Assembly: GCA_905181635.1 (NCBI GenBank)
Contig: CAJIYM010000002.1
Location: forward strand, 1-59,645
DNA length: 59,645 nt
Direction: 5' to 3'
Source of the DNA: an uncultured Flavobacteriales bacterium
Lineage (GTDB): Bacteria; Bacteroidota; Bacteroidia; Flavobacteriales; BACL11
Of the stretch, positions 1-59,645 are shown one piece after another; position 1 is the first letter of the stretch; each line of letters opens with the position of its first letter. The position numbers and the translations under genes were made by a program. The notes beneath the pieces were generated by a model. The model ran no database searches and was not told the origin of the DNA. It saw only the letters and a list, made by a program, of their open reading frames with translations.

Positions 1-1
1 G

Positions 2-2638
2 ATAATAGGAAATGAAATTCCTAATGAAGTATTCATTCAATCAAATGGTAATTCATTTCGTTTTAAAAGAAATAGTAATACTACTTTTGAGTACCTATTT
101 AAAGGGGTAAATAATGACATTCAATTTCAATTCTTAGCAGGAGGCTATAAAAGTGAAATCTATACTTTGAAAGCTCTCCCACAGCCTAAAGTGGTAGATT
201 TTAGTCTACAATTAAAATATCCAAACTACACCAAAACAAAAAATGAAACCATAAAAAATAATGGAGATATAATTATTCCTGAAGGAACTAGCGTACAATG
301 GCAAGTGAAGCTACAGAATACAGAACATGTCTATCTTGTTTTTTCTGAAAGCAAACACAACCAAAGCACAAAAAATACATTTACTTATAAAAAATCTTTT
401 TTCACTAGTACTCCATATCAAATAATCACCCAAAACAAACATCAGCTAAGTGACACATTATCCTATTATATAAAAGTTATTCCTGATGCCTACCCAGTAA
501 TTAAAGTAAGCCAGAGTTATGATAGTACAAATGCTCAGTTTTTGTTTAGCGGAGAAATTGAGGATGATTATCTATTAAAAAAATTGATTTTTAATTATCA
601 AAATACGAGTAATGACACAAATCCTTTAATAAGTCAGCAGTTAACAATTAAACAACTATCAAAAGAACTTTTCTTTTTTACTTTCAATTTTAATGATTTA
701 AAATTAGCAGCTGGAGATGAGATAGCATACTATTTTGAAGTCTGGGACAATGATGGTGTAAATGGATCAAAAAGCACAAAAAGCACGCGTTTTTCATACA
801 AAGAAACAACAAAAGAAGAGTTAATCTTAAAAAAGGATGCTGAAAACGAAAAAACAAAAAGCGGACTTAACAAGTCAATATCACTTGCTAATGAAATTAA
901 AAAAGATATTGCAGAACTGAATAAATCCATTTTAGAAAAGAAAAAAATAACTTGGGAAGACAAGCAAAAAGCTAAAGAAATTCTTAAAAAACAGAAACAA
1001 TTAGAAAAACAAATTAAAGATACCCAACAAAAAAATAACGATAACCTTAAGAACAAAGAGAAATTAAATTCTTCAATACTGGAAAAGCAAAAACAACTAC
1101 AGGAATTAATGAATAAAGTACTTGATGAAGAGACCAAAAAACTCTTACAGGAAATGGAAGAAATGATGGAAAAGGCTGATAAAGAAAAATTAAAAGATTT
1201 ACTAGATAAATTAGATGAAGAAAATACAGATTTAGAAAAAGAATTAGATAGAGAGCTAGAGCTATTTAAACAATTAGAATTTGAGCAGAAAGTAGAAGAA
1301 ACACTTGAGAAGATAGAAGAGCTTAAAAAAGAACAGGAAGCCTTAAAAAAAGAAACTGAAGAAGGTAAGCTAGAAAAAGAAGAGCTTGCTAAAAAACAAG
1401 AAGAGCTAAGCAAAAAAATGGAGGATTTGAAGAAGGATTTGCAAGATATCAGAAAGAAAAATATGGAGCTAGAGGATAAAAATAAAATTCCTGATACAAA
1501 AGCTCAAGAAGAAACTATAAAACAAAAAATGCAAGAGAGTAAGGATGCTCTGGAAAAAGGAAAGAAAAAGAAAGCTAAAAAAGCACAAGAAGAAGCAATT
1601 AAGGAGTTAGAAGAATTAGAACAGCAACTACAAAGTATGCAGCAAAGTAACTCCGAGCAGAAACCTCAAGAAGATATGGAAACTTTAAGAAAAATACTTG
1701 AAAATTTGGTAACTCTCTCTTTTAATCAGGAAGAATTAATGCTACGCGCTAATACTATACCTAAAAATAGTGCTGAATTTATTCAGGTTGTGAAGCAACA
1801 AAACAAACTAGCTGACGATAGCCAAATTATTGAAGATTCATTGTTAGCGCTAAGCAAAAGAGTTGTTCAAATACAAGCAACTATCAATAAAGAGATTGCC
1901 GCTATCAATAATAATATGATAAAGTCAACAAATGAATTGGAGCAAAGACAGGTGAGTAAAGCAGCAGAGCGCCAGCAATTTGTAATGACTTCTACTAACA
2001 ACTTGGCTTTACTATTATCTGAAATATTGGAGCAAATGCAAAAAGACTTGGAGATGCCTCCATCAAATTGTAATAAACCATCAAATTGTAATAAACCAAA
2101 TCCGAATGGCAAGAAACCATCTATGTCTCAGTTAAAAGATGCCCAAAAGAAACTGAACAAAAAAATGAAAGAAGGAAAAAATGGCAAAAAAGGAAAGAAG
2201 GGAGAGAAGAATTCAAAAAAATTGATGCAGCTAGCAAAACAACAGGAATCTATAAGAAAACAGTTAATGGAATTAAGAGATGAACAAGGAAAAAATGGCG
2301 AAAAAGGAAAGCTTGATAAGATTCTGGAGGATATGGAAGAGAATGAAACAGATATCATAAATAATAGAATAACACAAGAAACAATAACACGGCAAGAAGA
2401 AATTCTTACTCGATTACTTGAAGCCGAAAAATCCGAAAGAGAACAAGGAGAGGATGATCAACGAAAATCAACTGAGTGGAATTATACGCCTAATAATACA
2501 ACTGAACAATACTTGGAATATAAAAAGAAAAAAGAACAGCAAGAAGAGCTTTTAAAAACAACGCCTGTACAACTAAAACCCTATTATAAAAAGAAGGTAA
2601 ACACTTATTTCAATACCTTAATAAAAGAAGAAAAATGA
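2..2638 (+). CDS. DUF4175-family coiled-coil protein (5' end outside window)
   Basis: An open frame runs from base 2 with no stop, so the gene starts upstream of the window; the TTG at 167 is just an internal codon. About 878 residues are visible. The first ~260 are beta-rich. From about residue 265 to 560 the chain is an almost unbroken Lys/Glu/Gln heptad-like coiled coil, followed by a Lys/Gly-rich, Met/Gln-rich stretch. The C-terminal end (PYYKKKVNTYF near the stop) and the position directly upstream of ybeY and mnmG match the large DUF4175 proteins of Bacteroidota, which usually have N-terminal membrane helices (not visible here). Molecular role is unknown. The stop overlaps the ybeY start (ATGATAG region, 2635), suggesting translational coupling. 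Family assignment rests on composition, tail and gene order. Confidence 0.75.
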   Translation: MIGNEIPNEVFIQSNGNSFRFKRNSNTTFEYLFKGVNNDIQFQFLAGGYKSEIYTLKALPQPKVVDFSLQLKYPNYTKTKNETIKNNGDIIIPEGTSVQWQVKLQNTEHVYLVFSESKHNQSTKNTFTYKKSFFTSTPYQIITQNKHQLSDTLSYYIKVIPDAYPVIKVSQSYDSTNAQFLFSGEIEDDYLLKKLIFNYQNTSNDTNPLISQQLTIKQLSKELFFFTFNFNDLKLAAGDEIAYYFEVWDNDGVNGSKSTKSTRFSYKETTKEELILKKDAENEKTKSGLNKSISLANEIKKDIAELNKSILEKKKITWEDKQKAKEILKKQKQLEKQIKDTQQKNNDNLKNKEKLNSSILEKQKQLQELMNKVLDEETKKLLQEMEEMMEKADKEKLKDLLDKLDEENTDLEKELDRELELFKQLEFEQKVEETLEKIEELKKEQEALKKETEEGKLEKEELAKKQEELSKKMEDLKKDLQDIRKKNMELEDKNKIPDTKAQEETIKQKMQESKDALEKGKKKKAKKAQEEAIKELEELEQQLQSMQQSNSEQKPQEDMETLRKILENLVTLSFNQEELMLRANTIPKNSAEFIQVVKQQNKLADDSQIIEDSLLALSKRVVQIQATINKEIAAINNNMIKSTNELEQRQVSKAAERQQFVMTSTNNLALLLSEILEQMQKDLEMPPSNCNKPSNCNKPNPNGKKPSMSQLKDAQKKLNKKMKEGKNGKKGKKGEKNSKKLMQLAKQQESIRKQLMELRDEQGKNGEKGKLDKILEDMEENETDIINNRITQETITRQEEILTRLLEAEKSEREQGEDDQRKSTEWNYTPNNTTEQYLEYKKKKEQQEELLKTTPVQLKPYYKKKVNTYFNTLIKEEK
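2061..2096 (+). repeat. 18-bp perfect tandem duplication inside DUF4175 gene
   Basis: Two identical 18-bp units (2061-2078 and 2079-2096) lie in frame in the DUF4175 gene and duplicate the six residues SNCNKP. They add cysteines to an otherwise Cys-poor protein. Likely a slippage product in a low-complexity linker. Confidence 0.85.
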
Positions 2639-3030
2639 TAGATTTTCAGTACATAGAAAATGATAAACTGAGCAATACTGAAGATCTAAACTTATGGATC
2701 AACAATGTTATCAAAGAGGAAGAAATGATAATAGGTGAACTTGTCTATGTACTCTGTAATGATGAGTACTTACTTAAAAAAAATATCCAATTTCTAAACC
2801 ATAACACTCTTACTGATGTAATTACTTTTGATTATTCTGAAAATAAAATAATAAGTGGAGATATACTTATAAGTACTGAAAGAGTAGTTGAAAACGCTAA
2901 AATATTCAATGTTAATTATTTAACTGAATTACACAGAGTGATGGTGCACGGTTTACTACATTTGCTCGGCTATAAAGACAAGATTGAAAAAGACGCAATA
3001 CAATGCGAGAAAAAGAAAATTATTATTTAA
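2635..3030 (+). CDS. ybeY: Endoribonuclease YbeY (16S rRNA maturation), 3' end frameshifted
   Basis: YbeY is a single-domain metal-dependent RNase of rRNA maturation and ribosome quality control. The protein shows TDVITFDY (residues ~61-68), the GDILIS strand and the metal motif HGLLHLLGYKDK; the third ligand position is Lys-Asp as in many Bacteroidota copies rather than the usual His. As read, the protein ends after EKKKIII at 3030. Restoring one A at about 3002 changes the tail to MREKENYYLNKFTNN with a stop at 3048-3050, which is what the family has there. The truncation is therefore most likely a single-base deletion, real or a sequencing error. It overlaps the upstream DUF4175 stop by 4 bases and precedes mnmG by 37 bases counted from the corrected stop. 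Confidence 0.9.
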   Translation: MIDFQYIENDKLSNTEDLNLWINNVIKEEEMIIGELVYVLCNDEYLLKKNIQFLNHNTLTDVITFDYSENKIISGDILISTERVVENAKIFNVNYLTELHRVMVHGLLHLLGYKDKIEKDAIQCEKKKIII

Positions 3031-3087
3031 ATAAATTTACAAATAACTGATTATCAATATTTTTGATATGATTCTAGTAAAAACAAT

Positions 3088-4960
3088 ATGAAATTAGAAG
3101 AAGTATATGATGTAATAATAGTAGGAGGGGGCATGCTGGTTGTGAAGCAGCACATGCTGCAGCAACTCTTGGTTCAAAAGTACTATTGGTAACACAAAAT
3201 TTAGAAACTCTTGCACGTATGTCTTGCAACCCTGCTATGGGTGGTGTGGCAAAAGGCCAAATAATAAGAGAAATTGATGCTTTAGGAGGAATGTCAGGCA
3301 TAATTACTGACGCTTCATCTATTCAGTTTAGAATGCTTAATAAAAGTAAGGGACCCGCAATGTGGAGTCCTAGAGCACAATGTGATAGAAAAGTATTTGA
3401 GAAAGAATGGCGTAAAGGACTTGAAGGAAATAAAAACATTGATTTCTGGCAAGATACTGTAGATAATATAACTACTAAAAAAGGAGGGTTACTGGTGTAA
3501 TCACTAAAATGGGAGTTGAAATATCAGCAAAAAGTGTTGTGCTATGTAACGGAACTTTCTTAAACGGACTTATTCATCTTAGGCAAAAAGAATTACAAAG
3601 GAGGTCGTTCAGGAGAGCCATCAGCTGAAGGAATTACAAAGCAATTAATTGATTTAGGATTCACGAGTGGCAGAATGAAAACAGGTACACCACCACGATT
3701 AGATGGTAGAACAATTGACTATTCAGTAACTGAAGAACAAGCAGGAGATGAGAATACTGTCAGTTTTTCATACATGACTAAAGAGAAAATCAAAAGATCA
3801 ACATTCTTGTTTTATAACTTACACTTCCCCAGAAGTACATGCGATATTAAAAGAAGGATTTGAAGATTCTCCAATGTTTTCAGGAAGAATTAAAGGAGTA
3901 GGACCAAGGTACTGCCCTTCAATTGAAGATAAAATCGAACGATTTGCAGATAAAGAGAGGCATCAGTTATTTATCGAACCAGAAGGTACGGGATACTGTT
4001 GAAATATATTTGAATGGGTTCTCTACTTCATTACCAGAAGCGGTACAACTAAAAGCACTGAGAAAAATTAAAGGTCTTGAAAAAGTAAAGATGTTTAGAG
4101 CTGGTTACGCTATTGAATATGATTACTTTCCACCAACACAACTTAAACATACGCTAGAAACCAAGCTTGTCAATAATCTTTTCTTCTGCGGTCAGATAAA
4201 CGGCACTACAGGATATGAAGAAGCTGCCGCTCAAGGACTTATGGCAGGGATAAATGCACATCAAAATACACATGGAAAAGAAGAATTTATATTAAGTAGA
4301 TCGGACGCTTATATTGGAGTTTTAATAGATGATCTGATAACAAAAGGAACTGAAGAGCCATACAGAATGTTTACTTCTCGTGCAGAGTATCGTTTACTTT
4401 TGAGACAGGACAATGCTGATATTAGACTTACTAAAAAAGGATACAAGTTAGGACTAGCAAAATTTGACAGAATTGAACAACTTGAGAAGAAAGAGATTGA
4501 AACAGCAGCACTTATAAAGTTTTTAAAAACACAGAGCATAGACCCAAAGGATATAAACCCAGTTCTTGAGAAATTAGGAAGCGCAGTGCTAAAACAAAAA
4601 GTAAAAATTAAGGCAGTGCTATCAAGACCACATATTACTTTAGAAGATCTGTTAGTATGCAAGGAGTTAAAAACATATTTAGCAGATAAAAAATGCTCTA
4701 CAGAAGCCATTGAACAGGCTGAAATTGAAATAAAATATGGTGGGTATTTGAATAAAGAAAAAGAGTCAGTAGAGAAATCATTAAGACTAGAAAACATTAA
4801 AATTTCTAAAGATTTTGTATTTGATAAACTTCATTCTATTTCTACAGAAGGTAGAGAAAAATTAAGTTTTATACAGCCTGAAACAATAGGTCAAGCATCA
4901 AGAATAAGTGGAGTATCACCCTCTGACATTAATGTGCTTTTAGTTTACTTAGGAAGATGA
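3088..4960 (+). pseudogene. mnmG: mnmG (gidA) broken by five single-base frameshifts, probably sequence errors
   Basis: MnmG (with MnmE) makes the cmnm5 modification of wobble U34 in tRNAs, using FAD. ATG at 3088 begins [15 protein letters not shown], the FAD-binding start. Following homology by eye, the frame must change near 3131 (one base missing in the G run), 3492-3493 (one missing), 3581 (one extra), 3792-3795 (one extra A) and 3988 (one extra); between these points every family block is intact: [52 protein letters not shown]. From 3989 to 4960 the frame is clean through the C-terminal helical domain ending VLLVYLGR. No nonsense or missense decay is visible, so I think the gene is functional and the indels are base-calling errors; a genuine pseudogene is the alternative. 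The stop overlaps the methyltransferase start by four bases (4957). Confidence 0.93.
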
Positions 4961-5841
4961 TACTGCTAGATAATTGTCCTATCTGCTTAAGCGGTGATTT
5001 AAAGAATAAGTTTAACTGCAAAGACCACTCTACATCTAAAGAAAAATTTACAATTGTTTCATGTGAAACATGTGACTTTAAGTTTACCAATCCTAGACCA
5101 AAAGATAACTCATTAGGCAACTATTATAAATCAGAAAAGTATATTTCTCATACAAACAACAAAAAAGGACTATTTAATTGGATGTATCATACAGTAAGGA
5201 AGTATTCAATTATAAGTAAATTAAATCTTCTTCAAAAAGTATCAAATAACAAAAGCCACCTTGATATTGGCTGCGGAACCGGAGAGTTTTTAAACGCCTG
5301 TAAAAATGCAGGATTCAAAACAGAAGGGACAGAGCCTTCAAAATTAGCAAGAGAACAGGCAATTAATAATTTTAATCTTTCCGTTAGCCAAAAAACAGAA
5401 TTAAATCAATATAAAAACGGTCAGTTTGACTCCATAAGTATGTGGCATGTTCTTGAGCACATCCCTACACTGAATAAAACTATAAGCGAACTTAATAGAA
5501 TAGTAAATAAGAATGGAAAACTTATTATTGCGGTGCCCAATCATAAAAGCTGGGATGCAGAATACTATAAAGATTACTGGGCAGGCTGGGATACCCCAAT
5601 ACATTTGTGGCATTTTTCAAGTCTGAGCATTGAAAAACTATTTAATAAACACGAATTTAAATTAATAGAAAAAAAACCAATGTTATTTGATTCATTTTAT
5701 GTCTCTCTTTTAAGTGAGGAGTTTAAAACTGGAAAAAAGAAATACATCAATGGTTTCGCTATTGGCTTAATATCAAACTTAATAGGAATATTTTCAAAAA
5801 GAGGATGTTCCAGTATAACTTACGTATTTGAGAAAAAATAA
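4957..5841 (+). CDS. Class I SAM methyltransferase with N-terminal zinc ribbon
   Basis: A 294-residue protein. Residues 7-39 hold two CxxC pairs (C7/C10 and C36/C39), a zinc ribbon. The Rossmann fold starts at about residue 100 with the SAM motif HLDIGCGTGEF (101-111), followed by an acidic second strand (TEGTEPS) and the post-motif SMWHVLEHIP. This is the Methyltransf_11/23 layout often seen in small-molecule or glycan-modifying methyltransferases. Substrate cannot be read from the sequence. The ATG overlaps the mnmG stop (ATGA), and this gene follows mnmG in many Bacteroidota, which hints at coupled expression rather than a proven joint role. Confidence 0.85.
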   Translation: MILLDNCPICLSGDLKNKFNCKDHSTSKEKFTIVSCETCDFKFTNPRPKDNSLGNYYKSEKYISHTNNKKGLFNWMYHTVRKYSIISKLNLLQKVSNNKSHLDIGCGTGEFLNACKNAGFKTEGTEPSKLAREQAINNFNLSVSQKTELNQYKNGQFDSISMWHVLEHIPTLNKTISELNRIVNKNGKLIIAVPNHKSWDAEYYKDYWAGWDTPIHLWHFSSLSIEKLFNKHEFKLIEKKPMLFDSFYVSLLSEEFKTGKKKYINGFAIGLISNLIGIFSKRGCSSITYVFEKK

Positions 5842-5870
5842 AGTGTTTTAAAGCGTTTTAAAGCGTTTTA
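5841..5870. repeat. Three tandem copies of a 10-bp unit
   Basis: Units AAGTGTTTTA, AAGCGTTTTA and AAGCGTTTTA follow each other directly after the methyltransferase stop. The rest of the 156-bp gap to 5998 shows only a promoter at its right end. Each unit resembles half of a palindromic binding site, but no function can be assigned. Confidence 0.7.
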
Positions 5871-5985
5871 AGGGCTAGGCTACAATTATGATGTAAAGTT
5901 TAATTTAATCGATCACAACAACAAAACATAAATACCTGATTAACAAGTATTTATATAAAAATTAGCTAGTTTCGAGATAATTACA

Positions 5986-5993
5986 TACTTTTG
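5986..5993 (+). promoter_or_regulatory. Bacteroidota -7 promoter element TACTTTTG
   Basis: A perfect match to TAnnTTTG ends four bases before the ATG at 5998, so transcription would begin at or next to the start codon. No convincing TTG -33 box is found at 19-21 bases upstream, which lowers confidence. Confidence 0.5.
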
Positions 5994-5997
5994 TAAT

Positions 5998-7296
5998 ATG
6001 AAAAGAGTCATTTTTATAGTAATCTTTGCTACATTATACCTCAACAGTTATAGTCAGTGCGATGCTCCAATTAATGTTTTTAATTCCAATATAAATTATT
6101 ATAATGCTGATGTAAATTGGAATTACCAAACAAATATTAATAATTATAGAATTCGCTACAAAAAAGTAGGAGACACAATATGGTCTTATAAGAATAATAT
6201 TGATTCAATAGCAATAACGAAAAATCTAAATAATTTAACACCACTTAACTATTATTTTTGGCAAATTAAAAGCTACTGTGACTCGTTAGGAACTAATTCC
6301 TCACAATGGTCTATTGCAGATACGTTTTACACAAGTACAATTAATTGCCCAAACATAATCGGACAATTCACCAATAATATAAGTTATGACAACGCTACAA
6401 CAAACTGGACAGTAAATACTAATGCAAATAGATATAAAATTCGATATAAAATTTATGGTACGACAATCTGGTCATATTTAGGACCTGTATACCATCCAAA
6501 TAACGAAAAAATAATCCCACTTCTACAACAAAACACAACATATGAATGGGGGGTAATGGCTTTTTATGACTCAACAACTCAATATGCGTCTTTATGGTCA
6601 ATTTCGGATACCTTCACCACATCTGTATTTATTGCCTCTGCATTTGACCCTAACATTTCAAATAGTCTTAACAACACAATCTGCAACACCTCCACAGATC
6701 TTACTTTATTTGTAAGCCAGTCGATAAACGAACCAGACATAGAAACATCAACGATAACATCAGATGGCGGATATTTTAATATTCAATCATTGACAATGGG
6801 GGACTCTGTTGGATATGCAATAATGGATTTAGCAACCCAAACAATATCAACAACCTTAAAAGTTGGAATTATCGCTGGACAGAACTATGCTTTAATAAAT
6901 TCATTTGATAGCACAGGAAGTATCATTGGATTTTTTGCAATAGAAAATGTGAGTAGCGGCATAAAAATAAGTTCAACATCGCCAAATGATGGGAATAGTT
7001 ATACTACAGGATTTACAAGCGAAATACATTTAACAAACCTATTTATCAATCCAAATATTAACGGACCTTTAAATTTCTATACCGATATTATATCTGAACT
7101 TAATGATCAGTTTAGCGACACAACAACAGTTATAATAGATTGTATGATTCATATTTCAGATAACAATACAGAGGAGAAATTAAACTTTGAAATCTATGAT
7201 TTGCTAGGTAGAAAAACAAAATTTATAGAGAATTCAGTACTTTTATATAAGTACTCAAATGGGGAAGTTAGAAAAATTTACACCCTAAAAAAATAG
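5998..7296 (+). CDS. Secreted protein with two fibronectin-III domains and a C-terminal sorting-like tail
   Basis: 432 residues with a signal peptide (1-20, cut before CDAP). Two FN3 repeats follow at about 21-113 and 116-209; both start Cys-x-x-(P/N) and share the YRIRYK..GDTIWSY / YKIRYK..GTTIWSY core and a W-S-I-(A/S)-DTF end. Residues 210-385 form a beta-rich domain I do not recognise. The last ~35 residues (YDLLGRK, then YKYSNGEV..KIYTL) resemble a variant T9SS C-terminal signal ending in a short beta hairpin. Inference: outer-surface or secreted adhesive/scaffold protein exported by T9SS. It stands alone behind its own promoter; its stop codon directly touches the tRNA-Arg gene on the opposite strand. 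Confidence 0.75.
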   Translation: MKRVIFIVIFATLYLNSYSQCDAPINVFNSNINYYNADVNWNYQTNINNYRIRYKKVGDTIWSYKNNIDSIAITKNLNNLTPLNYYFWQIKSYCDSLGTNSSQWSIADTFYTSTINCPNIIGQFTNNISYDNATTNWTVNTNANRYKIRYKIYGTTIWSYLGPVYHPNNEKIIPLLQQNTTYEWGVMAFYDSTTQYASLWSISDTFTTSVFIASAFDPNISNSLNNTICNTSTDLTLFVSQSINEPDIETSTITSDGGYFNIQSLTMGDSVGYAIMDLATQTISTTLKVGIIAGQNYALINSFDSTGSIIGFFAIENVSSGIKISSTSPNDGNSYTTGFTSEIHLTNLFINPNINGPLNFYTDIISELNDQFSDTTTVIIDCMIHISDNNTEEKLNFEIYDLLGRKTKFIENSVLLYKYSNGEVRKIYTLKK

Positions 7297-7370
7297 TGAC
7301 CTAGGAGGGACTCGAACCCCCAACCGTCAGAGCCGAAATCTGATATTCTATCCAATTGAACTACTAGGCC
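7297..7370 (-). tRNA. tRNA-Arg (anticodon UCG)
   Basis: On the minus strand the 74-nt sequence folds into a full cloverleaf: acceptor GGCCTAG with CTAGGTC (one G-U) plus discriminator A, D stem GTTC/GAAT, anticodon stem TCAGA/TCTGA around loop TTTCGGC (anticodon bases 7334-7336, TCG), and T arm GGGGG-TTCGAGT-CCCTC. CCA is not encoded. It decodes CGN Arg codons, mainly CGA. The 3' end abuts the stop codon of the convergent FN3 gene. Confidence 0.95.
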
Positions 7371-7377
7371 TAAAAAA

Positions 7378-7406
7378 CAAAAGTAATCTTTAATTAAGAA
7401 TTACAA
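7378..7406 (-). promoter_or_regulatory. Promoter of tRNA-Arg
   Basis: On the minus strand TTG (7406-7404) and TACTTTTG (7385-7378) are separated by 18 bases, a good match to the Bacteroidota TTG / TAnnTTTG promoter. The predicted start lies within a few bases of the mature tRNA 5' end at 7370. Confidence 0.65.
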
Positions 7407-7462
7407 TTTTTTATTTAATAAGAAGTTATCTGATTGTATTATAGTATTATTGTCTCTAAATT

Positions 7463-9655
7463 ATGAAAAAAATTATCTTATTATTTATTCCATTTTTGAT
7501 TAATGCACAAGATGTGCCAATTGGCTATTGGAAGGATTACCAATCCTATACAAGTGCTAGTTATATATCAGAAAGTGATAAAAAGATTTATTGCGTTACT
7601 AATGGAGGGCTCTTTTACATTAATAAAGAAGACAACACAATCAACAGAAAGTCAAAAGTTACAGGACTATCTGATATTGGAATTAAACAGGTTAAATACG
7701 ACTATGATTCAAAAATTACTATTATTACATATGAAAATTGTAACATAGATCTATTAAAAAATAATATAATTGTTAATATTTCAGACATAAAACGAAAAGA
7801 AATAATTGGAGAAAAGTTAATAAACAGCATAATCATAAAAGATAGAATAGCATATCTATCTTGCACTTTTGGATTAGTACTTGTTGATTTAGAAAATGAA
7901 GAAGTAAAAGATACATATAGAATTGGTCAAAACGGTAATTTTAGAGCAATAAATAGTTGTGCTTTTAGCAGCAATAATATTTTTGTAGCATCAGAAGGTG
8001 GAATATATTACGCAGACAAAAACAATTCTAGTCTATTTGACTTTAATAGCTGGGTATTAGATACCAACAGATCTGATAACTATCAAAATATTTTCATAAT
8101 AGAAGATTCAATTTGGGTTGGAGATGAAAACTCTTTTTACAATAATAGCTCTCTAATTCTATCAATTAACGACACTATAATAAAGTATGATAATCTATTA
8201 TTAAATCCAGATACTTTATTCCATAATCAATTTGAGGATATAAACTTTATTTATAAAGATAGCGAGAGTAATCTCTGGGTAGCAGATGAAAGTAATGGCT
8301 TATTAAAATTTACTGACTCTCAATATCAAGAGAGCTTTGTTCCAGAAGGGCCAAAAAGAAATGATATTTATAGCCTAGAATATGATAATAACAGACTATA
8401 CATAAGTCATGGAGGACATACCAACTTTGGAATAAATTCATTAATTAAAGATGGGGTTTCAATTAAAGATAAGTTTAATGACTGGCTAAATTATGACTAC
8501 TATAAGCTTGGGAACTCAAGAGACATCCTAGAAGTTGCTATTAGAAATGGAAAAGAATATTATGCTTCATGGTACAACGGAATAGCAGAAATGAAAGATG
8601 GAGAATTAATTACAAATCATGGTTATGCTAATACTAATGGGGTGTTAGACACAACTTACTACTCAAATAATAGAATTAGAATCTCTGATTTAAAATTTGA
8701 TAATAACGGTAATTTATGGGGACTAAGTTCAGAAGTTAATCATCCATTATTTGTAAAGACAAAAAATGATGAGTGGTTCTCTTTTAGTATGGATCAAGAT
8801 AGAGTTGAACTATTTTTTGATGACTTAATAATCGATCAATACAACCAAAAATGGGGAGTAATTGGAAGATCAGGGGGCATATTTGTTTATGACGATAATA
8901 ATACAATCTCTGATATTAGTGATGACCAGCACAAAATACTTAAGAATACATTAGGAGAGGGAAATCTTCCTTCAATGAGAGTATATTGCATAGCTGAAGA
9001 TTTAGATGGAGAAATCTGGGTAGGGACAGACAAAGGTATTGGCATCTTCTATAATCCTTCAACAATATTTTCAGATAACAATTCAGATGCACAACAAATA
9101 TTAATCACTGAAGGAGAATATGGTCAATATTTATTAAGTGAAGAAAAGGTAAAATGCATAACGATTGATGGTGCAAATAGAAAATGGATTGGCACTGAAA
9201 AATCAGGAGTTTTTCTAATATCAGATGATGGCATGGATGAAATTCAACATTTTACAAGCTATAATAGCCCTCTTTTTTCAGATAATATTTATGACATAAC
9301 AATCAACCCTTCAAATGGAGAAGTATTTATTGGAACTGAAAAAGGACTTATTTCTTACCGATCAGACGCAACAAATGGAGCTAAAACACAATTAATAACT
9401 AAAGTCTTTCCTAACCCAGTAAGAGAAACATATAATGGCATAATTTCGATAAATGGCTTGGTTACTGATGCTAATATTAAAATCACGGATATTGATGGTA
9501 ATTTGGTATTTGAAAGTTTTTCAAAAGGAGGGCAGGCAAGCTGGAATGGTAAGAATAAAAATGGAGACAGAGTATCTACAGGAGTATACCTCATATTCAG
9601 CACTGACATAAATGGAATAGAAAAAATAGCTAGTAAGATCTTATTTATTCACTAA
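7463..9655 (+). CDS. porZ: PorZ, type IX secretion beta-propeller protein
   Basis: 730 residues: signal peptide (1-15), then a long beta-propeller region of the two-component-regulator-propeller kind (repeats such as GLSDIGIKQVKYD, NLWVADESNGLLKF, EIWVGTDKGIGIF, RKWIGTEKSGVFLIS) and a type A T9SS sorting domain at about 655-730 starting VFPNPVRETYNG and containing STGVYLIF. PorZ of Porphyromonas sits on the cell surface as part of the sortase/attachment complex that joins cargo to A-LPS. Two features support PorZ over a generic sensor propeller: no kinase domain follows, and recO lies immediately downstream (overlap of one base, TAATG), the gene order seen in many Bacteroidota. Confidence 0.88.
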   Translation: MKKIILLFIPFLINAQDVPIGYWKDYQSYTSASYISESDKKIYCVTNGGLFYINKEDNTINRKSKVTGLSDIGIKQVKYDYDSKITIITYENCNIDLLKNNIIVNISDIKRKEIIGEKLINSIIIKDRIAYLSCTFGLVLVDLENEEVKDTYRIGQNGNFRAINSCAFSSNNIFVASEGGIYYADKNNSSLFDFNSWVLDTNRSDNYQNIFIIEDSIWVGDENSFYNNSSLILSINDTIIKYDNLLLNPDTLFHNQFEDINFIYKDSESNLWVADESNGLLKFTDSQYQESFVPEGPKRNDIYSLEYDNNRLYISHGGHTNFGINSLIKDGVSIKDKFNDWLNYDYYKLGNSRDILEVAIRNGKEYYASWYNGIAEMKDGELITNHGYANTNGVLDTTYYSNNRIRISDLKFDNNGNLWGLSSEVNHPLFVKTKNDEWFSFSMDQDRVELFFDDLIIDQYNQKWGVIGRSGGIFVYDDNNTISDISDDQHKILKNTLGEGNLPSMRVYCIAEDLDGEIWVGTDKGIGIFYNPSTIFSDNNSDAQQILITEGEYGQYLLSEEKVKCITIDGANRKWIGTEKSGVFLISDDGMDEIQHFTSYNSPLFSDNIYDITINPSNGEVFIGTEKGLISYRSDATNGAKTQLITKVFPNPVRETYNGIISINGLVTDANIKITDIDGNLVFESFSKGGQASWNGKNKNGDRVSTGVYLIFSTDINGIEKIASKILFIH

Positions 9656-10362
9656 TGAATTATACAAGTAGGGCTATAACACTTAGCTATTTAAAACAAG
9701 GAGAAAGCTCCATTATTACAAAAATATTTACTGAAGAAAAAGGCCTACAAAGTTTTATTGTAAAAGGGGTAAGAACTAATAAATCAAAAAAAAAACTTGG
9801 TCTTTTTCAACCATTGCAACTACTTAATCTAAATGCAAATCATTTGCCTAAAAACAGTCTGCAATATATTAAAGATATTTCTTTAGAGCATAGCCAAATT
9901 AGTGAAGGAATTAATATGAAAAAAAAATTTCTTTATATATTCATTGCTGAAGTAATTTCTAAAGTTTTATTAGAAACTGAAAAAGACAAGGCACTATTTA
10001 AATTTATTTGGGAGTTAAAAAAAAACCTTAATAGTTTAGAAAAAATTAATCCAAATTTTCCATTAATATTTTTAATTAGGCTATCAGAATATCTTGGTTT
10101 TTCTCCTTCTAAAGAAGATATAAATGGGGCATACTTTAATTTGGAAATAGGAGGTTTTACAAGCAAAAAACAACAATTGAATTATTATGTTGAGAAACAT
10201 AACTCAATCTATTTAAGAGAGTTACTTGAAAATAAAGATATTACTATTCCGTATGAAAATAGAAATCAAATTTTATTAGATTTAATTCAATACTACAAAC
10301 TACAGCATCATGAGCTCAAAAATATGACAAGTCACTTAATCATTGAATCATTAAGAACATGA
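9655..10362 (+). CDS. recO: DNA repair protein RecO
   Basis: 235 residues, typical length. Residues 1-80 make the OB-fold (AITLSYLKQGESSIITKIFTEEKG is the family signature start; LGLFQPLQLL follows), and the rest is the helical C-terminal domain. The zinc-binding cysteines found in some RecO proteins are absent, as in most Bacteroidota copies. RecO loads RecA on SSB-coated single strands with RecR in the RecFOR pathway. Start overlaps the porZ stop by one base and the end overlaps the TonB-receptor start by four bases, so the three genes are probably cotranscribed. Confidence 0.93.
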   Translation: MNYTSRAITLSYLKQGESSIITKIFTEEKGLQSFIVKGVRTNKSKKKLGLFQPLQLLNLNANHLPKNSLQYIKDISLEHSQISEGINMKKKFLYIFIAEVISKVLLETEKDKALFKFIWELKKNLNSLEKINPNFPLIFLIRLSEYLGFSPSKEDINGAYFNLEIGGFTSKKQQLNYYVEKHNSIYLRELLENKDITIPYENRNQILLDLIQYYKLQHHELKNMTSHLIIESLRT

Positions 10363-12674
10363 AATATATCAGCATAATACTTGTCTTAATTAGCTTTAAA
10401 ATTAGTGCACAAAAAATTACTATCAAGGATATACTTACACAACATTCAATAGAAGGAGTTAGTATAAGTTCAAATACAAACAATACAGGAGTAATAAGCA
10501 ATAACAAAGGAGCTAGCGTAATAGACTCGTTCAAGAGTATTGACACTTTACTAGTACAACATGTAGCATATAAAAACCTTTATATAACAAAAAAAGATAT
10601 TCAAAATAATATTATTTTTTTGGTTTTAAAAACACATACTTTGGATAATGTAGAAATAAATGACTCAAAGCTAATTAACTTTAAAGAAACATCAATTTTT
10701 ACAAAAATTAATGCAATTAAAATTACTGATGTTCAAAGCGCACAAACTAGTGATTTGCTAGAAAAAACTATGGGCTTAAGTATTCAAAAAAGTCAGAATG
10801 GAGGAGGAAGTCCTAACTTAAGAGGAATGGAGGCTAATAGATTATTAATAATTGTTGATGGAATAGCTTTAAACAATACAATCTTTAGAAGCGGGCACCT
10901 TCAAAATACAGCAACGATTAATCCCTTTTTCTTAAATAGTGCCGAAGTATTGTTTGGTCCTTCTGCAGTAGCATTTGGAAATGGAGCTATGGGGGGTGCG
11001 ATAATTTTTACAACTAAGCGCCCTAAAAAGAACGGAGGACATCATTTCTCTCAACAGTATGAAAGTAGCTCTAAAGCTATATTTACTTCACTGACATCAA
11101 ATTATAATATTGGGGGAAGCATTAACATTAGTGGTTTTTCTATTAAGTCTTATGGCGATTTGAGAATGGGGAGTAATAGAAGGCATGGTTTTATAAATTG
11201 GGGAAATGAAGAAGTTGTAACAATAAATAATATTCAAAAAGAAACTGCCTATCAACAAGCTGACTTTTTACATAAAACCTTGATTCAATTAACAAAAAAT
11301 AATTTTTTACTTTTTAACTCACAATTTTCTACATCATCAAATATTAATCGATTTGATAAATTAAATGACATAAAAGATGGAATAAATAAATATCTATACT
11401 GGTACTATGGCCCGCAAAAAAGAATACTTCAAAGCTTAAGACTAAAAAACTATAAAAACACTATACTTTCTGATGAGGCAGTATTTACAGCTTCATTTCA
11501 GAAGGTTAAAGAATCAAGATACAAGCAAAAGAAAGAGGATAATTTATTAAGTAACAGAAATGAATCGCTTCAAATTTTTGATTTAAAAACTGATATACTA
11601 AAACAACTAAATAAGTTAAAAATAAACTATGGATTTGACTCTAGATTACAACAATTAGAATCTACTGCTAACTTATCATCCAATAATAATATTTACTATA
11701 ACACTACAAGATACCCTGATGGCGGGACTAATGTATTAAACAACGCTATATACCTACAATTGAATTTTCAAGGCATTAAGAATGTAAATTTATTTTTAGG
11801 AACAAGATACAATATTAATTCATTATCTTCTAGATTTAATGAGACAGCCTCAATAAAATTACCATTTAAACAAATACGTGTAGAAAATAAGACTTTATCT
11901 AATTCATTTCAAGTGAACTATAAAGCCGGTAAGCATTTTACTTTCAATGGATCAATTTCAAATGGATTTAGGAATCCAAATACAGATGATATTGGAAAGA
12001 TTTTCTCAAAAGATGATGTTTCAGTTATATTGCCAAATAATCAATTATCAACTGAAAAATCATATAACTTTGAAACAGGTTTAGTTGCTAATCTCAACAA
12101 ACTGATAACCTTTCAGGTTCAAGTCTTTCAAACCCAAATTATTGATGCTATTGAAAGAAGATATTCTAAGTTAAATGAAAATGATTCCATTATTTATGAT
12201 GGCGAAATGATGAGGGTAATGATGAATCAAAATATTGGAAAGGCAACTATACGTGGTATTAATTTTTCCTACAACATAAATCTAACAAAGAAATTAAACC
12301 ATAATAGTTCAATAAATATTTTAAAAGGCGAGACAAGCGATAACCTGCCTCTAGCCCATATCCCTCCAGAAAACATTATTAGTGAGATAAATTACAGTAT
12401 AAAAAAGCAACATATAAGCTTAAGTATACACTACAATGGCATTAAAAAAGCTGAAGATTATGATATATCAGGAATTGACAACCTAGAAGAAGCAACACAA
12501 ATTGGAAATCCATCATGGTGTACCCTAAACTTTAAACACAAAATAAACATTGATAAAAACTTAACTTTTATATCTGGAATCTATAACGTTACAGATATTC
12601 ATTACAAGACTTTTGGTTCAGGAATTAGCTCAAGTGGAAGGAATTTTTCTATATCTTTACAAGCTAAATTTTAA
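10359..12674 (+). CDS. TonB-dependent outer-membrane receptor
   Basis: 771 residues: signal peptide (1-17), a carboxypeptidase-regulatory-like domain (about 20-95, degenerate), a plug with SPNLRGMEANRLLIIVDGI (about 145-165) and VLFGPSAVAFGNGAMGGAI, then a 22-strand type barrel ending in an aromatic-rich strand (FSISLQAKF, terminal Phe). TonB receptors import iron chelates, vitamin B12 or glycans. No SusD-like gene is next to it, which argues against a polysaccharide locus; a heme or siderophore role is possible but not shown. It follows recO with ATGA overlap. Confidence 0.9.
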   Translation: MKYISIILVLISFKISAQKITIKDILTQHSIEGVSISSNTNNTGVISNNKGASVIDSFKSIDTLLVQHVAYKNLYITKKDIQNNIIFLVLKTHTLDNVEINDSKLINFKETSIFTKINAIKITDVQSAQTSDLLEKTMGLSIQKSQNGGGSPNLRGMEANRLLIIVDGIALNNTIFRSGHLQNTATINPFFLNSAEVLFGPSAVAFGNGAMGGAIIFTTKRPKKNGGHHFSQQYESSSKAIFTSLTSNYNIGGSINISGFSIKSYGDLRMGSNRRHGFINWGNEEVVTINNIQKETAYQQADFLHKTLIQLTKNNFLLFNSQFSTSSNINRFDKLNDIKDGINKYLYWYYGPQKRILQSLRLKNYKNTILSDEAVFTASFQKVKESRYKQKKEDNLLSNRNESLQIFDLKTDILKQLNKLKINYGFDSRLQQLESTANLSSNNNIYYNTTRYPDGGTNVLNNAIYLQLNFQGIKNVNLFLGTRYNINSLSSRFNETASIKLPFKQIRVENKTLSNSFQVNYKAGKHFTFNGSISNGFRNPNTDDIGKIFSKDDVSVILPNNQLSTEKSYNFETGLVANLNKLITFQVQVFQTQIIDAIERRYSKLNENDSIIYDGEMMRVMMNQNIGKATIRGINFSYNINLTKKLNHNSSINILKGETSDNLPLAHIPPENIISEINYSIKKQHISLSIHYNGIKKAEDYDISGIDNLEEATQIGNPSWCTLNFKHKINIDKNLTFISGIYNVTDIHYKTFGSGISSSGRNFSISLQAKF

Positions 12675-12677
12675 CCT

Positions 12678-15206
12678 ATGATTATAAAAAAATTATACAT
12701 GACCATTCTGTTTTGTTTTTTTAACATTTTTAGCTTTTCTCAAATATGGGAAGATGAATTGTTAAAGACAAATCAAAATCCAACCATTCAAGAAAAAAGC
12801 ATTGCTTTTGAACAATATAAAGATAGACACCCCTACACTAAAGGAAACGGATTTAAACCTTACGCTAGAGAAATAGATTTCATTTTAGAAAGAAGTTCTG
12901 AATCCGGAAATTTTAAAGCAGATGCTTTATTTAAGGAATGGGAAAAGCTAAAAGAAAATAACTCTTTTTCAAAAACAAGTAACCAATCTAATTGGGTCTC
13001 AAAAGGACCAATTAATACACCTATAATACTTTCTAATGGGAAAAATAGAGGTAATGGTAGGGTTAATTGTATTGCTTTTGATCCAGTTGATCCAGATATA
13101 ATTTGGATAGGATCACCAGCTGGAGGATTATGGAAATCAGCTGACGGCGGTAGTAATTGGACAACTAACACAGATGGATTACCTGTTATTGGAGTGTCAC
13201 ACATTGCCATTGACCCTGAAGATAGTCAAATTATGTATATAGTTACTGGTGATGCTTATGCGACAGATACTTACAGCATTGGTATTTTAAAATCAACTGA
13301 TGGAGGAGCAAGCTGGAATACTTCCGGACTAAGCTATAATATTGATCAAGAAAAAACAGTAAATAAAGTTATTATCAATCCCAATTACACTGACAGTCTT
13401 TATGCTGTCACTAATTCCAATATACTAATTAGTGCTGATGCAGGCCTGAATTGGATAACTGTTGGAGCTATTGGAAGATGGCGTGATATTGAGTTTAAAC
13501 CAAATAATTCTAATATAATATATGCCGCAAAACAATCAAGCGGTGGGAGTAATATCTTCCGATCAACTGATGGTGGTGCAAACTGGGTTATAATTACAGA
13601 CACAATATCTGGCAGTAGGTATCGGCCTTTAATTGCAGTGACACCTGATAATCCTGAAGTAGTTTATGCCCTTTTCTCTGCATCTGATTATAGTTTTCAT
13701 GGAATCTATAAATCTTCTAATTCAGGAGATAGTTGGAATCTGCAATCAAGTACGCCAAATATTTTAGGAAGAGAGACTGATGGTAGTGGATCAGGAGGAC
13801 AATCATGGTATGATTTAAGCTTAGGTGTTGCGACAAATAACGAAAATCTTGTATATGTTGGTGGTATTAATATTTGGCGTTCTGATAATGGAGGAATTAA
13901 CTGGGATATAGATGCTAATAGTGGCAATAATCAACAGTTATATTCATACATGCACGTAGATCAACATGCGTTTGAGTTTAACCCTCATACTCATGTAGCA
14001 TATGCAGGAAATGATGGCGGTTTTTATAAATACATGGAAAACTTAAATAAATGGGTAGATATTTCAGATGGTTTAGAAATATCTCAATTTTATAACTTAG
14101 GATTATCACAATCAAACCCAAATAGACTGGTAGCAGGAGCACAAGACAATGGAACAGAGATGCTTACAAATAGCACTTGGGATGCAATAATGGGAGGTGA
14201 TGGAATGGAGTGTAAAATTGATCATTATGATGATAATATTATTTATGCAGAATACCAATATGGTGGTTTAAGGAAATCATATAACGGCGGAAATAGCTGG
14301 AATAATATAAAGCCAGTAACTTATGAGGGAGGATGGAATACTCCTTATGAAATGCATAGTAGTAATAGTAATATAATTGTTATTGGTTATGATGAAGTAT
14401 ATAGATCTACAACAGGAGGTGCTATTTGGGATTCAATTTCATATAATGTAAGTGGAGGGCAGGCTATAAGGTCAATAGCATTAGCACCTTCAGATGAAAA
14501 CTATATATATGCTGCCTCATACAGTAAAATTAAAGTTACAAAAGATGCTGGTCTTTCATGGACTTATATTAAACCAGGTTTAGCAAATTACAATATGACT
14601 GATATAACTGTATCTAATAGCAACCCAGATAGAGCATGGGTTACTTTCTCTGACTTTAATAGCGCCCATAAAGTTTACGAAACTAATGATGCGGGTAATA
14701 GCTGGATAAATATTTCAGGAAGTAATTTACCTGGTCTTCCTGTAAACTGTATTGTGTACCAAGGTGGAGCTAATGATGATTTGTATATAGGTACAGATAT
14801 TGGGGTGTATTATAAAAATAACACTATGTCAGAGTGGGCGCCATTTAATGAAGGTTTGCCTAATGTTATTGTTAAAGAACTTGAAATTCATTATGATGAG
14901 GGAACAATTAGTGCCGCTACTTTCGGAAGAGGTGTGTGGCAAAGCCCTTTAAACACACTTTCAACAAATGTTTACAATAACGAGAATATTAATTTTAAAA
15001 TTTATCCTAACCCTGCTAAAGATAAAATAACGATAACCACAAGTCAACAAAATATTAATATAACAATATATACAATAACAGGTAAAAAAATTATTGAGAC
15101 AACTTCCAAAACAATCAATACTTCTAACTTCGCAAAAGGATGCTATATTATAGAAATAAGAAATAAAAAAGGATTTTCAAGAAGAGAAAAACTAATTATA
15201 AAATAG
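12678..15206 (+). CDS. BNR/sortilin-like propeller protein with T9SS type A sorting domain
   Basis: 842 residues with a signal peptide (about 1-22). From residue ~115 to 760 there are repeated BNR/Asp-box style blades (S-x-D-G-G-x-x-W: SADGGSNWTT, STDGGASWNT, STDGGANWVI, NDAGNSWIN), the fold of the VPS10/sortilin and glycosyl-hydrolase-74 type. No catalytic acid pair of GH74 can be confidently placed, so enzyme activity is not claimed. The last ~75 residues (IYPNPAKDKITI through GCYIIEI) are a canonical type A T9SS sorting domain. It lies three bases after the TonB receptor gene and its 3' end overlaps the convergent DUF4837 gene by 11 bases. Confidence 0.85.
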   Translation: MIIKKLYMTILFCFFNIFSFSQIWEDELLKTNQNPTIQEKSIAFEQYKDRHPYTKGNGFKPYAREIDFILERSSESGNFKADALFKEWEKLKENNSFSKTSNQSNWVSKGPINTPIILSNGKNRGNGRVNCIAFDPVDPDIIWIGSPAGGLWKSADGGSNWTTNTDGLPVIGVSHIAIDPEDSQIMYIVTGDAYATDTYSIGILKSTDGGASWNTSGLSYNIDQEKTVNKVIINPNYTDSLYAVTNSNILISADAGLNWITVGAIGRWRDIEFKPNNSNIIYAAKQSSGGSNIFRSTDGGANWVIITDTISGSRYRPLIAVTPDNPEVVYALFSASDYSFHGIYKSSNSGDSWNLQSSTPNILGRETDGSGSGGQSWYDLSLGVATNNENLVYVGGINIWRSDNGGINWDIDANSGNNQQLYSYMHVDQHAFEFNPHTHVAYAGNDGGFYKYMENLNKWVDISDGLEISQFYNLGLSQSNPNRLVAGAQDNGTEMLTNSTWDAIMGGDGMECKIDHYDDNIIYAEYQYGGLRKSYNGGNSWNNIKPVTYEGGWNTPYEMHSSNSNIIVIGYDEVYRSTTGGAIWDSISYNVSGGQAIRSIALAPSDENYIYAASYSKIKVTKDAGLSWTYIKPGLANYNMTDITVSNSNPDRAWVTFSDFNSAHKVYETNDAGNSWINISGSNLPGLPVNCIVYQGGANDDLYIGTDIGVYYKNNTMSEWAPFNEGLPNVIVKELEIHYDEGTISAATFGRGVWQSPLNTLSTNVYNNENINFKIYPNPAKDKITITTSQQNINITIYTITGKKIIETTSKTINTSNFAKGCYIIEIRNKKGFSRREKLIIK

Positions 15207-16089
15207 CCTCTAAGGTTCTTATATAATTTCTTTTTCTGTCATTTGGAGCAAAAATAAGGCCAACTGTTACAACTACTTTTTTATTAAAAAAATAAGTTTT
15301 AATAAGGAAAGGACCCCCCATAAAACCTCCATTTAATTTCCATAATCCTCTATATATATTTTCAGAGTAGACAGGTAAAAACATATCTTCTATTTTCACA
15401 TGCTGCCCATTATTAGCCCCAAGTAGATACTTGGTAAAAATACTATCTGTTTTATGCAATACTTCTTGTTGAAGATTAATCTCTTTAGGCTCAAATGAAA
15501 AAACAAAGAGGTGTTTTATTTCCTCTTGTTTTTCAGGGTTATACGTTGCCCAAAATAAAGCTACTGTATCTTTAATAACAGTATACTCTAAAGGTATAAG
15601 AGTTTCAATATTAAATTCTTCTTTGATATGTTTCTCTTGTATTTTTTGAGATGACTTTGAAATACTATTTCTTAAAATCCTGATTTCCCTAAACTCAAAA
15701 ATTGCCTTTACTTTATTTAAGTCATTGGTTAATTCATTATCCTCATGCTTAAATTCAAGCTGTACAACTAGTTGGTCGTTGGCCCACTTATCCTGTTGAT
15801 TGCTAGTAGGCATATTCTTAGCAATGATTACAATATTCTTATGCGTCTTTAAAATAGACTTAAACTCACTGTGATTTACTTGTATTATTCTAAAAGAAGA
15901 TTCATCTTGCATTAACCCTTGAATTGGAACTCCAAAAGTTCTAAAGGCAACATCTTTAACCTGGTTTTCCCAAAGCGCATCCTCAACTACAAAAATAACT
16001 TCCGACAAAATTCCAGTTGAACTAGGCAAGGTCTTTATTCCATCAGAACAAGCACTCAAAACAAATAGAAAGAGAATTAAATATCTCAT
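15196..16089 (-). CDS. DUF4837 lipoprotein
   Basis: 297 residues with a lipoprotein signal (LSAC, Cys at residue 14). The mature part is alpha/beta and contains repeated segments of the DUF4837 type (VFEDALWENQVKD-like start, residues ~33-45; GLWKLNGGFMGGPF near 245). Function unknown; the family is restricted to Bacteroidota and commonly follows a LysM transglycosylase gene, as here. The ATG overlaps the upstream mltD stop by one base (16089). Confidence 0.8.
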   Translation of the reverse strand: MRYLILFLFVLSACSDGIKTLPSSTGILSEVIFVVEDALWENQVKDVAFRTFGVPIQGLMQDESSFRIIQVNHSEFKSILKTHKNIVIIAKNMPTSNQQDKWANDQLVVQLEFKHEDNELTNDLNKVKAIFEFREIRILRNSISKSSQKIQEKHIKEEFNIETLIPLEYTVIKDTVALFWATYNPEKQEEIKHLFVFSFEPKEINLQQEVLHKTDSIFTKYLLGANNGQHVKIEDMFLPVYSENIYRGLWKLNGGFMGGPFLIKTYFFNKKVVVTVGLIFAPNDRKRNYIRTLEAIL

Positions 16090-17429
16090 CAGGAAGTTGG
16101 TAATAGAATTGTCGCTCCTGGCTTTAGATTATCGTTTTCCATGTTATTTAAAGCTTTAATTTTCCAAATACTTAAACCATTATGCTTTTTGGCAATATCC
16201 CAAAGTGTATCTCCTTTTTGAATGACATATTTAATACTAGCTAAAATCTTTCTTTCATTCTTTAAAAGAATTTCCTTTTTGATGTAAATAACTAATCTAT
16301 CACCAACATCTAATTTACTTGACCTTAGATCATTCCATTCTTTAATCTCAAAAATATGTACATTATGTGCTCTTGCAATCCTGCCTAGATAATCACCCTT
16401 ATTAACTCTATAAATAATACGCTCCTCATCAATTAGTATCTCCTTATTCTCAACAGCATCGATAAAAGTATAATTAGTTTTTTCATTAAGTTTAAAATCA
16501 TTCACAGCATTAATTGGAAAAACTAATGTAGCCCCTTCAGGAAAGATGGATTTTTTATAAGCTGGGTTTAAATAATTTATTGTTTGTTCACTAATACATA
16601 ACAATTCAGTTAACACCTTTGATTCAACCTCCTTTTTAAGAATAATTGTATCAACATCTTCAAAACTAATATTTGGTTTTTCAATAACAATATCATGTTC
16701 ATTTGAAAACTGCATTACATAATTAACCGCAATAAAAGTAGGAACATAATTTCTTGTTTCTTCTCTTAGATAAGGATACAATTCCCAGAAATCAGAAGAT
16801 CCAACACTAGAAATTTTGCGCTGTAAATAACCTGGTCCCCCATTATATGCTGCTAAAACTAAGTTCCAGTCACCAAAAGTGTCATACAAGCTTACAAAAT
16901 ATTCACAAGCTGACTTAGTTGCCTTAAGAGGATCCTGCCTTTCATCTGTATAAGAGGTGACTTCTAATCCGTACTGTTTACCAGTTAAATACATAAATTG
17001 CCACAATCCAGACGCACCAGAATGAGAGCGAGCTTTGGGATTAAGAGCAGACTCAACAATAGCTAAATATTTGAACTCAAGTGGCAAATTATAAAGATCT
17101 AATTCCCTCTCAAACATTGGGAAATAATACGGAGATAAACCTTTCATTCTGGAAATTAAAGCTTTATTTCTTCCTAAATAACTATCAATAAAAACCTGGA
17201 CTTTATCATTATACATCAAGTCCATTGGTGAGTTTTTATCTAACTGGTGTAATCTCCAAGAGATTGTGTCTTCTCGCGTTAATTGACTAGACTCTTCTTC
17301 TTTTAGCGCTAACTTATCATACAATTCACTAATACCATTTAAACCAACTTTATCTACGCTTAATAAACTGTCCTGATTTGCAATAGCAAAAAAAGGCATT
17401 ATTATAAAAATATTTAAAATAAATTTCAT
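16089..17429 (-). CDS. MltD-like lytic transglycosylase with two LysM domains
   Basis: 446 residues: signal peptide (1-17), an SLT domain at about 105-230 with catalytic Glu126 in AIVESALN, the GASGLWQFM block and the AAYNGGPGYLQRKI block, then two LysM modules at about 343-388 and 398-444 (second: YVIQKGDTLWDIAKKHN). It cleaves the glycan strands of peptidoglycan in the periplasm to 1,6-anhydro products. It is the first gene of a two-gene unit with the DUF4837 lipoprotein and is divergent from dxs. Confidence 0.92.
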   Translation of the reverse strand: MKFILNIFIIMPFFAIANQDSLLSVDKVGLNGISELYDKLALKEEESSQLTREDTISWRLHQLDKNSPMDLMYNDKVQVFIDSYLGRNKALISRMKGLSPYYFPMFERELDLYNLPLEFKYLAIVESALNPKARSHSGASGLWQFMYLTGKQYGLEVTSYTDERQDPLKATKSACEYFVSLYDTFGDWNLVLAAYNGGPGYLQRKISSVGSSDFWELYPYLREETRNYVPTFIAVNYVMQFSNEHDIVIEKPNISFEDVDTIILKKEVESKVLTELLCISEQTINYLNPAYKKSIFPEGATLVFPINAVNDFKLNEKTNYTFIDAVENKEILIDEERIIYRVNKGDYLGRIARAHNVHIFEIKEWNDLRSSKLDVGDRLVIYIKKEILLKNERKILASIKYVIQKGDTLWDIAKKHNGLSIWKIKALNNMENDNLKPGATILLPTS

Positions 17430-17554
17430 TATACAAACTTGAGATTAAATACACAAACTATTATAAGACATCAACTTCAATTATTAACTATATTATGTTA
17501 ACGAAAATTAGATAACACCTAATAATTAATTAATTCAAGTTGTTTATTAATTAA

Positions 17555-17586
17555 TTGTCATAAAAATCTAAAATACCTTATCTTTG
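17555..17586 (+). promoter_or_regulatory. Promoter of dxs
   Basis: TTG (17555-17557) and TATCTTTG (17579-17586) are 21 bases apart, a good Bacteroidota promoter. The dxs ATG at 17598 is only 11 bases beyond the -7 box, so the leader is a few bases long and no Shine-Dalgarno is present. The rest of the 168-bp divergent gap to mltD shows no clear second promoter. Confidence 0.7.
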
Positions 17587-17597
17587 CAGGTATACAT

Positions 17598-19535
17598 ATG
17601 AATAAAAACACTAAATATCCACAAGGCCCGCTGTTAAGCAAGATTAATAGTCCAGATGATTTGCGAAAATTAAATAAAAATCAGCTTGAACAGATTTGCA
17701 ATGAACTAAGACAATATATTATTGATATTGTATCAGAAAAAGGAGGGCATTTTAGTGCAAGTTTGGGTGTTGTTGAATTAACTATTGCCTTGCATTATGT
17801 TTTTAATACTCCTTCTGACCAGTTGGTGTGGGATGTTGGACATCAAGCTTATGGCCACAAAATTCTTACAGGAAGAAAAGAGCAATTTCCAACAAATAGA
17901 ATCTATAAAGGGCTAAGTGGTTTCCCCAAAAGAAGTGAAAGTGTTTATGATACTTTTGGGGCGGGACATTCATCAACCTCAATTTCCGCAGCATTGGGAA
18001 TGGCCATGGCTTCTAAAGTTAATGGCGAAAAAAATAAGCAACATATTGCAGTAATTGGTGATGGATCTATGACGGCTGGAATGGCTTTTGAGGCCTTGAA
18101 CCATGCTGGGGCCGAAAACTCTAATTTATTAGTTATTTTGAATGACAACTGTATGTCGATAGATCCTGCAGTTGGTGCCTTAAAAGAATATCTAACCGAT
18201 ATTTCTACTTCAAGAACATATAATAAAGCTAAAAATAATATTTGGAAGATACTAGGTAAAATTAGTAAATTTGGGCCCAATGCGCAGGCGGTAGTAAAAA
18301 AAATTGAGAAAGCAGTTAAATCAACTTTATTAGGTGAAAGTAATTATTTTGAATCTTTAAATTTTAGATACTTTGGACCTATTGACGGACATGACCCCAA
18401 ACATTTAGTTAGCGTTTTAAATGACTTAAAAGATATTCCTGGACCAAAAATATTACATTGCCTAACAGTAAAAGGTAAGGGCTACATGCCTGCTGAAAAA
18501 GGGGATTCAACGAAATGGCATGCTCCAGGAATTTTTAATAAAGAAACAGGTGAGTTCATAGTTGGGAAAAAGAAAATAGCACCTCCAAAATACCAAGATG
18601 TATTTGGAGACACAATAATAGAACTTGCCAAAATAAATGAACAAATTGTAGGTGTTAGCCCAGCAATGCTATCAGGTTCATCTTTAAATAAAATGATGGC
18701 TGTGATGCCAGAAAGAACTTTTGATGTTGGGATAGCCGAACAACATGCGGTTACTTTCTCAGCAGGAATGGCAACACAAGGGAAAGTACCTTTTTGTAAT
18801 ATCTACTCATCATTTATGCAAAGAGCATACGACCAAGTTATTCATGATGTTGCCTTACAAAAATTAAATGTTGTTTTTTGTTTAGATAGAGGTGGATTAG
18901 TGGGAGCTGATGGAGCAACACATCATGGAGCCTATGATATTGCCTTTTTTAGATGCATTCCGAACATGATCGTTTCTGCGCCTATGAATGAAGGGGAATT
19001 AAGAAACTTAATGTTTACCGCTCAGCTACCCAATCAAGGACCCTTTTCTATAAGATACCCAAGAGGTAATGGAGTTATGCTAGATTGGAAGACACCTTTT
19101 GAAGAAATTAAAATAGGAACAGGAAGGATTGTAAAGCAGGGAGAAGAAATTGCTATTTTATCCTTTGGTAACCCTGGAAACTTTGTAGTTAAAGCACAAG
19201 AACAATTTGAAAAAGAAGGATTAGATATTGCACATTATGACATGCGATTTGTAAAACCATTAGATGAGAAGTTGTTACATACTATTTTCCAAAAGTTTGA
19301 CAAAATTATCACGATCGAAGACGGCTGTTTACATGGAGGATTTGGTAGTTCTATACTAGAATTTATGGCTAATAATGATTATCAAGCCAAAGTAAAAATG
19401 CTTGGTATTCCTGACATATTCATTCATCATGGCACACAAGAAGAGCTATATAATGATTGTTATTACGATTCAGAAGCGATAGTAAGTTCAGTAAAAAAAA
19501 TTCTAGAAAAGAGTCTTATAAATCAAGCAGGGTAA
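17598..19535 (+). CDS. dxs: 1-deoxy-D-xylulose-5-phosphate synthase
   Basis: 645 residues, full length. Thiamine-diphosphate enzyme joining pyruvate and glyceraldehyde-3-phosphate in the first step of the MEP isoprenoid pathway (DXP also feeds thiamine and pyridoxal synthesis). Visible are GGHFSASLG with His51, the TPP-binding GDG (154-156) with ND-N (182-184), the GHSSTSIS loop, the transketolase pyrimidine domain (DVGIAEQHAVTFSAGMA) with catalytic Glu, DRGGLVGADGATHHG, and the C-terminal domain (RYPRGNG). First gene of dxs-asnS-rpoN-membrane protein. dxr is 32 kb away on the same strand. Confidence 0.97.
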   Translation: MNKNTKYPQGPLLSKINSPDDLRKLNKNQLEQICNELRQYIIDIVSEKGGHFSASLGVVELTIALHYVFNTPSDQLVWDVGHQAYGHKILTGRKEQFPTNRIYKGLSGFPKRSESVYDTFGAGHSSTSISAALGMAMASKVNGEKNKQHIAVIGDGSMTAGMAFEALNHAGAENSNLLVILNDNCMSIDPAVGALKEYLTDISTSRTYNKAKNNIWKILGKISKFGPNAQAVVKKIEKAVKSTLLGESNYFESLNFRYFGPIDGHDPKHLVSVLNDLKDIPGPKILHCLTVKGKGYMPAEKGDSTKWHAPGIFNKETGEFIVGKKKIAPPKYQDVFGDTIIELAKINEQIVGVSPAMLSGSSLNKMMAVMPERTFDVGIAEQHAVTFSAGMATQGKVPFCNIYSSFMQRAYDQVIHDVALQKLNVVFCLDRGGLVGADGATHHGAYDIAFFRCIPNMIVSAPMNEGELRNLMFTAQLPNQGPFSIRYPRGNGVMLDWKTPFEEIKIGTGRIVKQGEEIAILSFGNPGNFVVKAQEQFEKEGLDIAHYDMRFVKPLDEKLLHTIFQKFDKIITIEDGCLHGGFGSSILEFMANNDYQAKVKMLGIPDIFIHHGTQEELYNDCYYDSEAIVSSVKKILEKSLINQAG

Positions 19536-19562
19536 TAAGAAAATATTGAAAATAAACTGAGT

Positions 19563-20996
19563 ATGAAAATTAAGGAAATTCTTCAATCAAAAGGAAGCGA
19601 ACAAAAAATTCATGTTAAAGGCTGGGTGAGAACAAGAAGAGGAAGCAAGCATGTTACTTTTATTTCTTTAAATGACGGTTCGTCAATAAATAGCATTCAG
19701 GTTGTTGCTGAATCTAACAATTTTGATGAAGCGTTAGTTAAGCAAATTACTACAGGCTCCTGCATAAGTGTAAGTGGGAAATTAGTAGCATCTAAAGGGA
19801 GTGGACAAACAGTTGAAATTCTGGCAAATTCCATTAAAATATTAGGAAATGCTGAAGCTGAAAACTATCCACTACAACCTAAAAAACATAGCCTAGAATT
19901 CTTAAGAGAAAATGCTCATTTAAGATTTAGAACAAATACTTTTTCAGCCGTTTTTAGGCTACGACATGCCTTAACTTTTGCAGTACATAAATTCTTTAAC
20001 GATAAAGGGTTTTTCAATTTACATACCCCAATTATTACAGGAGCAGATGCAGAAGGAGCGGGAGAAATATTTCAAGTAACTAACCTTGATTTAGAAAACT
20101 TACCAAAAAAAGTGGATGGTAAAATTGACTTTTCAGAAGATTTTTTTGGAAGTAAAACAAATCTCACTGTTTCAGGGCAATTAGAAGCAGAATTGGGAGC
20201 TTTAGGGCTGGGTCAAGTATATACATTTGGACCAACATTCAGGGCTGAAAACTCAAACACTTCAAGACATTTATCAGAGTTTTGGATGATAGAACCTGAA
20301 GTTGCATTTGCTGACTTAAATGAAAATATGGATTTGGCAGAAGAGTTTTTAAAGTATTGTATTCAATATTGTATTGAAAATAATGCAGAAGACTTACAGT
20401 TTTTAGATGGTAGAATGGAGGAGGAAGAAAGTAAACTAAAAAAAGAAGAGCGCTCAGAAATGGGCTTGCTGGAAAGACTACAATTTGTTATAGAAAATAA
20501 TTTTGAACGCTTGACTTATCGTGAGGCAATTGATGTTTTAAGAAACTCAAAACCAAATAAGAAAAAGAAATTCCAATACCCAATTAATGGATTTGGAGAT
20601 GATTTACAGTCAGAACACGAGCGTTATTTAGTAGAAAAGAAATACAAAAAACCTGTTATTATTACTGACTATCCTAAAGGAATTAAAGCATTTTATATGC
20701 GCATGAATGAGGATAATGAAACCGTTAGAGCAATGGATATTTTATTCCCAACAATTGGAGAAATTATTGGAGGATCACAAAGAGAAGAAAGACTAGATAA
20801 ACTACAAGCCAGAATGGAAGAATTGAATGTATGTCAAAAGGAATTATGGTGGTATCTAGAAACTAGAAAATTTGGCACCTGCACACATAGTGGTTTTGGA
20901 CTAGGGTTTGAACGATTAATCATGTTTGTTACGGGAATGAAAAATATCAGAGATGTAATTCCTTTCCCTAGAACACCACAAAATGCTGAATTCTAA
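19563..20996 (+). CDS. asnS: Asparaginyl-tRNA synthetase
   Basis: 477 residues. N-terminal OB-fold anticodon-binding domain (residues 1-105, [18 protein letters not shown]), then the class II core: motif 2 around [19 protein letters not shown] and motif 3 in [12 protein letters not shown]. The residues for Asn rather than Asp recognition ([11 protein letters not shown]) match AsnS. Charges tRNA-Asn directly. It sits 27 bases after dxs and 3 bases before rpoN; asnS-rpoN is a common Bacteroidota pair. Confidence 0.97.
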
Positions 20997-20999
20997 TAA

Positions 21000-22319
21000 A
21001 TGAACAAACAAAGGTTACAGCAAAAGCAGTATCAGAACCTAAGCCCTCAACAGATACAATTTTTAGGACTTTTGCAAATACCTATTGTCGCGTTAGAAAA
21101 AAGGATAGAAGAAGAATTAGAAGAAAACCCTACGCTTGAAGAAGAGGATCAGAAGGAAATAAATCTTTCGGAAAGAAGCATCCAACAGTATAACAAAGAT
21201 GATATTCAATTTCAGATAGAAGATAAATCAGAAAGCTTAAGCGATTACCTTAGTCAGCAATTAATTGCAGTTGACATTGATGAGAGCCAGTTGTTTCTTG
21301 TGAACTATCTTATTAACAGCCTTGATGACAATGGGTTCTTAAAGAGAGATTTACATTCAATAACATCTGACCTACTCATCAGTAATAACCTTGATGTTAG
21401 TGAGCAGAAAATTAGTAGTGCACTTAAAATAGTTCAACAGCTTGAGCCATTTGGAGTAGGGGCAAAGAATTTGCAAGAATGTCTACTAATACAAATTAAA
21501 AACATACATCCAGAAAAGGAATTAGAAAAAGAAATTCTAAGCAATTATTACATTCCTTTTAGCAACAAAAATTTTGAATATTTAGCTAAACAACTTAAAA
21601 TTAATTTAAATAGCCTCAAAAAGGCTTACTTAACCATAGAATCACTTAACCCAATTCCTGGTAATGGATTTACGAAAAATGCTGTAGAAATCTCATATGT
21701 TTATCCAGATTTTAGCGTTATTTTTAATGATGGTAAACTTGAGCTAAAACTAAATAATAGTAATGTAAAGCCAATAAAGGTAAGTACGTACTACCAAAAC
21801 ATGCTTAAGAAAACAAGTGATGAGGCTACCAAAAAATTCTTGGTAGATAAACTAGAAAAAGCAAATTGGTTTAAAGATGCAATTGCAAAAAGAAATGATA
21901 CCTTAAAAAAGGTTGTCACTGCTATTTTAGGAGTACAAGAATCTTACTTTATTTCTGGAAACGAAAAGGATTTGAAACCTATGAAGTTAGCCGATATTGC
22001 CCAAATAGTAAATATGGATATTTCAACTATTTCAAGGGTAAGTAACTCTAAATATATAGCAACTAATTATGGAACTTTTAAACTGAAAGAACTTTTTTCT
22101 GAAGCGTATAGAAAAGATAATGGAGAAATAATTTCAACCAAAGAAATAAAAAAAAGATTACAAGAAATAATAGCGTCAGAGGATAAAATTAACCCTTTTA
22201 CTGATGAGAAATTAGCTGAGCTACTTGGGAAAGATGATTATCATATTGCTAGAAGAACAGTTGCCAAATACCGAGAAAACTTAAACATACAAATTGCAAA
22301 ATTAAGAAGAGAAATATAA
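21000..22319 (+). CDS. rpoN: RNA polymerase sigma-54 factor
   Basis: 439 residues. Region I is a Gln-rich activator-contact segment (residues 1-50; PQQIQFLGLLQIP, LEEELEENPTLEEE), then the core-binding domain, and the C-terminal DNA-binding part with the RpoN box ARRTVAKYRE at 417-426. It directs RNA polymerase to -24/-12 promoters and needs an enhancer-binding ATPase, none of which lies in the window. The stop overlaps the next gene's start by one base (TAATG). Confidence 0.96.
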   Translation: MNKQRLQQKQYQNLSPQQIQFLGLLQIPIVALEKRIEEELEENPTLEEEDQKEINLSERSIQQYNKDDIQFQIEDKSESLSDYLSQQLIAVDIDESQLFLVNYLINSLDDNGFLKRDLHSITSDLLISNNLDVSEQKISSALKIVQQLEPFGVGAKNLQECLLIQIKNIHPEKELEKEILSNYYIPFSNKNFEYLAKQLKINLNSLKKAYLTIESLNPIPGNGFTKNAVEISYVYPDFSVIFNDGKLELKLNNSNVKPIKVSTYYQNMLKKTSDEATKKFLVDKLEKANWFKDAIAKRNDTLKKVVTAILGVQESYFISGNEKDLKPMKLADIAQIVNMDISTISRVSNSKYIATNYGTFKLKELFSEAYRKDNGEIISTKEIKKRLQEIIASEDKINPFTDEKLAELLGKDDYHIARRTVAKYRENLNIQIAKLRREI

Positions 22320-22921
22320 TGAAACCGACACAACTTATTTCAATCATTTTGCACCCGATATTCATGCCTTTAATAGCCCTACACTTAACTTTACTCACAA
22401 CACCTTCACTTGCCCTTACCCTTAACCAAAACTTAATTCTAATCTATAGTATCCTTATTTTTAGCACCATAGTTTTGCCTTTAGTAAGTATTTTTTGGCT
22501 CATACAAAAGGGGAGAGTCAGCTCACTAGAAATGAGTAACCATAAAGAGCGTTCATTACCACTATTTAAAACTGTTATTTGGATGTCATTTGGCTATTAT
22601 TTACTTCAGAACATACTCTTTTACGCTCCGATATTAAAAGCTGAATTATTAGGAGCAATACTTATAATTTTACTTGCCGCTATCATCTCTAAATTTTGGA
22701 AAATAAGTTTGCACTTATTGGGTATAGGTGGGGTGGTAGGTGTTTTTATAGCTTTGCAAATAATGCATGGTGATTTCCTTTATCTTCTACTATTGTGTAT
22801 TCTACTTTCAGGTTTGCTTGGGGTAGCTAGGATAAAACAAAAAGCACATAATTATGCCCAAGTTTATGCAGGGTTTTTAGTCGGATTAAGTGTGGAGCTA
22901 ATTACCCTACTCGTCTATTAG
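22319..22921 (+). CDS. PAP2-like integral membrane protein with degenerate active site
   Basis: 200 residues with about six membrane helices. Remnants of the phosphatidic-acid-phosphatase-2 motifs can be aligned by eye: KERSLP (76-81) for KxxxxxxRP, S-L-H (130-132) for SGH, and R171-x5-H177-x3-Q181 for RxxxxxHxxxD, where the final Asp is Gln. This suggests a family member that has lost phosphatase chemistry or works differently; a quite different membrane protein is possible. Translationally coupled to rpoN. Its end overlaps the convergent OmpA-like gene by 15 bases. Confidence 0.55.
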   Translation: MKPTQLISIILHPIFMPLIALHLTLLTTPSLALTLNQNLILIYSILIFSTIVLPLVSIFWLIQKGRVSSLEMSNHKERSLPLFKTVIWMSFGYYLLQNILFYAPILKAELLGAILIILLAAIISKFWKISLHLLGIGGVVGVFIALQIMHGDFLYLLLLCILLSGLLGVARIKQKAHNYAQVYAGFLVGLSVELITLLVY

Positions 22922-24355
22922 TTTCACATCAATAATTTCAATCCTACGCTCTAAAATTGCATCCAGACTATATATTGAATTCAATCTATCATTAGGGTTA
23001 TCACTTACTTTTTTGGAGGATTTACTTTCCCCAAAAGGCAACTCAATAATTTCTAAAAATCCTGATTTAAGAAAGGGTGAAAACGACATATTTTCATATG
23101 ACCTTAAATAATTCTCAAAAGATTGAATTCTTCTTTTTGATAAATTGATATTGTACTCCTTTTTATGCAATGGGCTAGAAAAACCTTTAACATGTAGCTG
23201 TACTTTTTTTCCTAACTTTAAATCAGCTAAAATATGAGAGAAAATACGCTTTAGCTTATTAAAATTTCCCTTTAAAGAACCCTCAAAAAAAACGGTTAAG
23301 TTAGGCGAGTACAAATTATATGTTTCTTCCATTTTAAAATAGGAAATATAAGCATCCTTATAGGTTTTATCAGTTGTAACACTCATAGTACAACAATCAG
23401 GCTCATCATTATGGAAGTATAATTTTAGGGGCAAGTACTGGGCAATCCGCAAAATACTTTCTGGCTCTTCAATCACCGGTTTTGCTAACTCAAAAGAAAA
23501 AATATCATTGCAACAAAACTCGTTAGAAGTGTAGAGTGCCCCTTTGCGATTAGAAGAAAAATAACCTTTTGTTTGGGTATAGAAAGAAAGGTACATTTCG
23601 TCTTGCTTAGTGTTCAGTTGAATTGCATTAATAGGTTTATCCCATAAATTTAATTTTCCATTTACAGTGTAAATATCAAATTCTCCTACACCATTTTCTC
23701 TGTTGGACGAAAAATATAAAACTTCCTCAAAGGAATTAAAGAAAGGAGTTATCTCATCAAATTCTGAATTAATTTTATCGCCAGCATTAATAGGGATGCC
23801 ATGCTTTCCGTCTTTATTAATTATACTTAACCATATATCCATGCCGCCAAACCCACCTTTCCTGTTAGAAACAAAGTACAAGACTTTTTGCTGATTATGA
23901 ATTGCAATATGAGGCTGAGTGTTTGTTGAGTTTGCTAAATTAATATTGCTGTTTAACTCTTGAGTTATTTGCTTTTTATAATTCGTAAGTGCAATTTTAC
24001 AATTCCTTTTCTCATCACATACACTAAAATAAAAAATCAACTCGTTTTTTGTGAAATGACTATCGGGAGTTGAATACGAACTTCCTAAATTAATATTCTT
24101 TCCTTTTTGCCACTGCCCATCTTTAAAGGTGGTGGTAAAAATAGCGGATTGATATATATCATCACGCAAAGTAGAAGAAGTATAATAAGCTCTATTCTCA
24201 TCAATTTGAACAAAATTAAGCTCGGAACCATAAGTATTGACATTGCCCTTCAAATGGCTAATAGTAACCCCTTGAGAAAAGCTAAGTAAGGGAAAAAACA
24301 GGAGGATAACACTTATTCTTATCATTGTACAATTATTTTTTTCTTCAAATTTCAT
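22907..24355 (-). CDS. PD40-repeat / OmpA-like outer-membrane-associated protein
   Basis: About 482 residues if translation starts at 24355, where TAATG joins it to the PorP/SprF stop; starts at 24373 or 24325 are also open, the last giving the shortest signal-peptide n-region (MIRISVILLFF). After the signal peptide, residues ~60-280 hold WD40-like PD40 blades (VLYFVSNRKGGFGGMDIW, LYFSSNREN, GYFSSNRKG). The C-terminal ~120 residues are OmpA-like (VQLHVKGFSSP, LSKRRIQSFENYL, RRIEIIDVKL), predicted to bind peptidoglycan. Such proteins act with PorP/SprF partners in T9SS-dependent surface display, as PorE does in Porphyromonas. Last gene of the adhesin-PorP-OmpA module. Confidence 0.82.
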   Translation of the reverse strand: MKFEEKNNCTMIRISVILLFFPLLSFSQGVTISHLKGNVNTYGSELNFVQIDENRAYYTSSTLRDDIYQSAIFTTTFKDGQWQKGKNINLGSSYSTPDSHFTKNELIFYFSVCDEKRNCKIALTNYKKQITQELNSNINLANSTNTQPHIAIHNQQKVLYFVSNRKGGFGGMDIWLSIINKDGKHGIPINAGDKINSEFDEITPFFNSFEEVLYFSSNRENGVGEFDIYTVNGKLNLWDKPINAIQLNTKQDEMYLSFYTQTKGYFSSNRKGALYTSNEFCCNDIFSFELAKPVIEEPESILRIAQYLPLKLYFHNDEPDCCTMSVTTDKTYKDAYISYFKMEETYNLYSPNLTVFFEGSLKGNFNKLKRIFSHILADLKLGKKVQLHVKGFSSPLHKKEYNINLSKRRIQSFENYLRSYENMSFSPFLKSGFLEIIELPFGESKSSKKVSDNPNDRLNSIYSLDAILERRIEIIDVKLIDE

Positions 24356-25305
24356 TATAAATATCTTGGGCAAATTTCCTGTTCAACAATTTTAATCTTT
24401 TTCTTGCTTTTCCACTGGTAAACCAATGCAAATTCAACACCTCCTTTATTGTTACTTGCATTTTTCAAACTTGAAGTGTTTACATCATAACTCACAACAC
24501 AAGATAAGCCATTAATTTCAGCACCAAAATAAAGAATAAGAGCGTCATTAAAACGATTAGCAATTCCTGATTTTAAAAGGATAACTTTTTCGCCCTCCAA
24601 TAAATAACTAACCCCACAACCCAATAAAAATTCTTTGTCAGTATCTTGATTAGAAAACACCAATTTAGGTTGAATACTCAAGTTATCCGAATAGGAATAA
24701 TTAAGAGCCGTATGTATATTTATTTTTTGATACAAACGAACATCATCATCATTAGTAAAGGATTGTTTGGGTTTATTAATATGGAAAAATGCTATACCAG
24801 TTTCTAATAACAAATTATCATTTAAATAATTTAGATTAGCAACTCCAAAAGAGATATCAAGAAAAGTAAAATTAAAATTACTAACATTTTCAGGATTATT
24901 AAATACTAAATCATCAATAACAATCGACCGTTGAAAAAGACCAAATTCTGCCCCAAAACGAAAAGTATTTTCCTTACTAGTTGCTACACTTTTTGCATAC
25001 GTAAAATTTAATCCTGAAGTTTTAAAACGAGAATCACCAGCAATATCATTCAGAAATTGTATGCCAATACTGTGGCTAGGAAGAATATCTTTTCTTTCCA
25101 ATGCTAAAGTAAAAGTAGTAAAGGGAACACTGACACTTGCCCATTGTGATTTTCGGTGAAGGGTAGCTTTATAATCATTTTTTTGTACCGCAACCATTGC
25201 AGGGTTTAACACGAAACTATTGGCTAAAAATTGAGAGAAGTGAACATCCTGGGCACAAGAATTTACTGCAAAGGATAATATCATTATTAAGGTAATGATT
25301 CTCAT
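24355..25305 (-). CDS. PorP/SprF-family type IX secretion outer-membrane protein
   Basis: 316 residues with a signal peptide (1-18) ending at CAQ, followed by the family start DVHFSQFLANSFVLNPAM and a beta-barrel of about 14 strands (alternating hydrophobics, FRFGAEFGLF, FLLGCGVSYLL). PorP/SprF proteins sit in the outer membrane and are needed for attaching type B cargo such as SprB. It overlaps the upstream adhesin gene by four bases, which pairs it with that particular cargo. Confidence 0.9.
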   Translation of the reverse strand: MRIITLIMILSFAVNSCAQDVHFSQFLANSFVLNPAMVAVQKNDYKATLHRKSQWASVSVPFTTFTLALERKDILPSHSIGIQFLNDIAGDSRFKTSGLNFTYAKSVATSKENTFRFGAEFGLFQRSIVIDDLVFNNPENVSNFNFTFLDISFGVANLNYLNDNLLLETGIAFFHINKPKQSFTNDDDVRLYQKINIHTALNYSYSDNLSIQPKLVFSNQDTDKEFLLGCGVSYLLEGEKVILLKSGIANRFNDALILYFGAEINGLSCVVSYDVNTSSLKNASNNKGGVEFALVYQWKSKKKIKIVEQEICPRYL

Positions 25306-28300
25306 CTAATAAGCGTAATATTTCCCTTTTTAAAGAGCATTTTTTTATCCACACATTTAAGTTGTAAATAAAAATCGAATACCTGAGGGTTAAGTTTTTT
25401 ACCATGGAAAGTACCATCCCACTTTATACTCTTATCCGTTGCTGCAAATACTTTTTGACCCAAGCGATTAAATATTTCAATTTTTAAATCAATAACTACC
25501 CCATCCTTATCTATAATAAAATAAGTGTCGTTTACTCCGTCTTCATTTGGGCTAAATGCGGTTGGTACTGTAACCCCATATTCATCGCAAAATACATCAA
25601 GCACCTCAATACAAACGCTATCCAAAATACTACAGTTATAGGAATTAAACAACTGAACAGTATAACACTCGCTTTGTACGGGCTCAATCAATACTGTATT
25701 GGATGTACTAGTAAAGTTATACCAAATAAAACTATCATCAGTCTTAATATTTAAATAAGCTGATTCCCCTCTAAAAACCGTATACCTATCCAGCCATAAA
25801 GAGTCAATAATAGGATTATCGTTAATTTTAATAAAGATGGAGTCTTTTAAAACACACCCATCTGTATTCTTAGCCTCTACACTATACCAGACTGAAGTAT
25901 CTGTATAGCTAATAATACTTGAGGAATCAGCATTGTAAGTTATTGCTAATGGCTCCCATAAATAAGAATTTATTGCCACACTAGGCATTAGATTTTCAAC
26001 TAACAAAAAGATACTGTCACCATGACACAAATCAATTTCTCCTGTCAAATTAAAATTAATGCTTTGTGCAGTAACCCGAACACTATCCACCTGTTCACAG
26101 ATACCATCAGTAACTTTTACATAAAATTGGGCAATACTTGCCACTGTCAAATTATCAGTAAGGCTTAGTGTATCAGTAAAATTAATATTGGAAGACCAGA
26201 GTATGTTAGTTGCACCGTTATAAATCGCTTGGAATGTTATCGGGGCATTACAGTAAGAAGTATCCTCACCAGCATCTAATGAAAAATTAGGTATAATTAT
26301 ATTTTGTGTTAAGGTGTCCACACAGCTTCCATTTGATACAAGCAATTGATAAGTTGTATTAGTTGATGAGCTGCAAAAAGGATTAGAAACATTGGAGCTA
26401 CTTAAATCAGTTGCAGGAAGCCAAAAATAGGATATTGTTGGGTCGTTAACAGGAAGTAAGCCAATTTGAATTAGGTCATTTTTACATTTTACAATACTTG
26501 TAATCGTATCAGAAGAATTCGCTAATATATACACCTGTTTTGTTATCGTATCCGATACATTACAAGCTCCTGGAGAAGTTGCAATTAAGGTAACAATATA
26601 ATTGCCTGCTTGAGCGTAATTATGAATTGGATTTTTCAGACTAGAACTTATACCGTCACCAAAATTCCATTGGTAATTGATATTTGTGTTTGAAGTGCTT
26701 AAATTCTGGAAATTGATATTCGTATCGCAACCAACCCAAGAAGCACTAAAGTCAGCTATTACCATAGGAAAATCAAAGTTAAATTTAAAGACTGCATTAT
26801 TACAGTTACTACTATTATTAGTTACAGAAACTGATCCAGGATTTGGTTCAATTGGGAAATCTGAATTTCCTCCACATCCTGCACAAACGGATTGATAAAT
26901 AATTCCTTTTTTATCAAATCGACTTGTTCCTCCATCCACATGTTCAGCGCTTTGACTTCCTCCAAAATATGTAGCATAAACCATGCTGGTTAAAGCATCA
27001 TCAACTACCATTAAATAAAAATCATTTCCGTCAGTAGTCGTTTGAAAAGCAGCAGGACTTACTGGTAAGTTAAGTGTTGACAATGGCCCTCCTAAATTTG
27101 ACCCCCATCCTGAAAGATAAATCTTGTCGCAAACATCAACCAAAAAAGCAGTTGGAGAAATATCTGGGCTTCCCTTACCTGTCCCTAAAACAGTAGCTCT
27201 TATAATACTTGATAAATCCTTAGTAAATACTGCAATAAATTGACCTGCTCCACTTTCAAAATAAGTTGCATTCTGGACCAAGGTTGAAGCACTAGCTTTT
27301 GTTTGACCAAACAAATAAACTGCATCTGTACTGCCAATTTCCACAAAATAAGATTGATCATATGCAGTAGAACCATACAAAGAAGAATAAAGAATCTGAT
27401 CTCCACTTGCACTAATTAAACTTATAAAAGCATCTGCCTTTAAAGTGTCCTGATGAAGTGTTTGGTGGGCACTAGGTGTTGTTGGGAAACTAGCAGATGT
27501 CGTTCCTCCCGTCACATAAATATTGTCATCTTTATCTAATGCTAGCGAATAAATAGCATCATCAATATTACCCCCTAAATAGGAACTCCAAATTATCGAA
27601 GAAAGCTGATTATCCATCTTAACAATACAACCTTCTTGACCTCCTTTATTTATATTCTGGAAACCACCAACAATTGGAAAATCAGTAGACCGCGTACAAG
27701 TAGCAATGTAGATGTTATTATTCTGATCAATATCAATTTCGCCGCGAACCTCATCAGCATAATTAAACTTTAACTTCGCTGCTGTATTCAATCCATCATT
27801 ATCTGATCCTCCTAAAAAAGTGGAGGCTAATAAATTCCCTCCATTAGTATTTAATCTTGATACAAAAATATCAGATCCATCTGGGAAACTAACACCAATT
27901 CCTGAAGGGGAAAAACCCGGACCACCATTAAAATTTGGCTGATATGACGAATTTGTAGTTGGGAAATCAGAAGAACCAGTTGTCCCAAAAATAAATAATT
28001 CATCAGCACTATTCACAATCATGCTATGAGGCAACTCATCTTTGGTTCCGCCCAAATAAGTAGAATAAATTCTGATGGTTCCACTAGTGTCATACTTAGT
28101 TATTGCTACATCAGTACCTCCAATAGCATTGGCATAGTTAAGTTGGTAAGCCCCTAAAGTAGTTGGGTATCCTGCTCCAAAAGAAGTGCTTCCACTGTAT
28201 AAGAAACCAAAATTATCATATGTAGCTGTATATCCGAAATTGTCTGTTGTAGAGCCGGAATATGTAGAGAAATCCAAAACGGGGTCAATTACTAAAGGAT

Positions 28301-28994
28301 AATTTCTATTATAATCATTTGGGAAATCAAACGAAAGCACATTCCTTTTTAAACTATAAATACACGCCACTTCAACTTCAGTCCCTTCAATAATTTGGTA
28401 AGCATAAGGGCGATATTCAACAATACTATTTACACTTGTGCTGACAAGCAAGTTTCCGTTAATAATTTTAATATCAGTATGCCCTTGATACCGCAATTTG
28501 ATTGATTTTTCATTAGCCAATTTGTCAAGATAAAGCTCGTACTTTAACTTATTATCACTAACAAATAAACACAAATTAACACCTTTATAAATATTTTTTT
28601 GGATTTGACGCTTATAAGATTTAACTCCAGATGCCCAAGATAACTTATCACCTAAATAATAGTTTTCAAAAAAACTACTTTCCTCCTCCAACTCAATATC
28701 AGCATCAATATTTGCATTAATAAACGAAACAGAATAAGCATGCGCATCAACTCCAATGTTAGTTGCTGAACCATCATGTATATCCGCAAGTTGCTTTCCG
28801 TTATAAAAAGCATAAGTAAGTTTTGCCCATTCAACATATAAAGCGCCAGAAGGAAGGTTTGTTTTTGAGATTACAGCTTTTGGAAATTGACCTTTATTTT
28901 CAATAAATGTGTTTTGTGAATTTGCAAGAAAAAAGAACATAACAAACAGTATACTAAGCAACTTCTTTAAAATACTTTTTTTAGATTTTATCAT
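25302..28994 (-). CDS. Large surface protein: DUF7948/SBBP repeats, PKD domain, T9SS type B sorting domain
   Basis: 1230 residues. After a signal peptide (~1-26) comes ENKGQFP, the start of the DUF7948-type domain (about 28-235). Residues ~240-735 hold SBBP-like repeats (YSTYLGG, ASTFLGGSDNDG, WSSYLGGNIDD, YATYFGGS), then a PKD domain at about 750-828 (YQWNFGDG) and Ig-like Cys-bearing modules. The C-terminal ~88 residues (TAFSPNEDGVND, EIFNRLGQKVF, WDGTF) form the gliding-motility/CHU type B sorting domain. It is likely a T9SS-exported adhesin displayed with the downstream PorP/SprF protein. Confidence 0.93.
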   Translation of the reverse strand: MIKSKKSILKKLLSILFVMFFFLANSQNTFIENKGQFPKAVISKTNLPSGALYVEWAKLTYAFYNGKQLADIHDGSATNIGVDAHAYSVSFINANIDADIELEEESSFFENYYLGDKLSWASGVKSYKRQIQKNIYKGVNLCLFVSDNKLKYELYLDKLANEKSIKLRYQGHTDIKIINGNLLVSTSVNSIVEYRPYAYQIIEGTEVEVACIYSLKRNVLSFDFPNDYNRNYPLVIDPVLDFSTYSGSTTDNFGYTATYDNFGFLYSGSTSFGAGYPTTLGAYQLNYANAIGGTDVAITKYDTSGTIRIYSTYLGGTKDELPHSMIVNSADELFIFGTTGSSDFPTTNSSYQPNFNGGPGFSPSGIGVSFPDGSDIFVSRLNTNGGNLLASTFLGGSDNDGLNTAAKLKFNYADEVRGEIDIDQNNNIYIATCTRSTDFPIVGGFQNINKGGQEGCIVKMDNQLSSIIWSSYLGGNIDDAIYSLALDKDDNIYVTGGTTSASFPTTPSAHQTLHQDTLKADAFISLISASGDQILYSSLYGSTAYDQSYFVEIGSTDAVYLFGQTKASASTLVQNATYFESGAGQFIAVFTKDLSSIIRATVLGTGKGSPDISPTAFLVDVCDKIYLSGWGSNLGGPLSTLNLPVSPAAFQTTTDGNDFYLMVVDDALTSMVYATYFGGSQSAEHVDGGTSRFDKKGIIYQSVCAGCGGNSDFPIEPNPGSVSVTNNSSNCNNAVFKFNFDFPMVIADFSASWVGCDTNINFQNLSTSNTNINYQWNFGDGISSSLKNPIHNYAQAGNYIVTLIATSPGACNVSDTITKQVYILANSSDTITSIVKCKNDLIQIGLLPVNDPTISYFWLPATDLSSSNVSNPFCSSSTNTTYQLLVSNGSCVDTLTQNIIIPNFSLDAGEDTSYCNAPITFQAIYNGATNILWSSNINFTDTLSLTDNLTVASIAQFYVKVTDGICEQVDSVRVTAQSINFNLTGEIDLCHGDSIFLLVENLMPSVAINSYLWEPLAITYNADSSSIISYTDTSVWYSVEAKNTDGCVLKDSIFIKINDNPIIDSLWLDRYTVFRGESAYLNIKTDDSFIWYNFTSTSNTVLIEPVQSECYTVQLFNSYNCSILDSVCIEVLDVFCDEYGVTVPTAFSPNEDGVNDTYFIIDKDGVVIDLKIEIFNRLGQKVFAATDKSIKWDGTFHGKKLNPQVFDFYLQLKCVDKKMLFKKGNITLIR

Positions 28995-28999
28995 CTTAT

Positions 29000-30220
29000 C
29001 TAATTCATCAGAATTTGCATTAAACTATCTTTAGCTAACATGTACGCTTCTCTATTTACCTTTTTAATGGGATCTCCTGGAGGAAGTTTTTGTTTAAACG
29101 GATCTACCTGCCTATCATTTTTCCAGAACCGATAACAAACATGAGGTCCTGTTGCTAAACCGGTACTTCCTACGTAACCGATAATATCTCCTTGTTTCAC
29201 ATATACTCCTTTTCTTATTCCAGGTTTTATTTTTGACATATGTAAATACTGAGTTGTATAGGTTCCATTATGTCTTACTTTTACATAATTACCATTATTC
29301 TTAGTGTAAGTTGCCGCAATAATTGTTCCGTTTGCAGTTGACCAAATAGGAGTGCCTCTTTCTGCCGCATAATCAGTTCCGAAATGACCTTTCCACCTTC
29401 CTGTTACCGGATGTTTTCTTCTTTTACTATAACGTGAGGAAATACGCTTGTAGTCTACAGGTGCCATTAGAAATGCCTTGCGTAAGGTTTTGCCTTTTTC
29501 ATCATAATAATCACCAAAATTCTCATTTTCTCTATAATAAAAAGAATAAAAATTTTGCCCTTTATGCGTGAACTCTGCAGCCAATAACCTGCCAATACCA
29601 ATATACTCCCCGTCAATATACTTATCCTCATAATAAACCCTAAAAGCATCATTTTTCTGAATCTTAAAAAAATCAATTGTCCAGGCATAAATTGTTGAAA
29701 GTTCAGCTGTCAATTTAGGACTTAACTTTTGTTCTTCCATAGTTAACCATAGGGATGATTTTATCATCCCGGAAGCGGTTTTTAATTTAACAACTACTGG
29801 TTTTTTACCTCTATAAACATCTATTTTTCCTCTTAAATCAAAAACAACGTAATTAACTGCATCAATTTCGTAAATAAAATATTTTGCCTTTTTAGTAGAA
29901 TCAGAAGCACAAATAACTGTATATCTTTTACCTGTATTTACTCGTCTGACATCAAATATTCCTTTTGACTTTTGAACAATTTTATTAATTTCAAGATGAT
30001 CAATGTGATTTAAGTAAAGAATCTCTCCCATAGTTTGCCCGCTTTTAACGAAACCTTTAGTAACATTAAATGAGTCTACAAGGATATTGTATTCATAAGA
30101 AGGCTCAACTACTTCCGCAAAAACCTCCAACTTCTCTATCACTTTTTTATCTTTATTTATGTTGGCTAACATAAACAGCAATGCAGTTCCCATTACTAGT
30201 ATTCCAAACCATTTTTTCAT
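29000..30220 (-). CDS. M23 peptidase with Cys replacing the last zinc His
   Basis: 406 residues with an N-terminal membrane anchor or signal (4-20), a middle region resembling the OapA/Csd-type N-domain (KSGQTMGEILYL, 59-70), and a LytM domain at about 275-385. Seen there are H279 and D283 (GHFGTDYA), H327 (YLHM) and GPHVCYRFW (H360, C362). In most M23 enzymes the last motif is HxH; here the second His is Cys, still a possible zinc ligand. I recall this HVCYRFW form as common in Flavobacteriia, so it is likely an active D,D-endopeptidase of peptidoglycan. Five bases separate it from the adhesin gene downstream. Confidence 0.88.
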   Translation of the reverse strand: MKKWFGILVMGTALLFMLANINKDKKVIEKLEVFAEVVEPSYEYNILVDSFNVTKGFVKSGQTMGEILYLNHIDHLEINKIVQKSKGIFDVRRVNTGKRYTVICASDSTKKAKYFIYEIDAVNYVVFDLRGKIDVYRGKKPVVVKLKTASGMIKSSLWLTMEEQKLSPKLTAELSTIYAWTIDFFKIQKNDAFRVYYEDKYIDGEYIGIGRLLAAEFTHKGQNFYSFYYRENENFGDYYDEKGKTLRKAFLMAPVDYKRISSRYSKRRKHPVTGRWKGHFGTDYAAERGTPIWSTANGTIIAATYTKNNGNYVKVRHNGTYTTQYLHMSKIKPGIRKGVYVKQGDIIGYVGSTGLATGPHVCYRFWKNDRQVDPFKQKLPPGDPIKKVNREAYMLAKDSLMQILMN

Positions 30221-30258
30221 CCTGCTAATTTAATCTTTAAATTTTTCTGGAGTAATAA

Positions 30259-31014
30259 TTATTCTTCAATTATTGACAAAGGATATTTAACATGTTTACA
30301 GTCTTCCAAGACTACTTTTATTAAGCCTGCCCATATCTTAGTTTCTACTCTTAAAAGCAAATGATTTTTATCATCAGTGATCCATATTTTCATTTCTTCT
30401 CCATCTTCAAAAACCCTACCCTCTTGCATTTTTGGCTTAAAAACCATACAATCAACTTTACCCCATTTAGTGTCTACAATTTCATTCTTTAAGTACTTAA
30501 TCTCAAGAAAATAATTTTCATCATCCATAAAAATAGGAACAAAAAAAGACCCCCCATTTAAAACAATGTCTTTTTTAAAAGTTCTAGAATAAAAGAATGC
30601 CGACAACATATCTTGTGTTTGACTAGTAATATCGAATATACTATCATTGGTAACTACATTTGTATTTTTATGGTTGAATTTATAATGTTGATGTATCACA
30701 TGACCCCCCTCTCTTACGTCCCTATTAAATACAAGTGGAAGAAGGCTTGAGGTGTCAATAAATGTTTCGTACACATCTCTAACCTTAAAAATCCAATCAA
30801 AGAAAGGAGCCGTCCTTCCTTTTCCGATAATATGAAAACTTGGCTTATTATTTATAGATATAATTTCTTTAACCTCCAATTCGGCAAACCCAACATTAAT
30901 TGCTCCAAAAGATATGTTATATTTGGCGTGCTCACCGACATCATAAGGTAAGTTTCTTTGTGAAAAAGCTGAACTAGATAAAAAAATAAAAGCTATGAAT
31001 AAGAATAATCGCAT
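30259..31014 (-). CDS. DUF3108 domain protein (secreted)
   Basis: 251 residues with a signal peptide (1-18). The mature protein is beta-rich with the family pattern YNISFGAINVGFAELEV, RDVYETFID and a late IWITDDKNHLLLRVE; this fits DUF3108, a lipid-carrier-like sheet of unknown role found in periplasmic proteins. Lies between gatA (19-base gap) and the M23 gene (38-base gap). Confidence 0.82.
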   Translation of the reverse strand: MRLFLFIAFIFLSSSAFSQRNLPYDVGEHAKYNISFGAINVGFAELEVKEIISINNKPSFHIIGKGRTAPFFDWIFKVRDVYETFIDTSSLLPLVFNRDVREGGHVIHQHYKFNHKNTNVVTNDSIFDITSQTQDMLSAFFYSRTFKKDIVLNGGSFFVPIFMDDENYFLEIKYLKNEIVDTKWGKVDCMVFKPKMQEGRVFEDGEEMKIWITDDKNHLLLRVETKIWAGLIKVVLEDCKHVKYPLSIIEE

Positions 31015-31033
31015 AGAACAAAGATATTAATTA

Positions 31034-32455
31034 TCATTCTTTATTCAAATATTTAGAAAATGCTAATAAATTAGCTTCTTTAAAATTATCAGCCATTATG
31101 TGTAGTCCTATTGACATCCCGTTGGAATGATTTTGAATAGGAATAGAAATAGCAGGGTTTCCAGCAAGATTTGCTTGTGCGGTAAAAATATCTTCCAAAT
31201 ACATTACTGTTGGATCAGTCTGTTTTGTTCCTATTACAAAAGGAGTATGAGGGGTAGTTGGTGAGATTACGAAGTCATAATTTTTAAACATCTCTTTCGT
31301 TTCGTCTTGAATTAAGCGTCTAATTTTTTGTGCTTTAGTGAAATAAGCGTCATGATATCCTGCACTCAAGACAAAAGTGCCTAACATAATTCTTCTTTTA
31401 ACCTCCTCACCAAAACCTTCAGTTCTACTATTTACATAAGTGCTTTCAAGATTAGTAATATTTTCGCTTCTATAACCATAGTGGATGCCATCAAAACGAG
31501 CTAAATTAGATGATGCTTCAGCTGTTGTAATTACATAATAGGTAGGTACCAAATAATCTAAATAAGAAAATGAAATTGGCTCAACTATATGGCCTTTTTC
31601 TTTTAATTCTTCAATTTTATTCTCGATAACTTGCCTTATCTCTGGATCTAAACCTTTGCTATCTAAGCATTCTTTTATGTAAGCAATACGCTTTGGACTA
31701 TTACACATTAAAGATTTGGTATATTGTTCAACCTTTCTTGAAGAAACCGTGCTATCAAATTCATCTTCACCAGCAATAACTTCAAGTAGTAAGGCTGAAT
31801 CCTGAACTGTATTTGTTAAGGGCCCTATCTGATCAAATGAAGATGCGTATGCAATTAATCCATAACGAGAGACTCGGGAATACGTAGGTTTTAAACCAAC
31901 AATACCACAAAATGCAGCAGGCTGTCTAATTGAGCCGCCAGTGTCGCTCCCTAGTGAGGCTAAGCAAAGCCCTGCTGCAACTGCTGCAGCTGAACCACCT
32001 GAGCTTCCTCCAGCTACTTTTGTGTTATCTAATGGGTTTTTTACAGTTCCATATATCGAGTTCTCATTAGCTGATCCCATTGCAAATTCATCACAATTTA
32101 GTCTGCCAATGATTATCGCATCTTCCGCTAATAATCTATCAATAACCGTTGCGCTAAATAAAGATTCAAAACCATCTAATATTTTTGAAGAAGCAGAAAC
32201 TTTATGTCCCTTGTAGCAAAGGTTATCTTTTATTCCAATAACCATTCCAGCCAATTTACCAGCCGTACCTAATTCTAACTTTTTATCTATAATTAAAGCC
32301 TGCTCCAAAGCCTCATCAGTATACACCTCAATAAAAGCATTTATTTGATTATGTTCTTCAATTTTCTGAAGATACGAATTGGTTATTTCAAAACAAGTAG
32401 TTAATTTGTTTGAAAGTGCATGTTGGACTTGTTTAAAGGAGCGGAAAGTTGTCAA
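31034..32455 (-). CDS. gatA: Aspartyl/glutamyl-tRNA amidotransferase subunit A
   Basis: 473 residues. Amidase-signature protein with the Ser-cisSer-Lys triad visible at K76 (GIKDN), S151 (GGSSGGS) and S175 (DTGGS), the same spacing as in characterised GatA. It releases ammonia from glutamine for transamidation of Glu-tRNA-Gln or Asp-tRNA-Asn with GatB and GatC, which are not in the window. As asnS is present here, the main use is probably Gln-tRNA-Gln, unless GlnS exists elsewhere. Eleven bases after tatA. Confidence 0.95.
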   Translation of the reverse strand: MTTFRSFKQVQHALSNKLTTCFEITNSYLQKIEEHNQINAFIEVYTDEALEQALIIDKKLELGTAGKLAGMVIGIKDNLCYKGHKVSASSKILDGFESLFSATVIDRLLAEDAIIIGRLNCDEFAMGSANENSIYGTVKNPLDNTKVAGGSSGGSAAAVAAGLCLASLGSDTGGSIRQPAAFCGIVGLKPTYSRVSRYGLIAYASSFDQIGPLTNTVQDSALLLEVIAGEDEFDSTVSSRKVEQYTKSLMCNSPKRIAYIKECLDSKGLDPEIRQVIENKIEELKEKGHIVEPISFSYLDYLVPTYYVITTAEASSNLARFDGIHYGYRSENITNLESTYVNSRTEGFGEEVKRRIMLGTFVLSAGYHDAYFTKAQKIRRLIQDETKEMFKNYDFVISPTTPHTPFVIGTKQTDPTVMYLEDIFTAQANLAGNPAISIPIQNHSNGMSIGLHIMADNFKEANLLAFSKYLNKE

Positions 32456-32466
32456 ATTAAATAAAT

Positions 32467-32643
32467 TTAGTCTTCCTTGTTTTCTTTAGACTCGTTTTTT
32501 CCCTTTTTAAATTCACTAATCCCTTTACCAAGCCCCTTCATTAATTCTGGAATTTTTTTTCCACCGAATAATAGTAAAACAGCAAGAGCTATCAAAATTA
32601 TTTCTGGCCCACCAAAAGAAAATAGTAACACTAATAAATTCAT
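32467..32643 (-). CDS. tatA: Twin-arginine translocase TatA/TatE (58 aa)
   Basis: A short gene easily missed because of its length. The 58 residues read [20 protein letters not shown] for the first 20, then a transmembrane helix, the hinge FGGKKIPEL (26-34) and an amphipathic helix [14 protein letters not shown]. This is the classic TatA pattern, with the GGPE turn before the helix. It forms the pore-like part of the Tat system for folded proteins; tatC is not in the window. Eleven bases before gatA and 42 after the EnvC-like gene. Confidence 0.93.
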
Positions 32644-32685
32644 AATTATTTATTTTAATTAATATGCAAATCTATGCATTTTGAT

Positions 32686-33939
32686 TTAATAAGCCTTAAA
32701 TAACCACTTAGAAGGATCTTGCTTATCATAACCCTTCCAAATTTCAAAATGAAGTTCTGTTTTGCCTTCTATTTCTTGTGTGAAAACCACTCCCAACTTC
32801 TCCTTTGCAAGCAGTTTGTCACCAACTTTCACACTAACCTCTTTTAAACCTGAATAGACGCTAAAATACTCTCCATGATTTAGCAAAATTGCTTTTCCCT
32901 CACCTCTAATAAAGAATATTCTGCTAACGGTTCCATCAAAAACAGCCCGAATATTCATATTCACATCTGTAGCAATATCAATTCCGTTATTAAATGTTTC
33001 GATTCCATAAAAAACAGTATGATTTTGTTTTCCATATCCTTGAATAATTACTCCCTTTTCTAATGGCCAAGGTAATTTACCTTTATTATTATTAAACTCT
33101 GATGACAAGGCCATTGCTTCTGGGGTAAGTGCAAAGCCCTTATTTTTCTTTTCAGCCTCATACCTTGCCTTACGAATTTCTTCAGTAATTATCTTGCGAA
33201 TTTCGCTATCTAAAGCTTCTGCTCTTTTTTGTTTATCCTTTAATTGTTTCTTAAATACTTTTTCGGATTTACTTAATTTTCTAACTAAATCTTGCTTTTC
33301 TTTTTGCGTGTCAGCAATAGAGTTTAGTTCTTGTTTTTTTTCATCAATTAAATTTATTTTTGAGGCCGACTCCAAAACAAGTTGGTTATTTTTATTTATC
33401 AACACATCCTCCTTAACGGCTAATTTTTTTTGACTTACAATAATTTTATTTATCTGATTTTTACGAAAAGCGGTATATTGTTTTAAATAAATTATTCGCT
33501 TGTAAGCCTGATTAAAATCCTCGGCAGAAATAATAAACATCAAATCATTATGATTTCCCTTCTCTTTAGAGCAAGCATAAATCATCTTAGCGTATTCGCT
33601 TTTTAATAAGACTAGTTCTTGCTGTTCATCAATAATTGATTTCTGAGTTTCAATAATAGTGCGTTCAGTTTTTCTAATTTGCTTAATCAATAAACTTATC
33701 TCAATATTTAAGGTATTCAATAAGCTTTCCTTATTGCTAATTTGCTTTTCCAAAACCCGCAAATAACTTAAGGATTTTCTTTTATTTGCTTCAGTTTTAT
33801 TTAATAAATCAGTAGTGTAATTTATTTCTTTTTCAATATTTGATTTTTGTTTTTTAAGCTCTTCTTTAGTTTGCGAAAAAACTGAAAAACTCAGGAAAAA
33901 CACAAAAAAAAATAAGATGTATTTATTCTGCCTGAACAT
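32686..33939 (-). CDS. EnvC-like murein hydrolase activator (degenerate M23)
   Basis: 417 residues from the ATG at 33939, which puts the signal peptide (FRQNKYILFFFVFFLSFSVFS) right at the N terminus; an ATG at 33981 adds 14 residues. Residues ~25-250 form a long coiled coil, then a LytM domain. Its metal site is broken: the first His is Asn (NNGIDIA) and the HxH motif is ELH, so it should not cut peptidoglycan but rather activate amidases, as E. coli EnvC does in cell separation. Overlaps the DUF4292 gene by 17 bases. Confidence 0.88.
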   Translation of the reverse strand: MFRQNKYILFFFVFFLSFSVFSQTKEELKKQKSNIEKEINYTTDLLNKTEANKRKSLSYLRVLEKQISNKESLLNTLNIEISLLIKQIRKTERTIIETQKSIIDEQQELVLLKSEYAKMIYACSKEKGNHNDLMFIISAEDFNQAYKRIIYLKQYTAFRKNQINKIIVSQKKLAVKEDVLINKNNQLVLESASKINLIDEKKQELNSIADTQKEKQDLVRKLSKSEKVFKKQLKDKQKRAEALDSEIRKIITEEIRKARYEAEKKNKGFALTPEAMALSSEFNNNKGKLPWPLEKGVIIQGYGKQNHTVFYGIETFNNGIDIATDVNMNIRAVFDGTVSRIFFIRGEGKAILLNHGEYFSVYSGLKEVSVKVGDKLLAKEKLGVVFTQEIEGKTELHFEIWKGYDKQDPSKWLFKAY

Positions 33940-34660
33940 AAGAAATTGGTATTTTAAAAGGCGTTTGTTGTTGCTGGTCAAAAACTACTTTTGAATAGTT
34001 TAGTTTTATATTAAATGCATTTTGAAAAGATGATTTTACTGTAATTTCTAACTGCTCAGGAAAATCATTCTCAAAACTAAAATTACTATAGGTATATATT
34101 AAACTATTACCTTCATCAACCAGAACTCCCTTCCTAATCCTATAGAAATTAGAAACAGTATACATATAGTCTTTTGTGGTTAACTGGAAGTCATCATTCT
34201 CTTTATTAAAAAAATATTTCTTCTCTTCAATTTTAGGTGTAGCTGTTATAATTTCTTGTATTTCATTAAAAGTAATATTTTTTTTAAATAATTCGGAAAT
34301 ATTAGTAATTGGTTTTATAAAATAAGTCTTGTTTGTGCGATTAATATAGTATATCGAGTCCCTAGTTATTACCGCTCTGAATAGTTCAATGCCAAAAGGT
34401 GCAGTAACTGAGGCCCAAATAAGACTGTCCTTTCTAACCCTAATTGAAATTCCTAATGAAACTTCATTATCGCCTTCAAGTATCAATCTCACCATTCCTT
34501 TTAGCGCTAATCTTTCAGAAGATCTATTGATTGAATTTACTCTTTTAATTAATTCTTTTGCATTTACTGGAGGTACAGAAAAAGCAACCTCAGCAATATT
34601 TTTTGTGACACATGATGATGCAAACACAATAAAAAATAAATATAGCACTAGTCTATTCAT
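33923..34660 (-). CDS. DUF4292 lipoprotein
   Basis: 245 residues with a lipobox at Cys17 (FASSC). The body is a curved beta-sheet (LALKGMVRLILEGDNEVSLGISIRV strand pairs are characteristic) resembling the lipoprotein-carrier fold of LolB; the family DUF4292 is Bacteroidota-specific. A role in lipoprotein or lipid handling at the outer membrane is inference from fold resemblance only. It lies between a TPR protein and the EnvC-like gene, overlapping both. Confidence 0.82.
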   Translation of the reverse strand: MNRLVLYLFFIVFASSCVTKNIAEVAFSVPPVNAKELIKRVNSINRSSERLALKGMVRLILEGDNEVSLGISIRVRKDSLIWASVTAPFGIELFRAVITRDSIYYINRTNKTYFIKPITNISELFKKNITFNEIQEIITATPKIEEKKYFFNKENDDFQLTTKDYMYTVSNFYRIRKGVLVDEGNSLIYTYSNFSFENDFPEQLEITVKSSFQNAFNIKLNYSKVVFDQQQQTPFKIPISYVQAE

Positions 34661-36398
34661 ACAGTTTTCCTTCTACTATTTTTTTATTTAAAAACTTACT
34701 TGCTTCACCTAATTTTTTTGCTTTCTCCCATTCTAAAATCGCATCTTTAACATTGCCCAATTGATATAAGATATCACCATAATGCTCTACAACAACAGCA
34801 CTCATATCGCTGCCGTTAGCTAATGATTTCTGCATCCAAATTTTTGCTTGCTCATAATCTGCTAGCTTATATAAAATCCAAGCATAAGTATCTTGATAAG
34901 TGCCATTACCTTGCTCCAATTCATTGCACTTGAATGACATTTTTTTTGCTTTCTCTAAATTTACTTTTCTAACGGAAAGGTAATATGCGTAATTATTAAG
35001 AATTAAAACATTATTAGAGTCAATTGCAAGTGACTTTTCATAATACTCGTCAGATAATTTATGCTCTTGAGTCGCATGATAAGAATCAGCCAGTGAAGAA
35101 TAAAACTCAAGTAATAGCACTCTATTATCCAAAACAAATTCAACTCCCATTTTTAAAGAGCTAATAGCTTCATTGTAGTTTTTAAACCATTTATTAGCAA
35201 CTCCATTAAAATAATAAAATAAGGGATCTGTTGAAAAATAGGCAAGTGCCTCTTCGCTTGTTTTAAGCATTCCCTCAAAATCACTCTGCTCTGCCTGAAT
35301 AAACAATACCTGACTCCACACCTGACTTTCAGTTTTGCTTTTTTCCAAAACAATTAAATACTGATCTTTGGCTTCATTTAAACGACTATCAGCGTATAAT
35401 ATATCGGCATAAAGAGCGTTAGGTTTTACATCATTAGGATGCGACTGCATTAATATTTCTACTAAGGTATAAGCCTGATCTCTCATAATGTCATTTACAG
35501 AAAGCAATTGAAAATAAGACAAAAGAATTCTTGCCTTAATATCTATACCCAATGTTATACTTTTAAAAGCTAATTTTAACTCTTCAAAAGATTTTGTATT
35601 ATCTCCTTGATCTCTATAATAGTCGGCTAAAGTTAAATGAATCCGCCCATTTTCAGGTGCAATAATTGCTAGTTGTTTAAAAATAGTAAATGCTTTTTCT
35701 TTTTCATCATTCAACAAATATACTTCTGATAAAATCTCTAAAACCTCAATATCATTTGGAAATTTATCTAGCAAATTCTGTAACTCCTTTATTGCGTATT
35801 TCATTTTTTCCAATTGCATGTACAGCTTATGTTTCTGCATGGAAATCATCTTGTCAACTCCCTGAATTATCTCTAAATTATCGTAAACTTCGATCGCTTT
35901 CAGAAAATTATTATCGTAAATATACATATCGGCCAGCAAAAAAAATAATTCCTTATTTCCAGGCTCTTTAAGTAATAACTTCTTATACTCAACTGATGCT
36001 GACTTAAAATCTTGATTAGCAAACAAAACTTCTGCATAGCTAAGCTGATACCATCTGTTATCTGGATCGAGTTCTGTTGCGATTGTTATTTGTTCAACTG
36101 CTAAATTAAAATTCCCTAAAGCCTTATTTATTATTGCTGACTCATAAAAAAGAACCGCCTGTTTGTCGTCAATTTTTATGCATTTTTGAAGCTGTTCTAA
36201 AGCCTCTTCATAATTCTCTATAGATTTAGCTTTTAAGGCTGAAAAAAAGTGATTATTAAACAAAAAATTATTCTTATCAATAATCTGCTTAGCCTGTTTA
36301 TTCTTTTTACTTTTAACTTCTGGGTAGTATGATTTCCATTGTGCAAAAGCCTGCACATTTAAAAGACACAATAAAATTATTATTCCCTTTTTATTCAT
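34653..36398 (-). CDS. Secreted tetratricopeptide-repeat protein
   Basis: 581 residues with a signal peptide (1-19), then about twelve TPR units from residue ~50 to 570 (for example ALEQLQKCIKIDDKQAVLFYESAI, NRWYQLSYAEVLFANQDF, NVLILNNYAYYLSV). TPR solenoids are protein-binding scaffolds. It is the conserved upstream neighbour of the DUF4292 lipoprotein and an EnvC-like factor, so a periplasmic envelope role is likely, but no partner can be named. Confidence 0.85.
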   Translation of the reverse strand: MNKKGIIILLCLLNVQAFAQWKSYYPEVKSKKNKQAKQIIDKNNFLFNNHFFSALKAKSIENYEEALEQLQKCIKIDDKQAVLFYESAIINKALGNFNLAVEQITIATELDPDNRWYQLSYAEVLFANQDFKSASVEYKKLLLKEPGNKELFFLLADMYIYDNNFLKAIEVYDNLEIIQGVDKMISMQKHKLYMQLEKMKYAIKELQNLLDKFPNDIEVLEILSEVYLLNDEKEKAFTIFKQLAIIAPENGRIHLTLADYYRDQGDNTKSFEELKLAFKSITLGIDIKARILLSYFQLLSVNDIMRDQAYTLVEILMQSHPNDVKPNALYADILYADSRLNEAKDQYLIVLEKSKTESQVWSQVLFIQAEQSDFEGMLKTSEEALAYFSTDPLFYYFNGVANKWFKNYNEAISSLKMGVEFVLDNRVLLLEFYSSLADSYHATQEHKLSDEYYEKSLAIDSNNVLILNNYAYYLSVRKVNLEKAKKMSFKCNELEQGNGTYQDTYAWILYKLADYEQAKIWMQKSLANGSDMSAVVVEHYGDILYQLGNVKDAILEWEKAKKLGEASKFLNKKIVEGKLYE

Positions 36399-37400
36399 TT
36401 ATTTAACCTCTGAAAAATCACCAATACTTACTTCTTGCTGAATGTTATTTCCATTAAAACTCACTTTATTTCCTATCATCGAATTATTCAATTTTGCATC
36501 AACAATTGAACTTTCATTTTGAATTATTGTTTTACTAATGACGCTATTACTAACAACACTATTGTTGCCAACAGCGACATGAGGCCCTATTATAGTATCC
36601 TTAATCACAGCGTTATCTCCTATAAAACAAGGTTTAATAATCTCAGAGTTCTCAACTAATGCGGTAGCTGAAATTATATTTCCATTATGCTCTAATACTC
36701 TTTCATTTGTGTAAACGGTTGCGTCTTTATTACCACAATCCAGCCATTCATTTACTTTTCCAGGAGAAAATTTAATACCTTTATTTTTCATGTTCTCCAA
36801 GGCATTTGTTAACTGATACTCCCCTTTATCCTTAATATCATTATCTAACAAATATTGTAATTCATTTTTCAAATATTCACCGTCATTAAAATAATAGATT
36901 CCAATAATTGCCAAGTCAGAAACAAAAGTTTCTGGCTTTTCTACAAAGTCAGTGATTATGTTTTCTTCATTAAGTTTTACTACTCCAAATGCTGATGGAT
37001 CATCGATTTGACTCACCCAAATAATCCCATCTTTACTGCTATCTAAAGTAAAATCAGCTTTGAATAAAGTGTCAGCAAAAGCAACTACACAATTCCCTTC
37101 TAAAGACTCTTGTGCACATAAAATCGCATGAGCTGTTCCTAATGGTTTATCTTGATAATAAATACTTCCTTTTGCTCCTAAGCCTTCCGCAATCTTAACT
37201 AAATTACCTTCTACTTCTTTTCCAAAATCACCAATAATAAATGCAATTTCATCAACTTCTTTTCCGCATACTTTTACAATATCCTCTACCAATCTTTGAA
37301 CAATTGGCTTTCCTGCAACTGGAATTAATGGCTTAGGAATAGTTAATGTGTGTGGTCTTAATCGGGATCCTCTCCCCGCCATTGGAACAATAATTTTCAT
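36399..37400 (-). CDS. Sugar-phosphate nucleotidyltransferase with left-handed beta-helix
   Basis: 333 residues. Residues 8-31 carry the nucleotidyl-transfer signature GRGSRLRPHTLTIPKPLIPV, with the PKPL(I/L)PV-GKP loop that grips the sugar-phosphate; the C-terminal ~90 residues are hexapeptide beta-helix turns (NAVIKDTIIG, NNSVVSNSVI). It makes an NDP-sugar such as dTDP-glucose, GDP-mannose or UDP-GlcNAc; the exact sugar is not resolved. Together with the flippase this suggests surface-polysaccharide synthesis. Confidence 0.88.
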   Translation of the reverse strand: MKIIVPMAGRGSRLRPHTLTIPKPLIPVAGKPIVQRLVEDIVKVCGKEVDEIAFIIGDFGKEVEGNLVKIAEGLGAKGSIYYQDKPLGTAHAILCAQESLEGNCVVAFADTLFKADFTLDSSKDGIIWVSQIDDPSAFGVVKLNEENIITDFVEKPETFVSDLAIIGIYYFNDGEYLKNELQYLLDNDIKDKGEYQLTNALENMKNKGIKFSPGKVNEWLDCGNKDATVYTNERVLEHNGNIISATALVENSEIIKPCFIGDNAVIKDTIIGPHVAVGNNSVVSNSVISKTIIQNESSIVDAKLNNSMIGNKVSFNGNNIQQEVSIGDFSEVK

Positions 37401-37413
37401 ATGTAAATTTTTT

Positions 37414-37848
37414 TTATTTTATACCCGTACTACCAAAACCGCCAGCCCCTCTTTCGGAATCTCCTAATATTTCAACTTCTATCCACTGCGCCTGTTCGTG
37501 TTTAGCAATTACCATTTGAGCAATACGCTCACCATCCTCAATCATAAATTCTTCAGCTGATAAATTTACCAAAATAACACCTATCTCCCCTCTATAGTCA
37601 GCATCAATTGTTCCTGGTGAATTTAGCACCGTAATGCCATTTTTAAATGCCAAACCACTTCTAGGACGAACTTGCGCTTCAAAACCTAAAGGTAGTTCAA
37701 TAAAAATCCCTGTCTTAACAATTGTTCTTTCTAATGGCTTTAAAGAAATTTGCTCATCAATATTTGCTCTTAAATCCATTCCTGCTGAAGCAATAGTAGA
37801 ATAATGCGGCAATGCATGCTTTGATTTATTGATAACTTTTACATTCAT
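37414..37848 (-). CDS. dut: dUTP diphosphatase
   Basis: 144 residues, homotrimer-type dUTPase. All five motifs are present: AGMDLRA (23-29), [33 protein letters not shown] and the C-terminal [10 protein letters not shown] arm that closes over the active site. Hydrolyses dUTP to dUMP and PPi, keeping uracil out of DNA. Its start overlaps the flippase stop by four bases. Confidence 0.97.
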
Positions 37849-39245
37849 AATTTTAATGATAATTTGGGTTTTTCTAAACGATAGACAAATATGACAAATC
37901 CTAATAAGAATAAGGAATTAATCCACATATTTAAATTGGTGAAATAAATACAGAAATAGATGCAAAGCATACTAAGCAAATACAAAACAATTCTTTTTAC
38001 TTGATAAGGAACAGAAAAGTGTCTTTTACCTAAATAATAAGAAGCAACTGTCATGCTAAAATAACAAACTAAAGTAGCCCAGGCGCAGCCAGTAAAACCA
38101 AGCACAGGAATAAGTACAAAATTAAGGGAAAGCGTAATAATTGCCCCAAAAACAGAAAGATACGCCCCATATTTTGTTTTTTCAGTAAGCTTATACCAAA
38201 TAGACAGATTATAATAAATTCCTAAAAATAGATTAGCCAACAATAAAATTGAAACGACTAGAAACCCTCTTTCATCATGATATTCACTACCTAAAAATCC
38301 TTTTAGAACATCATAAAAAATGGTAACACCTAAAAATATAATTGCCATAATAATAGTAAAGTATTTCATGACATCAGCATAAACTTTCCTGCTATTTTCC
38401 TCTTTTTCTTGTGCAAAAAAGAAGGGTTCAGCAGCAAACCTAAAGGTTTGAATAAAGAGTATCATGATAATGGAAAGTTTGTAAAAAGCACCATATAATC
38501 CTAATTCTGAAGTAGCCATATCAGCGTTGGGTAACAAATATTTTAATAAAATTCTATCAATCGTTTCATTGGTCATTCCTGCTAAACCCGCAATAAGAAG
38601 CGGTAAGGCATAAATCATCATTTTTTTCCATAACTTTTTATCAAATACCCAAGATGAATTTATCATTTGGGGGAAAAGCATTAGCAATGTAATAGCCGAA
38701 GCTATTAAGTTTGCAATAAAAATATAGGCTATTCCGTACTCTTGGTAGACTATGAAATATAAATTCAGTCCAATATTAACCATAATGTTTACTATCCTGA
38801 TAAAAGCAAACTGCATTGCTTTATCCTGTTCTCTTAATTTTGCAAATGAAATAGAAGCAACAGCGTCCATACCTATAATTAGAGCAAAAAACTGAATATA
38901 TTCAGGATGATTAGCGTAACCTAACCATTGAGAAATTGCACTTGACTTCAGAGAAATTAAACCTACAAATACAACTGAAGATGTCAGTAACGAAATTAAT
39001 GTTGTGCTATACACTTTAGTTGATTCTTCCTTTTTGGAAAACCTAAAAAATGCAGTTTCCATTCCATAAGTTAATATGACAACCAAGAAAGCGACATAAG
39101 CATAAAGCTCAGTAACCACTCCATATTCAGCTGGTAAAAAATAACGAGTATAAAGAGGAACAAGCAGGTAATTCAATAGCCTACCTACCACACTGCTCAA
39201 ACCATAAATTGCAGTTTGACTCGCTAATTTTTTAAGTGGATTCAA
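37845..39245 (-). CDS. Oligosaccharide flippase (Wzx/MATE-like, lipopolysaccharide biosynthesis)
   Basis: 466 residues with about 14 hydrophobic helices and the N-terminal pattern [27 protein letters not shown] typical of the polysaccharide-transport flippases (Wzx family). Such proteins move undecaprenyl-linked oligosaccharide units across the inner membrane. Adjacent to the nucleotidyltransferase, in the same tight gene run; no glycosyltransferases are in the window, so the substrate is unknown. Confidence 0.9.
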
Positions 39246-46118: not shown

Positions 46119-48707
46119 TTAATTATTGTCTAAATAATTCTTTTTAAAGAAGTTGTAATATCCTTCAATATCTTTATTTCTATAAAATTCCTTAAAGTTT
46201 TCAAACGAAATAGCCAAAACCTTGTATTCTGATTTATTAAGCTGATTCACAATGTCAGCATCTTTCATTATCAAACGATTGTAATCAACCACATCACTTG
46301 AATTGTCAAATGTTTTTATCATTAACAGATGTTTATCTGAACCCATTAACATTGCGCTAATTTCAAATACTTCATTCTCAAAATCATTAGTATGGTAGTC
46401 AGAAATCAATGTTTTTAAATAATTAACATCAACACCTTCCTTGGGTAATATAAAAAGAGACATATGAGTGTTTCTGCTTCTAAATAAATATGGTGAATCT
46501 GTCAATGCTTGCTCGTTAGCTTTTTTCATTTTTTCAGGATTACTAATTGCCTCCAACAAGTAAATTGCTTCTTTAATAATTAAGGTGTCCTTATCAATAC
46601 TTACAATTTCATTAAGGATACCTATACAATCAGATTTATTTTTTAAGGCTGAAAATGATAAGGCTTGCAAAAATAAATATTTTGAATGATATACTCCATC
46701 AGTAACTAGACTACATTTGTCAATGACCTGCATGTATTTGCCTTCAAGATAAAGCTCATACACAGCTTGATAAATTAATTCATCTTTATTTTGTAAACCA
46801 ATCAAATGATCTTGAAAGTTAGGGTTGATTAATAATTGAGCATAAATGCTGTTTGGAAAATTATTAAGCAATAAATTTTTCATCACTTCCGCTTCTTTAT
46901 TTCTTAATACCTCCAAATGATTAATATAGACATTATAGTGTGTTAAAGCAGCATAATTTTTGTCATTCGGAAAACGAGAAAGTAAACTCATGAATAATGT
47001 TGAGCTTTTATTATACTCTTGTAAGCCATTTTTATAAATTACTCCCGCCTGATAAGTGGATTCTTTTATCATTTCGTTAGAGGCGATTAAATCTTCTTCC
47101 TTTCTCGGCAACTTATCTAAGTAATAATTAGGGTCTTTTTTATTTTGAGTTGCTAACTCAACACTTTCTGTCGCGATTGAATCTATTCCAAACACATTGG
47201 CTATTTGCTTGTCTTTTCTTCTCCAATCATCCTCAAGTTTTCTTTTTCCCCATTTTTTTCTAAACTCTGAAAGCCCAAAACTTAAGGTTGCGGGGTTGTA
47301 AAAATACCACTTCCCACCAGAAGTACTGTTTCCAAACTGTTCACCTCTCCCTCCATTTCTACTACCCTCATACATCATTTGTTGCTTGGATCGCTCATCT
47401 TCCAAAAGCTCTCTTTCCCTCTCAATCTCGGCCTGTATTAGCAAGTTAATGGCTTGAGAAAGCTCAACTGCAGGAAGCTGTGCTAAATCCTGTAAACTAT
47501 CCTGTAAAGAGATTACATCTAGGTGATAAACCAACTCTTTAAGAATTTCATGCTTTTCTTTTGCAACACCATACTCCCTAAAGCTTTCATCCATATAAAA
47601 TAAAGTGCTATCATAATTAACCTTAGAGTCCTTGTATAAAGATCGTTTATAATCAATTCGAGCAAGCGCTAAAAAAGATAATGATTTTTGAGTATTATTC
47701 TCAACGCTATTAACAGCAGAGAGTAGGTAATTGTCAACAGCCGAAAGTGTATCGGAATTATTAATATCCATTTCAGCTAGGGTAAAATAGATTTGATCTA
47801 AGTACTCTTTGTTCTTTTCATCTTTCGTCATTTTAAACAACTTCTGACGCATTTTTTTAGTGTCTTGACTTCCCGACTCTAGTGAGCGCGCTAAATTCAT
47901 TTTAGCATTAAAGACCATTTCATACTCTGGACTGGACTTAAGGACTTGCTCGTATTTATTTTTGGCTGCATTGTTGTTTTTATTCTGCTGATAAATTTGT
48001 GCCATGATATAATTATAGCGAACTTTTTTATTTTTCCTTTTTATTAACTTGTCAATTTTCTCCAACTGTTCTAGCGCTAGTGGGTAATTTGCTTGTCGTA
48101 AATAAAAATCTGAACTTATTTTAGCTAAGTCAACTTTAAGTTTTTCAGGAAAATTACGACTGTTATTTAACTCCTCCAATTCTAACTCGGCTGACATAAA
48201 ATCCTTTTTTTCAACTAAAGACCTTATTAACCACAATGAAGTGTTAAATTTAATTTCATTGTTTTTGTACTCATTTTTTATAAAACTAAATGTTTTTATT
48301 GCGTCCTCAAACTCTCCTTTATAAAAATATGATTTTCCAACCAAAAGGTAATTATTGTCAATCCATTTACAATATTCCTTTCCATTAATTTTGATAGAAT
48401 GTCTTTGAATAACAACCGAACCCTTCTTGATAGCTTTGTCCATGTAGCTATGCGTTTTATTTGATTTTTTTAAATCCCCGGTTTTAAAAACAGGAAGAAT
48501 AGCCGTGTAGTCATCAACAAAACTTTCTTCTAGTTTTTTTACACCTTTTTTAATGCTTTCATTTCCATTAAAATATCCATTATACTTAGCGGTTGTATTG
48601 TGAAAATAACGATTAGTCCAGGATTTTTTTTTGGTAGAACATCCTGTAGAAAACAAAATCAATACCGATAAAAAAACCTTTGCTATATGTTGAGAAATTA
48701 CCTTCAC
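46119..48707 (-). CDS. sprE: SprE/PorW, TPR lipoprotein of the type IX secretion system
   Basis: 862 residues, the usual SprE/PorW length. Lipobox at Cys23 (LFSTGC) followed by the family start WTNRYFHNTTAKYNGYFNG. Two TPR-rich regions (about 110-390 and 590-740) surround a low-complexity linker with Arg/Glu-rich segments (NLLIQAEIERERELLEDE) and the conserved WYFYNPATLSFGLSEF block at about residue 470. In Flavobacterium johnsoniae SprE is needed for gliding and secretion; PorW in Porphyromonas links outer-membrane T9SS parts to the motor. Divergent from the M23 gene at 48802. Confidence 0.93.
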   Translation of the reverse strand: MKVISQHIAKVFLSVLILFSTGCSTKKKSWTNRYFHNTTAKYNGYFNGNESIKKGVKKLEESFVDDYTAILPVFKTGDLKKSNKTHSYMDKAIKKGSVVIQRHSIKINGKEYCKWIDNNYLLVGKSYFYKGEFEDAIKTFSFIKNEYKNNEIKFNTSLWLIRSLVEKKDFMSAELELEELNNSRNFPEKLKVDLAKISSDFYLRQANYPLALEQLEKIDKLIKRKNKKVRYNYIMAQIYQQNKNNNAAKNKYEQVLKSSPEYEMVFNAKMNLARSLESGSQDTKKMRQKLFKMTKDEKNKEYLDQIYFTLAEMDINNSDTLSAVDNYLLSAVNSVENNTQKSLSFLALARIDYKRSLYKDSKVNYDSTLFYMDESFREYGVAKEKHEILKELVYHLDVISLQDSLQDLAQLPAVELSQAINLLIQAEIERERELLEDERSKQQMMYEGSRNGGRGEQFGNSTSGGKWYFYNPATLSFGLSEFRKKWGKRKLEDDWRRKDKQIANVFGIDSIATESVELATQNKKDPNYYLDKLPRKEEDLIASNEMIKESTYQAGVIYKNGLQEYNKSSTLFMSLLSRFPNDKNYAALTHYNVYINHLEVLRNKEAEVMKNLLLNNFPNSIYAQLLINPNFQDHLIGLQNKDELIYQAVYELYLEGKYMQVIDKCSLVTDGVYHSKYLFLQALSFSALKNKSDCIGILNEIVSIDKDTLIIKEAIYLLEAISNPEKMKKANEQALTDSPYLFRSRNTHMSLFILPKEGVDVNYLKTLISDYHTNDFENEVFEISAMLMGSDKHLLMIKTFDNSSDVVDYNRLIMKDADIVNQLNKSEYKVLAISFENFKEFYRNKDIEGYYNFFKKNYLDNN

Positions 48708-48785
48708 TTGTTTACTAAACTTCTTTTAATTAAAATTATTTTACTGCTATTCGTTAAATTCTCGCAAATATGCTTATAATTTTAT

Positions 48786-48793
48786 GATATTTG
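48786..48793 (+). promoter_or_regulatory. Weak -7 element GATATTTG before the M23 gene
   Basis: One mismatch to TAnnTTTG, eight bases before the ATG at 48802. It would put the transcription start close to that codon and argues against the earlier ATG at 48784, which would lie upstream of it. No TTG is found at the right distance. Confidence 0.35.
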
Positions 48794-48801
48794 CAAACAT
48801 T

Positions 48802-49665
48802 ATGCAAGATAAAGAAGGTAGAGAAAAATATTGGTCTAAATTATTTCACAAATATCGTTTTGTGATAATGACAGACAGTTCTTTTGAAGAAAAGTTATCT
48901 GTAAAGTTATCGCGACTAACTGTTATTGCCCTTGTAGGAGGGCTTGTCTTTTTCTGCTTTTTTAGCACAATGCTGTTAATTGCCTATACACCACTAAGTG
49001 AATATGTTCCGGGAAAAGCATCTATAGAGGTGCAAAAAGGCCTAATCGAGTTAAATATAAAATCTGACTCTCTTGAATCGGTTTTACTTAACAGAAGTAT
49101 TTTCCTTAAAAACATAAGTCAAATAATTAATGGTGAAGAGCTTGTAAATAAAGAGTATTTGGGGGAAAGGACAAATACTAAAAATGCAATTTCATTTAAA
49201 AAATCACTAGAAGACTCACTCTTGCGCCTGAAGGTAGAGGCTGAAGATAAGAGTTCAATTTATAAAAAGGATAACACAAAGAATAATAAAAATAATAATC
49301 AAATGTTTTTTACTCCACTTTCTGGATTGATAAGTGATAAGTATAATAATAAAACAAAACATTTTGGAATTGATTTGGTAGCTAAAGAAAAAACACGAAT
49401 ATCAAGCGTATTAGATGGAACTGTGGTTATAAGTCATTGGGCATACGAAACAGGATACGTTATAGGAATTCAGCATAAAAATGACTATATTTCTTTGTAT
49501 AAACACAACTCTGTTTTATTAAAATCAGTTGGAGACTATGTAAATGCGGGCGATCATATTGCTGTTATAGGCAATTCTGGAGAGCTGTCGTCCGGACCAC
49601 ACCTTCATTTTGAACTATGGCACGAAGGTATACCTGTAAACCCTGAAAATTATATTTCTTTTTAA
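48802..49665 (+). CDS. Membrane-anchored M23 peptidase, bactofilin-neighbour type
   Basis: 287 residues from the ATG at 48802 (an earlier ATG at 48784 adds six). A short cytoplasmic N terminus (1-39), one membrane helix (40-62), a coiled segment, and a LytM domain at about 168-285 with H187 and D191 (KHFGIDL) and H267/H269 (GPHLHFELW), a complete zinc site. The layout of cytoplasmic tail, one helix and M23 domain matches peptidases placed by bactofilins. The bactofilin gene is 2.7 kb away on the other strand. One base separates it from the GH3 gene. Confidence 0.9.
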   Translation: MQDKEGREKYWSKLFHKYRFVIMTDSSFEEKLSVKLSRLTVIALVGGLVFFCFFSTMLLIAYTPLSEYVPGKASIEVQKGLIELNIKSDSLESVLLNRSIFLKNISQIINGEELVNKEYLGERTNTKNAISFKKSLEDSLLRLKVEAEDKSSIYKKDNTKNNKNNNQMFFTPLSGLISDKYNNKTKHFGIDLVAKEKTRISSVLDGTVVISHWAYETGYVIGIQHKNDYISLYKHNSVLLKSVGDYVNAGDHIAVIGNSGELSSGPHLHFELWHEGIPVNPENYISF

Positions 49666-49666
49666 A

Positions 49667-51154
49667 ATGGGATTAAAATCATTACTCAGCCTTCACTTTG
49701 CAAGACAAATTGTAAAAAACAACAACAAGTGGAAAAAAAATGCCGTTAAAGTTCAGAACACTGTTTTATTGTCATTAATAAATCAGGCTAAGAATACAAA
49801 ATTTGGCAAAGACCACAACTTTTCAGAAATCACAAATTATTCTGATTGGAAAAAAAATGTTCCTGTACGAGACTATGAAGAACTAAAAGTTTATGTTAAA
49901 GAAATAATTGAAGGCAAAAAAGATGTGCTTTGGCCAGGAAGACCTATTTATTTTTGTAAAACTTCAGGAACAACTTCAGGAACTAAATATATACCAATCA
50001 GCAAAGAAAGCATGCCGCATCATATTACTGCTGCTCGTGATGCGATACTAAGTTATATTGCTGAAACAAAAAAAACATCTATTGTTAATGGTAAAATGAT
50101 TTTTCTTCAAGGAAGCCCAGAGCTCAGTAAAACGGGAGACATACTTACCGGAAGGCTCTCAGGAATTGTAGCCCATCACACTCCTTCATATTTAGTGAAA
50201 AACCGATTGCCTTCTTATGAAACCAATTGCATTGAAGATTGGGAGAGCAAAGTAGATGCAATTCTAACTGAAACACTTGATGAAAACATGAGTTTAATTT
50301 CAGGCATACCCCCGTGGGTTCAAATGTACTTTGAAAAACTACAGGACAGAACTGGGAAACTCATTAAAGATATATTCCCAAATTTCGATTTATTTATTTA
50401 TGGAGGAGTGAACTATGAGCCTTATAGGCAAACCTTTGAGAAGTTAATTGGGAAAAAAATAGATGGAATAGAGTTTTATCCTGCTTCCGAAGGGTTTATT
50501 GCTTATCAAGATACCCAAACAGAAAAAGGGATGCTACTTTGTGTTAATCATGGAATATTTTATGAATTTATTCCTTCAGAAGAATTTTTTAACAATGATC
50601 CGGTCCGTATTTCCCTATCCGATGTAGAAATTGGTGTAAATTATGTTATAATTCTAAATACGGATGCTGGACTTTGGGGCTATAATATTGGGGATACTAT
50701 AAAATTTGTTTCTATTAATCCTTACAGAATTGTAGTAAGCGGAAGAATAAAACATTTTACTTCTGCATTTGGAGAACATGTTATTGCTGAAGAAGTAGAG
50801 AAATCATTACAGGAAACTATTACAAAGATTCCTGCTCAGGTTAATGAATTTCATGTGGCGCCACAGGTAAAGCCTGAAAGTGGATTGCCTTATCATCAGT
50901 GGTTAATAGAGTTTGAAAAAGAACCTGAAAATATGGCTGATTTTAGTGAGTTGATTGACAGCACTTTGCAAAAACACAATACATATTACAAAGACTTAAT
51001 TAGCGGAGGTATCCTAAAGCCATTACTCATTACAAAAATTAACAAGAATGGTTTTAGAGATTATATGAAATCAATTGGAAAATTGGGTGGACAAAACAAA
51101 GTTCCAAGACTGGCGAATGACAGGAAAATAGCAGATAAATTAAACGTATTTTAA
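49667..51154 (+). CDS. GH3-family acyl-adenylating protein
   Basis: 495 residues of the GH3 auxin-responsive-promoter family, the plant acyl-acid-amido synthetase superfamily. The adenylate-forming P-loop KTSGTTSGTKYIP is at 98-110, with the family blocks FLQGSPEL, GGVNYEPYR, EFYPASEGF and the Asp in LNTDAGLWGYNIGDT. In bacteria the acid and amine substrates are mostly unknown; plant members join amino acids to hormones. It is probably cotranscribed with the M23 gene, dxr and rseP. Confidence 0.88.
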   Translation: MGLKSLLSLHFARQIVKNNNKWKKNAVKVQNTVLLSLINQAKNTKFGKDHNFSEITNYSDWKKNVPVRDYEELKVYVKEIIEGKKDVLWPGRPIYFCKTSGTTSGTKYIPISKESMPHHITAARDAILSYIAETKKTSIVNGKMIFLQGSPELSKTGDILTGRLSGIVAHHTPSYLVKNRLPSYETNCIEDWESKVDAILTETLDENMSLISGIPPWVQMYFEKLQDRTGKLIKDIFPNFDLFIYGGVNYEPYRQTFEKLIGKKIDGIEFYPASEGFIAYQDTQTEKGMLLCVNHGIFYEFIPSEEFFNNDPVRISLSDVEIGVNYVIILNTDAGLWGYNIGDTIKFVSINPYRIVVSGRIKHFTSAFGEHVIAEEVEKSLQETITKIPAQVNEFHVAPQVKPESGLPYHQWLIEFEKEPENMADFSELIDSTLQKHNTYYKDLISGGILKPLLITKINKNGFRDYMKSIGKLGGQNKVPRLANDRKIADKLNVF

Positions 51155-52311
51155 TGGAGGAAAAGAAAAAACAAATCGCAATACTTGGTTCTACCGGCTC
51201 AATTGGGACCCAGGCTTTGGAGGTTATTAGTGAACATTCAAATTTGTTTGAAGTTGAGGTCTTAACCGCAAATAATAATAGTAAGCTACTGATTGAACAA
51301 GCTATTAAATTCAAGCCCAATACAGTTGTAATAGCCAATGAAGAAAAATACAAAGAAGTAGATGATGCTCTTTTTAAACTAGGAATAAAAGTATTTGCAG
51401 GTCAGCAATCACTAGAAGAAGTTGTTGAGGGAGAAAATATTGACATCGTGCTTACGGCATTGGTTGGGTACTCAGGCTTAAAGCCCACAATTAGAGCTAT
51501 AAAAGCTAAAAAAACAATTGCTTTAGCAAATAAAGAAACTTTAGTTGTTGCAGGAGATTTAATAACAAAATTATGTCACGAACATAATGTTAAAATATAC
51601 CCTGTAGACTCAGAACATTCCGCTATTTTTCAATGCCTAGTTGGAGAAACATATAACCCTATAGAAAAAATATATTTAACTGCCTCTGGGGGACCCTTCA
51701 GGGGAAGGCTAAAAGACGATTTACTTAACATAACAAAAGTCCAGGCACTAAGACATCCTAATTGGGAAATGGGTGCAAAAATTACAATTGATAGCGCTAG
51801 TTTAATGAATAAAGGACTGGAAGTCATTGAGGCAAAGTGGTTGTTTGATTTAAGGAGAGAACAGATTGATGTAATTGTTCACCCTCAGTCTATCATTCAC
51901 TCTGCCGTACAATTTGAAGATGGTTCAATAAAAGCACAATTAGGCGTGCCAGATATGAAGCTTCCTATACAATATGCCTTAGGGTTTCCTGAAAGGCTTA
52001 AAAATACATTCAAGCGTTTTTCATTTATGGATTACCCAAACTTAACTTTTGAAAAGCCTGACCTAGAGACTTTCCGTAATTTACAATTAGCCTATAATGC
52101 TATGGAAAAAGGAGGGAATATGCCATGTATTTTGAATGCGGCAAACGAAATTGCAGTTGCTGCTTTTTTAAAAGATAAAATTGGTTTTTTAAATATGTCT
52201 GATTTAATTGCTGATTGTATGGAAAAAATTACTTTTGTTTCTAATCCTTCAATGGAAGATTATGTGGCAACAAACAAAGAAACACGAATATTAGCAAACG
52301 AATTATTATAA
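51154..52311 (+). CDS. dxr: 1-deoxy-D-xylulose 5-phosphate reductoisomerase
   Basis: 385 residues. NADPH fold GSTGSIGTQAL (12-22), the metal and substrate site VDSEHSAIFQ (D152, S153, E154) and NKETLVVAG. Converts DXP to MEP, the second step of the isoprenoid pathway. One-base overlap with the GH3 stop (TAATG) and no gap to rseP; dxr-rseP is a common bacterial pair. Confidence 0.97.
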   Translation: MEEKKKQIAILGSTGSIGTQALEVISEHSNLFEVEVLTANNNSKLLIEQAIKFKPNTVVIANEEKYKEVDDALFKLGIKVFAGQQSLEEVVEGENIDIVLTALVGYSGLKPTIRAIKAKKTIALANKETLVVAGDLITKLCHEHNVKIYPVDSEHSAIFQCLVGETYNPIEKIYLTASGGPFRGRLKDDLLNITKVQALRHPNWEMGAKITIDSASLMNKGLEVIEAKWLFDLRREQIDVIVHPQSIIHSAVQFEDGSIKAQLGVPDMKLPIQYALGFPERLKNTFKRFSFMDYPNLTFEKPDLETFRNLQLAYNAMEKGGNMPCILNAANEIAVAAFLKDKIGFLNMSDLIADCMEKITFVSNPSMEDYVATNKETRILANELL

Positions 52312-53649
52312 ATGGAATTTTTAATAAAAGCAGCGCAACTCTTAATGAGTTTATCAATTTTAGTAGTTTTACACGAACTAGGTCATTTTATACCCGCAAA
52401 ATTATTCAAAACAAGAGTGGAGAAATTCTACTTATTTTTTGACCCTTGGTTCTCATTAGTGAAAAAGAAAATTGGAGGCACCGAATATGGTATTGGTTGG
52501 CTTCCATTGGGTGGTTATGTGAAGATATCAGGAATGATAGACGAAAGTATGGACAAGGAGCAAATGAAAAAGCCTGCCGAATCGTGGGAGTTTAGGGCAA
52601 AACCAGCATGGCAGAGGCTAATCATTATGTTAGGTGGAGTTACGGTAAATCTCTTTTTGGGAATCTTTATTTATTCTATGACGCTTTACACTTATGGCGA
52701 TAAATATTTGCCAAATGAAAATATAAAAGATGGTATTTGGTGTACTGATGATTTAGCAACAGACATTGGTTTTAAAAATGGAGATAAGGTTATTTCTGCT
52801 GATGGAGTTTTGGTAGAGCGTTATTCTGATATTTTAGAAAAAGTTATTACTTCTAAAGTAATCAATGTAATGAGAGACGAAGAAGAGATTGAACTTAAGA
52901 TGCCTATAGATTTAATTGATAAATTTCTGAATAATGAAACAAAATTAATTCTTTATCCTAGAATCCCCACTGTAGTTAGTAGAGTAGAAAAAGGATCAAA
53001 TGCGGAAATAGGAGGGTTGCAAAAAAAGGATATTATAAAAACTATTAACGGAATACCTTATTCCTATTTTGATGAGTTTAAAAAAGCATTAAGCACTCAT
53101 ACTTCAGAGACTATTGAAATCATAGTGGATAGAAATGGGAAAGAAGTAGCGCTCTCTATTTTAGTTTCTGAAGAGGGGGTTTTAGGTTTTGCGCCTGCTA
53201 TACTTAATGTTACACAATTAGAAAAGCTAGACGTTTACAAGCTATCTTCTTTAAGGTACGGGTTCTTTTCGGCTTTACCTGCGGGTTACAATAAGGCGAT
53301 TAAGAAGTTAGGCAGCTATATTTCTCAGTTTAAAATGATTCTTTCTCCAAGCACTGGTGCATACAAGGGAATGGGGGGGTTTGGGGCCATTGGCTCAATG
53401 TTTCCTGCAACATGGAATTGGGAGATTTTTTGGAACTTAACGGCGTTCCTTTCTTTGATGTTGGCTTTTATGAACATCCTGCCTATACCCGCTTTAGATG
53501 GTGGACATGTTGTTTTTTTATTATACGAAATTATTGTTGGCAAGCCTGCTCCTGAAAAAGTTATGGAATATGCGCAAGCAGTAGGAATGATATTATTGTT
53601 GAGTCTATTAGTTTTTGCGAACGGAAATGACATCTTAAAACTATTCTAA
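52312..53649 (+). CDS. rseP: RseP site-2 membrane metalloprotease
   Basis: 445 residues. The zinc site HELGHF (H21, E22, H25) in the first membrane helix and ALDGGH near the C terminus, with PDZ-like domains between (GSNAEIGGLQKKDIIKTING). It cleaves transmembrane substrates such as anti-sigma factors and signal-peptide remnants. The gene follows dxr directly and precedes the antiporter with no gap. Confidence 0.95.
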   Translation: MEFLIKAAQLLMSLSILVVLHELGHFIPAKLFKTRVEKFYLFFDPWFSLVKKKIGGTEYGIGWLPLGGYVKISGMIDESMDKEQMKKPAESWEFRAKPAWQRLIIMLGGVTVNLFLGIFIYSMTLYTYGDKYLPNENIKDGIWCTDDLATDIGFKNGDKVISADGVLVERYSDILEKVITSKVINVMRDEEEIELKMPIDLIDKFLNNETKLILYPRIPTVVSRVEKGSNAEIGGLQKKDIIKTINGIPYSYFDEFKKALSTHTSETIEIIVDRNGKEVALSILVSEEGVLGFAPAILNVTQLEKLDVYKLSSLRYGFFSALPAGYNKAIKKLGSYISQFKMILSPSTGAYKGMGGFGAIGSMFPATWNWEIFWNLTAFLSLMLAFMNILPIPALDGGHVVFLLYEIIVGKPAPEKVMEYAQAVGMILLLSLLVFANGNDILKLF

Positions 53650-54918
53650 ATGCTTGAGGCGCTAAGTACATATCATCTAATTATTATCTTTTCAGTAACA
53701 ATAATTATTTCTTATTTTTTCAATTTATACGCTAAAAAATCAGGAGTGCCAGCAGTGCTTATGCTTATTGGCTTGGGAATAGTCATAAATTATTCTTTAC
53801 GTTTTTCAGGTTTAGCAAAGCCTGATTTACTTCCAATTTTAGAGGTTTTGGGAGTAGTGGGTTTAATTTTAATTGTCCTGGAGGCGGCCCTTGACTTACA
53901 GTTGCTAAAAGAAAAAGTTGGCTTAATAATAAAATCATTTTTAGTAGCCCTAATAGGATTGGCCGCTACCGCTTATTTAGCCGCTTTGTCGCTTAACTTT
54001 TTAATGGGAGCTGAACTACTAAATGCTCTGCTTTACACAATTCCACTTTCAATCTTAAGCTCGGCCATAATACTGCCAAGCATAGATGATTTGAATGAAG
54101 AAAAGCGTGAATTCATGATTTATGAAAGCACCTTTTCTGATATCATTGGTATAGTTGGCTTCTATAGCGTTTTAACTATGGCTGGATCCAAAACAGGCGA
54201 AAGTGTTTACAATGAAGTATTTGGAAGTATAGTTTTTACAATCATAATATCGGTTCTCATTTCCTATATTTTAATTTATATTTTTCAAAATATAAAAGGC
54301 CACGTAAAGCTATTTTTACTGATTGCAATACTATTACTATTGTATGCGATTGGCAAAATGTTCCATTTATCTTCTCTTATTATTATACTTATTTTTGGTA
54401 TTATACTTAATAACTACAAAGTATTTTTTAGAGGTGGCTTAATAAAGCTGCTTAATCAAGAAAAAGTAGATGAGGTGTTAGATGACATGAAAGTAATAAC
54501 TGCCGAAACCGCTTTTGTAGTAAGGACTTTCTTCTTTATAATTTTTGGATGGTCTGTTTATTTGGGTTCATTATTAAGCTTTAAGGTAATTGGAATTGGC
54601 TTGGTTATTTTGACTATTATTTATTTAATACGAGCAATTGTTTTGTTTCTGTTTAATGGTAAAGACATTCTTACTCAATTATTTTTAGCACCAAGGGGAT
54701 TGATCACAATACTGCTGTTTTTTGCAATACCAGAAGAATTAAGTATTGGTCCAGAATTTCAGGGTATATTATTATTTGTTATTTTAATAAGTTGTCTTAT
54801 TATGACTTGGTCAATGATTAACAGCAAAAATAAACTCGCTAAAATTGGAGAATATGAAGAAGACGATTTGTTAGAGGAGGATTTGTTAGAAGAGAGGGGA
54901 AGTGAACCCTCGTCATAA
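53650..54918 (+). CDS. Cation:proton antiporter (CPA1 type)
   Basis: 422 residues with about 12 membrane helices and the CPA fold (YAKKSGVPAVLMLIGLGIV, then ESTFSDIIGIVGFY with the acidic pair in the centre and RTFFFIIFGWSVYLG). It exchanges Na+ or K+ for H+. The C-terminal tail is acidic (YEEDDLLEEDLLEER), partly a short duplication. Ion preference not readable. Last gene of the M23-GH3-dxr-rseP unit. Confidence 0.85.
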   Translation: MLEALSTYHLIIIFSVTIIISYFFNLYAKKSGVPAVLMLIGLGIVINYSLRFSGLAKPDLLPILEVLGVVGLILIVLEAALDLQLLKEKVGLIIKSFLVALIGLAATAYLAALSLNFLMGAELLNALLYTIPLSILSSAIILPSIDDLNEEKREFMIYESTFSDIIGIVGFYSVLTMAGSKTGESVYNEVFGSIVFTIIISVLISYILIYIFQNIKGHVKLFLLIAILLLLYAIGKMFHLSSLIIILIFGIILNNYKVFFRGGLIKLLNQEKVDEVLDDMKVITAETAFVVRTFFFIIFGWSVYLGSLLSFKVIGIGLVILTIIYLIRAIVLFLFNGKDILTQLFLAPRGLITILLFFAIPEELSIGPEFQGILLFVILISCLIMTWSMINSKNKLAKIGEYEEDDLLEEDLLEERGSEPSS

Positions 54919-54990
54919 ATAGTTTTTTATAACACTAAATCAATTCACTAGTTATTTGTATAAAAACACTCTGTTTTCAAATTCGAGTAA

Positions 54991-55749
54991 ATGAACAAAC
55001 AATTCCTTTTTAAGTTTAAAACAGATATATCTTGTGTGTATATTCCGTCAAAACTTAATAATCCTTTTAGTTCCAATCTTACGGAAATTGCAGAAATTGC
55101 GGCAAAAGAATTTCAAGAATTTATTACCTTAGAATCTAAAAAGTGGAATTACGATTTTAGTGTTGAAAGAGGTAAAATGTTTGGCGTTCTTGTAGTTAAA
55201 AAAAAAGATAATACTTATTTTTATTTAGGGACAGTATCGGGGAAATTACCTAAAGATGGTGTTTGCAAAAGATTTATTCCTTCTGTTTTTGATGAGTCTG
55301 TTGATGACTTTTTCATTAATAAAGGTATGGCTAAATTGAGTGAAATTGGAAATAAAATTAAACACTCCAACAATCCCTCTGAAATTATTTTTTTAAAGGA
55401 AAAAAGAAAAAAGAAGTCAGCTTCACTACAAAAAAAGCTTTTCGAAAATTATCATTTTGAAAATATTTCTGGAAAACAGAAAAATATATTAGCGATTTTT
55501 AATGACTCTAAGCAAGGTAAGCCACCTGCAGCCAGTGGCGAATGTTCCGCTCCAAAATTACTGCAATATGCCATTAAAAACCATTTAAAACCAATCGCCT
55601 TAACAGAATTTTGGTGGGGAAATTCTAATGAAAATAAAGACAAAAAACACAAGGCATACTACCCAGCATGTAAAAATAGATGCCGGCCAATTTTAGAATA
55701 TCTTCTAGAAGATGATGAATTGTTTATCAAAGAAGGTTTAGAAATATAA
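54991..55749 (+). CDS. Stand-alone N-terminal domain of RluA-type pseudouridine synthases
   Basis: 252 residues. By eye it matches the N-terminal extension of long RluA-family pseudouridine synthases: GKMFGVLVV (61-69), YLGTVSGKL, the FIPSVFD block (95-101), SASLQKKLFENYHFENISG (143-161), PPAASGECSAPKLLQYA (178-194), EFWWGNS (206-212) and YYPACKNRC (223-231). The catalytic domain with its RxxxD Asp is absent: the gene stops after LEDDELFIKEGLEI and only 81 bases separate it from the next gene. C185, C227 and C231 may bind a metal or iron-sulfur cluster (inference). Function unknown; it is unlikely to make pseudouridine alone. It has its own 72-bp upstream gap. Confidence 0.7.
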   Translation: MNKQFLFKFKTDISCVYIPSKLNNPFSSNLTEIAEIAAKEFQEFITLESKKWNYDFSVERGKMFGVLVVKKKDNTYFYLGTVSGKLPKDGVCKRFIPSVFDESVDDFFINKGMAKLSEIGNKIKHSNNPSEIIFLKEKRKKKSASLQKKLFENYHFENISGKQKNILAIFNDSKQGKPPAASGECSAPKLLQYAIKNHLKPIALTEFWWGNSNENKDKKHKAYYPACKNRCRPILEYLLEDDELFIKEGLEI

Positions 55750-55794
55750 CCAAGGAATAAGCAGACATATCAAATCATAACTCATCTTTTTTTC

Positions 55795-55802
55795 TACTTT
55801 TG
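55795..55802 (+). promoter_or_regulatory. -7 element TACTTTTG before the ALDH gene
   Basis: Perfect TAnnTTTG, 28 bases upstream of the ATG at 55831, giving a short normal leader. The -33 TTG is not clear. Confidence 0.55.
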
Positions 55803-55830
55803 CACTCTAATTTTATAAAAATAAATTACA

Positions 55831-57363
55831 ATGATTGATATTAAAAAAACATTAGAAGTATTAGGCGTAAAGGCATTAAATAACGGTACTTCAACTGGTT
55901 CAGTTTCTTTTGGTAGCGGGGCTGAAATTGAATCTTACTCTCCAGTAGACGGGAGCTTAATTGGAAAAGTAACTTCAACAACTCCTGAAGAGTATGAAAA
56001 AGTAATGCAGACTGCAACAGCTGCATTTAAGGATTGGAGATTAAAGCCTGCTCCACTTAGGGGTGAGATTGTTCGCCAATATGGCGAGAAATTAAGAGCA
56101 TATAAACAAGAATTAGGGGGGCTGGTTTCTTACGAGATGGGTAAGTCTTTGCAAGAGGGCTTAGGTGAGGTACAAGAGATGATTGATATCTGTGATTTTG
56201 CTGTTGGGCTTTCTCGTCAGCTTCATGGTTTAACTATGCACTCTGAGCGTCCAGGACATAGAATGTACGAGCAGTACCACCCACTTGGAGTAGTTGGTAT
56301 TATTTCGGCATTTAATTTCCCAGTTGCTGTTTGGAACTGGAATACTGCTTTAGCTTGGATCTCTGGAGATACTTGTGTTTGGAAAGCATCAGAAAAATCT
56401 CCTTTATGTGGAATTGCTTGTCAAAATATTTGGAATGAAGTAGCTAAAGAAAACAATTTACCAGAGGGTATTTCTTGTATCATAAATGGTGACTATAAGG
56501 TAGGAGAAATGATGACAACCGATGATAGATTACCTTTAATTTCAGCTACTGGTTCAACCAGAATGGGTCGTATTGTTGGCGCTACAGTAGCTGAACGATT
56601 CGGAAAATCATTATTAGAGTTAGGGGGGAATAACGCAATAATCATTACCCCAAATGCTGATTTAGAAATTACAATTATTGGCGCGCTATTTGGTGCTGTA
56701 GGTACTTGTGGGCAAAGATGTACATCTACAAGAAGATTAATTATTCATGAGTCCGTTTATGATGAGGTTAAAAATAAATTAGCAAAAGCATACACTCAAA
56801 TAGTTATTGGAAATCCTTTGGATGAAAGCAATCATGTTGGACCATTAATTGACAAAGATGCTGTAAATATGTATTTAAGTGCTATTGAAAAAGCAAAAGA
56901 AGAAGGAGGTAATGTATTGGTTGAAGGTGGTGTGTTAGAAGGAGAGGGTTATGAAAGTGGTTGTTATGTAAGGCCTGTAATTATTGAAGCTGAAAACCAT
57001 TTCCAAATTGTACAGGATGAAACTTTTGCACCTATCTTATACATTATGAAGTATGCCGAGCTAGAAGAGGCTATTGAAATGCAAAATGGAGTGAAGCAAG
57101 GTTTGTCTTCTGCCATTATGACAACTAACTTACGTGAGGCTGAAAAATTCTTATCTGTTGCGGGAAGTGATTGTGGTATTTCAAATGTTAATATTGGTAC
57201 TTCAGGAGCTGAGATTGGTGGTGCATTTGGTGGTGAAAAGGAAACAGGTGGAGGGAGAGAAAGTGGCTCTGATGCTTGGAAAATTTATATGAGAAGGCAA
57301 ACTAACACAATTAACTATACTGCTGAATTACCTTTAGCGCAAGGAATTAAATTTGATTTGTAA
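55831..57363 (+). CDS. Aldehyde dehydrogenase, ALDH7 (antiquitin / AmaB) type
   Basis: 510 residues. NAD-dependent aldehyde dehydrogenase with Asn162 (SAFNFPVAVWNWN), Lys185 (VWKASEK), general-base Glu263 (LELGGNNA) and nucleophile Cys297 (GQRCTSTRRL). The blocks closely resemble the ALDH7/antiquitin family, which oxidises alpha-aminoadipic semialdehyde in lysine breakdown. Substrate is inferred from family only. Own promoter and terminator, so a single-gene unit. Confidence 0.9.
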   Translation: MIDIKKTLEVLGVKALNNGTSTGSVSFGSGAEIESYSPVDGSLIGKVTSTTPEEYEKVMQTATAAFKDWRLKPAPLRGEIVRQYGEKLRAYKQELGGLVSYEMGKSLQEGLGEVQEMIDICDFAVGLSRQLHGLTMHSERPGHRMYEQYHPLGVVGIISAFNFPVAVWNWNTALAWISGDTCVWKASEKSPLCGIACQNIWNEVAKENNLPEGISCIINGDYKVGEMMTTDDRLPLISATGSTRMGRIVGATVAERFGKSLLELGGNNAIIITPNADLEITIIGALFGAVGTCGQRCTSTRRLIIHESVYDEVKNKLAKAYTQIVIGNPLDESNHVGPLIDKDAVNMYLSAIEKAKEEGGNVLVEGGVLEGEGYESGCYVRPVIIEAENHFQIVQDETFAPILYIMKYAELEEAIEMQNGVKQGLSSAIMTTNLREAEKFLSVAGSDCGISNVNIGTSGAEIGGAFGGEKETGGGRESGSDAWKIYMRRQTNTINYTAELPLAQGIKFDL

Positions 57364-57392
57364 CATTATAATCAACTGATTTTTTACAAAAT

Positions 57393-57419
57393 AAAAACCC
57401 GCTCTATGAGCGGGTTTTT
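57393..57419 (+). terminator. Rho-independent terminator after the ALDH gene
   Basis: AAAAACCCGCTC / GAGCGGGTTTTT stem with a three-base TAT loop, followed by further T's (57420-57422). Lies 30 bases after the ALDH stop. The T-tract runs into the next gene's -7 element. Confidence 0.92.
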
Positions 57420-57423
57420 TTTA

Positions 57424-57431
57424 TATTTTTG
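57424..57431 (+). promoter_or_regulatory. -7 element TATTTTTG before the PETase-like gene
   Basis: Perfect TAnnTTTG just after the terminator and four bases before the ATG at 57436, so any transcript would have almost no leader. No -33 box is seen because the terminator stem occupies that position; this makes the call tentative. Confidence 0.4.
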
Positions 57432-57435
57432 ATAA

Positions 57436-58542
57436 ATGATTATTTCTAGAAATTATATTATACCGCTGCTATTAATCATTCCTGTTTTTTCTTTTTGTCA
57501 AACTAATTCGGATTGTAGTGGTGTAACTATATCCTCAGCAACAGCTAACGGTAATTATAATGTAGCCTCTTATATAGAAAGTGATGGAATAAGGGATGGG
57601 GATGATTATGATGGATCAACAATCTATTACCCCCAAAATACTACTGGTTTATTGCCTAGTATTATTATTATTCCAGGTTATCTTAACCCAGAGTTAAGCA
57701 TTCAAGCTTGGGGTTCATTTTTAGCTTCTCATGGAATTGTGTGTATGACTATTGGTACTAATAGTATTTTTGATGAGGTGATGGATAGAAAAATAGCTCT
57801 AAAAGATGCTTTAATTAGTTTAAAAGCTGAGCAGGTTAGGGTTAATTCTCCTCTTTTTAATAACCTGGATACCAACCTAATTGCTCTTGGTGGGTGGTCA
57901 ATGGGTGGTGGTGGTGCTCAGTTAGTTGCAGTTGAGAATCCTAATATAAAAGCAATACTTGCTTTCTGCCCCTGGATTGATCCCGCGGTTGTTTCTCCTG
58001 CTTTAATAAACCATAGTACGCCAATTCTCATTTTTAGTGGACAAATTGATGTTGTAGCTCCACCAGGCGCTCATGCTGACGTACAGTACAATTACACTCC
58101 AAATTCTACAAAAAAACTTAAGTATGAAGTGTTTGGTGGAGGACATACAATTGCAAATACTCCTTTAGGGGGTTTTGGCGAGGTGGGGAGAATGGGTCTT
58201 TCTTGGTTAAAGAAATATTTAGTTAATGATAGTTGTTATTGTCCTTTGTTGTTGGATGCTCCAGCTACAGCATCTGATTATCAAACCAACATAGATTGCT
58301 CCATTATTAATGGTAATTCTGATTATAGTAATGATTTAATGATTTACCCAAATCCTGCCAACAATACAATTACCCTAAAGGGAACATTAAACAAAAACAA
58401 AAATTATAAAATTGTAAGTATTGATGGTAAGGTGATAAAAAAAGAAATCTTAAATACTTCTAATATTGATATTTCTGATTTAAAAAAAGGCATTTATTTT
58501 TTAGACTATGAAAATCAGAAAATGAAGCTAATTAAAAATTAG
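57436..58542 (+). CDS. Secreted PETase/cutinase-like polyester hydrolase with T9SS sorting tail
   Basis: 368 residues: signal peptide (1-21), alpha/beta-hydrolase domain (about 25-290) and a type A T9SS sorting domain (about 300-368; IYPNPANN, GIYFLDY). The catalytic triad is Ser155 in GWSMGGGG, Asp205 in SGQIDVVAPP and His237 in GGGHTIAN. Aligned from memory with Ideonella PETase, it also shares Tyr82 (IIPGYLNP), SIQAWGSFLASHG, GTNSIFDE, Trp180 (FCPW) and the C-terminal pair C267/C269 with C288. The second PETase disulfide is missing (S201 and I239 at those sites). Related Bacteroidota enzymes with PET activity and a sorting tail are known. It may hydrolyse natural polyesters such as cutin, or PET; activity is not proven. 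Its 3' end overlaps the M28 gene by four bases. Confidence 0.88.
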   Translation: MIISRNYIIPLLLIIPVFSFCQTNSDCSGVTISSATANGNYNVASYIESDGIRDGDDYDGSTIYYPQNTTGLLPSIIIIPGYLNPELSIQAWGSFLASHGIVCMTIGTNSIFDEVMDRKIALKDALISLKAEQVRVNSPLFNNLDTNLIALGGWSMGGGGAQLVAVENPNIKAILAFCPWIDPAVVSPALINHSTPILIFSGQIDVVAPPGAHADVQYNYTPNSTKKLKYEVFGGGHTIANTPLGGFGEVGRMGLSWLKKYLVNDSCYCPLLLDAPATASDYQTNIDCSIINGNSDYSNDLMIYPNPANNTITLKGTLNKNKNYKIVSIDGKVIKKEILNTSNIDISDLKKGIYFLDYENQKMKLIKN

Positions 58543-59570
58543 TTTTCTTTTTTATCCACCACAATTCGCTCATCTCTATTTGCAAGCTCCCAGGCTGTTA
58601 AAAAAACAAGTCGTGCAATGGTTTCTATTTTTTGAAAATTAATTTTTTCTATTGTATCTGTTGTTTTGTGGTAATCTTCATGTAATCCATTAAAATAAAA
58701 AATTACTGGTATGTTGTTTTTTGCAAAATTATAATGATCTGAACGGTAATAATATCTATTTGGATCATCCTCTTTATTAAAAGTATAGTCTAATTCTAAA
58801 CCAATATGTTGTTTATTTACTTTTTCACTTATATCGTGAAGGTCTGTACTTAACATATCCGACCCTATTAAATACACATAATTAGGATTATCTTTAAAAT
58901 CTCCTATTCTACCAATCATATCTATATTTAAATTAGCTACTGTGCTTTTTAATGGGTAAATAGGGTTTTCCGCATAATATTTACTTCCCAACAAGCCTTT
59001 TTCTTCTCCCGAAACTGGCATAATAAGAATGGATCTCCTGGGTCCATTTCCTGCTTTTTTTGCCAGCATAAAAGCTTCTGCTATTTCCATTGCCGCAACC
59101 GTTCCTGAACCATCATCATCTGCACCATTAAAAATTAAACTATCGTGTTTTCCTAAATGATCATAGTGGGCTGTAATAATAATAAGCTCATCTTTTAGGT
59201 CTGTTCCTTCAATATAACCCAACACGTTTTCCCCTTTTATTTTCTTTTTATTTTTAAATATTTTTTTTACTAAACTCACATCACAATCATCACACTTACA
59301 GAGATGTCTCCCGGACTTTACTTTGAATTTTTGATAATAAGTATCTTTCTTATACGGGGGTATTCCTATATTTTTAAAATGGTTCATTATATAGTGGGCT
59401 GCCATTTTTTGTCCTGGCTTACCGGTTTCCCTTCCCTCTAAAGAGTCAGAAGCTAAAATATTAAGGTGTCTTTGTAAATCAGTAACATTAATTGTTTCTG
59501 AAAATTTTATATTTTCTTGACTATAGGCTAAAAAGGGGATTAGTAATAGTGTTAGTGTCTTTTTCCACAT
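58539..59570 (-). CDS. M28-family zinc aminopeptidase, secreted
   Basis: 343 residues with a signal peptide (1-17). Zinc ligands of the M28 co-catalytic site are visible: H135 (TAHYDH), D151/D152 (NGADDDGSG), E189/E190 (VSGEEKG), D217 (NLNIDMIGR) and H301 (EDYHKTTDT). An insertion between the N-terminal helices and the first ligand carries CKCDDC (C91, C93, C96), which looks like a small metal or disulfide knuckle and is not usual for M28. It probably degrades peptides in the periplasm or outside. Convergent with the hydrolase gene. Confidence 0.9.
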   Translation of the reverse strand: MWKKTLTLLLIPFLAYSQENIKFSETINVTDLQRHLNILASDSLEGRETGKPGQKMAAHYIMNHFKNIGIPPYKKDTYYQKFKVKSGRHLCKCDDCDVSLVKKIFKNKKKIKGENVLGYIEGTDLKDELIIITAHYDHLGKHDSLIFNGADDDGSGTVAAMEIAEAFMLAKKAGNGPRRSILIMPVSGEEKGLLGSKYYAENPIYPLKSTVANLNIDMIGRIGDFKDNPNYVYLIGSDMLSTDLHDISEKVNKQHIGLELDYTFNKEDDPNRYYYRSDHYNFAKNNIPVIFYFNGLHEDYHKTTDTIEKINFQKIETIARLVFLTAWELANRDERIVVDKKEN

Positions 59571-59645
59571 ACTCTTTTTATTAATTTTAAATTCGATTGC
59601 TTACGCAATAATTTTAAATGGATAAATTGTTAAAAAGCCCGAACA

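Follow-up and report, generated by a model that had tools for sequence, protein, structure and literature searches.

What does a PETase-like hydrolase do for a marine Flavobacteriales bacterium? One such gene lies at 57436..58542 (plus strand, as are all features of the gene given below) in the window, the whole 59,645-nucleotide stretch of DNA analysed here, which comes from an uncultured member of that order. The product shares its active-site residues with the Ideonella PETase (IsPETase), and the question is whether it serves to cleave PET or some other ester.

Gene and product

The reading frame runs intact from ATG to stop and encodes 368 residues. A signal peptide (residues 1-21; 57436..57498) is recognized from the sequence and alignment, with predicted signal peptidase I cleavage before Gln22 according to the Q-rule of Bacteroidetes (PMC5837995). 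The catalytic alpha/beta-hydrolase domain (residues 37-282; 57544..58281) matches Pfam PF12740, PETase, with E 2.2e-46 and 158.8 bits against a gathering cut-off of 28. Dienelactone hydrolase (PF01738) scores 16.6 bits, below its gathering cut-off of 21; similarity to Pfam Hydrolase_4 is weak, its score also under its own cut-off; and the NCBIfam BHET hydrolase model NF051441 gives 110 bits, short of its equivalog cut-off of 520. The protein ends in a T9SS type-A sorting domain, a seven-stranded beta sandwich (residues 303-365; 58342..58530) found by Pfam, NCBIfam, and modelling. With reading frame, signal peptide, PETase domain, and Por domain all present, the preliminary description of a secreted PETase-like hydrolase with a T9SS tail is borne out.

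The upstream neighbor encodes an aldehyde dehydrogenase of the L-piperidine-6-carboxylate dehydrogenase family, and an M28 peptidase gene lies downstream on the opposite strand. A hairpin scan found a terminator-like structure with a 12-pair stem 3' of the dehydrogenase gene (57393..57419), a region retained in most members of the genus. Because this hairpin divides the two genes, the hydrolase gene appears to be its own unit. Just 5' of the ATG is TATTTTTG (57424..57431), a possible Bacteroidota −7 element. The TTTxTA.TTTT block at this place (window 57420-57438) is conserved in six species, even with a different upstream gene; judged from its sequence, it could be the Bacteroidota −7 box, in which case the leader would be very short or absent. 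A sigma-70 promoter scan gave a result no better than shuffles.

Export

The sorting tail is real by sequence (Por_Secre_tail: Pfam E 1.5e-12; NCBIfam E 3.6e-11) and by fold. AlphaFold2 models it as seven strands, with pLDDT 75-90 over most of its length. In a fold comparison covering residues 292-368, the translocon-bound NucA CTD of the T9SS ranks first (Z 8.9, rmsd 2.2, 68 residues, 28% identity); the mirolase and RgpB CTDs also match. A DUF3244 sandwich equals the NucA CTD on Z, but the assignment is firm despite this tie, because several T9SS CTDs are among the top matches and the sequence match agrees. Moreover, the genome encodes SprA (2669 bits) and 30 Por tails, and the window itself encodes PorW/SprE, PorZ, and a PorP-family protein. 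The step from tail to T9SS export, taken at the outset, is therefore well founded, and the hydrolase presumably reaches the cell surface.

Active site

Each residue of the catalytic triad (S155-D205-H237) and of the Tyr82/Met156/Trp180 set occupies its proposed position and matches IsPETase on alignment: Y82, W154, S155, M156, W180, D205, and H237 align with IsPETase Y87, W159, S160, M161, W185, D206, and H237, respectively (the IsPETase and LCC reference sequences were checked against PDB). Tyr82 (57679..57681), the clamp and oxyanion residue, corresponds to PET30 F80; the nucleophile elbow is G153-W154-S155-M156-G157 (57892..57906); Trp180 (57973..57975) corresponds to PET30 Y178; and catalytic Asp205 and His237 are at 58048..58050 and 58144..58146. 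The long blocks said to match IsPETase do so only in part (SIQAWGSFLASHG versus SIKWWGPRLASHG; TNSIFDE versus TNSTLDQ). The AlphaFold2 model of the catalytic domain has pLDDT ~30, both in the full protein and for the domain alone (five alignment rows), which leaves the tail as the usable part of the prediction.

Type II PETases, following Joo et al., reportedly have an additional active-site disulfide and an extended loop after the catalytic His. The loop is extended here: by direct count, 20 residues lie between the catalytic His and the conserved Trp, as in IsPETase, versus 17 in LCC. The disulfide is indeed absent, as first described, with G202 and I239 at its two Cys positions; the C-terminal Cys pair is kept too, although in a place analogous rather than identical to that in IsPETase. 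The distinguishing IsPETase pair S214/I218 is H213/Q217 in this protein. Likeness to IsPETase thus comprises the triad, the Y-W-M-W residues, and the type II loop length, whereas catalytic-domain identity of 32% (35% to LCC), the T9SS tail, and the lack of both the active-site disulfide and DxDxR..FxC set the two apart.

The last of these features bears on PET activity. Alam et al. 2025 (PMC12224614) found such activity only in ocean homologues with the last-helix motif DxDxR(Y)xxFxC; the Flavobacteriales-dominated ocean clades are M2-M4, and all tested M1-M4 proteins were PET-inactive. Applied as worded in that paper, the M5 motif is absent here, where the last helix reads VNDSCYCPLLL versus IsPETase DNDTRYSTFAC. 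Other features of M5 PETases are present: Met after the catalytic Ser, GGGG, PG[YF], and the triad. By its last helix, the window protein would belong to the pseudo-PETase class, and it resembles the Flavobacteriales M2-M4 pseudo-PETases of ocean metagenomes, compared by description, in its marine Flavobacteriales origin, triad, GGGG, PG[YF], and lack of the M5 helix motif. PET30, however, also lacks the motif on alignment and is weakly PET-active; failure of M5 therefore lowers the expectation of PET activity but does not exclude it.

Does the Tyr82/Met156/Trp180 set, singled out in the preliminary description, identify a PET hydrolase? Its residues are present, but its value as a marker is undercut by its distribution. 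Position 82 switches between Tyr and Phe or Trp at least seven times on the tree, and is fixed as Tyr within the genus in members where the position is covered. Y-M-W also occurs in two other family members (L032 and L044) on alignment, and had already been reported in Bacteroidota PET93 and PET94 (PMC13188925). In PET30, the mutations F80Y and Y178W abolished PET and BHET activity (PMC8767016). For these reasons the set is suggestive but not diagnostic of PET activity in the Bacteroidota PETase-like family.

Cys residues C27, C267, C269, and C288 are conserved across most of the family; C21 is predicted to be removed with the signal peptide. C27 and C267 are missing together in L017, and C269 and C288 are missing together in L048 and L049. 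These paired losses point to two disulfides, C27-C267 and C269-C288. The latter pair (58240..58242 and 58297..58299) equals PET30 C262-C285 by numbering and alignment (PMC8767016); compared with IsPETase C273-C289, its first Cys is four residues earlier, as in PET30. The additional Cys267 (58234..58236) adjoins this pair, and its likely partner is Cys27 (57514..57516). These two correspond to C260 and C25 of PET30, a pair that the PET30 paper does not report as a disulfide (PMC8767016). As only three sequences are informative, we infer the C27-C267 bond rather than assign it.

Relatives

The best PDB match is PET30 from Kaistella jeonii (7PZJ; phmmer E 4.5e-90, residues 7-367 including the tail), with 50% identity in the catalytic domain (residues 40-288). 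Both proteins have a signal peptide, PETase domain, T9SS type-A tail, GWSMGGGG elbow, C-terminal disulfide, and three-Cys pattern, and neither has the active-site disulfide. They differ in the clamp, which is F-M-Y in PET30 and Y-M-W here; in subclade; and in length, this protein being shorter by four residues after the CYC motif and longer by about five near residues 181-190. PET27 (Aequorivita sp.), compared by description, is likewise a T9SS-tailed esterase with the triad and one reported disulfide, but has an F-M-W clamp (PMC8767016). PET93 and PET94 (Maribacter and Arenibacter) are also secreted Bacteroidota proteins with Y-M-W, but lack a Por tail, are 433-434 residues long, and fall in a different subcluster (PMC13188925). 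PCL, Impranil, and BHET are substrates of both PET30 and PET27, which also hydrolyse PET, though slowly; PET27-PET30 all cleave polymeric PCL (PMC8767016).

In a maximum-likelihood tree of 42 rows, the Bacteroidota T9SS-family forms make up one clade (36 rows, 100/100), and IsPETase, BbPETase, Ple628/629, MG8, and LCC fall away from it. Pfam scores, the PDB match, and this tree do not place the protein among lipases or dienelactone hydrolases. This clade, the PET30 match, and the common architecture uphold the early assignment to the PET27/PET30 type. Within the clade, the window protein groups first with its own genus (100/99); the next to join are other genera of its family (98/89) and, after them, family f15 (99/95), in a subclade outside the PET30/Flavobacteriaceae branch. 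(Over the tree region, the G838 copy, L036, does not differ from PET30.) The protein does represent a different lineage, as was suggested, in that it lies outside the sampled Flavobacteriaceae and Weeksellaceae relatives. Homologues in the sampled genomes occur in its own genus, in other genera of its family f1, and in the same-order families f15, f3, and f6; none of 394 other genomes, evenly drawn across the phylum, contained a further one. The named relatives are Flavobacteriales/Cryomorphaceae MAGs, which we take to be marine.

Sister proteins from further genera of this family (L014-L020) have a different active site. In them, GFSKGGGG replaces GWSMGGGG and HD replaces HT/HS after the catalytic His (W154F, M156K, T238D, and N241S on alignment), so that the triad is kept but the oxyanion and clamp residues are remodelled; these proteins may form a distinct enzyme group. 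A tree with this GFSK clade outside all other Bacteroidota forms is rejected (p-AU 1.7e-5, for a group named after tree inspection). Active-site remodelling therefore arose next to this genus, and the remodelled sisters imply that substrate range shifts quickly around this branch.

The C-termini of L014-L020 also carry a short tail, IxDLxGRxT...YxYxxGxxxKxxxx, without a YPNP start. The same tail ends the product of window 5998-7296 (plus strand), a secreted protein unrelated to the GFSK clade. It is possibly a shortened T9SS sorting signal.

Locus history and pathway

The hydrolase is under purifying selection, with dN/dS about 0.1: catalytic-domain values are 0.07-0.15 among five species, and those for the tail and signal peptide are higher. 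The order ALDH7 - hydrolase - M28 is kept in L027, L028, and L030, and dS between species at this site is about 0.8. One retained site and this synonymous divergence imply a gene older than plastic. Losses have occurred as well: two in-frame stops make the G004 copy (L026:122-1228) a pseudogene, and the site holds no gene in G011 and other genes in G013 and G012. Pseudogene, empty or replaced sites, purifying selection, and dS together describe a useful gene that the genus can do without, and one with a history longer than that of plastic. Stop-codon recoding in the G004 copy was considered and rejected: the stops, TAG and TAA, are at W92 and Q203 only, and the contig neighbors read normally. 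G005 carries a diverged second type (L065:3-1586, 72%) with a long, possibly fibronectin-like insert before the T9SS tail; a remnant is present in G011 (L066).

The ALDH7-M28 site is variable across the genus (L063, empty; L061; L062; L029; versus window 57364-58538). It holds the hydrolase with or without a pirin-like gene, a lipoprotein gene, various other genes, or no more than a gap of 18 bp. Nearby, window 54991-55749 (plus strand) encodes a 252-residue protein that matches neither Pfam nor NCBIfam; it is conserved in L029 but missing at the corresponding position in L027, L028, and L030.

Could the genus use the products of PET? No tannase/MHETase match was found in 14 genus genomes; no control genome gave a match either, and the absence of MHETase is therefore weak evidence. 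Ring_hydroxyl_A was found in none of the six copy-bearing genomes (G000, G001, G002, G004 with its pseudogene, G006, and G007), with positive controls, in a set where several genus MAGs are incomplete and the window's own genome is 70% complete. A 362-residue Ring_hydroxyl_A protein is present in G003, G005, G008, G011, and G012, all without an orthologous hydrolase at the site; this split probably reflects clade structure rather than function. Given the absence from copy-bearing genomes, the known dioxygenase route is unlikely to support growth on terephthalate.

Function

Together, these results favor, with a probability of about 0.8, a serine polyester or ester hydrolase of the PET27/PET30 family, exported by the T9SS and likely acting on a natural ester. 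The remodelled active site of the GFSK sisters counts against this reading. Improbable by comparison is a true PETase, adapted to PET through IsPETase-like clamp chemistry and used by the bacterium on plastic. The identity of Y82, W154, M156, W180, and the triad to IsPETase, the type II-like loop, and the PET-active relatives PET27 and PET30 (PMC8767016) all speak for it. Set against these are the missing M5 motif, together with the inactivity of ocean M1-M4 proteins (PMC12224614); H213 and Q217; the lability of Y82, with its seven changes; the missing Ring_hydroxyl_A and, for what its negative control allows, MHETase; and a gene that predates plastic.

Somewhat less probable again is a generic secreted lipase, esterase, or dienelactone hydrolase that cleaves small soluble esters and no polymer. 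The GFSK sister clade illustrates a fold retooled within the same family, and weak DLH and Hydrolase_4 similarity points the same way; both of these scores are under their cut-offs, however, with PETase 130 bits above its own. Fixed clamp residues in the covered members of the genus, T9SS export, which fits a macromolecular or particulate substrate, and PCL cleavage by all of PET27-PET30 (PMC8767016) also argue against it. That the gene is a decaying or inactive relic in this genus, as the stops in G004 and the related fragments beside an empty site in G011 might suggest, is very hard to reconcile with an intact window copy, all catalytic residues in place, and dN/dS about 0.1 across five species.

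As a T9SS-exported ester hydrolase, the protein would be carried out by Sec and cleaved before Gln22 by signal peptidase I. Its C-terminal domain would dock on the type IX translocon, and the enzyme would cross the outer membrane, to be released or fixed to the cell surface. Outside the cell, S155-D205-H237 would attack ester bonds in a cleft that is open and has no lid, with an oxyanion hole formed by the backbone of Tyr82 and Met156, and with Tyr82, Trp154, and Trp180 stacking on the substrate. The two candidate disulfides would fasten the N-terminus and the last helix, replacing the active-site disulfide of IsPETase. The enzyme's physiological role is most likely to cleave natural esters or aliphatic polyesters present in seawater, for example lipids, PHA, or cutin-like polymers, and it may hydrolyse PET or BHET weakly as a promiscuous side reaction.

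Perspective

What is new is the lineage; the T9SS PETase-like (PET27/PET30) family itself is already described. That family now reaches a small-genome marine Flavobacteriales genus, and the proposed bond between N-terminus and last helix would add a feature absent from the PET30 paper. It is a long shot that the Y-M-W form of this genus is a polyesterase displayed through the T9SS, adapted to cold, tolerant of salt, and truly more active on PET than PET30. If true, marine Flavobacteriales would have gained PET hydrolysis, with neither M5 nor the active-site disulfide, on a branch other than that of PET30.

The Y-M-W genus, the GFSKGGGG sister clade from its own family, and the F-M-Y or F-M-W PET30 branch form a natural contrast set. 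With it one can test which residues determine polyester activity among Bacteroidota enzymes, and whether M5 truly divides PETases from pseudo-PETases.
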